Assembly (NCBI RefSeq): GCF_000003815.2
Contig: NC_049986.1
Span: 15,339,569 to 15,403,568, forward strand
Length of the DNA stretch: 64,000 bases
DNA from: Branchiostoma floridae
Taxonomy: Eukaryota > Chordata > Leptocardii > Amphioxiformes > Branchiostomatidae
Direction of reading: 5' to 3'
Shown here: positions 1 through 64,000 of the stretch, piece by piece
Layout: each line of letters starts with the position of its first letter
Numbering within the stretch: the stretch's first letter is position 1
Position numbers and translations under genes: made by a program
Notes under the pieces: generated by a model
Told to the model about the DNA's origin: nothing
The model's database searches: none
The model's input: only the letters and a program-made list of their open reading frames with translations

Positions 1-1145
1 GGATCACAGAACAGCAAAACAAAGAAAAATGAGTACTGTCTGTGTTCTAGTGTCAGGGACAGCGTCCAATACAAGACAAAACGACGCGCTATGCTGTGTC
101 AGGCACGATATTAACTCTTGTTGTATTCTGCTATGCTGCTTCTCCCAAAATCGTATGCTTGAAAGTAGGTTTAACTGACTATACAACTAAACGATATGTA
201 TCCCGTACTTCGATTTTTCTGACCGAAACCTGTGTTGTTTCTTCTCTTCCCCCCCCCCCCCTCACCCCCCGGAAACACACCCACACTTAGACTAAGCATG
301 GCCATCGGACAGGGACACGAATCCCCGCTACTCTGCACCCCCCCCCTCCTTTATGAAAAAGAAAGGATAAAACCCCAAACGAAGTCTACATGACGCGAAT
401 TTCTACACTCGGACATCCGGATCGCAAAATAGTAATATTTAAGCGAATTTCTTGCCAGGTGTGATGAAAAATTGATACCTGGGCAGTATTCTAACTCTCC
501 TTGTAAAAGTTCTTATTTTGTTCTGTGATAGGTCCCGTCCCTTAAGCTCACCTTCCTTTGTGAGTGCTACAATTTGGTGTCAATGTGATTTCATTTACCG
601 TTCTCCTACTCGCCAAGGTGGAAAAGCTACTTTTGGGCCAACCTGATCGCGAATTTATAAGTTGAACACCGCGCTATCTCAGTAAGACATTGCCCATCCC
701 TTCTTTAGACTGACTTCTACAGCGCGCTACCTGGACTATCAGCAGCATTTCTCTTTCTTTTCTAAACGCGGGTAGCTACTTTGGCTATTGTAGAGGCTTG
801 GCTTTACAGCTGTTCGTGATATGTGAATGTCTTTGGTTTTGGGGGGTAATTCCGATTCGATTTTTATCTAAATGCCCTTACAGTTACTCCCCCTTTCTTC
901 CAGCAGCATACACACGTGGTTTAGTATCGAAAAAAGCCATTTCTTGCATTCTCTTCCGGTTTAGATGAAAACCAGATGGACATAGCATATCATTCTAACC
1001 CATAGTGTAAAGCAAGCACTTTTAATTGCTACTCCGACACGTCAAAATAGCAATTAAAGTTCTTTTCAAAAAATTGTACTTTTACTAGAGTTGGGTAGGG
1101 GGCGCTTCTTATATGCGGCAAGATGTGGGCGACGTTTCTTGAGGC

Positions 1146-1158
1146 GTTGCTAGGTAAC
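1146..1158 (-). promoter_or_regulatory. X-box (RFX transcription factor site)
   Basis: Read on the minus strand the site is GTTACCTAGCAAC. This fits the RFX X-box consensus GTNRCC, one spacer base, RGYAAC without a mismatch. X-boxes drive ciliary genes in animals. It lies about 1.05 kb upstream of the first start codon of the neighbouring plus-strand gene. X-boxes are usually nearer the transcription start, so the link to that gene depends on an unseen 5' untranslated exon. Confidence 0.6.
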
Positions 1159-2098
1159 GGTTTGACTTGAGACGGAAATATTTTCAGAGATTATTGGGGG
1201 ACAAGTATTCTTTTGTTTGCCAAGACATCTTAATAATCGACGGAATTAAGGTCTCGTTCCGGTATTACTCCGCCGGTGGACACTCAAACGTAGATCCTTC
1301 CAAAATATAAATGGGGCCCCAAATCGTGTGTTTATGTAGGTGATAAATTGCCTTTTGTCGCCCCCATGTCATATCGAAGGATTTGAGATGAAAGGTTGTG
1401 TATTTCTGACAGGATCGGTTGGAAAAGTTTCGGCATTCGGGCGATTCTCGGACGTGTACGTTTGTTTGTCCTGAGTAATGCGGTAAGCGGGTCACTGAAG
1501 GAAAGCCCCACTTTCTGGATAGTTTTTCTGTGCAGTTATAGATATTATAAAAATCGATCCATCGGTCAGATTTTGAGGGTATTTTTTTGATTGATTACTG
1601 GATAAGTGCTCTTGTAATAGAAATTAAAACATCTCCAGCAGAACGGTTTCTTTATTGGATTTTCGCCCATTAAAGTTGCATAATAATACGTTGTTTTCAA
1701 TGAGAGAGCAAAAGTCCGGAATGAGACCTGAAGTGAAGGATGATAACAGATCCCTATAGGTGGCTATAGGTTCATTTTTAAAGCCTAAAGAATTACCTAA
1801 AATCAATTTCAAATCAAACATCTAAAATAAGTATACTAACATTTTTGGTGTCTTTAATATATATCAAATGAGTTTTAAAATTACTGGCTTTAGTACAATT
1901 GACCATTCAATGATTATTTGTCATGAAAGTATACGTATTCATTAGGCACTCACATAGTCTTTCTAAGGCTACCTACAAACACTTGTTTCTAAACTGCCAT
2001 CTGATTGGTTGTCAATCGAAGCATCCAAAGTTGGAACCAATCAGCAGTGAGCTTTGATTTTTTTGGAATGTTGCCAATCATCAGGTAATCTTTCAATA

Positions 2099-2161
2099 AT
2101 GGCGGCCGAAGAACTTTGGACCGAGCGACTGTCCCGAGTAACTTCTGCAACAATGCGGTGA
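2099..2161 (+). other. Short upstream ORF or alternative first exon, 20 codons
   Basis: An ATG in the context AATAATGGCGGCC opens a 20-codon frame (MAAEELWTERLSRVTSATMR) that stops at 2161, 51 bases before the start codon chosen for the 898-residue gene. The composition looks like a genuine animal first exon. A possible donor, ATGCG|gtgaaa, lies at its end, but splicing there would leave phase 2, while the next exon at 9662 needs phase 0. I therefore prefer an upstream ORF in the leader over an alternative first exon. Confidence 0.35.
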
Positions 2162-2212
2162 AAAACCCACAAAGAATCGTTGTTTTGGTTCAGGTTCCGT
2201 CCAATAGAATCA

Positions 2213-5200
2213 ATGGAAGGCGAAGACGATGTTTACATCGAGGGAAGATCGTCGGCAGCGAGACGGGTAAGTTGTGAGAAAAGTTATGGACTGACCTCTG
2301 CGCTTCATCGGACGTGCATTTCGTTGAAACTTGGCCAAATTTTTGCTCGCGCGAGGACTGCTCTCTCTTGAATCGTATTTTATTCCTTACAGATCTCTTC
2401 CCCCTAACTGCTAACAGCCGTATCACTCTCTGTGTTAAGGGTTAACGTTACAAATTTAAAGCTAGAGACCGCGGCGAAGGACGGTAGAAATGGCTAGCTT
2501 GCGTGGTTTGAATTTTCGTGTGGTCTGTGCTTCAGTAGTGGGACCGGGACTGGACACGGCTGAGGTATCATGTAACACCGCACGAAGCCCCATGCCACGT
2601 ATGCATGCACCAAAATAAGCACGTTATCTACGATATATCCCACGTACAACTGTAATGTTTGCACCGTTGTTCACTTCTATTGCATATGCCAACAATTTTT
2701 GTGCGGAGTGTTTATTTTCGTTGTGTGCTATTCTTGAAAGAGTCCGGAGGATATGGTTGACTTCCTGTGAACACTGAGCAGGATTCCTCGGTTTTTCCCG
2801 CCTCAAACTGACCACATGACCGCTCCTGACCCGATCGAGCTGCCCAGGAATGCAGGCTTGACCCACAGGGAGTAGTAGCCACTCCCCCTGGACCTAGAAC
2901 CCTGCAGTGGTTCCCCATATGTGACCACCAACCAGCACCTTGGCTGGGGTAACGTCCTTGGCAAAATGCCAGCGGTAAAGTTCAGGTTCAGAAGTTTGAC
3001 ATGGGATTTATCCCTGATTTAAAGCTTAGTAGAGAGCTGCCGAATTCCTACCAGTGGAGCATTTAGTGGTGAATTTTTGATTTTACACATGCATAGTGCA
3101 TGCTGCAAGTGATCCCTTGAAAATGAATCATGGTCGTTTTGCATAGATTTGTCTTCACATACATAATTTGCCCTTTGCCTACATGATGCTGTCCTATGAC
3201 CTTAATGCTAAAGGCCTTGTCCCTGCAATTTGAACCTGGCATGTGCATAGTTATGGTTCAGGTTGGTACCTGGCATGTGTATAGTTATGGTTCAGGCATT
3301 GAAACACGTTAACATCCTTATGAAATCTAAAACATAACAGGTAACTCTCAAGACGTATACGTAGGGCACCCAATTTTCTTTCCTTGAAGATCTAGGGGAC
3401 ACAGTACCAAGAAGCTTCCTTGACATTACAGGGACTTTTAAAGTCGGTTGAAAACTAAAAGAGAATGCATATAGCGCATGAATGCAAGACTATACAAAGC
3501 TGCATACCAGGACACGCCCCTCTCTGTTCCCTAACAATGAGAAAGGAGCCTCAAGGGAAGATAATGTCTTTACCTGGTTGGGGTAGGTCGTTGGACAAGG
3601 TCCCTTTTAACAGTATGAGGTCATTCTGCAGTGTAGTTTATTTATATGTTAATGACAAGGTCTGATATATACAAGTGTTCCTCCTAAATGCAATAAATGC
3701 CTGATACAAGCGCTGGTCATGCATTTCAAAGTTTCTACTGAGATAGGTGATGTATGAACAAAGGTAGTTTTCAAATTCCATTCCTTGAGGAGGGCCTGTT
3801 TGGGTCACTCTCTGCCTCTGGTGGGGGCATATCATGATTTTCTGTAACTTTGTAGGGAAAGCCATCTTATAGTAATACTAATATGTCATAGTAGCAAGGC
3901 TACCAACTTTCACATGATTTCCTTCCTTGAATTTAGTGAAGTAGATAGCAGTTTCTTCTGAATTCAGCATACTGTAATTTGTCTGGACCCCATGCATACC
4001 CTCCTTGTATATGGTTCAATGGGACTTCTATGCATCTGGATCTCATAAGCAGCAGGAGTGCAGATCTTCTGTCCTTGCTAGCATGCCAGCTCCCATTGTG
4101 TCACCACCTAGTGCAGACCCACATCTCAGACACACCCCCTTTCTAAACAAGGTTGGGTGGCATGGAGCAGAGAAGAGTAAGAGGAGGAAGATCCAAAGAG
4201 GAGACTTTTGATCTCAGGGTCAGGTAAAACATGGGATAAGACAGCATGCAAGGGTTGGGTGAAATTGATTACTGTGCAATAATTGTGCAAGAAGTGGGTG
4301 CTAATTTTTTTTACTGACTGATGGAAACAATCATGGAAAAATGTGGGTGGGCCAGTTAATCTGGATGTCCCATAGGTATCAGGTATCCCCATGTGTCCTG
4401 ACCACATTTCATTTGATTGTCTTAGGCCCAATCTACTAGGGGGCCCGGACCCCCATGGCGCTTGCAGTCATAAACATATAGCGCGATTTCCCAAATGGCG
4501 TTATATGCTAATGAGCTTTCCCGAAATCGGGAAGCATCTACACGCGCGCGAAGCTGTCGGGGACCCCTGCTAAGCTATCGGTAAGGTATCGTAGGAGTGG
4601 TCCGGACCTTTCGGGAAAAATTTTCCCGATATCTTGACGGCGATATTGCAGTTCCATCTAGACACTGAAAAAAAGCTGTCGGCGAGAGGTTGTTGGCTTG
4701 CCGATATCGGGAAAAACCGTGTCTAGATCGTGCCTTATACTTCACAATCAGGATGAAGTAACTAGGCATACATAGATTCCCATCTTTGGGGACATTGTGG
4801 TTTACAATTTGGGGTGGTATTAATAGAATAATTCTTTAATCAGTGATTTGTGAAAGCATGTACCCCCAAATTTACGATGTCTGCATGCTCAGAGCAGCTC
4901 AGTACAAAATTGAAGATGTACTGAGCAAACATAAAAAATGTGGAGGTACATGTTTTCAATAGTCACTGATTGAAGAATTATTCTATTAACTTACTCATGT
5001 GACTGATGAACCTCTTTGATAATGGCCAAGATATGATTTTCAAGTTGGAATGCTCTTGAAATGAAAATAGACATACCAATCTTGTAAGTTTTTTAAAGAA
5101 GAAATACTCAAACTACCCTGTTTACAAATTATAGTCATAGTGCTGGAAAAATACCATGAGTGTGTAAATAATGAACTGTAATGACATACAATTTACAGTC

Positions 5201-8200
5201 ATTTATTTGGACAGTGGTTTAGGATAGAAGACATTTTGAAGGAACATCCTACCAGTTTATTTCTTTAAGGAAAATGTGTATACTAAAGATATACGCTCAT
5301 CACGAAGTTCTTGTCGTTATTCCTTCTTGAATTTTTTTGTGACGAATACAAACTTCCATGTTTTAGACCATGTTTTAGACCATGTGCATACCTGCTGGCA
5401 GTCTTAACACCACTCAAACGAAGCCACGCCCACTCCCTGATTTTCCCGCCTTTTTTCCACCCTGATGATAACAGGTGATAATACAGGGGTTTGCCAACTT
5501 TAGGTACAAAGGCCTCAATAGATGTTTAACAAAGTCTGTTTGTCTTGGAGATAACTGGGAAAAGACTCAGAAGAGCTTCTCAGCACCCTGTTTACAGAAC
5601 AAAATCTGCCAACAGTTTGGGCTAGTTGAGAGCTGCAGTAATTCGACCTGTGGGGAAAATGTTCATCATTTTTCCAGCTCATTGAGTTAACACAGCACAA
5701 TGCTGACCCGTAAATACATCAGAAACTTCAGACGATTTGGCCTCAACTTGAGTTCAGACTCTGCTTCACCGATAATCCCTTCTTACTAGAGTACCTCTTA
5801 GCTTCCAATTAGCACGGTAAGAAAATTAATGTGTCTTTTATCTAAGTAGTCGGAATGTCTACTTGAAGTAAGTTCTTACCAACAAGGCAAGACTGGTTGC
5901 TTCCTGCCAGTGTCTTTTCGTTCAAGGGTCGTCGCAATGAAAATGTTAGAAAAGCCTTTTCTTTTTGCGGGGGAGTGGCATGTTTGTAATGATGTTTACA
6001 TGGTTGAAAGGCAGCGAGGAATGCAGCTGAACTGGGGAGAGCGGAATCCAGGTAAAAAGTCATATCTGGAGGCTAACACCTTATCAGTGGCTTGGGAGGG
6101 CTACCACCTTTGATGGTATCCACCTGTTAGAATGGATGTGTGCTCAGGACTGTTCAAACAGAGGAACCCAAACACCTGTACGCGATTGGGGGCCTCGATA
6201 AAAGTTGGTTCCGCGTCTTTACCGTGTGAGGAAACGAGAATGCGGCTCTTTCATTGCCAGCAAGCGTGGCCATCACCCGACCCCTTCCATTGGTCGGAGC
6301 GAATGGCTCGGACAAACACGGGAGTGCCCGAGCGCCATTCATCGGACGCTGCCCGTAGTGCCTGCAGCGGGTTTTTACTTTCAGGCGAAGAAAAGGCCAA
6401 AGTCAATCTAATCATGCCATTCCGGCGTGGGCCCCTTTGTTGGAAGGCGGGGCTTGGTTGGTCAAACCTGCCCCAGCATTGTTTCGTACTTTGTTGCCCC
6501 AGCTACTGTCATCATAGCTGGGAACATGTTGGCTCTAGTGAATGGGCCCAGCAGAGTTGGCAAGATGGCAGGTAGGAGGGAAGGGCTGACCAAGAGATTT
6601 GTGTAGAGGGTGCAGGAGTTCCCAGGGGACGTGTTGGCCTGGTGCCTCCCACAGGACCACACTATGTTCAGATATGCCTACCCAGATCAGCTCAGCTTCA
6701 GCAAGGATAGCCATGCACAGCGCCACATGACGTGCAGGGTGGGTATTATTATGTAAATACTACTTAGAAAGCGATCAAGCTAAGTGTTTCTACTTTAGAT
6801 CAAGGAGAATAATGTACTGGCCCTCCCCTTACTTGTTCCATGATGTTCCAACATATATCGGTATGTTTAAAAAATAGTACTTAATGCAAGGAAGTCCTTG
6901 CCTCGGCTTCCCTTTTTTTCCTAGGCTTTGGTTTAGTCTATTAGTAGTAGCACTACCATGCCTATAGTATAATGCTTGCCATGTCAGAATTTACAAATTT
7001 TTGAGAGTTGCATGCAAGGTTAAACATCCACCCCAGATTGATAGAAGTGTTGGCCTTATGAGGTGAACGCTTTCCTTAAGTGTGTGGGGATCATTCTTGA
7101 TAGTAGCTGCAAAAGTTTTTAGAGAAAGAAGGAAAATTACTAATACTAGAGTGGAGTGGAGTGGAGCTGAAGATGAGAGAATGTCAGTCAGTCAATGATT
7201 GTTCTGAAATCTGCCGTCCTGAAGCCCAACTCGCTAACAGTTGTATGGCAGACAGACATGTTTCTCTTACTGCAATGTATATGCAGGAGTAGTAGTTGCT
7301 AGTATAGTAATTTAGCCCTCAACCGCTGCTGACCTTTAGCACAATAGATGGGTATCTCGATAAACCCCATTGTTTCCCCACCTTGCTTCACAGGCATAGA
7401 TGAAAGAGGCCAGGCAAATCCTACCAGTCATTTTGAGTTATCCAAACATATCAGCTTCCCAAGGACGCTTCATTCCAATGTCGCTATATTTCAAGTTATG
7501 GCTACATAGTAACAACATACTTTTGTGAGGCTTTAGTTTTAGTACTTTGTAGTAGAGGAATTTGCTCTGTCCCCTTTCTTTCTGTGATCCTCATTAGAAA
7601 GGGATATTTCCCCATGGGTTTCTCTTTTTCCTGAAAGAAAATCCTTGTGAGGGAACTCTGTTGGCCCTGGCACAGTTTGGTGCACAGTAGGGGAGGGCAC
7701 TACACAGTGGCACACACACAAGGATTCAATTTGCCTTTAATGAAACTCTGGTAGAACTCTGGTGTTGCAAAGTTCCCAGTAAATTAGTTTTTGAAAAGGA
7801 CCACGAGATAGAGTGAGTAGGTCTGTAGATTCCAAAATGGGTGCACGGATCTGTGCGCTGTAGCTATTGAATGTGTGATTTTGATTTTGGGGTCATTCAT
7901 CAAATCTTGGCAATGACAAAGTTGAAGGTAAAGCTGCATTGGCCATGTTGGCATAGTCTGTTACCTGGTTGTGGGTTTGGCAAGAATTGTGCTTACCTCC
8001 AATGTTCATGTCATACACTACACAATGTGCGACTGTCCAGTAACCAGTAAATCTCATTTGGTGGTCTTTTTTTTCCCCGCAGTCAAGCGCTCCGCTAAAA
8101 AGACATACGATTAGTGAATCAGGATTCACTCAGGTTGAACCGTTCTGGATTGATCTAGATTGGTGAATCCTGATAGGGATGAACAGTTCTTATCAAACCT

Positions 8201-11200
8201 GCTAAGGCCACACCTCTGCTTGGAGATTAAAGTCTCACATACTGATGTGGCTCAGAGCAGGCCCCAGAACTAAAGTGGGTATTCATTTGGGATGGACCAG
8301 GAGGAAAGGTCACATTCCATGGGATAGGCTTCACCACATGGGCTTACCCTTGGTGGGGTAAATGGGGTTCACTATACAGCCAAATATATCATTAGTACTT
8401 CATACTTCTTTAAGAGGCTTTTCTCAAGAAAATAGGACAGATAAGAATACCCAGAGTAAAGCTCTGTTCTTCAGTTGTCTGTAGAAGAGACTTAATCTGA
8501 TTATGAATATGTGGTTATACCTTTTGACAGCAGTCAATGGGGATCTGTAGGAGAAGGCATCAGGTTACTCAGGTTATTAGAGGTGTCTCAGCTATTTAGT
8601 CAAAGCAGTGGGCCTGTCCTAATTTCTGCTGAAAGGATTTGGGAAGGTGGAGTGGATACCATTTTGAAGTCATAATTGATATAAATAGTGGCATATTATG
8701 ATGGATGTGTTTCATGTTGTATCTTGGGTAAAAAGTAAATAAAGAAATTTATGCCACTGGGAATGTCGGGAAATTTATTGTCTTCCATATAGTAACATAG
8801 CAATACGTAATATTTTGGTAAGGTTTAAGACAAAGAGAAGGCCATTATATACTTTAAAGGTCATTTGTCTAGTGTCGTACGAATAGAGCACTTATGACGA
8901 CCTTAAAGAGATTTGATGGTCACATTTGACATATTTATGTAAATGTAAATGACACCGGGTGTCATTTATAATTATATAAATATCCCCACAAATGTCAAAT
9001 GTGGTTTTCTAAGGAAACCAAATTTAGTGTCAGTTAAACTTAAAGGCTATCAGGCTGTGAGTAGGTCTCATGAATATTAATTCATTCTCCATTGAAATTG
9101 GTTTTGCTATAGTCCGTTATGTCCTTCATTGTGATAGCTCACAAAGTGCATAAAATGTATTGTTCTAGGGTTTGAATAATATATGTGTCCCGCTTGTAAA
9201 TTATGAAGGAGTTACCACAGCGTTTTCATGCACTGCTAGATCTGGTGCTCTGTGGTTTCAGGAATTCCATCACTCCTATGCCTTTACCTGTATTAGCTGA
9301 TTGATTTAATTGCTATTTCTGTTATATAACAGTGTCGCATGTGCACAGGGCAATCTGATTTTGAGCCCTTCGTACATAGCGCAACATTAACCTTAAAAGT
9401 AGGACTTGTGGTTGCCAATCTTGAGTGTACATACAAAATGTTTTTGCAAGGCAAGAAATATCATTTCCATTCTTCAACCTATGTCTGCAAGACTTATTGT
9501 ATACCACAGGTAAAGTGCATTTGGTATCCCACATCATGTTTCTTTTATTTATCTGATAACAAACAGACCAGGTGTTGGTACGATGTTATACTTGTAATTT
9601 TTTGTTGTGCTCCTCCAAAGTACTCCTCTCTTGACGATGGATTTTATTGATGTCACTACAGGACTGGATGCGGGCATCTGGGGCGTCCCTGTCGCGGCTG
9701 GACCAAGTCCGTCCCAACGTGTACACCATGGGAGCCCAGGACCCGCGAGCACTACGGCCGGGGAGTGGGAGACGGCGACGGTCCTCCGGTAGACAGCCCG
9801 GCAGCACACCATACCAACAGATCGACACAGAGCCACCCCTGGCTGGAGTCGACTATCAGAAAACTGCATGGTAAGACTAAAAGTAAAACAACGGAGATTC
9901 TTCCCTCTACCTGCTGTTGCCTATTCACATGAAATTATCACATCATCAACTTTTGATGGTAAGGATGTCAGTGGTGAAGGCCACAATCTTACATATTGTT
10001 GTTGATAATGGGTTAACTTAGCTTGTTGTCAAGAATCTTGAATTTCTAAGTAAATGGTAACCAGATTCAGTTACTCTTACAGGAAAATTCCTGTAATTTC
10101 CTGTAACCACCTGTAAGGGTTCTGGCTCTCTGCTTAGTTAAATTTTATTTTACAAATACTATAGTGAAAATTGATCAATACTCCAGAAGAATTCAGTGGT
10201 GACAGTTTCTGTGGTAGTTTGGACCTTTGTCTTAGTTTGACTAATTGGCTAGTTTCTCCATGGTGTGTTTTGTCATCAGGCTCATTCATTACGCACACAT
10301 CATCTCTGAGTGATCGTCCGATAGTGCCGCACTGCAGGTACATGTACGTGTTAACCTGCCGTGTTTGCCTTTTGGTTAGAAGTGAGGTGCCGAGCAAACA
10401 CTTCAATGCAACCGTCACCCCCTTGTGCAAACGGTCACTCCCCCCAGTCTTTGCTTACTGTCAGGGACTCTCCAAAAGATGGTGTTAAATTTTGACTAAC
10501 CCCTCCCCTTGTGGGAATATTGTGATAGGCAAATGTCATGGAGAGCTAACGTATGAGACAGGTGGGTTGTTAAATGGTGACAAAGGCATGAATGGGTAGC
10601 GTTGACACATTTCCTAACGTCTGCTTGTATAGGGGGAGCCAGACTTCCATCCCTGAGTTGATCAGACAACAGAGCGAGAGACAGCGGCCGCAGAGTGGGA
10701 GGCGGCCGTGGAGTGGGAGGGGGGTGCCACCCCCTCCGCAACGGAAGGACAGCCGGGAACAACCACCACCGAGGGCTCCAGGGGGGCTGATAGCAGGTAT
10801 GCTAAGTTGCTGTCTCTTCAGAATTGTTATCAAAGCTGTAGCTTTAGAAGGTAAATTGTGCTTCTTCTTTTTGTTTGTTTTGTCGCTTTGATGTATAGAT
10901 AGTTGCTTTTGTAAGATGGGTCAAAGTATCAAAGAGGCACCTCTTTTCCCTTCCATTCTTCCTTTTATTTGTATGCAGGAGAGTCCAGGCACCCATCTTG
11001 TATTTAGAATCACTCAGTTGTATGGCACAAGGGGTGTTGAAGTGCTCCTCAGCTAAAAGGTGTAGCCTAAGTGTTACTAAGACAGAGAGGTTCAGTACCT
11101 GAAGCGTCCCCCCAAAAATCCCATCTGGGCCTCTTGTAACTCACTTCGAGCACTTGAAGGTTCCAACAGTTCAAACTTTCACATACCTGACTTTGTGCCC

Positions 11201-14200
11201 TGCCTGGCACTACCACAACTAGCATAAGCCAATTCTTCCATCTAGCAATGTAAGCTGGAAATTAGGGGGTGGGGGGCAGTTTCTTGACATTTCCTGCAAG
11301 GCCATAGAGATAAGAAGCTAGTGCCTTACCTAGCATTAGTTCAGCCTGTGTCATGAAGTTACTGTAATTTTTTATAAAAGTTTTTTGCTCAAATTTTGCA
11401 GCACTGTGAAAGTCCTACAATTCAATTTGTTTTAATAGATATCTTAAGAGCTATTTATCACATGGTGCTTCAATGAATGACTTCTCCTCCAAAATTAATT
11501 CTTCTCCAATCAGATGGGCCATAGATTTGTCTAGCTTATCATGTATTAAGAGATAAACCCACTGAGGGGATACAATTCTTATCTTGAGGAACTGGACTTT
11601 GCTTTCCTGTATATTTATTGTCTCTACGGACTACAGCATAGACACGTAAAAATTTCTTAACATTTTTTCTGTGCGTCTTCAGTGCTCGGAGAGAAGTACT
11701 CGCCATCGGAACGTCCTCCTAGTGGAGTAGCGACGCATAACACGTCCACGTGGGTGGGGTCGAAAGGCGGTCGTGGCGCGAAAGACGAAGATGCGGAAGA
11801 CACAGACCGCATCATCCAAGAAATCCTCAACAGCCAGGACCAGACTGATAAGTCTCTTGGTGAGTTTTGCATTTACTGAGATGAGAAATTGTTTTGCACA
11901 GAAGCTGTGGGGTACTGAAGCACTTGCAAGTGAAGGCCTTAGTAGACTTCATAGAGTGTTTAAGAAAAATGATATGTTTTGGAGTGTGGTTTGCAGAAAA
12001 TCACTATTTAAAAGTCTATATTTTGTACAGATTCTTTGTATCTTACAATGTAGCCTGTACAAATCCTGGAGAAGTAGCCCAAAGTGAGAGATACATTTCA
12101 AAATTCTTTTAGAGGAAGAATTCTCAGAGTCTTGCTCGCATTGAATCTCTATTTACATTGTCATTGTGTTTAGTCCAAAACGCCTGACCACCATACATCA
12201 TGTGTACTCTTAAGAATACATTACTAATTCATCAAGGTGTTGTCTGAATACAAGCAAACTAAGCCTCTGGGTTAGCATCAGAAAGCAGCAGATTTTCCTC
12301 AGGAAATGCGGAGTAATAAGACTCAAGGCATGCGGAGAAGCGATCAGTGCGCAATTAAGTAGGATTAGACGCCAGGTGACTCCAGTTGTCTTAAAACAAA
12401 CGCTGGTCATCAAGCCGTGCCCCTGGCTGTGTTTGTGCTGCAGCTAAGATGACAAGGCTGTATGGAGAGACCCAGCCACCGCCCCCTCCCAGGGGCTCAC
12501 CTGACCTGGAGCAGATGATCAAAGACCTGCCTTCAGAGCCAGACCAGCAGCAGGCAGTCACACAGCAGGATGGTGCAGAGGGTCAGCAGGAACCTACAAC
12601 TGTAAGTACTCAAAATAATGCTGCAAGGTTGCGTAGTTGTGTAGTCTTTGTAAGGTTGTTCCGTGGTCTCAGCTTTATATGTTGTAAAACTGGAATCCAG
12701 TGGACAGAAATGTGTGCAAAAGATCTGCAAGTCATCTTTGTTAGTACTGTAAATCTTGAAATGTAGGCCCTATTTTCGACAGTACTCAGTAGTGTCCTCT
12801 CCACCGTGAATTCTTTACACCACAAACACGAATTCACACCACAAACACGTGTTTTCCAATTACACTGTGGTACAGAATTGTTTCAATTATGCAGCAAAAA
12901 CCCGGTTTCCTTTCAATTGTGAAAACAAATCCCTGCGAAAATGAATTACTGTACAGTGTTGAAAATACCTGCCTACACTCATTATCCTAGGGAAGACATG
13001 GATAAAAAGTTTCAGCTCACTAATTTTAGTCAATTGACCAATGTTGAATGTAACCATGCTGCAGTGGGTACTCAAATACCTGTAATTCCATCATCATTTT
13101 CTGAAATTGTATGTCAGAAAAGTTAGGTTTAATTGGGAGTATTATGGTCAAAGGACAGAGCTATGTTATCGTGGCCATTGACAATATTTTTGAGTTGCAA
13201 TACAAAAGTCGTGAAGCAGCTACTGTAGCATCTCAAATTTTTTCGCTAAATAGCTGAGGGCAAGTAGAAAGGAATGTGGTAGATCCACTGTAAATCCTCA
13301 CGTGTTTGTGAACAGAAGGCAAGTGGGAGTCTTCAAACAACCTGTTAAGATTTTCTGTGTCAAGAGATAGAGTTAAGGACCTGAGGACAGAAATGTTGAT
13401 AGGTAAAACCACCCTAAATAATTGGAAACTAGTATGGAGGTTGTTGGTGTCAAGCTTGGAGCCAGAAAAGTCAGCAAGGCAGACGAATAGGTGTGAAACA
13501 CTGAAGTGATCCCAGTGGATTAATTGTCGCATATATTACTAAGGTGTTGGATTTGGCTAAGTTTTAACCTGTTAATGTATGGTGTGTTTGGATTTCAGCT
13601 ATAAGGGAGCTTAAGATGATAAGAAAACACAAAAGTTAAATGTGTCATAATGAATGTTTTATTTCTACTTTGTAGTGCCACGCCACCATTTTTTCTGGAA
13701 GTTAGCAGTGGTGTATTAAAGTTGGACTGGTCTATATACCTAAGCTGAGAAGTTAGATGTATCTTAATCATGACTAAACACATGATTTAATTTTAACCAT
13801 TTTGCAACTTGTAAGCTAACTAGAGATATGAACAGGTTCATCATAAGTTAAGATTTGGTCAAATAGTGAGCTTTTCCAAGGAAATAAGGGGGATTACTCG
13901 AAGGTTTGCACAGTGAGTGCATGGTTGAGTGGTTCAATCCATCAGGCTGTTTGATAGCACAACAGGGAACGCCCACCTCAAGAATTCCGCTCTTTGTAGG
14001 TAGAGCCCGAGTGTTGACCAGTCGGCCATTGTGTCCTGCCGACCTTTGCCACACCTTTCTGACCACCTCCTTAGTCTCCAGTCGATCTCTTTTTCTCCGA
14101 ACAGATTTGTTGGTGTAATCTTTTTAAGTGTAATGTCCATGCCAAATTCGTTCCAACATGTAAACTTAAGGCCTTTGTAGTTGTAGCCTTGTAATTCAGT

Positions 14201-17200
14201 GACTTTTTTGGCACAAGTAGAAAAGTTGCATTACATTTTGCCTACTTGTACAGATTTTGTAGCTCGTTTTCGACAGGTTTCTTTTTGCATGGGATGTGTT
14301 TGAGTCTTTTCTGATGTAATCCACCTATATCTGATTACATTACCAAGGAAACAGACTATTGTATTCATTTGTAGCTGGGAAATTCCCAGGGGCTGCGAGG
14401 GGTCTTTTGTTGTTCTGTTTGGTTCTCATGAGATGGCTCAGAAACTACCTGTTCTCTGTTTGGTCCAATTATATTCTTGATAGCTTGTAAGGTCAATTTC
14501 TGTACCACTTGGAAAATGTGCATCATTAGAAAAGATGAAAATCTGCGAAGTGAAACAAAAAAGTTTGTAATTCCTTTTAGAATTTGTTCAGGTAGTTGTT
14601 AAACCATTTTACAAAAGATACATGTGCAACTGACTTGACAAATGTTTTGACTATGTCCTCAACAATTATACTAGGCTTGTTTTGGTTTTGTTTTAACGGT
14701 CAGTTTTCTCTCCACCAGGAAATCTTGGTGCGGCAGGCGCCGGTACCCCCGACCGTACCGCTCTTGCGCAGACCCGCCCCAGAGCCCATCCGCTTTGCCA
14801 TTCCTACAGGAGATGACGATGAAGGGAATGAAGAGGAAAGTGACGAGGAACTCAAAAGGTGACATGGTAGAACTGCAGATGGTGAAAGACTTACATGTAC
14901 TAGTACTCCAAATTGTCTTCAACTTGGATGAGGGGTGGGGTTTGCAAGGAAAATGTAGAAGTGTTTGCTAACATCCCTGTTGTTGTTGATTCCTGTTATC
15001 TTCAAATAGCTCATAATAGATTTTAATCAAGATGTCAGTTCTTAGTAAAAGGCTATTTATATTATTACTCGCGATTTAGAAGCTTGATACAGTTATTTCA
15101 TTGATACATCCTTATAGGATAGCCTTTCCTGTGGTAAATCAATTACACAAAGCAGGAAATTTCTATTCAGGTGGGCAAAATCCCTGAGTTGTCTACAAAC
15201 AGTTCCCACCCTAGATTAACAGATTAATCAGGAACTAATTCATGATGTTAATTTGCATACCCAATTAACAGCTTCCTCTGGGAAAACTTTTTGCAAACAC
15301 AGCATTAATCCCCCTGATTGTGAGATAAAAGGGACAAAAAAGCTGTAATTGCATTGACAAACAACAATGAACAACACAAACAAGATGTGTGCACACAAAC
15401 AAAGTGTAAGTGTACAAAGTTCAGTTATCAGTGAGAACAAATGTTTTTTCGTTCTACTGCATAAAAAAGGCGTTTAAATAAGTCTGATTGTAAAGGACAT
15501 TACAACAAAGGCAATGTGCTTTTTTTTTAGAAGTTGTACAATGTGATGTCCATGTACCACTTTTGAAATGAATTTTTGAATCCTTGTAAATTGTGTATAA
15601 TGGGCAAGAGGAGGCCTTTTCTGTATGAGACATTTTAGTATAGCTCTTGCCTTTGGTTATCCCATGTTCCAGTTTGTTGAGGGGCTGTGTTCATTCACGG
15701 CCGCCCTGCTCTGCAACAATATTTCATCAGTGGTGAACTCCAAAATCTACTGGTGAAATGTAGTTGCGTAGGAGGCCGGCCACTGTCAACAGGGGGAACG
15801 TACAGAATCAATGGTTTTCTAGATGTCAGAGCTTTAAAACTCCGATGTACAGGAAAATGCTGGTCACATTAGATTTTGAAAGTCACTTTCTTGACTTGAG
15901 ACCGAGGATGGCAATCATCATCATCATGGACAATTCTATCATGCTTTAATGTGTACAATTCAACCTTTTCTGAAAATGTGTGAAAAAGATCTTCATGCTA
16001 ATTATACTATCATGCATTTTTCATCTTTCATGAGAAGGGCGAAATAGCAGCGTTCTAGATTATGATGTTGTTTTTTTTATTTCTGTGAGAAATGGTCTGA
16101 TCTAAAAGTCAGATTCCAGTTTCTTTTTGTCTTTCCAAATTGAATGTGATCAGTGTAACTGTATAGTGCACAAAAAAGGTTTAAGTATTGGGAAAAAGGC
16201 TTATGACAGTTATAACAGTGAATTTTGTTTAAAATGTGAAACCAGTGCAGTGTTATGGTTTGGTCATTTGTGAGGGGGAGCTACACAGAGACCTTCAGCT
16301 GCTTCATGTTGGGCTCTGTTGTGGACAACCCTTTTCACTTGTGGCTCAGAGACAGACGTCTGGGCCACTGTGGTCACCAATGACCAAATCTACTACCAAC
16401 AGATTTAAACTGGAGAAGGCGGCAGATGAAATATGCACTAGTGGAGTATGATGTGAACTCGAAAAAAGCGTTTGGGTAGGCTTATCTTTCAAGCTTACTA
16501 CTTTGAATGAAGCAGAGGAACAAAGATCTTGTGTATCCTGTAGTTTGATAATTACTGAAGTATCTGTTTGGCCCAGCGACAGCATAACCAACACGCAATA
16601 TATCTTCCAGGCGGGGAGCTTTGTTTAGGTACAGGTAGAGGTACCTGTACCTAAACCTCTGTACCAGCACCTCTACCTGTACCTGATGTTATGTTTAGTT
16701 AGGCAGCCCTATTGTGTACCCTGCAGTTTGATGATAACTGAAGTAGCCTTTTAGCTACCAATTTTCCAATGTTTATGGAGCTAGGCAACAGGGAGAAGGC
16801 CTTAGGGTTAAACAGACATGCACCTGCTGTAATTGCCCCCTCTTGCAATGAATATAAGAACTGCATGTACTAAAGTATTGTGCCTTTACTGACAGATGTG
16901 TGCCTCAAGCAGAGCAAACCTTTCAGTGTGCCACCTGCATTGTTTTTTGCTAATGCAGCATGACTTAAGCAGGCCTTTTGTTCCTTGGAAAAATGCCATT
17001 CCTTGCTTTGTCTCGTTTTTTATTTCAAACTGCTTTGATTGAGCAGAAGGCTTAAATTTGCTTCAGAACTGAAGAAGAATCAATGATTCATGTTTTAATG
17101 TTTTTAAAGTGTTACAATAAAGTTGGTACGGAGTAGGAGACCAGAGCTTTGGTCCGCATGCTTGAATGAAACAATTACCTTTTACACTGTTATTATACAG

Positions 17201-20200
17201 AGACAATACAAGGACCAGGGAGCTATCAAAGGATGTGGACATTGTCAGCATCACCAGCAATACTTCCTCCCCTAGACTGCTCCCCTCAACCTCTACAACG
17301 CTACACGCACAAGGAACAGAAGAACCACCAAATGTTGCAAGAAAGTTGAACGTCACTATTGACGAGGGTCAAAATGTACTGATAAACATTACACCTAGAA
17401 ATGTTGCATCCAGTACCTCAGAGCCTCCTAGCAGACGCCCCAAAAGTGCAACGGTCGATCGTAAGCCGTCCCCTGACACGAGTCTACAGTCTCTACAAGA
17501 AGAGCTAGGGCTCACGGTGAAAGACGACAAACAGAAAACAGTATCTCCTAGAGGAGTACGATCTTCGGTTAAGTCTCCGAGGTTGGTTAAGCGCAGGGTG
17601 AAGTCTGCAAAGGCAAGGCTTGAGGTAAGGACAGTTTCTGTAGAATATGGTGAGGAAAGAGATGAAGACAAAGAGGAGAAAGATGAAGAGCAAATCACAG
17701 CCGAAAATGAGGTCAAGAAGAGGAGAAGGAGAAGACCCGACGATGTTGAAACCATGGTGTCTCGAATCTCTATGTCCGACTCAGAGGAGCACCAGGCACA
17801 GATTGTTGCAAACGAGGGCAAAACAGAAAGTAGAAGACCACAAGTCAGTTCTGTCAAACCCAACAGAAACTACTACCAACTGTCTCTACAGCAAGGGAAG
17901 GACTACAGCGAAAAGTACAAGACTGTGAAAACAATCGAGTTTGCAGATGGCGGGCCATCAGAAACAAAGACGAAGACACTCATCAGTGTGACAGAGAGAC
18001 CGGAAGGTGTCAGATCAGGAGCTTGGGAAGTGGGTGCTGGGGAGGGGAAAGAAAACCACCTTGGCATCAAGAGACCGGTGTCTGCCCAAAGGGTACGATG
18101 TTTTGCACATGTAGCTCATCAGCACCTCCTACCTACTCATGTAGAAACTACAGCAACATCCTTGGTCTTTGTTCTGGAACATAACAAAATAAAAGAATTT
18201 CATTGTCTCCTTTGTATCTTTCTTTTTGTTCTGTCTAGTAGGCTCCTGTTCTCTTTTATTTATAGTAGCACAATATGTGTATGGAGTGCTCTAAGGCCTT
18301 GTAACTCTGGGCTTTATGTATTTAGGTTGTGACCAGGCCACCACCAAGGCCAGAGTGTCGCCAAGGCTACTATGCAGACATGGACAAGCCTCAACTAGAA
18401 CCAACAGAACAGGCAGTGCATGTAGATCCAGAGCTGCAACGGAGCCCCTCTGCACTACAGCAGGCCATGACATTGGTATGGGACATCCTTTGGTCCTACT
18501 TTGTAAACATCCCTCATTCATTTGTTTTTGTGAGAAACGTCCTTTAAAAGAGCTTTGCAATAGTTGTGTAAAAGTTTCTTTATTTGGATAGCATATCTGT
18601 CAGTGCTTGCATGTGATTCTGCATTTGAATTAAACTCATTGTCTTCATTACTATCCAAGTCTCGCCAGAGGATGGAAACTAAAATACGGGTATTTAAGCT
18701 TAGTCAATGTCTTCTGGGAGTCTCGTACACAACCACCTGATTAGACCTGTTTAGATGTGTATAAGATTCTCTTCATCATCAAAAAGTGACACGCCTGTAG
18801 TTCATTAGGTTCTTTTCGAACTAAAAGTGAAGTAGTGGACACTGCTTTTCCAATCACTTATCACAGGATATAAAGAAGTTGTAGATATCTTACTTTTTTT
18901 GGTAAATCACAACTTATATTACATGTATGACGTGTAATTCTGGTCCAATGGTGCTCATTGAGAGATCCTGATGTATCACGGAGCAGCTTTTTTTAGATTT
19001 TCTTTGTAGTAACTTGCAGGTAAGGTTGGAGGCACCCCTTTATATAGATCTAACTCTTTGGCAGGATCTATGAAATAAGAAAAAAATCTATGAAAGTACT
19101 CGTAATGGCATAAATCAAAGCTTACAGTGGCTTTTATGTCCATTTTATTTAACAGCATCAGAAACCTCCCAGACCCCACTCGGCCAAGGTTCCTTGTAAC
19201 AGACATGGAGGTCTAGCTAAGAGTCCCAGGAAACATTCCCACCGGAGACCCAGGTCTGCAACAGTAGGCAGCACGGTAAGAGTAACTACATTCAAGTTAA
19301 ACTGAAAAACGTTTGCGCTGTTGAATACCCCCAGCAAGGTGTTCTTTCATACATGCATACACACTACTCAGACCATGCATAGATTGTCACTGGTGTATAT
19401 GCATATACTTTGGCCAGAGAAAAAGGATTTAGGGCCCCCTTGCAGCTTTCTTCCAGACTGGAGCATACTTTGAAACTACAGATAACAAGCATGTTGATTT
19501 AGCATTAGAAGTTTTTTTGAACCTTGTTTTTATCTGTATTTCATGCCAGAGATCTGTTCTTCAGTTGCCAAATTATTTCTGTTGCAACAAACAAACTGAT
19601 GATGATTTACCTTATGTAACTTTTATATATTCTGAAGACAATAGGACTCATTGGCATGGTAATTATGAAATTGTCTGCATTGAACAGCTGTGGCTGCATG
19701 CACTTAGGTTGTCCCGAAGGCCCTTTAGTTGGACAGGTGTTCGTGTAAGGACTGACGACATGTGTTATTTATTATGTCTACATGCCCAACCATAGGGACA
19801 GTGCACTGAAAACTTCAAGTATATTCCTCTTGAGTAGGGTTATTTCTCCACTGTTGGTGGTATCATTTTAACAACTCCTACCAGTATAAGACTAGTCAGC
19901 GTTGTTGAACGTTTTTGGGGTGATTCAAATTAAAATTCATTGCCGTCTATGAAACAGGGTACGAAGAAGGAAGAGAAGGCTGCAAGCCGGGCTCTGGTGC
20001 CAGCGGCGCCCAAACCAAGTGTGGCAGAACTGAGAAGGAACAGAGCAGCGGTGAAGGCCCTGAAGGCTGGCACCCTGTGTAAGGAGAAGGCTTACATCGC
20101 GCCGTCCCCTCCGGTACAGGCCGTGAAGCCCATCATCAGGAAAACCAGGAGGAAGGACAGCTCCAGCTCTGACGAGGAACTGGTGGAGAAAATGTTACTG

Positions 20201-21789
20201 GCCAGACAGGAAGATGTAAATGTAAGAGTTGTTGTTAATATATACTTGGAATCATTTTTTTTTCAGAAATTCAATTCATGGCAACATGTACGTGTAGGAA
20301 ATACTGTAAATGTATTTAAGTTCGCGGGGATTTAATTTTGCAGTAGCGGGAAAAGGGACTTTTCGCGGTGGATTTAAGTTCGTGGTAACACCATACACTG
20401 CAGTCTAATACCATAATAGAAAAATTCTCGCGGTGGCTTTAAGTTCGCGGTGAAGTGGTCACCGCAAAACCGCGTACATTTCTGCATTTACAGTATATGT
20501 TTTTAAACTGAATGCATGGATTGTTCTCCTGTCTCTGAACCCCTATTCCAATGTTTGTACAAAGTATTAAAGGCTAGGTAGGGGATTACTAAACAAGATC
20601 CATCAACCTGAACTTGAATATTAGAAAACTGGAGGAGACTGCAATCAAAATACTTTTTCATGGTCCCATGTCACTGATTTGTAGTGTAGTCCAGGGTATA
20701 CAAAATGTATATGTAGTTTGGAAAACATTCTGTTTGTGATGAACAAAAAGCTAAACAGAGCATTATTGTTGTACATCCCTACAGGGGACTGACACTCCTC
20801 GCACTGCAGAGTGTAGGGACATCTATGACAGACTGCAGGAGAAGGGCGTGGTTGTTTCCATGGACACCATCAAGAAGTAAGCAATGCCTTTGTTTGAAAA
20901 TTTGTGGAAAAAAATGGTCTGTTTTTAGATTTTTTCATATCAGTACTTAGATGTTTGAGAAAATTATTTGATTGTATTCTGATTTCTTGAAAATGTGATT
21001 CTTGTTACCCTGGGTTTTGTATTGGGTAAAGAAGGAGTATAGGTATCATTACATTTCCAATAGGGGCTTGCAATTGTAATTTAATACCTGCTCTTCTTTC
21101 GTGTTCAGAGGATTGATTCCACCAGAAGAGAAAACCTTCTCAGAGTGCTCATCCAAGCTCCCTACCAACTCCACTTCAAGGTAGGATGGGCAAAGTATTT
21201 GCTTATGCATCTAACTAAACCTGGTTGCTACTTTGGGTTTGGAAAAACACTAGCAGGTTTTAAGGGAACTGAAGTTTGTTGCTGTTAGGCATTAACTTAG
21301 GCTTTATTGGATGGTCTTTCAAATGATGTTGAACAGTTCTAAACATGCATACTGAAGAGCATGGAAGATGAACATGAACATTTTTATGACCAGTATGGTT
21401 AAGGAAATTACTTTTAAGTGATCATAATTTTGTCCTTTATTATGGAGATAAGTCAAAAGAAGAGCAGTGAACTAATTATTTGGAAACTTGCTATTTACTG
21501 TGTTGAATTGCAGTCCATGACTTGAAACTAGTTTCAAATGTGTAGATCAGTTTTTTAATGTCAAAGTATTCCTCCCCTTATCAGTCTCCTGAGCAGTCCT
21601 GAAGTCTGGCTTAGCACAGAGTTTAAAAGGCTGCGATTGGCTGAGAAAGCTGTGGAGCTGGCCAATGAGAGACTGGCACAGCAGCAGAGGGAAGAGAGAG
21701 GGGAAACTGACAAGGCAAAGGCGAAGAAAAAGAAGAAGGCACCAAGTAGCAACAAGAAGAAACACAAGAGATCAGCCACTACAAGCTGA
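2213..21789 (+). CDS. Uncharacterised basic, disordered protein, 898 aa, 13 exons; possible ciliary or microtubule-linked role
   Basis: Exons: 2213-2266, 9662-9870, 10633-10796, 11683-11859, 12444-12601, 14719-14858, 17201-18092, 18326-18475, 19156-19275, 19958-20221, 20785-20876, 21109-21180, 21585-21789. All junctions are GT/AG, phases agree throughout, and the total is 2697 bases. The first exon encodes MEGEDDVYIEGRSSAARR; extra exons in the 7.4 kb first intron cannot be excluded. The protein is rich in Arg, Pro, Ser and Glu. It has a proline-rich part in exons 3-5, an acidic cluster ending exon 6, a large charged exon 7, and a C-terminus with a predicted helix (EFKRLRLAEKAVELANERL) followed by a Lys-rich tail. 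Five RPxSA-like motifs recur in exons 7 and 9. I recognise no catalytic domain and no family. The X-box upstream hints at a ciliary role; this is inference. Confidence 0.75.
4436..4735. repeat. GC-distinct block with CCGATATCGGG-type palindromes, probable transposon fragment
   Basis: This block is rich in CpG and in short self-complementary words, such as TTTCCCGATA, its inverse, and CCGATATCGGGAAAA. It sits inside AT-rich intron sequence. The composition break suggests an inserted DNA element. I could not define clean terminal repeats or a target-site duplication. Confidence 0.3.
4820..4989. mobile_element. Foldback MITE with TTAA ends (piggyBac-like)
   Basis: The outer 27 bases at 4820-4846 and 4963-4989 are inverted repeats with one mismatch, and both ends are TTAA. 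Imperfect pairing continues inward for about 25 more bases on each arm (GCATGTACC against GGTACATG). TTAA ends point to a piggyBac-type target site, but the family is inferred. There is no coding capacity. Confidence 0.6.
8921..9003. repeat. Small inverted repeat element
   Basis: CACATTTGAC at 8921-8930 pairs with GTCAAATGTG at 8994-9003. A second palindrome (AAATGACACCGGGTGTCATTT core) lies between them at about 8948-8967. The nested symmetry is typical of a short non-autonomous foldback element in an intron. Confidence 0.4.
16527..16752. repeat. Direct repeats flanking a perfect 16-bp inverted repeat
   Basis: AGGTACAGGTAGAGGT at 16627-16642 is exactly complementary to 16669-16684. The pair is flanked by two diverged copies of a roughly 35-base sequence (about 16529-16562 and 16712-16746, both with GTTTGAT and ACTGAAGTA). 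The arrangement lies in the intron before exon 7 of the 898-residue gene. Confidence 0.5.
20302..20496. mobile_element. MITE, family A, copy 1 (TACTGTAAATG ends)
   Basis: The element starts TACTGTAAATG and ends CATTTACAGTA. Inside it repeats GTTCGCGG and CGCGGTGG words, and ATTTTGCAGTAGCGGGAAAA is shared almost exactly with a second copy at 28445-28673. TA at both ends fits a Tc1/mariner-type target. It is non-coding and lies between exons 10 and 11 of the 898-residue gene. Confidence 0.6.
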
Positions 21790-22276
21790 AGGGTTGTCAA
21801 ACGTTCCTAAACAAGAAGTAGTGAACAAATACATCTATGACAAGGGAAATAGCTAGAACTGTGGTATGTTACGGATTGTAACAGAACGGTTACTGGTTTG
21901 AACTGATAAACTTGAAAGTTCATGAAAGACCTTTCAGTTTATCAGTGTTGCCATTTAGAAAGTAGGTCCCCACTGCAGGCTCTGTGTCTGTTGCCATTCT
22001 AGTACATGCTTTTGTTAGTGAATACGTACTGTCTAGCATATATGTTGCAAAAAAACAGGTGAAAAAGTAACAATTTTTCTTTTCCTGTCAGATAGTGTAA
22101 TGTGGCTTTCCACCAACTGCTTTTGAAAGCTCTGAGTCGGTCACTAAATATTATTGACAACAATATGACATAATTAGCCCCAAAATGTCAGTATTGAAAT
22201 GCAGACAGCAAGGCTTGCCATAGAGGCATTAGATATTACTGGATCTGTATGCATATGGTAATCTAGTTACCTACAC

Positions 22277-22300
22277 CAAGGAGGTGATATAACCTCCTTG
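22277..22300. repeat. 24-bp palindromic repeat, copy 1
   Basis: The halves CAAGGAGGT and ACCTCCTTG flank a GATATA core. The exact reverse complement of all 24 bases occurs at 27935-27958, and half-sites occur near 24652, 28470 and 60517. It looks like two element ends brought together, or a very short foldback repeat. Confidence 0.55.
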
Positions 22301-22986
22301 CCTACACAATATGTCATATATAGTAAGCAAAGTATACAACTGTTGCAGTTTTCTACATATCATGTTATCTTCTCAGTTAACCAGTATTGAATTGTTCTGC
22401 CAGTTCATTCTAGTGACGCTGAAGAGGAGTGGTGGATGTTGTCCTTCGAAACGTCCAAAAGTAAATTGACGTTATTTATCTAGTTGTAGAGATTGAATTG
22501 TATATGAATATCGTTTACCTGGATGTCTAACCTTCATAAAGGAACCAGTATTATGATTTTGAGCTTTATTTTACTTCTCTTAGCAGCCCAAGGCTGTCCC
22601 TTCTGTGTGAAGCTCTTACTTAGTCTTAGAGTCTCTTTAAATCATAAAGATGCAATATGCTGAGCCAAAATTGTTGTCACTAGAAAGAGATGTACACTTT
22701 TGTTGTTGTTGACTCCGTGCTTGTGAATTCTTCTTTAGAAGTGATGCCACCCCTGAGGGGTTGAGGTAGAGTTGTACAAATTTGTCAATTAAAAGTCATT
22801 TTTTGTAGAACAAGCTATAACTTATGGAATTAAACACAAATAGTTTTATTTTCGTATGTATGTGATTTACTTACATTCTTTAGTGTGTCACTTGCATGAC
22901 CAAGATACTGTGAACCTGTATATGAACTGTATATGTAGTGGCCAACACTACAAGATTAGAGTACATGGTTGCAGTTACAGAAGACT

Positions 22987-22992
22987 AATAAA
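22987..22992 (+). terminator. Candidate polyadenylation signal AATAAA
   Basis: A canonical hexamer about 1.2 kb after the stop codon of the 898-residue gene. Without transcript data it is only the best candidate. Confidence 0.4.
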
Positions 22993-24998
22993 ACAGAAAG
23001 GAAGGCACTGAAATGTATGCACTTGTACTTGTCACCTCTTTGCAATCCACCCTTAATTAAGATAAAGCTAAAGAGCACCTATGTAAGATGAGTGGGTCAA
23101 CACATTTGAATCAAGTTATTATCAACTCCTCCTGAAGTGTATTTCAACAAGGAGCTTGATTTCAGCAATAACTTAATAAGCAATGAAACTTTTAATCCAA
23201 TACAAAATATTTTTGTGCACCGTTGTTACGTTAGCCTTTAGACTGAACCTCTGACTTTACTTTGGCTATCTAGTAATTTTATGTACATGATGATGCTGAT
23301 ATCTGGTGTATTCTGCCAGCCAGTAGGTACCCAATGTGCTGAGTAATGAGGCACCACAGCAGAAGTTGAGTAGTGTGTACAAGACTCCGTGGGTGACTAA
23401 GAATTAGTGGAAGTTGGACAAATAAGACGGATAGTTTACCAGAAGTGTTGGCTTGTATCAGTTGCTTGTACAATGAGGTCAGCTAAGACCCTTAGCTTAC
23501 AAGATCTCTTAATTACCAGTGCCGCCTCGTTTAAAATGCGAAAATTTCCTTTATACAAATCCCTTCTTTCAACCTCCTTGCTTTAAACTATTCTAGATTT
23601 GTTTTTCCCTACTAGAGTCTAGAATAGACACTCTTCTTGTGTTTTGGAAACTTTATCACATATCACAAACCGTCACATACAGCATTAGAAAACAGTTTGT
23701 TTCAGTTTATGATTTAGTACAGTTTGATACAAGTTCTTAGTGGCCTTGGCCTGGGCAAGGTGGCCTGGGGCATGGATTTGCAACAAATAGATTTTCGCGT
23801 GTGTCTGTGCAAACCAGTTGGACCAGGGGGGCCGATAGTGAATTAATGAATGACCTTTGTCCTCATGGGTCCGTCCATTCTATTGTAACAGGTAAGACAG
23901 CTGTATGCTAATCAGAACTGCATATCAAAGCTCTCACTCCTTCGAGGTATAAAGAGGGCGATATAAGAGATTACTAGTGTGCGAAAGAATATGTAGAAAC
24001 CGAACATCTACAGCAGTGGAAGAAAAAACACATTTTATTCCCAAGGGTTCATTTAACCAAACGGAAATAATCACGTTGTATAGAGAAGTCAGAAAGAAAT
24101 GCTCCAACTTTACCACATTCACAGACGAACAAAAAGCAAGACGAACAAAGTCACAGTTCCCACAAATTGCAGGAAAATTGAGCTTTTCGTCTTCCCCTGC
24201 TTCCAAAAAAGAAGTCCGACCCAACCTGTTAAGATATAGCCAATACTCAGTAGTCTTTTTTATTGACAATTACCTTTTCCCAATGAGATTTCAACCTCCT
24301 TGTGTTTACTATAAAAAGTGACTTCATTGTCACATGTACATCGTATGTCCCTCGTGTTTCAACAAGGGGGTTGGTCTTTACCATGTTTAATACGTAATAG
24401 TTAGTCTCCGGGCATGAACTTGCAAATAAACTTTCTCATTCTTTCCTGTGCTTTTGTTCCAGCTTTTATAATGATGTACTGTAATTAAAGGTTTCGCGCT
24501 GAATATTTAAAATCGCCATCGGCATATTTGAATTACGTGTAATGCTAATTTGATGAAATCACCTTGAATAACCATATTAAAACAAGTCGGGTATACATGA
24601 ATTTGCAAATTTCAAGTGTTGTTTTATCGTATTTATCAAGGATATCAAGGAGGATATATTTTATCATAATTTTTTTAATACTGTATTTACCAATGTGTTA
24701 CACTTTATAAATACAGAAGTCCTCACATTTGTTTCAAACTCCACAAGCGCAAGCTAGATTTTGACACTTCAATTTCAAATACTGCAGAACGGACGGATAT
24801 GCTAAATCAGAAAAGAGGAATGAAAAATGATTAAAAGTAACTCTAAGTCATTTTTTAATTTCATACTCCAACTGGCTAGAGTTTGGGGACACCAAAAGTT
24901 AAATAATCAATGGCTTTAAAAAAATCTTTTTAAACATCCCTGTAAGTTTTGAATGGGCTCGCCCGCCATGACTGCGCATTCATTGACCTTCCCCAGCA

Positions 24999-25016
24999 CA
25001 CGTGCTCAATTTGCAT
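24999..25016 (+). promoter_or_regulatory. E-box CACGTG and octamer ATTTGCAT upstream of the RRM gene
   Basis: CACGTG lies at 24999-25004 and a perfect octamer ATTTGCAT at 25009-25016, 79 bases before the start codon. The pair sits just upstream of the likely transcription start of the intronless RNA-binding protein gene. E-boxes are sites for bHLH factors and octamers for POU factors; actual use is unknown. Confidence 0.4.
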
Positions 25017-25094
25017 ATTCACAGTCCGGCGTTTTCAGGGCTTGGGCGATTTCAGATTTTTCCTGGCGCTGAACTGAAATAGCCGTGCTTCAAT

Positions 25095-25631
25095 ATGGTC
25101 GACAGGACGAAACTCTATGTCGGTGGGCTGGATTTCAGGATGACTGAAGACGATGTGTACACGGCCTTCAGCGACCACGGACAGATCGTCGACTGCAAGC
25201 TCATCACAGACAGGGAAACGGGGAAGTCGCGTGGGTTCGCCTTCGTCACGTTTTCCGATGAAGACAGCGCTGCCCGCGCCGAGAAGGCTTTGGATCAGAC
25301 GGAACTCGGGACGCGGGTAATCAACGTCAGCGTGGCCAAGCCCCAGGGCGAGCGGAGAGGAGGAGGCGGTGGAGGAGGCTACAGAGGCCGAGGTGGAGGC
25401 GGCTACGGCGGTGGAGGAGGCTACAGAGGCCGAGGTGGAGGCGGCTACGGCGGTAGCTATGGCGGCGGCGGTGGCTATGGCGGCGGCGGCGGCGGTTATG
25501 GCGGCGGCGGCGGCAGCTATGGCGGGGGTGGCTATGGAGGTGGTTCGTACGGAGGCGGTGGTGGCAGCTACGGCGGTGGCGGAAACTACAGCCAACAGCA
25601 GCAGTACGACCAAGGCTACGGCGGTTACTAG
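25095..25631 (+). CDS. Glycine-rich RNA-binding protein with one RRM (CIRBP/GRP-like), intronless, 178 aa
   Basis: A single RRM fills residues 5-83. RNP2 is LYVGGL (7-12) and RNP1 is KSRGFAFV (44-51), with the aromatic residues that stack on RNA bases in place. From about residue 87 the chain is a Gly/Tyr/Arg tract with two RGRGGGGYGG-type repeats, ending QQQQYDQGYGGY. This is the layout of cold-inducible and heterogeneous nuclear RNA-binding proteins, which bind pre-mRNA or mRNA and can phase-separate through the Gly/Tyr tail. The length matches CIRBP and RBM3, but the RRM is not close enough to choose a single orthologue, so no symbol is given. The gene has no intron, whereas all the other genes here have eight or more exons. 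GC content is much higher than in the flanks. Confidence 0.93.
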   Translation: MVDRTKLYVGGLDFRMTEDDVYTAFSDHGQIVDCKLITDRETGKSRGFAFVTFSDEDSAARAEKALDQTELGTRVINVSVAKPQGERRGGGGGGGYRGRGGGGYGGGGGYRGRGGGGYGGSYGGGGGYGGGGGGYGGGGGSYGGGGYGGGSYGGGGGSYGGGGNYSQQQQYDQGYGGY

Positions 25632-27642
25632 TCCCCCTGAAAAGTCCAAGCTAACGATTTCTGTCTATCTTGACTGCATATAACACTCCTGAAGATTTAA
25701 ACAAAAGGCCTCGTGGACTGGGATTTGGCTGGCCAACAGAGAACAAAGAACTTGCTTCTTGTACTGATACGCATGTGAGGACTTCTGGCCCCTTTGGGGG
25801 CTGTTTGTTCGTTTGAAAAAAGTGTTCCACAACGTTTACCCGAGCCAGTTTTCCTTTTTTTGTATGCCAAACATTCCAATGATTAGATATGTGTAGGCAT
25901 CTGTGGATATTTCTGCCTGCCCTCTCTAGATTATATCACTGCATATGTAACAACCTTTTCCAATCTTGCACGTGGTATCTTTTCCGTTGAAACAATGGAC
26001 GCTGTGTGTGTAAATTTGTGGCCAGAGTTAAACTATGAAGAATGGACTTGATGCAGTACGAATAAGTTTATATACCGTAACGATAGTCGATACATCTGTA
26101 ACATATAATATCTAAGAAATCTCAGATCCACCGTGAAAAGTTAAACTTCGATTATGTATCGTTCCAAAAATGATGGCACACAATTATGGTGGATAATTTC
26201 GTGTATGGGGCTCTTTGTTTCTATGTGGCCCATTGTGGGCCCATTTGTGTATAGCTTGGGTAAATGTATAACGATAAAATGCTCCTTTACTATCCTGATA
26301 AGCTTCTTCCGATGTAGTCAAGTGTGTTTCACCTTTTTTTCTGTGGATGACTAACGTTACAAGAAACGTGGGGCATCACAAGACATGACAGTAAAATTGT
26401 TTGAAAAGAAACTATGTGCGTTGCTTCTGTTTCTCAGTTAGTGACCAGCGATATTTGAACTTATGAAGTAAGTGTCTGACTATCAGAAAATACATTCATA
26501 TTCGTTTTAATCCAACGACGACGTGGAAAACTCGTGGTGTTTTCCAGGGCAAGCATGTAGCTAGGGAGGGGCCCAGGGAGGGTTTTTTTGCAGAGTCAAC
26601 ATAGAAAGTAGCGGGTGATTCGCGCCATTCCCATCAGGCCTTTCGCGGCAAGGCAGACACTAGCACCATGATTGGGAAACCATTCGCATCTACTCTCCAA
26701 GCAAAGGTTGAGTCCAGAGTCGCGTGGATATAGTAGTACAATGTAGTCGGAAAAATTACACCGGCGCTCCTCAACCTCTGCTTGGAGAGTAATTCGCATC
26801 ATGCTCTTCTTTGAAAAGTCATTCAATTTAGCGGGCATTTGACTAAATACCCGTTAATAATAAAAGGCTTAACGTTAATGTTGAAGAAGAAATAGTAACG
26901 CCAACATAAAGGTGAATGGTGATCAAGATCTCTTTTTTTTCATACAGGTAAGAGTAATTCAGAAGGCTCCATTCAGTTTTTAGAAGGCATATAACGTTAG
27001 AGTGTAACGTAAACGTTAACCGTTACATGAAATAAGCTAATCTTTTGCTACCGTAGGATGTGCTTGGAGATTAATTTTACCAGCAAATGGAAGATGTGGA
27101 GGTATTCTACTAAAGATCAAACTGCTCGAAAACTGGATGCAACTCTGACATCCGAAATTAATGGTAACTAACGTTAATATTAAAGTAGTTGTAGACGTTG
27201 GCCTAAATGCCAGTGCTTTACGCCCGTTACTGAGGCTTTTTAGACGTCTTTTGTTGTGCACCCCATCGCTTCAGCCCCCAAACATGTGTAAATCGCAGAC
27301 CCGCACCCTACATCTGCTTTGAGATAAATGAGGGAGCGACGCCGAGGCAAGAGTTTGTTGACCTCTGACCTGAAAGTTTTGGCGCGAAATGGTGTGGCAG
27401 TATGTGTCAACATATCATTTGTTTATCTGTGCGTTCTCTTCCGCGTAATCGCCCCCAAGGAAAAAATGCGAAAACTTGATTGGTCATAGATGTATGTTTG
27501 CATGCGTGTGATAATAAAATTCGCGTCAGTGCATAGGGACACCCGTTTTTTTAACAGACGAAGCGAAGGGGGAGGGGGCGAGGTCCAGTCCCAAAAGTTC
27601 TTACAACATTGTGCAATGAAGAACCACCAATAACAATGAAGT
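25632..27642. other. 3' untranslated region of the RRM gene and intergenic DNA
   Basis: There is no convincing coding sequence. An AATAAA-containing run (AATAATAAAAGG) occurs near 26857 but lies more than 1.2 kb past the stop, so the true end of the transcript is unclear. Several AACGTTA words recur between 26360 and 27180. The last 300 bases before 27643 hold the HSPBAP1 promoter and leader, with two short upstream ORFs. Confidence 0.4.
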
Positions 27643-27668
27643 ATGGCATCAACAGACAAACAGTTTAG
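27616..27668 (+). promoter_or_regulatory. Two upstream ORFs in the HSPBAP1 leader
   Basis: The first ATG at 27616 encodes MKNHQ and stops at 27633. The second at 27636 encodes MKYGINRQTV and stops at 27668, so it overlaps the main start at 27643 in another frame. If both lie in the mature leader, initiation at the main ATG would need leaky scanning. Whether the transcription start is upstream of 27616 is not known. Confidence 0.4.
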
Positions 27669-30600
27669 TCGTGAAGAAGCCCATTTCCTTCTGATGCACG
27701 GGAACCTTCCATCTCCTGCTGTTTTCAAAGGCATGGTTGAAGATTGGCCGGCGTTAAAGTGGAGTCCAGCAAGATTAGCTCAAGTGCTCGAAAATAGAAC
27801 TCTGCGATTCCGCACAGGACCACGGAATCCGGCGTCTAAAGGTGATGTATGAGTATATACTTTTCCAATCAGTAGCAATCAGATTTTTGAAAAGGTAAAC
27901 TTGCATTTTTGAACAGCGAAAGTGATGATTATTGCAAGGAGGTTATATCACCTCCTTGATTATTGTCACAGTATATTAAAATGTTTGTCTTTTACTATTT
28001 GCACATGCAAGTTTCTTCAGACCACTATTGAGTATTAGACTAAAACCACCTTTTCCCCCTCATGTTTAGGTTATCTGTGGAAGACATTCGAACCCCAGAC
28101 CTTGTGATTCAGAAATTCTCCCACTGTCAATGACTGAAATCATGTTTCTCGCTACATCAACATTACTTCTCTTCGGGAAACAGCCTACATATGCCCATAT
28201 TTGCTTTGCTGAAGGATTTGAATCACAGACCTTGTTGAATTTGCTACACTGCACCCACACCAAGTTTAAATGTTCCTGATACAGTCTTTTCATTGACGTA
28301 ATAATAAACATGATAATTTTTTTGATACCGCAACAACCATGTAACAGGTATGGATTAAGCACTAGCATCATTTTGTGCTTTACAGACCTACGCAGTAATC
28401 CAACTTGTGTGTGTACATGTATATGAAAGACTGCAACCATGACGTACTGTAAATGCATTCAAGGAAACAAACCTCCTTGATGTTTGCGGAGATTCGATTT
28501 TGCGGTAGCGGGAAAATGGACTTTTCACTGTGGTTTTAATTTCACGGTAGTACCATGCACCAGTCTCTTACTGTTATGGAAAAATGTTTGCGCTGGTTTT
28601 AGATTCGCAGTGAAGGGGCCGCCTCGAAAACCGCTAACATTAAACCACTGCGAAAGTTTCTGCATTTACAGTATCTCTGTTCTGTGCAGATGTACTGTGG
28701 GAGACGGACTGTGAGTACATAGATGCTACACTGCAGCAGTTCTGTGAGTGGTTAGACCCTGTCTCCTCGCCTGCACCCAGAGAAGAGTGTGTAACTGACA
28801 ACAAAGAAAACAGTAACCCCTTCCAGCCCTACCACCCAGCACACACCTGGGCTTACCTGGACTACAAGTACATGGCAGAAGTATTCTGTGATCAACCAGA
28901 CATTCTGCAGGTAAGCAAGGGCTGTTGCATTCAATGCATGACTATCAATGTATTTACAGTATTATCTGGTTAAAGTCCCATGTTCTGACTCCCCTAATAA
29001 AAGGTGAAAGTGATATCAATCTAATTATAATAGCTCAAGAAGCTATTCTCCATCTGGTTGTGACAGAGAAGACAGATGATATACTAGTAATAGGTTCATT
29101 GTAGGAGGGGAATTCCCCTAGCTTTTTTCAACAGGCGCAACCCTCTAACCCTAACCCTAACATAGGTGTATGGGAAGGTACTATTACTGGTGTCGGAACA
29201 TAGTTTCTCAGAACATGGGGCTGTCCCTATTGTTCCTGTGAAAATCTGTCAAATCAACATCACTTTTTTGTCAGTTATAGAAATCATTTAGAACACAGAC
29301 CATATAAAAGCTGGAGTTCCTCTCCACATGAGTGCTTACATGTCAGAAGAACATTTGAACATTTGAATGGTCATTGTTGTTTTAGGAAAGCTTTCCGCAG
29401 CAGAGTCTTTGCTTCATAAACAATTATGCACTTCTCCACCATGTTAGGGTGTGAGGTGGGAGGACTTTGGCTTCCCAGGTCGCACTGGCACGGAGAGTAC
29501 GATATGGGTCGGCAGCGCGGGAGCACACACTCCCTGTCACTACGACACCTACGGCTGCAATCTGGTGCTCCAGGTGTATGGAAGGTAGGATGTATACAAA
29601 ATACTGATCGCTTTATAGATTGGCAAGGTATCAGCAAGTAATTGGATAGAATTTGGAAATGGTCACGTTTCAGCTAGACAGCATCCTCTTTGAATGGTGA
29701 CAGTGATCGCTTTACAGTTGAAATTTTAAGTCACTTCTCAAGTTTTAAGTACATCATGGTGGAAGTCCTACATTCAGTCTTGTCACTGTTGTCAGTTCTT
29801 AAGTCTGCTACAATGGAATTGTTGCTTCCACATCGGAAATATGTATAGGTCTGGTACCACAAGTTGATTTTGACATCTGCATATTCACCTGAAATCATTG
29901 TGCATTGCATTATTGGTAAAGCAATTGTTAAGAGTAGACTGGAACTTACATGATCAGTGCTTTTCCTTATTCTGCAGGAAAAAGTGGGTTCTTTTCCCAC
30001 CTGAAGACAGTGCAAATCTGTATCCTACACGGCTGCCGTATGAGGAGTCCAGTGTGTTCAGTCAGGTCAGCACATCTGATTATCTTAGAGTACAATTCTT
30101 TATTTCCCAGGTATTCGTGTTTCTTCATTTTGTATGGCAAGCAGGGCCCGAAAAAACACCATATACCAGTATTTGTGTTATCCCTTAAATGCACTTGAGA
30201 AAGTACAATCAATGCTGACAATTCCTTTAGATTATTGAAAGAGAATGGCATTTCAGAAAGCACCTGTGTATTGCATTACTTTACAATCACAGAATTGCAA
30301 TTATCTAAATTTCAAAATGACATTACTAGTATATTGCCTTTTTATCATGTTAACTGTTGTATACTCTCTTCCTTATGTATTCATATTATATATGTTGTAC
30401 AAATGTACTACTTTTCATGTAGTTATATACCATAGGCTGCCAGAAAACATTGATCTGTAAGTAGTGTTCTGGTTTGTAAAGGATTGTGCTGGATGCTACA
30501 TAAATTTTCTTAACACCATCTAAGAGGTGCAATGGCCAAGTGGGTAAAGCGTTGGCCTTGCATTCGGCTGGTCAAGTCATACCAAAGACATAAAAATGGT

Positions 30601-33421
30601 ACATGCTGCTTTCTCTGCTTAGCACATAGCATTAATGAGAAATAATATGGGGGTTTAACACACATCATTACCAGTGGACTAACCCCCTGCTGTAGTCGCT
30701 TGCCCAAATGTGTGGCCCAAAGGCTACATGAATGGAGATGGGCACCACCCATAAGTATCTGTTACAGATGCACAAGCAACTTAGTCAACTAATCTTAGTG
30801 GTACATTACATTTTTCAGGTGAACGTGGCTCATCCTGACATTCAACAGCATCCTAAGTTGATGAGCAGTCACCCCCATGTTGTGATTCTGGAGCCTGGCG
30901 ATGTTCTGTTCGTCCCTAAACACTGGTGGCATTACGTGGAGTCCCTCAGCACCAGCGTAGCTGTCAACTCATGGATAGAGATGGTCAGTGGAAGATGACA
31001 ACATCAACTCTCATAATTCCCCCAGGTGCCATAGTACAGCAACTTAAAAAAAAAACTGATACAGAGGCCTTCCCATTATCTTGAACACCTAATTTAGGCT
31101 AAATATCTGAAGCATGTGTACCTCAGGATTACTGATGTTGGATTTGTACATCTCTTTAAATCACTTAAGATTCATGTATTTGTTCTCAATTGGCAGTATT
31201 ATGTCTCCTGGTGGAATTATGAGAGTTGCTGTTACATTACTTCTAAGCCCATATTGCTTTGGCTCATTTTTTGTGCTGTCAGTATGTTATCAAAAGTTAA
31301 TTTCTGGTCACAAAACACCACCTGCATATGACTTAAAGAAAAATCTAGACATATGTTTATGATAGAGATTTTGCAAATATTGTTGATTCTTAATGTATTG
31401 TATTGCCAACATTGTCTTCAGTGTGTGGAAGTGCAAATTGTAAAGGTGTATATGCACCTGTTTTGCAAACCCCACCCTGTCTTTTACATTCAAATAAGAT
31501 AATGATAAAAAAGTAAAGACTTTTCCAGAAAATCTTCACTGAGCCATGGAAGGTTCCCTGCTTATGTGTTGCTGTAGGCCAGTGATGCGGAGGATCGTCT
31601 GCAGGAGGCTGTGGTCAGGCTGGTGCTACTGTCAATCAAATCTGATGCTGACCAATCACCGTGGCTTAATCCAACAGAGGTGAGTACTGTTAATGCATCA
31701 AACTTCACAATGATGTAATTTTGTGTCTGGGAGAAAAAAGGGAGTGTAGCAAAGTTTTAGGTGGGCAGAATACAAAACATACTTTTTTTTGTGGTGGTTT
31801 TAAGATGGAAGAGGCTGCAAAATTGTGAACATAAAACCACCACAGAGTTAAATGCATTTAAAAAGATATCTTGTGTTTGCTTTACAGAGGTCTTGTGTTG
31901 TGTATGCTAGATGTACATGTACAGCTGTTTGTTCTTTAGCTACAGGTAGTCATCTGACCATGAAAATGACTATGATATTAGATAAAGGACAGGTGCTCCT
32001 CTGTATGAAAGACAGACAGAAATCTGTATCTATATAGCCGGTATAACCGCCGTTCGGTGTAACACACCAGCTTCGCAGGCACGCGGCGCGGCAGCAGCTG
32101 GTTCTGTATCTGTAATTACTGAAGTTAGATTACAGGACTTGTGTAGCACATGTAACATTATCTATCTGAATGTAAGAACACGAAGAAAAAGATAAACATT
32201 CTTCTGGAAGGTGCTTGGTAGTTGAAATAAAATCACTACTGTTAACGATCACTCCAGTGATTTTGGTTTTGTTATCATACAGAATGTGACATCTAGAGCA
32301 TCAAACCTGGGTTACCTTCAGGCAGCACTGGAAGAACTAAGAGCTAGAAATGGACCAGGATCCACTGGGGCCTCAAACTGTACCTTCGCTGGGGGATGCC
32401 CTTTTCCTCAGGTATAGCTTCTTATCTACTCTATCTACTAGTACTTTGTCATTCCTGTGTTTTGTTTTTGGTATTCTTGTCTCTTTGTGTGTGTGATCTG
32501 TCTGATGGTGTGATTCTGACCTATATGTAGGTTTTTTTATAAAGTCTGCCTTTTTTGAGCCAAAGAGAAAATTGCACTGACCTGAAAGTTACTGGTTCAT
32601 AGCCAAAGGTCCTTACTCCACTTTTCTGTCAAATAGCTGTTGCACTTTACTTGCTGCACCTCATAGAGGATGATTAATGATGATGATGATGCTGTTGCAT
32701 AAATGTTTCACCAACCTTTCATGGTTTTAATTTTTGAATACATCTTAATATAACTATTATACAAGGCCAATGTTCTTCTCTCCAAAAATGCTTAAAACAT
32801 GTTTGAACTTTTCCTTATACTTGCTGGCAGTTCTCACTGCAATGTTTCTCCATGTAGGAGGACACTAAAACTACCCCACCTCCCAGCAAGAGGAGTAAAC
32901 TGGAAGATTCTAATACTAGAACTGAAGCATCTGATCGCACCAACTCTTATTCAACTCCATCCTCTTGGTTTGGGCCGAACCTCGTACCTGTGCTACCGTG
33001 TAAAGATTATATCACAGACAAACTGTGTAGCATGCAGGCTAGTGATGTTACTGCAGACAAGCTGAGTCAGGAAAGGACTTCAGTAGCTGTAAGACCAGCA
33101 GATTCATCAGCAGCAGCTAAACACACTGCAGTACAGCACACTGCAGAAATGACTGCAGGAGAAAGTATGACAACAAAAAGACGTGAAGTAGCAAAAACTG
33201 CAGAACAAACTACAGCAAAACAGACTCCAGATGAACATATGTCTTCATCAGCAAAGGTTAAGGCATGCTTAGAAGGCTCAGAGAGTGCAGACATGTCCAG
33301 GAGCATGGAGCAGGACAGGGGATTGCGGGAACTAGAGAGCACTATTGTGAACTGTTTGGTACAGCCACATGTTGTGCAAGAAGTTGCCAAGCTACTGAAG
33401 GAAAGGCTTAGGTTGTCATAG
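27643..33421 (+). CDS. HSPBAP1: HSPB1-associated protein 1 (JmjC-domain dioxygenase family), 534 aa, 8 exons
   Basis: Exons: 27643-27841, 28690-28910, 29448-29584, 29978-30065, 30819-30983, 31578-31679, 32283-32411, 32858-33421, all GT/AG and in phase. The translation follows vertebrate HSPBAP1 along its length, including WEDFGFPGR, GAHTPCHYDTYGCN, FPPEDSANLYPTRLPYEESS and LFVPKHWWHYVES. The JmjC fold spans about residues 65-275. The iron-binding HxD is His171 and Asp173, and the distal His is 253 in KHWWHYV, so the metal site looks intact. Vertebrate HSPBAP1 binds the small heat-shock protein HSPB1; its hydroxylase substrate is not firmly known. The last exon is a low-complexity Ser/Thr/Ala linker ending in LESTIVNCLVQPHVVQEVAK, which resembles the human C-terminus. 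It is a little longer than the human protein (488 aa), mainly from an insert in exon 2 and the final exon. Confidence 0.95.
27935..27958. repeat. 24-bp palindromic repeat, copy 2
   Basis: This is the exact reverse complement of 22277-22300: CAAGGAGGT, a TATATC core, then ACCTCCTTG. It lies in the first intron of HSPBAP1. Confidence 0.55.
28445..28673. mobile_element. MITE, family A, copy 2, touching the HSPBAP1 exon 2 acceptor
   Basis: It starts TACTGTAAATGCATT and ends TGCATTTACAGTA, and shares its internal sequence with 20302-20496 (TTTTGCGGTAGCGGGAAAAT). Its right end is only 16 bases before exon 2 of HSPBAP1 (28690). The polypyrimidine tract lies just outside the element, while any branch point must lie inside it. 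A CTAAC candidate occurs near 28634. Confidence 0.6.
30526..30762 (+). mobile_element. tRNA-derived SINE in an HSPBAP1 intron
   Basis: The head contains a perfect RNA polymerase III A-box (TGGCCAAGTGG at about 30533-30543) in a tRNA-like start GGTGCAATGGCCAAGTGGG. The expected B-box is degenerate. A non-tRNA body of about 170 bases follows. The element sits between exons 4 and 5. Confidence 0.5.
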
Positions 33422-33610
33422 AATTTACCATGAGAAATCTTGCTGGAATTTTATTGATCCATTGGACATTGATTGCATGAAATGTCAATTGCTTACTAGA
33501 CTTCGAAAATACAATATTTTTTGTGGTTTATTGTATTATAAAGAGAGCTTGTGAAATGCTTTAATCACAGTGGAACTGTTTCCTAAGCAAGCAAAATTAT
33601 GAAAAAACAC

Positions 33611-33616
33611 AATAAA
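33611..33616 (+). terminator. HSPBAP1: Polyadenylation signal AATAAA of HSPBAP1
   Basis: A canonical hexamer 190 bases after the HSPBAP1 stop codon, in AT-rich sequence, at the distance expected for a short 3' untranslated region. Confidence 0.6.
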
Positions 33617-33676
33617 TATTGTGACATACATGAAGTTTGTATTGTAAAATCACTTAAAAACTTAAACAAGTACATG

Positions 33677-33721
33677 TACTGTTATTATATATAATAAAAT
33701 GTATTATATATAATAACAGTA
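33677..33721. repeat. Perfect AT-rich hairpin, 20-bp stem and 5-base loop
   Basis: Bases 33677-33696 are exactly complementary to 33702-33721, with AAATG as the loop. The arms are mostly TTATTATATATAATA. It lies between two convergent genes, where a strong palindrome could be a repeat relic or affect transcript ends. Confidence 0.7.
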
Positions 33722-34586
33722 AAATTTTGTTGATTCTTTGGAGAATGATACCATGTAATTCATATAGATACAGCAGAGACAGATTGATAGTATAGAGCAT
33801 AATGCTTACACTCATCACTTAAAACTTTCACCATCTGAAAATATGGAAATATACATGTAGCAGCATTTTGTCGTACAGTAAGTTATACTCTGTACATTTA
33901 CCAGCCATGCGATGATGCATTCACTTAGATGTATATATCTTATGTATTAGATTACTGCATTCACTGAACTTAGATATTTGTCCAAATCACTTCTAAAAAG
34001 TCAATACTAAACAATGGGTTTCCAAAAACAAAGAATAATATGGTATACAAGTGATGGTCTTCTTTTTCATGCTCCCTGTCAGTTGTACTGAGAGATTTCA
34101 TGAAGTATAGCAAACGAGTTAACTGCAGTAGTTAAACTATTTTGCTAATAACATGAACAATTCTGAAGCATTTAAATGATAGCAGCATAAACAAGATGTT
34201 GGTCCATCCCAGTTGAAGTTTTCACTTTTCAAAGAAATCTTTAAGTTAAAAGACACTGTGGCATTTACGATGAAAGGCATACCATGTCATGTAGTTGGTA
34301 GTGGCAAGGCAATATGCATCATACACACTTGCATTGTTGCTTTGGTTAAGAAGCTCTGTTTACAAGAGACTGTCATGTATATGATGTGGACTGAACTTTA
34401 TCGGTATACCCTAGAGTAAGACCCTGTTTTGTCAGTCACTGTAACTGCATAGTTGCTAATCTTCTATTCTGATAGGACATCATCTTCTGATTGCCAGTCA
34501 TTCAGTGCAATCAGAGGGCTGCATGTCAGATAAATTGGAGCATACAGAAAACTTTACAATCTTCCTTCTGAATATCTGCTTGGACA

Positions 34587-37500
34587 TTAAGGAGCTGCTA
34601 CATTAGACTCAGCACCATCCTCCTCCACTGCCAGCTTGGCTAGTTCTGCCTCTACTACATACACACTTGTGGATCCTCCTCCTTCTTCCCCCTCCCCACC
34701 CTCATTAACCCCTTCCTCCTCTGGAGCAGCTGCCTTGTCGTTGTCCTGACTGCCCATCCCTTGGTCCTCCTCCTCTGCCCCCTCTGGAACCCCCCTCTGT
34801 CCAGTGCCTTCCTCATTACTTCCTGAAATTTCCACAGGTTTAGCAGCTTCAGTATCTTCCTCCTCCTCCTTTTTTTCCTGGGAATCATCACCACCAACAG
34901 GAACCCCTCTCGCAGTAATGGTCTCTTCCCCGTTCTGAGCAGGCTGTGAGCTGTCAGAAACTTCAGGGATTGTCTGTCCACTTTTCTCAGCAGCCGTTTC
35001 TCTGTCGTCCTGTTGCTCAACAAGTGTTTTCACAGCTTCAGGTTCTGCACCATCAACAGTCTGTGTTTCTCCTTTTTCTAGTGGTACTGTGTCCTCAGTA
35101 CCAAAGGGGATTTCCATGATAGGTTCCTGTCCCGATGTTTCCTTGCGATCTGCTGAGGGAGGTTCTGATGGATCCTTTCTGTTACTCTGTAAAAACATGA
35201 TTTTAAAGAGTTAAGGTTAATAGGTAACTGCTATTCTCCAGCTGGAGCTTAGGCTCAAGGTTTTGGATGTATTTTTTAAAACACTTATTGGGCTTCCTAT
35301 ATTGCCAGGTTTTCTTTTTGTCTGTTAGCCTACAGTGTATAAATAAAACCTGACAGTATGCAAAGCCTAAAAAAGACGCATTAAAAACATCCTAAAATAC
35401 CTAGAGCCAAACCTCTGATTTGAGAGCAGGTAACTGCAGCTTTCCTAGTAAAAAAAGGGAATAATTTGGTGCAATGCAAGTAGCAAGATTCATCCTTGTA
35501 ATGTTTCAAAATTCTGAGATCAACTTTGTTTCAGTCTGATTACCACACCTTGTAATCAACTTCCGTTAAAGAAGACTTTGTCTCAAGCTAGGCTGAGTGG
35601 ATTGCTTGAAGGTAAAAAAGATTAACATCAAGAGCTACCAACCTCAGGACCGGATTCATCTTCCTCATCCTCCTCTAGTGTCTCCAGGGGCAGGAGTTTG
35701 TGAGACACGGGGGTGGGGGTGGGGACGGGTTCTGGGGAGGGAGGGGGAGGCGCTGGGGACGACTCTTCCTCCTGGGCCCGGGCAGCCTTCATCGCTGACA
35801 CAACCTAAGGGGAAAGGTTAGATACACTTGTTAAATGGTGCTGTCTTATTACTCAATGAGATCTTGACTTAATTGCATTTTGCCACATAATTTTCCATTC
35901 AGCACTATTCACACTCGTCATCTTTATAACAGAATTGACAAGCTTGCAATTTCCAAAGAAGCTGCTAGGTATAACTGTAATACAGTGTCATCAAAAAGAA
36001 TTTCCAGACCAAATTTGATAGCAGGTTCTTTTTGGACAACGTCTACCGAGAAAAAAAAGACAGACTTCCTTGTTTTCCTGATAATCACAAACCAACACCA
36101 TCTGGCAAAAACATATAATATTTCCCGAGTACCTGTGGTGAATGTGGTGTCCCCACGTTGTCCTGGCCTGGATGGAAGGCCCCGCCTGGTGACCATCCAG
36201 ACATTTCTGTGTCTGACTCCATACTGGGCCATGGCTCCGGTGAGGAGGCTGGTGGAGGCGGCGTGAGGATCTGCTTTTGCGGGATCGGTGACGGCGGTTT
36301 CCTTGGTAATGGTGACCCAGGTTTTCTCCTCGTGGGTGAGCCTGGTATCCGGCGTATGGGCGAGCCTGGTTTTCTTCTGGTTGGGGAGCCGGGTTTCACG
36401 GCGGGGGGAAACGGTTTTCGGACGGGCGAGGAGGGGTCCTCTTGAGAGATTGATTCGTGGATGGTGTCGAGAGTCGGTTCGGCAGTCAGCTGGGTTGGCG
36501 TGGGTGCGGTGGAGTGATCGGGGGTGCCGCCCGGGTGGGACGGGGACTCGGCGCCACTGCGGTTCGACCGAGCCGTGTCCTCGGCCTGGAAGGACTTCCC
36601 GGGCCAGGTACCTGACGTCTGTAAGGAGCTCATGGAAGCGCGGGAATGTCGCCGCTCCTGGGAACAAAGAAGAATTGTCTGGTGTATCATCGAGTATGGC
36701 ATTCTCAGATACATTCTCAGTACATAACACATTAGAGTTGTGTAAATTCTATACATCAAAATCTGACTTCTGTATAGTGAAAACCCCAAAGGAAAATAAA
36801 TGCTCCAAGATTTTTTTGTAGCTTCATGACAGTTATTGTGGTGAAAGCTTCATGAGTGCATACAGCCACTTCTTGATTTGCTTAAAGGTTTGTTTATGGG
36901 GCTTTATCAAGTGTCAATGGCCTTTTCATTAAGAATGATAATTGTTTTTTTCTGAAAAACAGGCCAACCAAAACTAAGTTTGAGTTTTACCCAATCATCT
37001 GACAGTGCACAAGAGCACATTACATGTACAGTATATAACATACAGGAGTGGTACATGTATACACCCTATGACTAACCTGTAACATGACTTGGTCACTGAA
37101 GAAGTCATCAGGTGAGGGTGAGGACAGGGTTGGCATGGTAACGTGGATGGTGGAGGCCAGCTCCGACTCCATCGTGGCTTCATCCCACTGGTCCTGTTCT
37201 GCTGCAGGGGGGCGCTGCACGGGTGCTGGGCAGGGATTGGGGAACAAATTAAAGTTTTCCTGTACAGACTGGGCATCAATGTCTACAATCACGATCATAG
37301 TCTATTACTCAAGATTTGATCATCTAAGTTTCGAAAAAGACACAGGACGTGGAAAATAAACGGACAATGTAATTCTGTGATTTACAAGAATACCCTTTCT
37401 TTGATCAATGTTCTGGTGCCTTTATCTAAAATGTATGTTATAGGAATGTTTGACTTTAAAGCTGAATTAGAATTGATTTCTTCAATTCCTTGATCAATGA

Positions 37501-40500
37501 TTGACTTTTTCATAGTAATCAGGGGAACTGAAATATAAAGTGAAATACAGCTTTATCACACCTCACTATTACTTACCCATGACCACGTCAAATGGCACAT
37601 TCTTGTAGTGGAAAGGTCTGGCCATGGTTGGTGACGGCTCCTCCCACGGCGCGGTGTACGCTGGGGTCACGGACGTCATGTGGGGATGGTTCATCGCTGC
37701 TTGTGTGGGGGAGGGATGGGATGTCCTTTTGTCTCCTATATTGGGTCATATATATATTCAATTTACAGATAGAGCAGGTGCAAGGTAGCCACAATTCATC
37801 GTTTTATATAAACTTTCGACAACAAGGTTTGAATAGAAAGACTCGTTATAAGATTCTTAGCTTGTAACCCAAACACAATTAGACCATCTCTAAAGTAAAA
37901 TTTCATGGTCTCAGATATCCATTGACAGAACCTGACATTTTTTTATGTGTGAAGACACCGTTTGAAAGGAATATACAGGCCCCTTAAAGCCATTAAAGTC
38001 TGACTGTCCACAATTAGCAGTTGAATCAATTATATCATGGCATTATTATTGGTTTGACCAATGACAGAATGCTTGCAAGTCTTTTAATGCGTCCACTTTT
38101 ATGTCTTTATTTTGCATGTCTACATTTTGACAGAGTTGGACAAGGCTACAAGATCAGTCTATTGTAACAGAACAGACCAATAGCATTACAGTAGTATCAT
38201 TCACCTGGACGGGACACCCGGCGGCCCCCGTCTTGTATCAGACCGGTGCGGTATAACCCCTACCTAACAGCTACAACTTTCATCTCACCGTAGATTTTCT
38301 GATACTTCCTCTCCAGCTGGGCCTGTAGCGATGTGGGCTCCACATCCTCCCTGCTGGTCTGGGGGTGGGGGTGAGGCTCCCCTGTCCCTGGGGCTGCCCT
38401 GTCCCCCAGGGGGTCCAGTCTCCAGGGCCCTGCCGTCCCCAACGTCCGAGGGGGCATGGGGGGAAGGGACTTCTCTCGGGCATCAAGTAGCCTCATTTTC
38501 CTAGAAGATATCAATTTTGAAAACATTAATATCAGTCTTGATGCACAATCATCCTTAACAGTATTGAGGAAAGTTGTATCGTTTGACTATCTTTTACAAC
38601 AGCAAACTCTGCATTGTTGTGATGCATTTTTGTTATCACAAGATAAGTATGTCATTGACTAAATGCCATTTTTGCAAGTTTTGCTATTTCCTTTTCAAAG
38701 GATCCTTTAGCTTATCTATTATAAAGCAGACTTTATCTAGAAAAAATCACACAGAGACTTGACTGTCTCAGAGTAGTCTCCAAGCAGATATGTCAGCGAG
38801 ATGACAAAAGAGAAGAGTTTGGCCAAATAGGGAAAAATAAGTTACCATGGGATCTCAGCCAGTCAGTTCCCTCCTAGACCAATTAACTCCTACTAGACTT
38901 TTATTCCTAACTGGGCCAAAGTCCCCTATTACTATTCGGCCAGGTAGGAGTCTGGTAGAGACTAGTCTGAGAGTACCAAAAAATTGTCTGTCTCTGCTCT
39001 AGATCTGTACCTGTGGTTGAGGATGGAGCTCTGTTGCCGGGGCGGAGACGGGGACCTAGCAACCTCCTGTATAGCCTCCTTCAGCCCCGGTAGCATCTTC
39101 TCTAGTAGCTTCTGCAGGTTTGGGTCACTGAGGGAAGAAACAAACAAACAAACAAATAAACAAATGTAATAAAACCTAATTACCAGTCATTTCAAGCTGA
39201 GCAACATGGCAATTTAGAACCTTACTACAATGTATATGACTGTTTGTTTTCAAAGTATTCTGAACAAATCATGTAAACTATATGGAGTTACATAAAAGAA
39301 TTGTCAACATACCTTAAGTTTTATAGAAATATGTACAAATTCTGTTTTCAAAGATAACAGCTACTCTCTACAGAATGTATTGTCCTGTAGACATGAAGAG
39401 TTGACATGGTTAAGTTACCTCTGTGCATTCTGTAGCAGCTGGATCAGTGTTTCTTGTGAGATGCCTTTCAATCTGTGAAACAAAGTTAACATATAAAAAC
39501 ACTTTTTATATTTTTAAGAATACGTAAGTCCACACCATTATTTTACTCAATCCTTGGTTGTCAGACATTGCAAAATAAAGATTTGCACAACATGAAAACA
39601 AAGGGTAAACTTATATTAGCATGAAAGCTCATCTGTGTTGATGTAGTACATATTGAAGATTTTCCACTGTCTTACAACACTAAAATTAGCTTACCTCGAA
39701 TTTTCAGTTGCACTTTTTAAAAAACTAATGGAAGCAGAACTATAATGTTCACAGTTCATGATGCCAAAAAAAGACTCACCCCTCATGCCTGGGACTGAGG
39801 CGGTTGGACGTGTAGGGCTGTCCTCCCGTCGGCACGCCCGACTTGTTTTTAGATGATCGCTTCTTCTTTTTCTGGAGGTTATTAAACAAATAGACAACTG
39901 TTGCTTTATTCAACATTCTTGTCTACATCTGTACAGCTTACAGCCATAGTAAGATTATAATTGAAGCTTAGTCATAAGTATTTTCTTTAATTTCAGTAAA
40001 CAGTCAACCAAAATTTCAACACCTAGGCTTATTGACTGCAAACCACTAGCATGCAAGTCAAGTGAGCCGCAACACCAGGGACTCAAACTCTGGAACCATC
40101 ATCAGTACTATGTCAACAAACAAACCATTCACTTTTTTTGTCAAAATACACATTGACAATGGTTTTATTGTGTTTAAAAACATTTACTTGATTTCCGAGT
40201 ATTGTGCAACATGTCTAACGTTACAATTTGAATAAACAGTAACTGTTACAGTAACATCTACAGCAGTCACTGTTACAATCTACGTCTGAATAATATGTTT
40301 GCTAGAGTCGACTGCTTTGAAGTTCTATTCAGTAACTGCCCAATGAAGCTATTGATCTTGAAAGTACAGAAATTAACATGTAGATAAAAATGTGACTTAA
40401 TTTCAAGAGTTTCGAAGATTTTGACATTAGTAAACACCTGTCACTGCTTACACAGTAAATTCTAACTTACCGTTTTCCTTTTGTAAAAGTTGTGTGGCAG

Positions 40501-43500
40501 AAGCTCCTTGGTGATGTCTTTAGCTCTCACCACTCCTGACTTGCTCACTGACCTGGTGATCACACAAAATGATTCTTATATCTTATATAACTTTTACCAT
40601 AATGTGTTTCAAAGCATGTCAAGCAGCTTTGGAACTGACAGTAGATGACAACATTTAAGTACTCTATAAGATTTTTAATTTAACAGTAGCAAGACTTTGA
40701 CAAGCTTTAGCTGATATTTACTAAAATCCATGAGATTTTTCATATGGCAAGTGCAAAGTTGACAAGCTTTGGCCGATATTCACTAAAATGATTTATGTGG
40801 AACCAAAAGGGGGAAACGAATGATAATTATTATAGTCTTTGGTTTATAGCTTGTGAATGTGAATTATAACATGATAACTATAGAACTGTGCCATAAAACT
40901 GACCTGGAAAAAACACCTACCAGATACTGCCATCTCACTACTGATCCATTGGAAAGTCATGTATCAGGGTGTTTAAAAGAAAGGTATTGTCATGGGGCAT
41001 TGTCTAGTGACAATGAGATAAAACAAGTAATTCATAAGAACTGAAATTTCAGGAAATTTTGATGCAGCCCAAACTGTCCAAGAAGACCACTTTTAAAGAT
41101 GAAATCTGATAAACATAGAATACAACACGGTGTATTCCGTATCACCCGAGGTACCAGCTCGACTGCGGGAAGGATCGCCCAAAGGCCGGAGGGTGATCTG
41201 ACCCGCGGGAGGGCTGGGACCGAGTGGTCACAATGGCCAGGTGGTCCTTTTGTAGAGGTGGTCACTTGTACAGGTTTGACTTTATTTAGCAGCATAACTG
41301 AATGGTTGAAATTTTTGTCCATCCCAACTGCTAGCAGTAAAATTTGCTCCAGAGACAAAAGAAACGACACTCGCCCTGCGTAATATCACCCTTTGTTCTT
41401 ACACTCCTATGTTCCCATACCCCAATGTTACGACACCCCCTAACCCTAACCCTAACCCTAACCCTAACCCTAACCCTAACCTTAACCCTAACATGCATAC
41501 ATTATGTGTGTCACTCAAATATAGGTGTCTGAACATAGCCCTGCCATAGAAAGCCCTGTCACTCAACTAGTAGACTTAACCCTTACCCTGCCTGGGGCGT
41601 GGTCCTGTGGCGCCGCCTGTGTGGGCTGAATGGTTGAAATTTTTGTCCAAATTCCCAACTGCTGCAGTAAAATTTGCTCTAGAGACAAAAGAAACAACAC
41701 TCGCCCTGTGTAATATAACCTTTTGTTCTTACACTCCTAATCCTATGTTCCCATACTCCAATGTTACGACACGCCCTAACCCTAACCCTAACCCTAACCC
41801 TAACCCTAACCCTAACCCTAACCCTAACCGGTGTCTGAGCATAGCACTGCCATAGAGAGCCCTGTTACTCAACTACGTAGTAGACTTAACCCTCACCCTG
41901 CCTGGGGCGTGGTCCTGTGGCGCCGCCTGTGAGGGCGCGGGAACCAGATGTACTCCAGGAAGCTGCCGCCCAGCAGGTTGTTCACGGCCTTGCTTCTGTC
42001 GGTGAGGTCTACAACTTCATGCACTTCCACCTGTGGGAGGTCAGATCAAGAAGGCAATCAGAGACGGCAGACTCCACTCAATGGTAAAATTTTGTCCGTC
42101 ATCTTTATTTCGAAATACTTTGAAAAAGGACATGTTTAAAACACGAATGTAAGAATCACTTTCTATGATGAAATGTGAAATGAAGAAACAGACAGACAAG
42201 CCCCCCCAAATTCTTCACTCCCTTGGGGTTTAGTTAGTATCTTCAAGGTCACTGGATTGACTAATTTAGTGCTTTGGATATCCACTATTTTGTCAATAAA
42301 GATGTGTGCAGGAAATGTAGCACTGAATATTGATAGCCACCGACAAAAGGTCGCTAGAAATGATTTTTTGTCTCAAATGGGTGACGTCATGATATTCTAT
42401 ATCAACGTTACAACTGAATGGCTTTTTACGAGGCTTCTCAAATCAAAATTTTGAAAAATAAGTCTCTAAAGAGAGCCTGTTAATCTTCTAACTTTTCTTG
42501 GTTCTGGTTGAAAACACTTCCCAACTCCACCAACCTTCTGTGCAGGTCTGACTGGGATGGAAGTTGAAGTGTTTCTGGATGTTGCGCCCTCTGCTGACTT
42601 GCGGAGGAACTGCGCAGAGCTCATCATGGGGCTGACGTGGGGACCCATGTACCCGCTCCAGTTCTTCCCGCTGCCATGGTAACAAGGTCAGAAGGTCAAC
42701 ATGTGTCACAGACGTACTTCTATCATATCTTACTACTAGATCAGGTCTACATTTCAAGGGAGTAAGTAATACTTTGATATCTGTACCTTCATGGAAAAAT
42801 CTCACATTCCTCAATACTAGTATGTAGCATTAGATCACCCAAAGGCTAAAACATTTTACTAGTACTACATTATAGTACACTGTAGTTTATTTTCCTTGAC
42901 CCATAGTCAGCAAAATGTGCAGGTGTAGATAGAAACTCAGACTATCCAAGTGCAAGTTCTCTCTATAGATTAAGAAAAACTTTGACTAAGTTAAACCTGG
43001 TCCACAATGCTTTTTTCTACTTGAATCACTTGTGCTTTCAGTAAAATGATAACGTTACACCCTCATGACACTGACCTTGGGCGTTGTCGCTGTGGAGACA
43101 TCGCCCCTGACAGCGACCCAGCGACCAGCCTGTCTGCCAGTGGCTGTCCCGTGTCCAGGTTAAACTGGTCCCGCTTGTCGAAGCCGTAGTCGCCAAGCAG
43201 GTTTACCACATTCTGTGTGGGCAGGCTGCCTGGAGAGTGGGAAACATATTCAAGGTCAAATCAGGCTTCACCTCCTTATGCAATGCTGCATTAATGTGTA
43301 ATTATAGTTTAAATGGCTGGCCAGCCAAGAAAGGGACATGAATGGAGATCCGGACAATTCAGCCCTTTACCAACTTGACCCTGTCAACTAGGCCCAACAC
43401 CCTGTCAACTCCGCCAGGGTTAGGGTGTTGGTCCGAGATGACCTAAGGGTGTTGGACGAAGTTGGTCTGATTAGACAGCCATGAGCAAAGTTGTTATTAA

Positions 43501-44420
43501 AAGGACTGAAACATCTGACATTCATGATCACATGGTTGGCCGATAACTAAAATGCTGCCAGACGGAAAGGTAGTCAGTGTTTCCGCCAGAGGGCCGTCTA
43601 CCTGTCCAATGACGGTCTCGGTAGGTAGTACATTATTTTGTCAGGACTAGGGCTGGGTACCGGTACAGAAAATTCAGGTCCAGGTCCGGTTCAGGTCCAA
43701 AGGATTAGGTCCAGGTCCGGACCTGAACCTGATGCAGTATGACTCATACCAATGGTCCATTTCACTACAAAGAGATCTATTTGGTGGAGTATTAGACTTA
43801 CACTAGCGTTTTAAAATCCTTCAACGCTTACTGAACCTGTACGATTGGCTGTAAAACGTGGTAGAAATTTACTATAAACTCTACTCTACTTCACTCTTGT
43901 TATTTTCTTCCACCTGCAAGCGCCAAAACGTGTGAATGCCTGATAAAATAATCTGTTAATTTTCTAATCGGTCCAACATCCGGTCCACCTAATTTTTTCA
44001 GGTCCGGTTTTTCTGGACCGGTCCAATAAGAAAAAACGGTTTTGTACCGGTACACTGTACTGATACCCAGCCCTAGTCAGGACCATTGCTTGGTTTCACT
44101 TTTGCTTGGTATTTCACACTGCAATAACTGCATTCAATACAAGGTTAAAGGGAGACCTTCTCCATATAATCTCTTGATACAACAAGTGGCAGTCTGGTAA
44201 ATGAGGGTGGTTATACAGTTAAGATACAGAAACAGAAAATGACAACACCACAGCTACAAGCTGCCATGTACATACCTCCTCCTGAAGACTGCTGGGAGCC
44301 GGTCAACGGGCTGAGTGAACGAGGCGGTTGCGGGCGGTGCGCATGTTTGTGAGCCAACCAGCAGCCGGGGTGTTGGCACAAGACACCACAGGTCGCCGGC
44401 GGGACTGCAAACTCACTCAT
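34587..44420 (-). CDS. Uncharacterised proline- and acid-rich protein, 894 aa, 14 coding exons; possible ciliary or microtubule-linked role
   Basis: Exons in transcript order, high to low: 44420-44276, 43229-43076, 42670-42535, 42030-41897, 40552-40471, 39871-39780, 39472-39419, 39127-39011, 38500-38289, 37699-37577, 37225-37077, 36657-36133, 35804-35643, 35186-34587. Every intron is GT/AG and every phase agrees (2685 bases). The N-terminus has a Cys/His-rich patch (CGVLCQHPGCWLAHKHAH), then conserved-looking stretches such as NVVNLLGDYGFDKRDQFNL and ISQETLIQLLQNAQ. The centre is basic. Exon 12 holds five PGSP-type repeats rich in Arg and Lys, and the last two exons are strongly acidic. No enzyme domain is visible and I do not recognise the family. 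An in-frame TAA seven codons before the chosen ATG supports this start. An X-box lies upstream at 45331. A remote, fast-evolving ciliary or centrosomal protein would fit; this is inference. Confidence 0.75.
36305..36420 (-). repeat. PGSP-type coding repeats in exon 12 of the minus-strand gene
   Basis: The exon encodes successive units VKPGSPTRR, KPGSPIRR, IPGSPTRR, KPGSPLPR, KPPSPIPQ. Each unit is about 24 bases with a conserved Ser-Pro flanked by basic residues. This looks like a recently expanded, proline-directed kinase type of sequence. Confidence 0.6.
38872..38970. repeat. Dispersed foldback repeat, family B, copy 1
   Basis: It contains CTCCTAGACC at the left and GGCCAGGTAGGAGTCTGGTA plus GAGACTAG at the right. 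A near-identical right end (TTCGGCCAGGCGGGAGTCTG) occurs at about 55319-55349, and TAGTCTCTACCAGACT in inverse orientation occurs at about 55899. It lies in an intron of the 894-residue gene. Confidence 0.5.
39618..39705 (+). repeat. Dispersed repeat, family C, copy 1
   Basis: AGCATGAAAGCTCATCTGTG at 39618-39637 and GCTTACCTCGAATTTTC at 39689-39705 recur in the same order and spacing at 49667-49753. The sequence between them is diverged. Confidence 0.5.
41298..41940. repeat. Tandem duplication carrying telomere-type CCCTAA arrays and an exon end
   Basis: Two units, about 41298-41626 and 41627-41940, share the same order: TGAATGGTTGAAATTTTTGT, AGTAAAATTTGCTC, ACAAAAGAAAC, a CCCTAA array (41439-41490 and 41773-41829), AGACTTAACCC, then a copy of the 3' end of exon 4 of the minus-strand gene with its splice donor. 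The functional exon is 41897-42030; the extra exon piece is about 41586-41622. A short related CCCTAA tract occurs near 29141-29161. Confidence 0.75.
43640..44083. mobile_element. hAT-type non-autonomous DNA transposon, 428 bp, with 8-bp target-site duplication
   Basis: The element 43648-44075 starts TAGGGCTGGGTA and ends TACCCAGCCCTA, a perfect 12-bp terminal inverted repeat, with further CCGGTACA words near both ends. It is flanked by GTCAGGAC at 43640-43647 and 44076-44083, the 8-bp duplication typical of hAT insertion. It has no coding capacity and sits in the first coding intron of the 894-residue gene. Confidence 0.85.
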
Positions 44421-45248
44421 CAGGATGAAATTTTAACCCATCTGGAAAAAAAGGTAGATTGTAATAACTTTTTCAGCATTTTTAATTGATTTATTAATAT
44501 ATAAAGCACATATTTATTTGGATGAAAGAGCAACATGTTTTAGGGTTCTGTTTCTGAAAAACGGGCAGCTAGACTATGATATGTCTTCTCCATATCTGCT
44601 GAGTATAACAGCATTTTATCCATGTCATTAGTCACTCAAGTGCTACTTATGTACGGAACTATATCCCGAAGAAGAAGAAGAACTCCCTTGCCATTACTTT
44701 TATTACCTATTTCTTACCTCTGTTTGGTGGGGATTCTAGGAGAAAATCCGGAAAGCTGGTGTGCAAACCGTAATTTGGAATAACTAAGAAAGCACTCGTC
44801 TGTTACCCGGCAGATTGCATGGACCTAGAGCACTTACCTCGAGTATGTCATCTATGATCTAGCGATCTGAAACCCATCGTATGTTACTTACTAAAACCTA
44901 TGTATAAACTTTCTCTGTTACTCAAATCATAATCACAGTGAAGCTCAACACATATGGATATGAAATACATAAACCGATGTTTGAGTCACCTTATGAAGAC
45001 GTTAGCGTTACGCCATACAACGATCTCAGTCGATTAAGTAGTGGGCATTATGCGTGATGTTGTGTCAACAGAGAGCATGTAACCTTAAACTTCACCCTCC
45101 CCCTCTCTCCGTAACTTTTAGGATTTGCTACGTGTCAAAAGTGACAAAACGACGCAAAACCTGGACATCTGGCAAAACCCCTCGCAACATACTGACCGTC
45201 GGCATTCCATTCATGATCTATTACACACGAACAGCAAGCGGAACTTAC

Positions 45249-45305
45249 CGTCAAACAATAAATCTGTGCCCCGGATTTTACGACATTGTTGACAGCGTCC
45301 GCCAT
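45249..45305 (-). other. Possible 5' exon with ATG downstream of the X-box
   Basis: On the minus strand AACATGGCGGACGC opens a 19-codon stretch (MADAVNNVVKSGAQIYCLT) ending at a strong donor, ACG|gtaagt. It lies 25 bases past the X-box, so it looks like the first exon of the minus-strand gene. Joined to the acceptor at 44441 it would run into an in-frame TAA before the main ATG. It therefore acts either as an upstream ORF or through exons I have not found. A mini-exon candidate (AATCCCCACC...CAGAG|gtaaga) lies at about 44719-44736. Confidence 0.4.
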
Positions 45306-45330
45306 GTTCTTGATCCGCACTCAACTTTGG

Positions 45331-45343
45331 GTCACCTAGCAAC
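45331..45343 (+). promoter_or_regulatory. X-box (RFX transcription factor site)
   Basis: GTCACCTAGCAAC matches GTNRCC, one spacer base, RGYAAC exactly. It lies in the 1.6 kb between the divergent 894-residue gene and the membrane-protein gene, 25 bases upstream of an ATG exon on the minus strand. The position suits control of the minus-strand gene, and possibly of both. Confidence 0.65.
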
Positions 45344-46036
45344 AGGTGGAAAGGCACACCACTCAGAAGCGACATCTGCCGATTGCTATACGAACTGCAG
45401 CAAGGTTAGCATTATCCTGCAATGTGTGCCAAAATCGCTAGGTGGGACTAACATACTTATTATCAATCTTATTACTAAAATGCCATATAACCGTTGCGTT
45501 TATTGGTCAGCACTATTTCAACACATTGGGGATATATCTAGTATGAACATAGGACAGATGACACTTTCTACATTGAAATATTGCTGTGAATCGCCCAAAT
45601 GAATGAATTAATGAATGGTTTATGAATGAATGGTTTATTGAAAAACGATATACCTCGCAGCCAGAGTTTTTGGTAAATTTATATTAGGATATGCGTAGGA
45701 TATATAAAGACGTCCTTCTTTTGCCATTTTCTAGTCACTTCATATCATTTCTCACTTAGGTTTGAGCTCAATTTACTACATGTATTGTAGTATCATTCAT
45801 TCAGTAGGTGTCAATTAACACCCTGTATCACAGGTATGATGAGCACCTCAAACAAATGCAAATTAGACACATACCTTTCCAATTGATAACAACCGGGGTT
45901 GTCTGACCAGTGTTGGTTCAGACCTTGGCTTGGGAAACAGACAACATACAATCATTTCCTTCCGTCCACAAGTTCCAGTAAACATCCACTCGCGCACCTC
46001 TGATCCTCGCAACATTTTTCTGCGGCAAACGCGAAG
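45344..46036 (+). other. Divergent promoter region
   Basis: This is the space between the X-box and the start of the membrane-protein gene. A TATA-like word (TATATAAAG, about 45700-45708) lies 330 bases before the start codon. A GAATGAATT-type microsatellite occupies about 45598-45645. A 182-codon frame at 45054-45602 shows no family similarity and crosses the X-box, so I take it as chance. Confidence 0.4.
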
Positions 46037-49000
46037 ATGCTGCTGCAGCAACTTGTTCTGCTGATCGGTATTCTCGCCGTCCATCCTTTGGCTGCATCTG
46101 TGAGCGTATCTGGTGAGTACTTGACTGTCGTGACTTGATCAGAAGTTGTTAACTGTTTTAGAAGTCTTTGTACTAAATGACGGACGCCGATCCCATAAGG
46201 TGGTCCGGACTGACTGTTTGGATCTGTGATATAAATTATTATGTTTTATGAGGTTGGATGTTTCAAGTTATGTTGTAGGAGGAGAGAGTTTTAAGCTGTC
46301 TGGTATTACCGAACTTTCCGTATTTTCACATAGAAATTAGCAAAATATGTCGCACTGTTTTGCATTGTGCCCTTGATGATAGCATATATAATGGCCTAGA
46401 AGTTGATGATAGCAAGAAATAGTAGTACATGTAATAGAACAAATATGTACTTCGTATTACTACGTTATACATACAAAGTGTATTTAGATAAGTGTGTGAA
46501 GGTGATCTGAAATTGAAAGAGCTTGCTCATGCAAAACAAGAAAAACAAATTCAAGCACAACTAAAACAATGAGTTGTTCATGTCGTTACTTGAGAGTGGT
46601 GCATTGTCTTGTTACGTCGTGATTTAGCACTCATTTGCCAAGACTCACATTATCACAATATTGTTTGAATAGTGGCATTTGTATGTTTACTGTGAATTTG
46701 TTACAGACATATGATGCACGAGTGAGGGTAGCAAGTTGTTCAGATCTGTTAGAATAGACGAACAGTATGGATAATTGTTTGTAACGTATATGTAATTGTG
46801 CATGATCAGCAGTAATTTTACACACCCACGGAAATCTGTAATGATAAAAATACGTAGATGTTAAATAAAATTATTGTTTTGTCCATAGCGACTGCATCTC
46901 CACAATCGATATCGGCCGTTCAGACTGCATCAGCAAGTCTTCAACCGAGTCCATCCCAAACACCTAATGGTCTCGCCTCCCAGGCCCCTCATCTTGACAG
47001 CACTGCAGCGATGTCCCTCGGAACATCTGCTCCAGTTATGACGCCGCCCCTCGGCACATCAGGTCCAGTTGTGACGCCGTCCCTCGACATATCAGCCCCA
47101 GTTGTGACGCCGTCCCTCGTCACATCTGCTTCAGTTGTGGCTCCGTCCCTCGGCACATCTAATCCAATTGTGGCACAGTCCCTCGGTACATCGGCTCCAG
47201 TTATGACGCCGTCCCTCGGCACATCGGCTCCAGTTGTGACGCCATCCCTCGGCACATCGGCTCCAGTTGTGACGCCGTCCCTCGGTACATCTGCTGCAGT
47301 TATGTCCCTCGGCGCATCGGCTCCAGTTGTGACACCGTCCCTCGGCACATCGGCTCCAGTTGTGACGCCGTCCCTCGGCACATTGGCTCCAATTATGTCC
47401 CTCGGTGCATCGGCTCCAGTTGTGACGACGTCCCTCGGTACATCGGCTCCGGTTGTGTCCCTCGGTACATCAGCTCCAGTTGTTGCCCCGTCCCTCAGTA
47501 CATCAGCTCCAGTTGTTGCCCCGTCCCTCGGTACATCAGCTCCAGTTGTTGCCCCGTCCCTCGGCACATCTGCTCCGATTGTGGCTACGTCCCTCGGTAC
47601 ATCTACTCCAGTTGTGGCGCCTTCCCTCGGCACATTGGGTCCAGCCATGACACCATCCCTTGGTATATCGAGCGCCACCATCGTGCCATACCTCAGCACA
47701 CTATCGCCGACTCGTGGTATTTCACCATCCTTGAGTACCCAGGGCCACGTACCCTCTCCCAGGCCGTCTTTACTTGCCATTACACCTTCCCCCGGCATAA
47801 TGACCTCGATAATTACGCCTGTCATGGGTACACAAACCCCAGTCATCGCAAACTCCCTCGGTACACCGACTCCAACCGTCACACCTTCACTGAGGACATC
47901 GGAACCACTTGCCAGACCGTCCTCTAGCACTGCTACACAGGCGCCTTCCATCACCTCGTCCTTGGAAGCTTTTAGGTCAGCCGGTTTCTCGACCGCATCG
48001 GCGACACACAGTACACCACAGCTGAACACCGTGCGACTCAACACCTCTCAGATGACAGTGATGCAGACAAGTACGGTGCTCATATCTCCCTCTGTGGCGA
48101 GATCAATGTCATCAGTGACAGCAACCGTGACCGCAAACACAACAGCTCCGACATCACCACCTCGTCAGGTACCAGGTAAGACCACCTTTTAGAACACCCT
48201 TTCCATCGTCATTGCGGCATGCCCTAACAAGACAAGTTTCATGTTTTGTTGCCGCTTGAGGCACTGTCTGTATGAACTTTCGCAATGTCTTTTTTTTTTC
48301 ATTCTAACGCCCTAGCTGAATAGGCTATTGTTCTGTAGTACATGTCTGGTGCTTGGTAAAACTTATTTGTATCTTCAGAGCAAAGTTCTAAGCAAACGTT
48401 TTACAATTTTACTGAAGAGTATTTCTTTCTCCGTCTACCCCTCTACAGTTCTCCAGGCACAGTCGTTTGACGTCATTTCGCGGAGCAGTGACGTGTTCAG
48501 TCCGGTAGAGGGCACTACAGTCGTTTTCAACTACATCATACGGAACACTGGCCCCGTGGACCTCCCTCCCAGCCGCGGCGGGACTCTGCAAATAAAGGTA
48601 GTCATGTTTTATTTTGCTTGTTTGTTTTGAAAACCATAACGGGTAAACCTTAATTTGTACGAGGTCGAATGACCGAGTGGCTACGCTGCAGGAGCGGAAG
48701 TTTGTACCTGACTTCGGTTGGGGAAGTAAAAGGCTAGTTGTGGAAAGAGATGGACTGGCCCCATCTCCCAATACCGTACCATGGATGACCCGCTGGCTGG
48801 GCCGCTGCTGCCTCAAAATTACCGTTAACGGGTAATCCACCCTATGTCGGCTCCACTGTTGATGTGTTGTCAAAAATGTCACTATTTATTATACATTTAG
48901 TATTGTACTTCCAACAGCAAGTTGACATGTAGGAATTCTAGTTTTGATACCAGGTATTTGAATCTAGAACTCAAAGCGCAATGTGTTATTTTCTTCCACA

Positions 49001-52000
49001 GGTGTACCTAACTGACAGTGCACAGTTTGACGCCGCCACGCTCGTGTCTAAACCCACAGACGCCACCGTGAGTCCCCTGCACACCGTCCTGATCAGGCAC
49101 GGCTTAAAGACGGGCGATGTTGTTGAACTGTCCGACTTGTCAGCCAAAGTGTCTGTTCCCGGGGCTAACTGCAGTTCCTATACCCACCTCTGTGTGGCGC
49201 TTGAGATACACGGGACGGCAGTGAATCAGACCACGACTGGGGTCTGCAAACCGCTGGGGAGTGGACAAGGCGGAGTTGGGGCACAGGATTGTAGTAAAGG
49301 TACTAGAAGTCTTTTATTGTAGTAAAGGTACTAGAAGTCTTTCTTTTTCCAATATGAGGATCTTAAGTTGCATAAATGTTTGCGTAAAAATGGGACCCCA
49401 TCGTCATCATTAATTCACAAATCTGACTAGCGACCGTTTTGCAAAGGACAAGCATAAAAGTTAACGTCGTTATCTATTCCTTCGCAGTGTTAGGGACGTG
49501 CAGCGTCACATGCGACGCCAATGCGAACTGCATCAGGGCAGACGACGGTAAAGCGAGCTGCGCATGTGCATCAGGGTATACCGGGGATGGCACAGTCTGC
49601 TGGGGTGAGTATCCGACTTTGAAATTCTAGACGAGAATTAGAGGGAATTATGCATATTTCTTACTTAGCATGAAAGCTCATCTGTGTGGGTAAAACCCAC
49701 CTCGGAGTCCCAACTTTCGTTCAACACAAGCAAATTGCTTACCTCGAATTTTCGAGGTAACTGATTTGCTTATGTAGAATGAAAGTTACAAACTCCAATA
49801 CACATTTCTTGCTCATTTGTTACTACAGAAGACTTAAACAATAAATATACAAAGCACTGTCATCAAACGGCAAGCAAGCTATACAAAAAAAAGATTGAGG
49901 AAATTACATATGGATATTAATCTATCACTCTAATATTCACTCAAAGATCTTCCTTTGCTCCCGGTATCCCAAACTACAGACGAAGACGAGTGCAGGAGCG
50001 CTCCTTGCGCCGATGTCTCGAACTCCAGGTGCGTGAACACTGTCGGGTCGTACCATTGCGCGTGCGTGCCGGGGTACGTCAAGACTGGTGGGGCGTGCAG
50101 AGCCGTGATGTCGTTCCAAGCAGACGTGCGGTTCTTCGCCTACAACTACACAGACGCCTACTCGAACAGGAGCTCCGCGGAGTATAGGCAGTTAGCAGAT
50201 ATCTACTTAACAGAGGTATGGCTTTGTTCAGTGCATTTTATGATATTTAACGAGTAGCTTCGTTATGAACCACAGTTCCATATAAAGCAAATTTCAAGCT
50301 TGTAACTCCTACAGGGAAAACTATTCTGACCTCACAGATTGAGAGACCTCTACTTTCTGAGAGTTGTCTACTTAACGTGTTTGACGTGTACATACTAGCA
50401 TAGAGTGTAGAGAAAATGTACGGTAAGCTTTTTTGTCGTGATATTCGTGACTACATATATCGTTATTAACGTTAGTAGCTGATGTGATAACCCAATATCT
50501 ATATATACGCAGATGACAAGCCTGTACCTAGCCAGCCCCCTAGCGACTGTCTTCCGAAGTGTGGAAGTTCTGGGATTCCGGAAAGGCAGTGTGATCGGCA
50601 CCCATGCAGTGAATGTGGCAGAGGGTAGCGGACAGACGGCAAGTGCCGTCAGCACAACCCTGCAGAACGCCATCCAGTCGGCAGGGGGCACCACTCTACA
50701 GATGTCTTCAGAGGTTACAGTCACAGGTAAGCGAAAAATAATAAAAAAATAGAATGTTACTTGCCTTGGTAATCACACCCTCGACGTCAACCAAAGAAAA
50801 AGAAACTTGCCATAAAATCTTAAACGCCAGTAGAGCCCACACGGCCTTATGTCAGCATTCAAAACCATTTTTCGTGATAGAATTCTATAGCATAGTCTAT
50901 AGCAAATAATGCCGATCTGTAGTATGAAAAGTATCGTGTGAAATGCCAATCCGTAGCATGAAAAGCATAGACTTAATTTTCTTCAAATCAATCCGGTTGA
51001 AAAGAAGGACTGAAATGCGGTATGCTGTTACTAGGTGCCCGAAAACTGTAACATTTTCCGACATGTATTTGCACAGATTATGACGAATGCGGCCCTGACA
51101 GTAACGAACCATTACTAGGTGCCTGGAGACTATAAAAGTTTTCCGATATGTGTTTTTTTCACAGATTATGACAAGTGCACAAGCTCGGACAGTAATGAAC
51201 ATTTTCCGATTTTTTTTCACAGATTATGACGAGTGTGCGAGCCCGGACAGTCACGACTGCAGCCCTGACGCCAGGTGTGAGAACCAGGTGGGCGGGTTCA
51301 CCTGCGTGTGTCGCACGGGCTACCAGGACAGGTCACCTCAGGACAGGCCGGGAAGGAAATGCTACAGTCAGTAATATCTCTTCTCTATATGACCGAATTT
51401 ATTTCGGAGGAAGAAATAGGGAGTAAGAAAACAAGCGGTAAAGAAATTACAGACAAGAAGAGTGCAATGTTGCCGAGAATTAAACTGGTTTGAATAACTA
51501 TGGCGGGAATACAGAAATGTCTTTCATTCTTTATAAAATCTTTTAATTCTTTAATTCTGTATAAACATTTATTGTATACAGAAATAGAAGAAGCTTACTC
51601 ACCTAGATATTTCATTTCCAGACTCAACCCTTGTTGCCGGGGTTACCTTAGGGCTGGTGGCTCTAGCGCTACTTATCATCGTCCTGGCTGTCTGCTGTTG
51701 TCGGAAGAGGAAGAAAGCTGAGGTAATTATAGCGTCACAACTTTTACACTTTTCCCCAAACTCCAACAACCATCGTTTGATGTAGCAACAATTTGCCGTA
51801 AGGTCGTGTTGATTTGATCATACAGATGACATCCTCTGGAACTACCCACCCCCCAACTGATGCAAGCGTGTGAATAAAGAAATGGCTTTAAAAGTTGCCT
51901 TCATTATGAAATTCAAATGGTCAGGAAGGTTGAACAGATGACAATTAGAAATAGTTGAAAATAGATGTGTGGGAGAATGTTATCCATATACTCAAATCAT

Positions 52001-54063
52001 CATGGCCTAACTATAGAATAAGTAGAATTGTACACTGCACTGCGTTTCAAAGTAGATGCCCTATGTTTGACACTTGCTGCTTATCACTTTTGGGAAGTCG
52101 TTTTTTCTGCGTTTCACACAGTTCACCAACATAACATCACTGCATGTGTGTTATTTGTTGTTCAGCCTGTTGGAGTAGGAGACCTTGTTTGGGGGAAACA
52201 GAGCGTGCGGGCGTTCTGGTGGCCAGGCGAGGTGGTGCCGGGAAGGAACGGGAACTCGCTCTGGGTCCGCTGGTTCGGACTCAACACCTTCTCTCCGGTG
52301 AGTTTTGCGTGATGAAAGGAACGCACATTGTGTCATAAAAATTTCATAGCGGTTGTAGGGTTACCAAGAAGTACTAGTAATTCATCTTACAATACTGGGT
52401 TACGAACCTCAAACGGATTTGTACGTAAAATGTTTGCCAGTAATATTTGTATCTGCCCAGTACATCGTAATAAGCAAACGGGTTAAATTTTCGTAACATC
52501 AGTCATGTTTTTGTCAGCTTGCGTTTATCATTTTTTGTCTTATCTGCTGATTGATTATCACCCTTTGACCCTTTCCTTCAAGATCACAATTGAGATATGC
52601 TTGATTTATTGTCAAATATGTCAAGACCTTATTGCACTGCACTCAACCGCTTCCTATGTACAGTCGTATACTTTAACATGGCGTAGACATTACTATATCC
52701 TTCACATTTTATGTTTTTTTACCAGGTCAGCGAACTAAAAGTTCAGAAGTTCCAGTCGCTGGAGCAACACTACGACTCAGAAGCTAACGAGACAATGCAG
52801 TCCTACCGCGAGGGTTTGAACAGAATTATGGAGGTACGTCAAAAACTTTTCCTCGTTCACTCCATAGTAGTTTGGCCTTGGTACTCAACGCCATCCACAC
52901 ATAACGGTAACGACGTAAAGGGAGCAAAACCTGTTCCTAGTGCTGAATACCATCTACATATAGGCGTATAGGCCTTTTACATAAAGTGAATACCAACCAC
53001 ATATAGTATGGTAAGATGCACTGTCCTTGGTGCTGAACGCCATCCGCACACATGAGTAACAACATTAAGGCAACAAGACCTGTTCTTAGTGCTGAATACC
53101 ACCCACATATTGGCATACAGGCCTGTACCTTGTGTTGAAGTTGAGTTGAACACCGACCACATCCAGTACATTAAGTTGCCCTGTCCTTGGTGCTGAACAT
53201 CATTCGCTGACGGCATACAAGGGAACAATACACAGACGTTTTTTCTAGTTCTGAACGCTGTACGTACATACTAGTAGTAGTATTGGAAGGCCCTGTCCTT
53301 GGTACTGAACATCGGCCATACGGGTGAACAGACCTAAGCGTTACTAAGTGTGAGTTTTGAAAATGAAAAATGATGTTGTCTTCTATGAAATATACTTCAA
53401 ATCTTCTGCATGCTTCATTACAGAAAAAGAATTCACAGCGAAGGGACATGTACGAAATGATATCGGGCAATGAGGTAAGTGCTTTAAGGGAAATTGTGTC
53501 GTTGGGATTAAGAAAAATTTAAGACGTCTACATTGTTATTCTGTCTGTAAAGTTTTCGCATGAATAGCAAATTAGAACACAACCGTTTTAATCACTTATA
53601 AACGTAATTCTCCTTTTGCCCAGTTTGTTCCGTTGTATGCAGAAACCGTTTTGGACGACACCGCACCTCCAGACGAAAATGCGTACCAAGACGTCATCAA
53701 TGAATATCAGCGGGTAAGTAATAAAGAATATTTTTCGAAGTCACATTACCCGGTATGTATGCCACAGCAATTAAGAACTGCTCTAACAGATGTTCGGAGG
53801 GAGGAGCAACTATGTTCAAGATTTTTTTTATCTAAACATAGCCACTGACATCGTTACCTCAGATTAATTCTTTTGACATAGGGTGCAATATAGTATCTGG
53901 CCGTGTGCAATTGAATGTTTAAATGATGAATTTTTTTCATTTAAAGCTGATGTTACCCCCTTCTTCGGGACCAATGGACGAGTCCACTGCTGAGGCGCAT
54001 GCTTACACCAACGGTGCCATCCTTCTGGACGAGGGCCCATACCGAGAAATGGAAGTTAGATGA
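46037..54063 (+). CDS. Type I membrane protein: mucin-like repeats, EGF, SEA, transmembrane helix and cytoplasmic PWWP domain, 1039 aa
   Basis: Exons: 46037-46112, 46889-48175, 48449-48597, 49002-49299, 49488-49604, 49980-50215, 50513-50726, 51223-51366, 51622-51722, 52166-52297, 52726-52833, 53424-53474, 53624-53713, 53947-54063; all GT/AG, in phase, 3120 bases. Domains: signal peptide 1-22, Thr/Ser/Pro repeats to about 454, a beta-rich segment 455-600, EGF 604-642, calcium-binding-type EGF (DEDECRSAPC) from 643, SEA to about 792 with FRKGSVIG, EGF 793-840, transmembrane helix 844-866, RKRKK, PWWP 877-954, and a tail with YQRL, YTNG and YREM. The extracellular part resembles membrane mucins; the PWWP resembles DNMT3. 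I know of no family with this combination. The main doubt is whether exons 1-9 and 10-14 form a single transcript; phase 0 on both sides of that junction allows it. Confidence 0.75.
46889..48175 (+). repeat. Mucin-like exon with 33-bp (11-residue) tandem repeats
   Basis: Exon 2 of the membrane protein is a single 429-codon exon made of Ser, Thr, Pro, Ala and Val. From about 47010 to 47690 the unit LGTSAPVVTPS recurs about twenty times, with occasional 8-residue short units (MSLGASAPVV). It is dense in potential O-glycosylation sites. The repeat also keeps the opposite strand open for 351 codons, a by-product of its codon pattern. Confidence 0.85.
48661..48830 (+). mobile_element. SINE, family D, partial copy
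   Basis: It shares GTACCTGACTTCGGT and GGGGAAGTAAAAG with 61371-61545, and GGATGGACT-type and CTGCCTCAAAA words with 55146-55495. The head GACCGAGTGGCTACGC is tRNA-like. It lies in the intron after exon 3 of the membrane protein. Confidence 0.45.
49289..49344 (+). repeat. 28-bp tandem duplication that copies a splice donor
   Basis: ATTGTAGTAAAGGTACTAGA followed by AGTCTTT occurs twice, head to tail. The first copy holds the exon 4 end AAAG|gtacta at 49299; the second holds an identical donor at 49327. Only the first keeps the reading frame with exon 5. Confidence 0.8.
49667..49753 (+). repeat. Dispersed repeat, family C, copy 2
   Basis: It matches 39618-39705 at both ends. Here the second half extends into a palindrome, CCTCGAATTTTCGAGG, with further mirror pairing outward (AAGCAAATTGCTTA against TGATTTGCTTATG). 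It may be the centre of a foldback element. Confidence 0.5.
50513..50726 (+). other. SEA domain exon with predicted self-cleavage motif
   Basis: The SEA fold runs from about 50100 in exon 6 through this exon. The codons at about 50576-50599 read FRKGSVIG, close to the FRPGSVVV of MUC1, in which the chain breaks between Gly and Ser. The equivalent bond here is Gly746-Ser747. Family knowledge says such domains stay together non-covalently and can release the ectodomain under strain. Confidence 0.7.
51035..51222 (+). pseudogene. Two decayed partial copies of the third EGF exon
   Basis: Before the functional exon at 51223 the block AACATTTTCCGA, pyrimidine tract, CAG, ATTATGACGA(A/G)TG(C/T) occurs twice more (exon-like starts at 51077 and 51166). 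Each copy has the acceptor and the first 30-36 exon bases (DYDEC-type start), then reads into intron. No donor follows. These are tandem duplications of an intron end plus exon start. Confidence 0.7.
51622..51722 (+). other. Transmembrane exon with polybasic juxtamembrane stretch
   Basis: It encodes NSTLVAGVTLGLVALALL, then IIVLAVCCCRKRKKAE. The helix covers about residues 844-866. Three cysteines at the inner edge could be palmitoylated, and RKRKK is both a stop-transfer signal and a candidate nuclear-import motif. If the following intron were retained, the frame would close after 21 more codons at about 51786, giving a short-tailed form. Confidence 0.85.
52166..52833 (+). other. PWWP domain exons of the membrane protein
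   Basis: Exons 52166-52297 and 52726-52833 encode GVGDLVWGKQSVRAFWWPGE, then a loop, LWVRWFGLNTFSPVSELKVQ and a helix ending YREGLNRIME. This follows the DNMT3 PWWP pattern: GDLVWGK, WWP, WVxWFG, FSxVS, then a helical bundle with YR. The motif's central tryptophans (892, 893) and Trp910 are present. PWWP domains read methylated H3K36 together with DNA. Confidence 0.85.
52871..53320 (+). repeat. Degenerate intronic minisatellite, units about 47-65 bp
   Basis: Words of the form CCTTGGTGCTGAACGCCATC or GTTCTTAGTGCTGAATACCA recur about eight times (near 52875, 52930, 53026, 53081, 53130, 53182, 53247, 53297), often followed by CACATA. It fills the intron between exons 11 and 12 of the membrane protein. 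Confidence 0.6.
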
Positions 54064-57000
54064 ACAAATTAGAAGACAGTTCCAGGATATTGCCTAGTTC
54101 CTTATTAAGTAGAGATATGTGTTGAACAGGTATTAATGTCAGCGTCCCACTAGTGACTGAAGTCCTGAGAAATTTTGTAACACTATAGTTTTGTATTGTT
54201 ATGTAGTATTGTTCACTTGTGCATACACATGTACTGTTGTAGTGTAGGCAGCCGTTGTGAAATAGATACTAGTACGAGGTAATGTAAGCGTAGACTATGA
54301 AGCGGAAATTCGCCTAACTTTGTAAATACTTTTATCAAGTTTCCCATGTTAGTAGTGACTGTGTGTTTTGAAGCCAATAGAAATCTGAATGGTAATCTGT
54401 GTGGTGTGTGTATGCTTCAAAGGGCAGGTGTTTGTATATTGTATGTACATGACACAAACAAAAGTATCAACAATTGTGAATGAGTCGTGATTTATTGGAA
54501 GATGGTTCGGGTACATACATGGATGTGCTGTAGATTTAAAGCCGAAGTCGCTAGAAGAGCAGTACTAGTCTTAGATGCTTTCACAAAATGTGCAAATAAG
54601 GTCAAACATCAAAACACACAAAGTTGTAAATGGCATATCCAGAATCTTTAACTGGGATATAAAGTCTACTCCACACCTTTTAATCAAAAAGCCAAGACAC
54701 CAGTGAATGCTTTTTTGAACCACACGACACGTTTTAAACCCTCTCTGGTGCTAGTTGGTACAACACCTGTGCAGACCACAGCATTTATACGTCCACCTTA
54801 TGTAGTAAGGCAAGAAGAACAACAAGGAGACGGTCAGAAATGGATTGCTTCTGGTGCGCAGAACGTTTACGTGTCAAAGTTATTCAAAAGCGTGTGTCTT
54901 CTATGTTTCATAATTTCTATCATACACAATTCGGCATTGCGTACATGCTAGTTCTGTCCGTGGGGCTGAAAAGGTCACAAAACAATATGGGCTAACAAAG
55001 GGTCTGCCATATCTAATTGCCTTGTTTTCTATCCCTGTTTATACCCCCAGACTTACCTTATATAGAGTGTCGGAAACAAAGTAATAAAGGTTCGACAACA
55101 ACATGTGATATTCTGGTGATGTTTGCGATGTACACATTGGGTGTCTGAGTGTTTAGGCGAGCGGACACGAGATCGAAGGGCACGGGTTCGATTCCTGTCG
55201 TTCCTGGCTAGACGCTGTGTCCTTAGAAAGGGCAATTTTCACAACTCTCCTGGCTCCTAGCCTCTACCAGGTTCCACAGGTCGCTAAAAGAATAGTAATG
55301 ACCAAATAATACCCTTATTCGGCCAGGCGGGAGTCTGGTAGAGACTACCTCACTTCACCCATGTGTAAAAGTGGGAACATGACTTCCGTAAAAAGGCGCG
55401 GTAGAAAGAGAGGGATGGACTCTGCCTTCCGGATCCAATACAATAGATAACAGTGCATAACAACCCACTGCCTCTACTGCCTCAAAAGGCGACTATTTTT
55501 ACACAATGGATGAAAGGTATGTCGGCACGTCGCACCCTCATAAAGAGCGTTATCGATCCTTCCTTATCCACCTCTGCTTTATATAAATGCGTTCTTATCA
55601 TCCATTTATGGCGCCAGCAGTACAAATCAAACATTTACACACGGAGAATAGTCTCCCGATATCTTGTTACCAGGGCACTGTTGACATGCTTGACGGGTGG
55701 TGTGATCTTCGGAACTTTGGTCCGCGCGTACGTGGTCATATTCACACAGGTATTATATACACAGAACACGCTTAGCGTTCTACTGGTCAAGGTCATCTAC
55801 ATACAGAACCTGGATTTTGATGACAAAGCTCTTTGTTGGAACCGTTTGGTTGGAAGGGTTTGGTGTGGTAGCGGAACGCTCCTTCTTGCTGCCTAAGCCT
55901 AGTCTCTACCAGACTGACTACACTGGCTATTATAGGGAGGATAATTTGCCAGGGGAGGTTTGCTACCAGAGGAGTTGGCCGGTCGCGCAACCGGAGGGGA
56001 AACATGAACCTTAGAGTGGACTGACTCCAATGGCCAATAAAAGCATTTTCTCGATTTTTTTTTGCCGAATTCTACTTTCCACGTACCCCGTAGGACGGCC
56101 TGATGGAGGCTAGCCTAACCCTGTGACCAATGCAGACTTGGTACCAAATAACTAAATTAGCAGGACGAGGTTACATCTATCGGCATGATTACACATATTC
56201 GAGCCCATTTGCCAGTCTTTTTTATTTCGATGGGGGTAAAAAAGTTGTGGCGTGCATGCCAAAATATTTCCAGTCTTCAGATGTTTATACCGCATCTAAA
56301 GACGCAAAAATAATCTAATGGGACATGTACATTGCCTCTTTTACACGTTTTGTTCTCTAATGTCAACGTATCCAACAACACAGGCACATACCAAACAATA
56401 ACAATTGAAATTTATGACCGTAGTATCTGCGTGGGTTCTACATACACATGTCATCTGTAGGTCTAGACGACTGCGTCAGAGACGTTTCCGACAAACAGAG
56501 ATGTAATATACGAGGAATGCTGTCGGTATTCTGTACACGGCATTGTTCATGGCATTGTCCGATGAACATCCCAGATATCGAGTCTGTCTTTAAACTCAAC
56601 GGTTAGTGACGATAGCTCTGTTTTACTTCTCTGTAGGTACAATTAAGTTTGGACCATACTACCAGAAGAGTTATGGGGGGGGGGGGTGTTGTCCTATGAT
56701 CGAGAATCGAGAATATAAGGAATGGTGTAAGAGTAAAAGAACATGGAAAATCGTAAATAATGACAAACATTAAGCCGCAAGAAAGCAACCCGTCAAAGCC
56801 GTCAATTTTCCAATTCTACTCTGATTTGATATTATCCATTATGCTGGCAATATGTGCCTATAGCCACAGGAATGGAAAGACCCTAGGTCTGGGGTAATGT
56901 AAGGTGAAGATGATAATATTTAATTTCGTTATTTTTCTACTTCGGTGAGCTTTTGATAAGCTTTCATGTTGTGTACGGGCTTTGAAGTAAGTTAAGTCCT

Positions 57001-57382
57001 CCGATTGGCCCATGTCTCTTGGGAGTGCATGTATGTAAACTAAACAGGGTCGGTTATATGTAGGGTCTTCGTATTTGTTATGATTAAGTCAGTCGCAACA
57101 CTCAATGCTGAAGACCTGGTCTCACTCCACAGCACTTCAGGTCAAGGGTCACAGTACACCTGTCAGTCGACTGACCCTTTAAGTAACGATAAACAGGGGA
57201 CTCTGGTCGGTAAGTGGAGTAACAGAGCGCCAAAAAGGCTTTTTTGTCACCCATACAACATTTTTGCGGTTTCCGACAGGGTAGAACAACCCTCGAAGGT
57301 CTCCCACTTGACGAAAGTTGTGGGAAGCGTGTCAGTGAAGTATTGCGCTGATAGACTTCTCTTCTACAGGCATTCATATGGC
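54064..57382. other. Intergenic region with repeats
   Basis: No coding exon is supported between the membrane-protein stop and the signal-peptide exon of the SOUL gene. It holds the presumed 3' UTR (no clear AATAAA seen), a SINE with a nested element at 55146-55495, an inverse copy of foldback family B at about 55895-55985, and a poly-G run near 56677-56687. The frame at 57080-57472 contains the real start exon but its upstream part is not convincing. Confidence 0.45.
55146..55495 (+). mobile_element. tRNA-derived SINE, family D, interrupted by foldback family B
   Basis: The head has a perfect B-box, GGTTCGATTCC at 55185-55195, followed by CTGTGTCCTTAGAAAGGGCA and later CTCACTTCACCCATGTGTAA, which match 61371-61545. 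Between these, at about 55250-55352, lies a family B element (CTCCTAGCCTCTACCAGG to GGAGTCTGGTAGAGACTA). The SINE is therefore older than the nested insertion. Confidence 0.55.
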
Positions 57383-60300
57383 ATGATGGCGTTTAATAAG
57401 TTTATCTTGTTCTGTCTGGAAATCGTCTGTCTCCTTGTGGACTCATTGAATACAGCATCATCTGAGAGGTAAGCTGTCATGTTCATCATATGTACATTTA
57501 GGACGTTAACTTTGATTACCGATGCTGCGATAGCGTACTACTTGGGAATATGGCCAGTTAGAACATTTTCATTTCTGGCTCTATTCAAGAAAAAACACGA
57601 CGTTACTTAGCATACGTTAATATGCCTGCTTTCCTGCCAGATGATAATATAAAACGAGGACGAGTTGGGTGTTTGAAACGTTCATTGCTGTTTCGTTTCT
57701 ATTCTTTTTTCTAAACTTGTGCACTTTTGTTGTAGCTGTTTCATGAGAGGTATACAACATTGCAGTGGTGTTGTCCATAGCTTGTTTTAATGTTTGGTGA
57801 GGATAAGCTAAAAAAAAAAACTTTGGTTGATCATATCTCCCATGTTTCATAACGTTTCGTGATCATCATCAACATCATCAGTCACTGCATTCTGTATCTA
57901 CAGTCTTTCGTGATCAACTCTATCGTATTATGCACCTAGTGCAGCTAGGATGCAGGGAAATGTTGCTACTTTATTTTTGCGACCCATTCCCAAAAGCAGG
58001 GTTGGTTACAATGAAATTGAGTTTGGGTATTACAGGAAATCTTTTGTAAAATACTCAGTGTAAAATTGCGACCTGACTCTTTCGTAACATAGCAACAAAA
58101 TAGGGGTAGGGAATCTCCCGAGCAGCCCTCGTAACCCCTGCTTCGCCTATTGGGTCAGTTAGTTCTCACTCATAGTGAGCAATTGGGCTGGTCTCAATCA
58201 TGATGTTTCTGACCTAGGGCGAAGAGTTGCTGTTACAGTTCCAATCATGTAACCCGTAACCTTGAGTGGCCTTCAGGCCTTGTTACGTGGTGACCATTGA
58301 GTAAAACAAAAAAAAAAAAACTCAACTGTGTGATAAACAGGCCTTGATAGATTTCTATAATCACATGCTAACATTATGAATGCCGTGCCATTGCCATGTT
58401 CCTTAGATAAAGTTCTAGCTGCAATAATCAATGATGTAGAAATTTTCTCACTGTAACCCTGTTAAGTAAATCCTCCTTCGTTTGTATAGTATTACCCGTA
58501 ATCATGAGATTGAAATATAATGAATCCTACAAAATACATCTCTACTGTTAAAAACAAGAGTGCAAAAATAGCACACCTGTCCCTTGAAGTTGTCCACTTT
58601 AGGAGCCAACAGAACTAAGTATAAACAACTGTGCGTGCCAGTGAGAGGGTCCAGAACACGTGCCATTTGCGTGGTGTGGACAGACATCATGCATATTCGG
58701 TGTACAGTGTTGAAATATATGGCCATTTGCTGCCATGTATAACTCTTCTGACAGCAAGTTTTAGCAAAAAAAGCATCCTTTCTGATATATCATTATCATC
58801 ATTTACTTAGTATTCGGCATTACCTAAAACTGTATTCATTTGTATGTGAAAGTTTGCAGTTTGTTCTCCTGGAGTTGTAGGGTAAATGAGGTCAGCAGTA
58901 TTCGGTACATCCAGACGTAAGTCGCAGGTTCGTAACATTTAGATGTTAGTGCAGAATATCACATCTTATAGCGATGTAAATTTCTTCTGCCGCCGCCATA
59001 TTGGTGGAGCTGAAGGAACCAAGATGGCGACCAATAATTTAGAACGTTACGTGGCCTTAAACGTTCGTTTTTCTTTACACAGTCAGATGAATCTGCCGAG
59101 TTTCTGCGAGAAGGAGTGCCCGCCGTTTGAAACCCTGTGCTCTACTGGAGACTACGAGGTTCGGCGCTACGCCAGCTCCATGTGGGTCTCAACTACCGAG
59201 CACAGCGACTCGTTCTCTTTCGGCCAGCTTCGGGCAGCCGAGAGACTGGTCAACTACATAGAGGGAGAAAACAGCAAAGGTATAATGGGTATTTAGTTTT
59301 AGTGTATGTTTGTGCGCGCATGTGTGTGCTAGGAAGATCTCTGTTTTTGTCTAGTGCGTGCGTGTTTGGCGTGTATGTGTGTGTGCGTGCTGACTAAAAA
59401 AAACTCATAATCTTAAGCCGTTTGATTGTTGGCAGGTATGAAGATGCCTCTGACGGTACCGTTTGTGACGCAGCTGAGCATGTCGGGAGATGCGGTTACC
59501 GTGGCTACCCTGGTGCCCAAGAACCTCCATGCAGACCCTCCGACCCCTCAGCATCCTAAGGTGCACTTTTCTTTAAGTGTAAGCTTTTCACTGAGACTAG
59601 GATGCATGTGCGGCGACAGGAATTCTAGGTAATATGTCAAAGGTAAAGGCCCACAAAAAGAAAACAAAACCCGTCTGGACGTTGTTACACAAATCGAACA
59701 ATGGCCGACATAAGGACTGTTTACCTTTGACGTATTACCTAGAATTCCTGTCAGCGCATATGTGTTCTGATCTCTGTGAAAGGGCTTTCAGTGTATGTAC
59801 AGCCATGTGAATTAGTTCTTTCAATGGTTTTTGCCACATATGTTACCGTGGCCCGAAATTTGACTTCAATATACCATTACGTAACATGCCTCCTTTTACC
59901 TCTGCATGTCAAGAAAGAAGAAGACCTTCGAACACATGTCGACAGGTCACCATCTTTGATCTTAATAGGTTTCGGTGTTACGCTTTTAATCTGTAATCAA
60001 AAAGGCAAATCTCGTTAATTGAAGTCCTCGTCGCCTCGTCAGTAATTCATTGACGTATTGTATTCAACTTACGATGACGTATTTATCTATACTTTATTTC
60101 AGGCACTAACGGGCCCATAGCACGAGCAAACTGTACAATAACGTTATAAACAACAGATACATTAGAGATGTACATAGTTTTTGTGGGTTTTTTTTTTGCA
60201 CAGGTGGTACTTGACGTTCTACCGGAGACAGTCCTGTATGTCCGTCCCTTCTCTGGGTACACCACGCGCAGCCTGGTGAAATCCCAGGCACAGAAACTCT

Positions 60301-63300
60301 TCCGGTCACTCCAGAGGAACGCAGAACCGTTTTACGGCGAGCAGGATTATTTTTACGTTGCCCGTTATCCCAGGTAAGGCCGTAAGACTGTTGCGGATAA
60401 AACTAGTACACTCACACTCGTAGGGAGCCTGCAATATGTGTAACGTTACATTTCTGGTCACACAAGTAAACTGTGCCAAAAGTTAGATAGTTATGTACGC
60501 GTGGCTGCAAGCAGGCCATATAACCTCCTTGGTGCCTTATGATGTCATATGAGCGATTGCGATGATGTCACTGTGACGCAATGGCATGCAGAACCCAGGT
60601 TGAAGACAAAATACTGATTTACATATTAAATTTTAATTTGATCTGTTTGTTTAGATGTCAACTAAAAGTCCTTGTAGGCACCAGTCACAGAATACTCCTG
60701 ATGTAAGCATAACAGCTATCGCTTGTATTGCAAGTTGTATCGACATCCAATTGATAAATACAGTATCATCATGTGAACTTTTTCCAGAATTGGTACTTTC
60801 AAGACACCCAAACCGCGGAACTCGAGACACTGCCTTCTCTACGGCGACACCCACGAGTGTGACTCATACAGGGCACAGAAACGTAGGTACGCCTTCCAGT
60901 ACCTTTAACTTCATCGTCACTGTCATTTCTATGATCATTATGACCATTACCTTCATTCTTTCTATCTTCGTTGCTTTTTATTATCTATTACCCCTATTAT
61001 CAATATCGTGACAGTCATCGTCATTATTATCATAACTTCTATTTCTCTACCATCACAAGATGTAAAAAGGTCTTTATGTGTCATGCAATCTTCAGGATCT
61101 CCTCATCAAGAAAGCGGGTTCGGAGATATAACGAGATCTGGGTGTTCGCCACCAACGAGCGGACCCAGAACTACCGCCGGTTCGTCTACGGGAGAGAACT
61201 CAACTTTCTGAGCGTTCCGTCATGCCTGAGACATTCTGCAAACAACAGTCTGCAGACATGGGGACGCCCTCTACCAGGAGCCACCGAGTGGATGCTGAAG
61301 TCACAGTGTGGGGACAAGTTTTGCACATGTAAGTGATGTTAGCGAGTAGAATACGATGAATTTCGTGGCGTCGTGTGTGGCGTAAGAGCGTTCGGCTACG
61401 AATCTAGGGGTTCCGACTTCGATACCCACCATGCCCCGACGTTGTGCTCTTAGGAAAGGCACTTAACACGACCTTCCTCACTTCACCCAGGTGTAAAATG
61501 GGTACCTGACTTCGGTCGGGGAGGTAAAAGAAGAGACTACATTTACCTTCTGTCTGTACCGTGTATGTGACACTGTTGATATAAGTTACTAACCTGAGTG
61601 CAGTGCCAAATTCTCCTTGTTTGTCCAAAACCAAATAAAAAAGAATACGATGAATTGCCTCACCGAAATATCTTTCAACAACCTGGCAAAACCAATTGTT
61701 TTTTTTTTTTCATTAAGCTTCTGGTATTTTTCTCTTCTTCCCAGCGAAAAGTTGCCCGAGGTACAAAGTACTTGAGACTCACAAGACCGGGATTGAGACC
61801 CGGAGTTACGGGAACCTGCACCTGATTGGTCACATGCCGGCCACGTGTCACTACGACTACGTGGAACCGCTGGGAACAGAGCCAATCAAACGTCACATGA
61901 ATAAGACAGGTACGATGTTTTGCCATTGGAGTGATGCGTTTTCTACCCTTGTGTGTTTGTATATGACGTCACAGCTTATGGAAATCATAAGCTACCACCG
62001 CTTTACTGGTGGAGGTGAAGATGGTAAGATGTTAACCGATAATTCAAATCGACATACTCTGCAAATGAAGCAATTCATAGTTCACAGCATATCGAAAACA
62101 AAGGCCAACCGAGTTGATGGCCTGTGTACTGTTCCTGGGACACTTTCCTATCGCTTTGACTCTGAAGTAGTGTGGAAGTTGGTCTTATTATAACGATGGC
62201 GTTTACGAAAGGAACTAATCAATTTAGTATAGGCTAGCTGTTACTTTTCTTTAACTGATCTCAAAATGATTGAAATACAACTTCTCTCCCCAGACGAGCT
62301 CTCGAGGTTGTCCACAGACATGCTGCCCCGCAAGGCTACCTTCATCACCCAGCGGTACCGGAGGGGGCACGAGGGGTGCGACAAGTTCTTCCTCTTCTAC
62401 TACCCTGTAGCAGACGTCAGCGAACTCAACCTGGTACCTTGTAGTTTCCCTTTCAATCCTTAACAAACCATAAACACACTGCTTTGCTTAAGACATGGCT
62501 AATTCTAGGGCATGATCTTATAATGTTGTATTAATGTTGTATCTATGAAGAATTTTGATATTTGTTTATTTGCAAATACACACGCAAGGGCTAATCGCAA
62601 GTACATGTAGCATGGAATAATGATAATTGCCGTGATATTAACAGATGATGCCACTATATGCCAAGTTACTAGTTAACAAAAGTTTGAAATATCGACAAAC
62701 AGGTCAACTTTCATGCGAATTTAAGCGGACGTTTTTGTCTCGTTTAGAAAAGAGCCCTCCTCCTAAAGCGCTTTGATTACCTGGACACGTACGTCAGATG
62801 CTTCACCGGTTACGTCAGTCCTGACGTCACCATGGACCAGGCGCGTTACCTTAGCGACCAGCTCCATGACAACGGGCTGTGTCGTGTGCGGGACAGGGTG
62901 ACGGTGGCGGAGTACGACAGCCAATCACGACTGTTCGATCGTCATAACGAAGTAAGTTTAAACTTTATGCCAGAATAAAAGAAAGTAGATATTTACTTTT
63001 AGTGACCTTCGCCCAGAAGGTTATGTTTTTGGTAGCGTTTGTATTTGTGTATGCATGTTTGCACGTATGTGAAATGGACAGCATAACTCGAGAAGGATGG
63101 ATTGTATTGATATTTGGTATGGGGGCAGGTCTTGATGACGCCTTGACATGATTAGATGTTGGGCCACCTAGCGGCTTGTAACGGAATCTCAGCGGAACTC
63201 CCGTTTTATCTCGTGTTCTGGACATGTAATGATGTGAGTTTGGGGATGTAAATATAGCTCTTGAGACAGACCGTGTATGCTGCAGGTTTCTTTGAACTGC

Positions 63301-63669
63301 TGGAGCCGGTTTACTTTCAAACTTTGAAAGATAGCAACCCAAGAACGGGCTGGTGATTGATTTTTGTCTGCACATGAGTTTGAAATGTCGGGCAGGTAAT
63401 TAGCATCATCAAGCGACAATGGAAGAAAAAATTATTTATATTTTGCAATTACTTGCTATGGACAAATCTTGTAAAACAAATGTTCTCGAGTCAGTGAAAT
63501 GTTACTTGTATTTATCAATTTCCCTTCGAAGATCTTCTACTAGATCCTTTCTCTGCTATTCGTACTACAGATCCTTTTTGACGCAGCGGATTGCAAGAAG
63601 ACCCAGGAGCGCGCACCGGAGTTTGTCTTCAGTCTGCCTGTCAGGTCAGATGGCGTTAACGTCCATTAG
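57383..63669 (+). CDS. Secreted-type protein with two SOUL (heme-binding protein) domains, 472 aa, 9 exons
   Basis: Exons: 57383-57468, 59083-59279, 59436-59560, 60204-60373, 61096-61328, 61745-61909, 62294-62433, 62748-62951, 63571-63669, all GT/AG and in phase (1419 bases). Exon 1 encodes MMAFNKFILFCLEIVCLLVD, a clear signal peptide; a second ATG is at 57386. Domain 1 begins CEKECPPFETLCSTGDYEVR and runs ENSKGMKMPLTVPF, YGEQDYFYVARYP, YNEIWVF. Domain 2 begins SCPRYKVLETHKTGIETRSY and ends APEFVFSLPVRSDGVNVH. Both open with the Cys-Pro-x-(Y/F) followed by ETR/EVRxY typical of SOUL/HEBP2 proteins, which bind heme or related tetrapyrroles, although binding varies in the family. Cysteines are frequent, which suits an extracellular location. 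The usual HEBP is a single domain of about 200 residues, so this is a tandem form. An optional 99-base exon may lie at 60788-60886. Confidence 0.85.
59604..59765. mobile_element. Foldback element in a SOUL-gene intron
   Basis: GACAGGAATTCTAGGTAATA then TGTCAAAGGTAAA near 59616-59648 is mirrored by TTTACCTTTGACGTATTACC then TAGAATTCCTGTC near 59720-59752, and GCATGTGCGGC pairs with GCGCATATGTG outside them. The arms are about 42 bases with few mismatches around a 70-base non-coding centre. Confidence 0.65.
60788..60886 (+). other. Possible 99-bp cassette exon of the SOUL gene
   Basis: It has an acceptor (TTTTTCCAG) and a donor (CGTAG|gtacgc), is open in the needed frame, and is exactly 33 codons, so skipping or inclusion both keep frame. 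Its product (IGTFKTPKPRNSRHCLLYGD...) does not resemble SOUL proteins, while joining 60373 directly to 61096 gives the expected YP...NEIW spacing. I treat skipping as the default. Confidence 0.35.
61371..61545 (+). mobile_element. tRNA-derived SINE, family D
   Basis: A tRNA-like head (GGCGTAAGAGCGTTCGGCTA, GGGGTTCCGACTTCGATACC) is followed by GTGCTCTTAGGAAAGGCACT, CCTCACTTCACCCAGGTGTA and GGTACCTGACTTCGGTCGGG. The same order appears at 55146-55495 and, truncated, at 48661-48830. It lies between exons 5 and 6 of the SOUL gene. Confidence 0.6.
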
Positions 63670-64000
63670 CCGTATCGTCACACTTATTCATTTCATGTCA
63701 ATTANNNNNNNNNNNNNNNNNNNNNNNNNNNNNNNNNNNNNNNNNNNNNNNNNNNNNNNNNNNNNNNNNNNNNNNNNNNNNNNNNNNNNNNNNNNNNNNN
63801 NNNNNNNNNNNNNNNNNNNNNNNNNNNNNNNNNNNNNNNNNNNNNNNNNNNNNNNNNNNNNNNNNNNNNNNNNNNNNNNNNNNNNNNNNNNNNNNNNNNN
63901 NGGGGGGGGGGGGGGGGCTGATCTTATAAATCCCCTTTTCCAGGGCCCAGATTTCTGTCCCGCAAACGGTCGTTGCCATTTGCAACGGTCGATGCCCGTC
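63670..64000. other. Downstream flank with assembly gap
   Basis: 35 bases after the SOUL stop the sequence becomes unknown (63705-63901, 197 N), followed by a run of about 16 G. The last 80 bases show no supported gene; gap edges at homopolymers are a common assembly limit. Confidence 0.9.

Follow-up and report, generated by a model that had tools for sequence, protein, structure and literature searches.

EGF modules placed around a SEA domain are the layout of the membrane mucins MUC3, MUC12, MUC17 and MUC13, and the SEA self-cleavage motif consists of G-S followed by hydrophobic residues. From Notch and from MUC1 an intracellular fragment is released. Not every PWWP domain possesses an aspartate at the position of DNMT3B residue D266. 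According to PMC9578598 (in excerpt), SEA-type membrane mucins are heterodimers produced by cleavage and emerged in vertebrates. The PWWP domain of DNMT3B holds methylated lysine in a cage formed by F236, W239 and W263, and DNMT3 PWWP domains have a positive DNA-binding surface (PMC6316889, in excerpt); D266 counts as another key residue, and for S270 a bond to the histone backbone has been proposed (PMC7615734, in excerpt). Obligatory extracellular and nuclear domains are held not to co-occur in one protein, and their presence in a single model is an error sign for MisPred (PMC2542381, in excerpt). Lancelet gene models are said to be often wrong and lancelet domain combinations have been attributed to prediction errors (PMC4967905, in excerpt); lancelets have also been described as showing very high exon shuffling (PMC4284660, in excerpt).

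The 64-kb stretch of Branchiostoma floridae DNA analyzed here (the window) belongs to contig C8 (25.6 Mb) of an assembly of 513 Mb in 431 contigs. Fourteen exons at 46037-54063, rebuilt by script, join into a single reading frame of 1039 residues with no inner stop. All 13 introns have GT-AG borders and the phases are consistent down to the stop codon at 54061-54063. The 14 phase-consistent exons of the original prediction had been placed correctly. The encoded protein shows, in this order, a signal peptide, Ser/Thr/Pro-rich repeats, a region without Pfam match, two EGF modules, a SEA domain, a third EGF module, a transmembrane helix, a PWWP domain and a tyrosine-bearing tail. The exons are the following:

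46037-46112, + strand: exon 1, signal peptide; ATG, hydrophobic N-terminus, donor GTGAGT, phase 0 to 1
46889-48175, + strand: exon 2, Ser/Thr/Pro-rich mucin-like repeats in one exon of 1287 bases
48449-48597, + strand: exon 3, first part of an extracellular region of about 150 residues without Pfam match, with relatives elsewhere in the genome
49002-49299, + strand: exon 4, second part of the same region, also with relatives elsewhere in the genome
49488-49604, + strand: exon 5, EGF module 1 (gene model and Pfam)
49980-50215, + strand: exon 6, EGF module 2 and first part of SEA (gene model and Pfam)
50513-50726, + strand: exon 7, second part of SEA with the FRKGSVIG motif at residues 743-750 (Pfam SEA at 687-780, 1.2e-8)
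51223-51366, + strand: exon 8, EGF module 3 (Pfam EGF_CA at residues 793-833)
51622-51722, + strand: exon 9, transmembrane helix by hydropathy and basic RKRKK; phase 1 to 0
52166-52297, + strand: exon 10, PWWP exon a (beta part), matching DNMT3B; phase 0-0; Pfam PWWP at residues 879-954 across exons 10 and 11
52726-52833, + strand: exon 11, PWWP exon b; 108 bases, phase 0-0, of equal length at all four loci described below
53424-53474, + strand: exon 12, tail with DMYEMI (gene model)
53624-53713, + strand: exon 13, tail with three tyrosines (gene model)
53947-54063, + strand: exon 14, end of the tail with YTNG and YREM, and stop codon (gene model)

Elsewhere in the window the telomere-like repeat CCCTAA forms two interstitial arrays (41438-41492 and 41774-41829), and there are a glycine-rich protein with an RNA recognition motif (25083-25628, + strand; RRM_1, 1.7e-21) and an open frame similar to the beginning of the SOUL heme-binding family (58943-59293, + strand; 4.5e-13).

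When the whole protein was compared with Pfam, EGF_CA was found in three stretches (1.9e-14), SEA scored 35.5 bits against a cut-off of 26.4 (1.2e-8) and PWWP scored 26.4 bits against a cut-off of 25.6 (1e-5), rising to 29.0 bits (1.6e-6) with the tail alone. Hydropathy revealed a hydrophobic N-terminal stretch and a single strong transmembrane segment at residues 844-867, with a mean of 3.05 across the 19 residues from residue 848. These results agree with the signal peptide, repeat region, three EGF modules, SEA domain and transmembrane helix that had been read from the sequence beforehand, and the Pfam and DNMT3B profile matches bear out a DNMT3-like PWWP; it lies, with the tyrosine-bearing tail after it, on what is predicted to be the cytoplasmic side. 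Among the 15 Pfam families matched at E<=10 there was neither an ADD nor a methyltransferase domain.

In its extracellular part the protein resembles the SEA-type membrane mucins MUC3, MUC12, MUC17 and MUC13, having a signal peptide, a large Ser/Thr/Pro exon (exon 2), a SEA domain with flanking EGF modules, one transmembrane helix and a cytoplasmic tail; the signal peptide, Ser/Thr/Pro region, SEA domain and single helix that define such mucins are all there. Residues 26-454 contain 19% S, 15% T and 14% P, and much of this region is coded by a 33-base tandem repeat of 19.7 copies (47013-47644). A PDB search with the SEA region gave one weak match only, to the transmembrane protease chain 2e7v, a SEA domain (E 0.16). 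In intron 7, at 51072-51215, two broken copies of the start of EGF exon 8 were noticed (CACAGATTATGAC at 51072 and 51160, the genuine one being at 51218). The protein differs from the known mucins in the PWWP of its tail and in the extra region placed before the EGF modules. This region (exons 3-4, 48449-49299) had no Pfam match at E<=1; relatives of its approximately 150 residues occur on C17, C6, C2 and C1 of the same genome, and it may represent a domain of lancelet surface proteins not described so far. The C-terminus also departs from the MUC3 cluster, as the protein ends in REMEVR and lacks the class I PDZ motif described for that cluster (PMC9578598, in excerpt). Since SEA mucins have been described, in the excerpted text of the same source, as emerging in vertebrates, the gene is noteworthy even apart from its PWWP.

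Because a protein mixing extracellular and nuclear domains is a listed sign of fusion error, the tail was searched against the lancelet's own genome. The best matches were at C17:2.90 Mb (63% over the first PWWP exon), C2:13.1 Mb (41%) and C8:18.5 Mb (C8b, 44%), followed by the DNMT3 gene. In all three flanks an EGF module, a SEA-type exon, another EGF module and a transmembrane exon lie upstream of two PWWP exons, in the order seen in the window. The SEA domain was confirmed by Pfam in the window and at C17 (5.6e-11) only; for C2 there is a weak tblastn match (E 0.057), and the C8b domain was identified by eye through its FRSGS motif. The corresponding motifs read FRKGSVIG (window), FRSGSVIG (C17), FRNGSLYG (C2) and FRSGSLIA (C8b), and the common FRxGS[VL] appears to come near the motif at which SEA mucins cleave themselves. 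A SEA search of the genome returned 91 places. PWWP queries from the window, C8b and C2 each recovered the four loci again, and in all three lists DNMT3 was the next PWWP gene; there are at least four such loci, as the searches score the best candidates only. The PF00855 cut-off of 25.6 bits was passed at three of them (29.0 for the window tail, 28.5 at C2 and 32.2 at C8b), C17 remaining below it with 19.3. When the Pfam PWWP model was run exon by exon over the genome, the four loci were not among the matches at E<=0.001, in keeping with their modest scores. A further tail match at C8:21641302 was rejected as a fifth gene because it duplicates, without splicing, part of intron 11 together with exon 12, whose donor is missing; the duplicated segment, C8:21640997-21641362, is 77% identical to its source. 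Matches on C6 (E 7.8) and C208 (E 9.4) and to a PWWP gene on C4 (E 2.05) were set aside as weak or ordinary.

At all four loci phase 0 is found on both sides of the junction, at the GT donor that ends the transmembrane exon and after the AG that precedes PWWP exon a. The intron between them measures 443 bases in the window (exons 9-10), 397 at C17, 2387 at C2 and 1114 at C8b. One could read the arrangement as a membrane-mucin gene and a neighboring PWWP gene that were joined on paper only and duplicated as a pair, given that lancelet gene models are error-prone (PMC4967905, in excerpt) and that MisPred counts such a combination as an error (PMC2542381, in excerpt). The pair would have had to keep an identical phase-0 junction at every locus, and introns of 443 and 397 bases would need room for the end of one gene as well as the promoter and coding first exon of the next. 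Besides, three of the four loci have no in-frame ATG before PWWP exon a: in the window, exon 10 is open for 48 codons upstream without one, and the first in-frame ATG of the PWWP is codon 68 of 80, in exon b. C8b does have an in-frame ATG within the 8 codons open before its exon a, a point in favor of separate genes. As the junction has the same phase at four loci, a division into exons 1-9 and exons 10-14 was judged unlikely, and the paired-gene account is to be regarded as very improbable. A design common to several genes of one genome is unlikely to be a gene-model error, and the EGF/SEA/transmembrane/PWWP chain is almost certainly one gene.

A different doubt concerns whether the PWWP belongs to the main product. 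It could be a relic or a minor splice product, the main protein lacking it through exon skipping or through read-through of exon 9. Exons 10 to 13 are all of phase 0-0 and could be skipped in frame, and read-through of exon 9 leads after 20 codons to a stop at 51783-51785, with an AATAAA at 51873. However, the + strand of the window contains 32 copies of AATAAA, so that one inside an intron is unsurprising, and dN between the loci is below dS. We consider it unlikely that the PWWP has such a marginal status, although the stop and AATAAA of 51783-51878, signals that are common by chance, could yield an isoform without it.

The PWWP is very probably of DNMT3-type origin. A profile of the four domains matched the PDB chains of DNMT3B (1.4e-13) and DNMT3A (8e-13) best, followed by PWWP2B (5e-6), with all others above 0.1. 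In the lancelet's own DNMT3 gene (C2:25.57 Mb, identified by Pfam ADD_DNMT3, 1.4e-19) the PWWP likewise lies on two exons, of phases 0-0 and 0-0, and the inner intron takes the same position, after F-S-I in DNMT3 and after F-S-P or Y-S-K in the mucin family. PWWP exon b has 108 bases at the four loci and 111 in DNMT3, or 105 with a second acceptor located six bases on. Seven other PWWP places were considered, four of which could be compared by eye (L002, L003, L005 and L006; L001, L007 and L008 were not readable), and in these the intron junction differs in place or phase or is lacking. The mucin PWWP differs from that of DNMT3A and DNMT3B in following a transmembrane helix, in a loop one residue longer before WWP, in a shorter inter-strand loop and in a changed D266 position.

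The simplest account of these likenesses would be that a symmetric two-exon PWWP cassette was captured from a DNMT3 gene and then duplicated. Identity between the PWWP domains is 51% for the window and C17, 49% for C2 and C8b, 27-34% between these pairs and 29-37% between each copy and DNMT3. As the two halves of the family are no more alike than each is to DNMT3, they could stem from two separate captures; the longer loop and the lost aspartate common to all four copies bear against this. The window and C17 show a dN of 0.41 and a dS of 1.52, C2 and C8b a dN of 0.54 and a dS of 1.23. In ten of ten comparisons dN was below dS, with dS near saturation and not finite in two; given such dS values and only about 80 residues, a tree would hardly prove a single capture or the exact donor.

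We compared the methyl-lysine pocket of the four copies with that of DNMT3B, the matching of residues being our own. None of the four loci has lost W239, W263 or the S270-type serine. The D266 position is occupied by L in the window, I at C17 and S at both C2 and C8b, and in every copy the F236 loop that precedes WWP has one residue more than its DNMT3 counterpart. MAFFT placed R (window, C17 and C8b) or K (C2) at the F236 position; HMMER agreed on R for C8b but set F on F for the window copy, the longer loop making this match ambiguous. None of the four thus presents the complete DNMT3B-type set of F236, W239, W263 and D266. The net charge of the domain is -0.9 in the window (pI 5.8), +1.9 at C17, +6.8 at C2 and +1.9 at C8b, compared with +0.9 in DNMT3, a span that reveals no kind of partner common to the copies. 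No PWWP match came from a structure covering half of the PWWP domain. All copies retain one half of the pocket while the other half is altered, which would point to a different ligand more than to decay; with the tryptophans and the serine conserved at the four loci and one alignment setting F on F, binding of methyl-lysine may still take place.

These data bear on the proposal of the original prediction that the protein could carry a surface signal to H3K36-methylated chromatin. Opening of the SEA domain, mechanical or proteolytic, together with intramembrane cleavage would free the PWWP tail, which would enter the nucleus, bind methylated nucleosomes and change transcription without a second messenger. 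There is a likeness to Notch and MUC1 in the SEA-like cleavage motif outside and the possible signaling tail inside; unlike in them, intramembrane cleavage and nuclear entry are putative in the lancelet protein. A cleavable-looking SEA domain, the basic RKRKK beside the membrane in the window copy, and the two cage tryptophans and S270-type serine of all four copies would fit such a route. The altered F236 loop and the replaced D266 speak against it at every locus, as does the restriction of RKRKK to the window copy, the other three having looser basic residues such as KKQR and GRRK. The window PWWP is, in addition, slightly acidic, as opposed to the positive surface of DNMT3 (PMC6316889, in excerpt). 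SEA cleavage by itself would leave the fragment bound to the membrane unless an intramembrane protease acts. Taken with both its parts, release and transcriptional effect, the chromatin route is improbable, and the evidence favors a milder form in which the PWWP is a membrane-side receptor module. To our knowledge, no PWWP has been found in such a role before.

We prefer, with some confidence, to see in this gene a SEA-type membrane mucin with a two-exon DNMT3 PWWP cassette as its cytosolic binding module. This explanation builds on what can be read in the DNA, namely the open spliced frame, the domains, the junction that recurs at four loci, the similarity to DNMT3 and the intron position in common with it. 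A SEA-type mucin ancestral to at least four Branchiostoma genes would have gained the cassette from a DNMT3 gene. The SEA domain would cleave itself after FRxG, and the glycosylated outer subunit would stay bound to the membrane stub. Just inside the membrane, in the cytosol, the PWWP would meet a partner other than H3K36me3 nucleosomes. Six tyrosines follow the PWWP in the window tail, including those of YTNG and YREM, which resemble docking sites for Grb2 and PI3K p85, and once phosphorylated the tail tyrosines may recruit SH2 adaptors; the tails at C17, C2 and C8b, compared by eye, differ from this one. The PWWP would then serve a mucin-type surface sensor as adaptor or scaffold, and its most likely role is that of a binding module in the cytosolic part of a mucin-type receptor.

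In the main text of the open-access papers searched, no report was found of a PWWP with SEA and EGF-like domains, of a PWWP with a transmembrane mucin, or of a PWWP with transmembrane, EGF and amphioxus. The PWWP goes unmentioned in the excerpts of PMC6071037, PMC4967905, PMC4284660 and PMC2542381, and a database entry with the mucin/SEA/PWWP architecture may well exist. Given its recurrence at four loci, the shared exon phases, the traceable donor family and the signs of coding constraint, the lancelet family looks like a real exception to the rule that separates extracellular from nuclear domains. It represents a well-marked case of exon shuffling by a 0-0 cassette, not of the favored 1-1 class, and offers a clean test of whether a chromatin reader moved to the membrane keeps its ligand or gains another.
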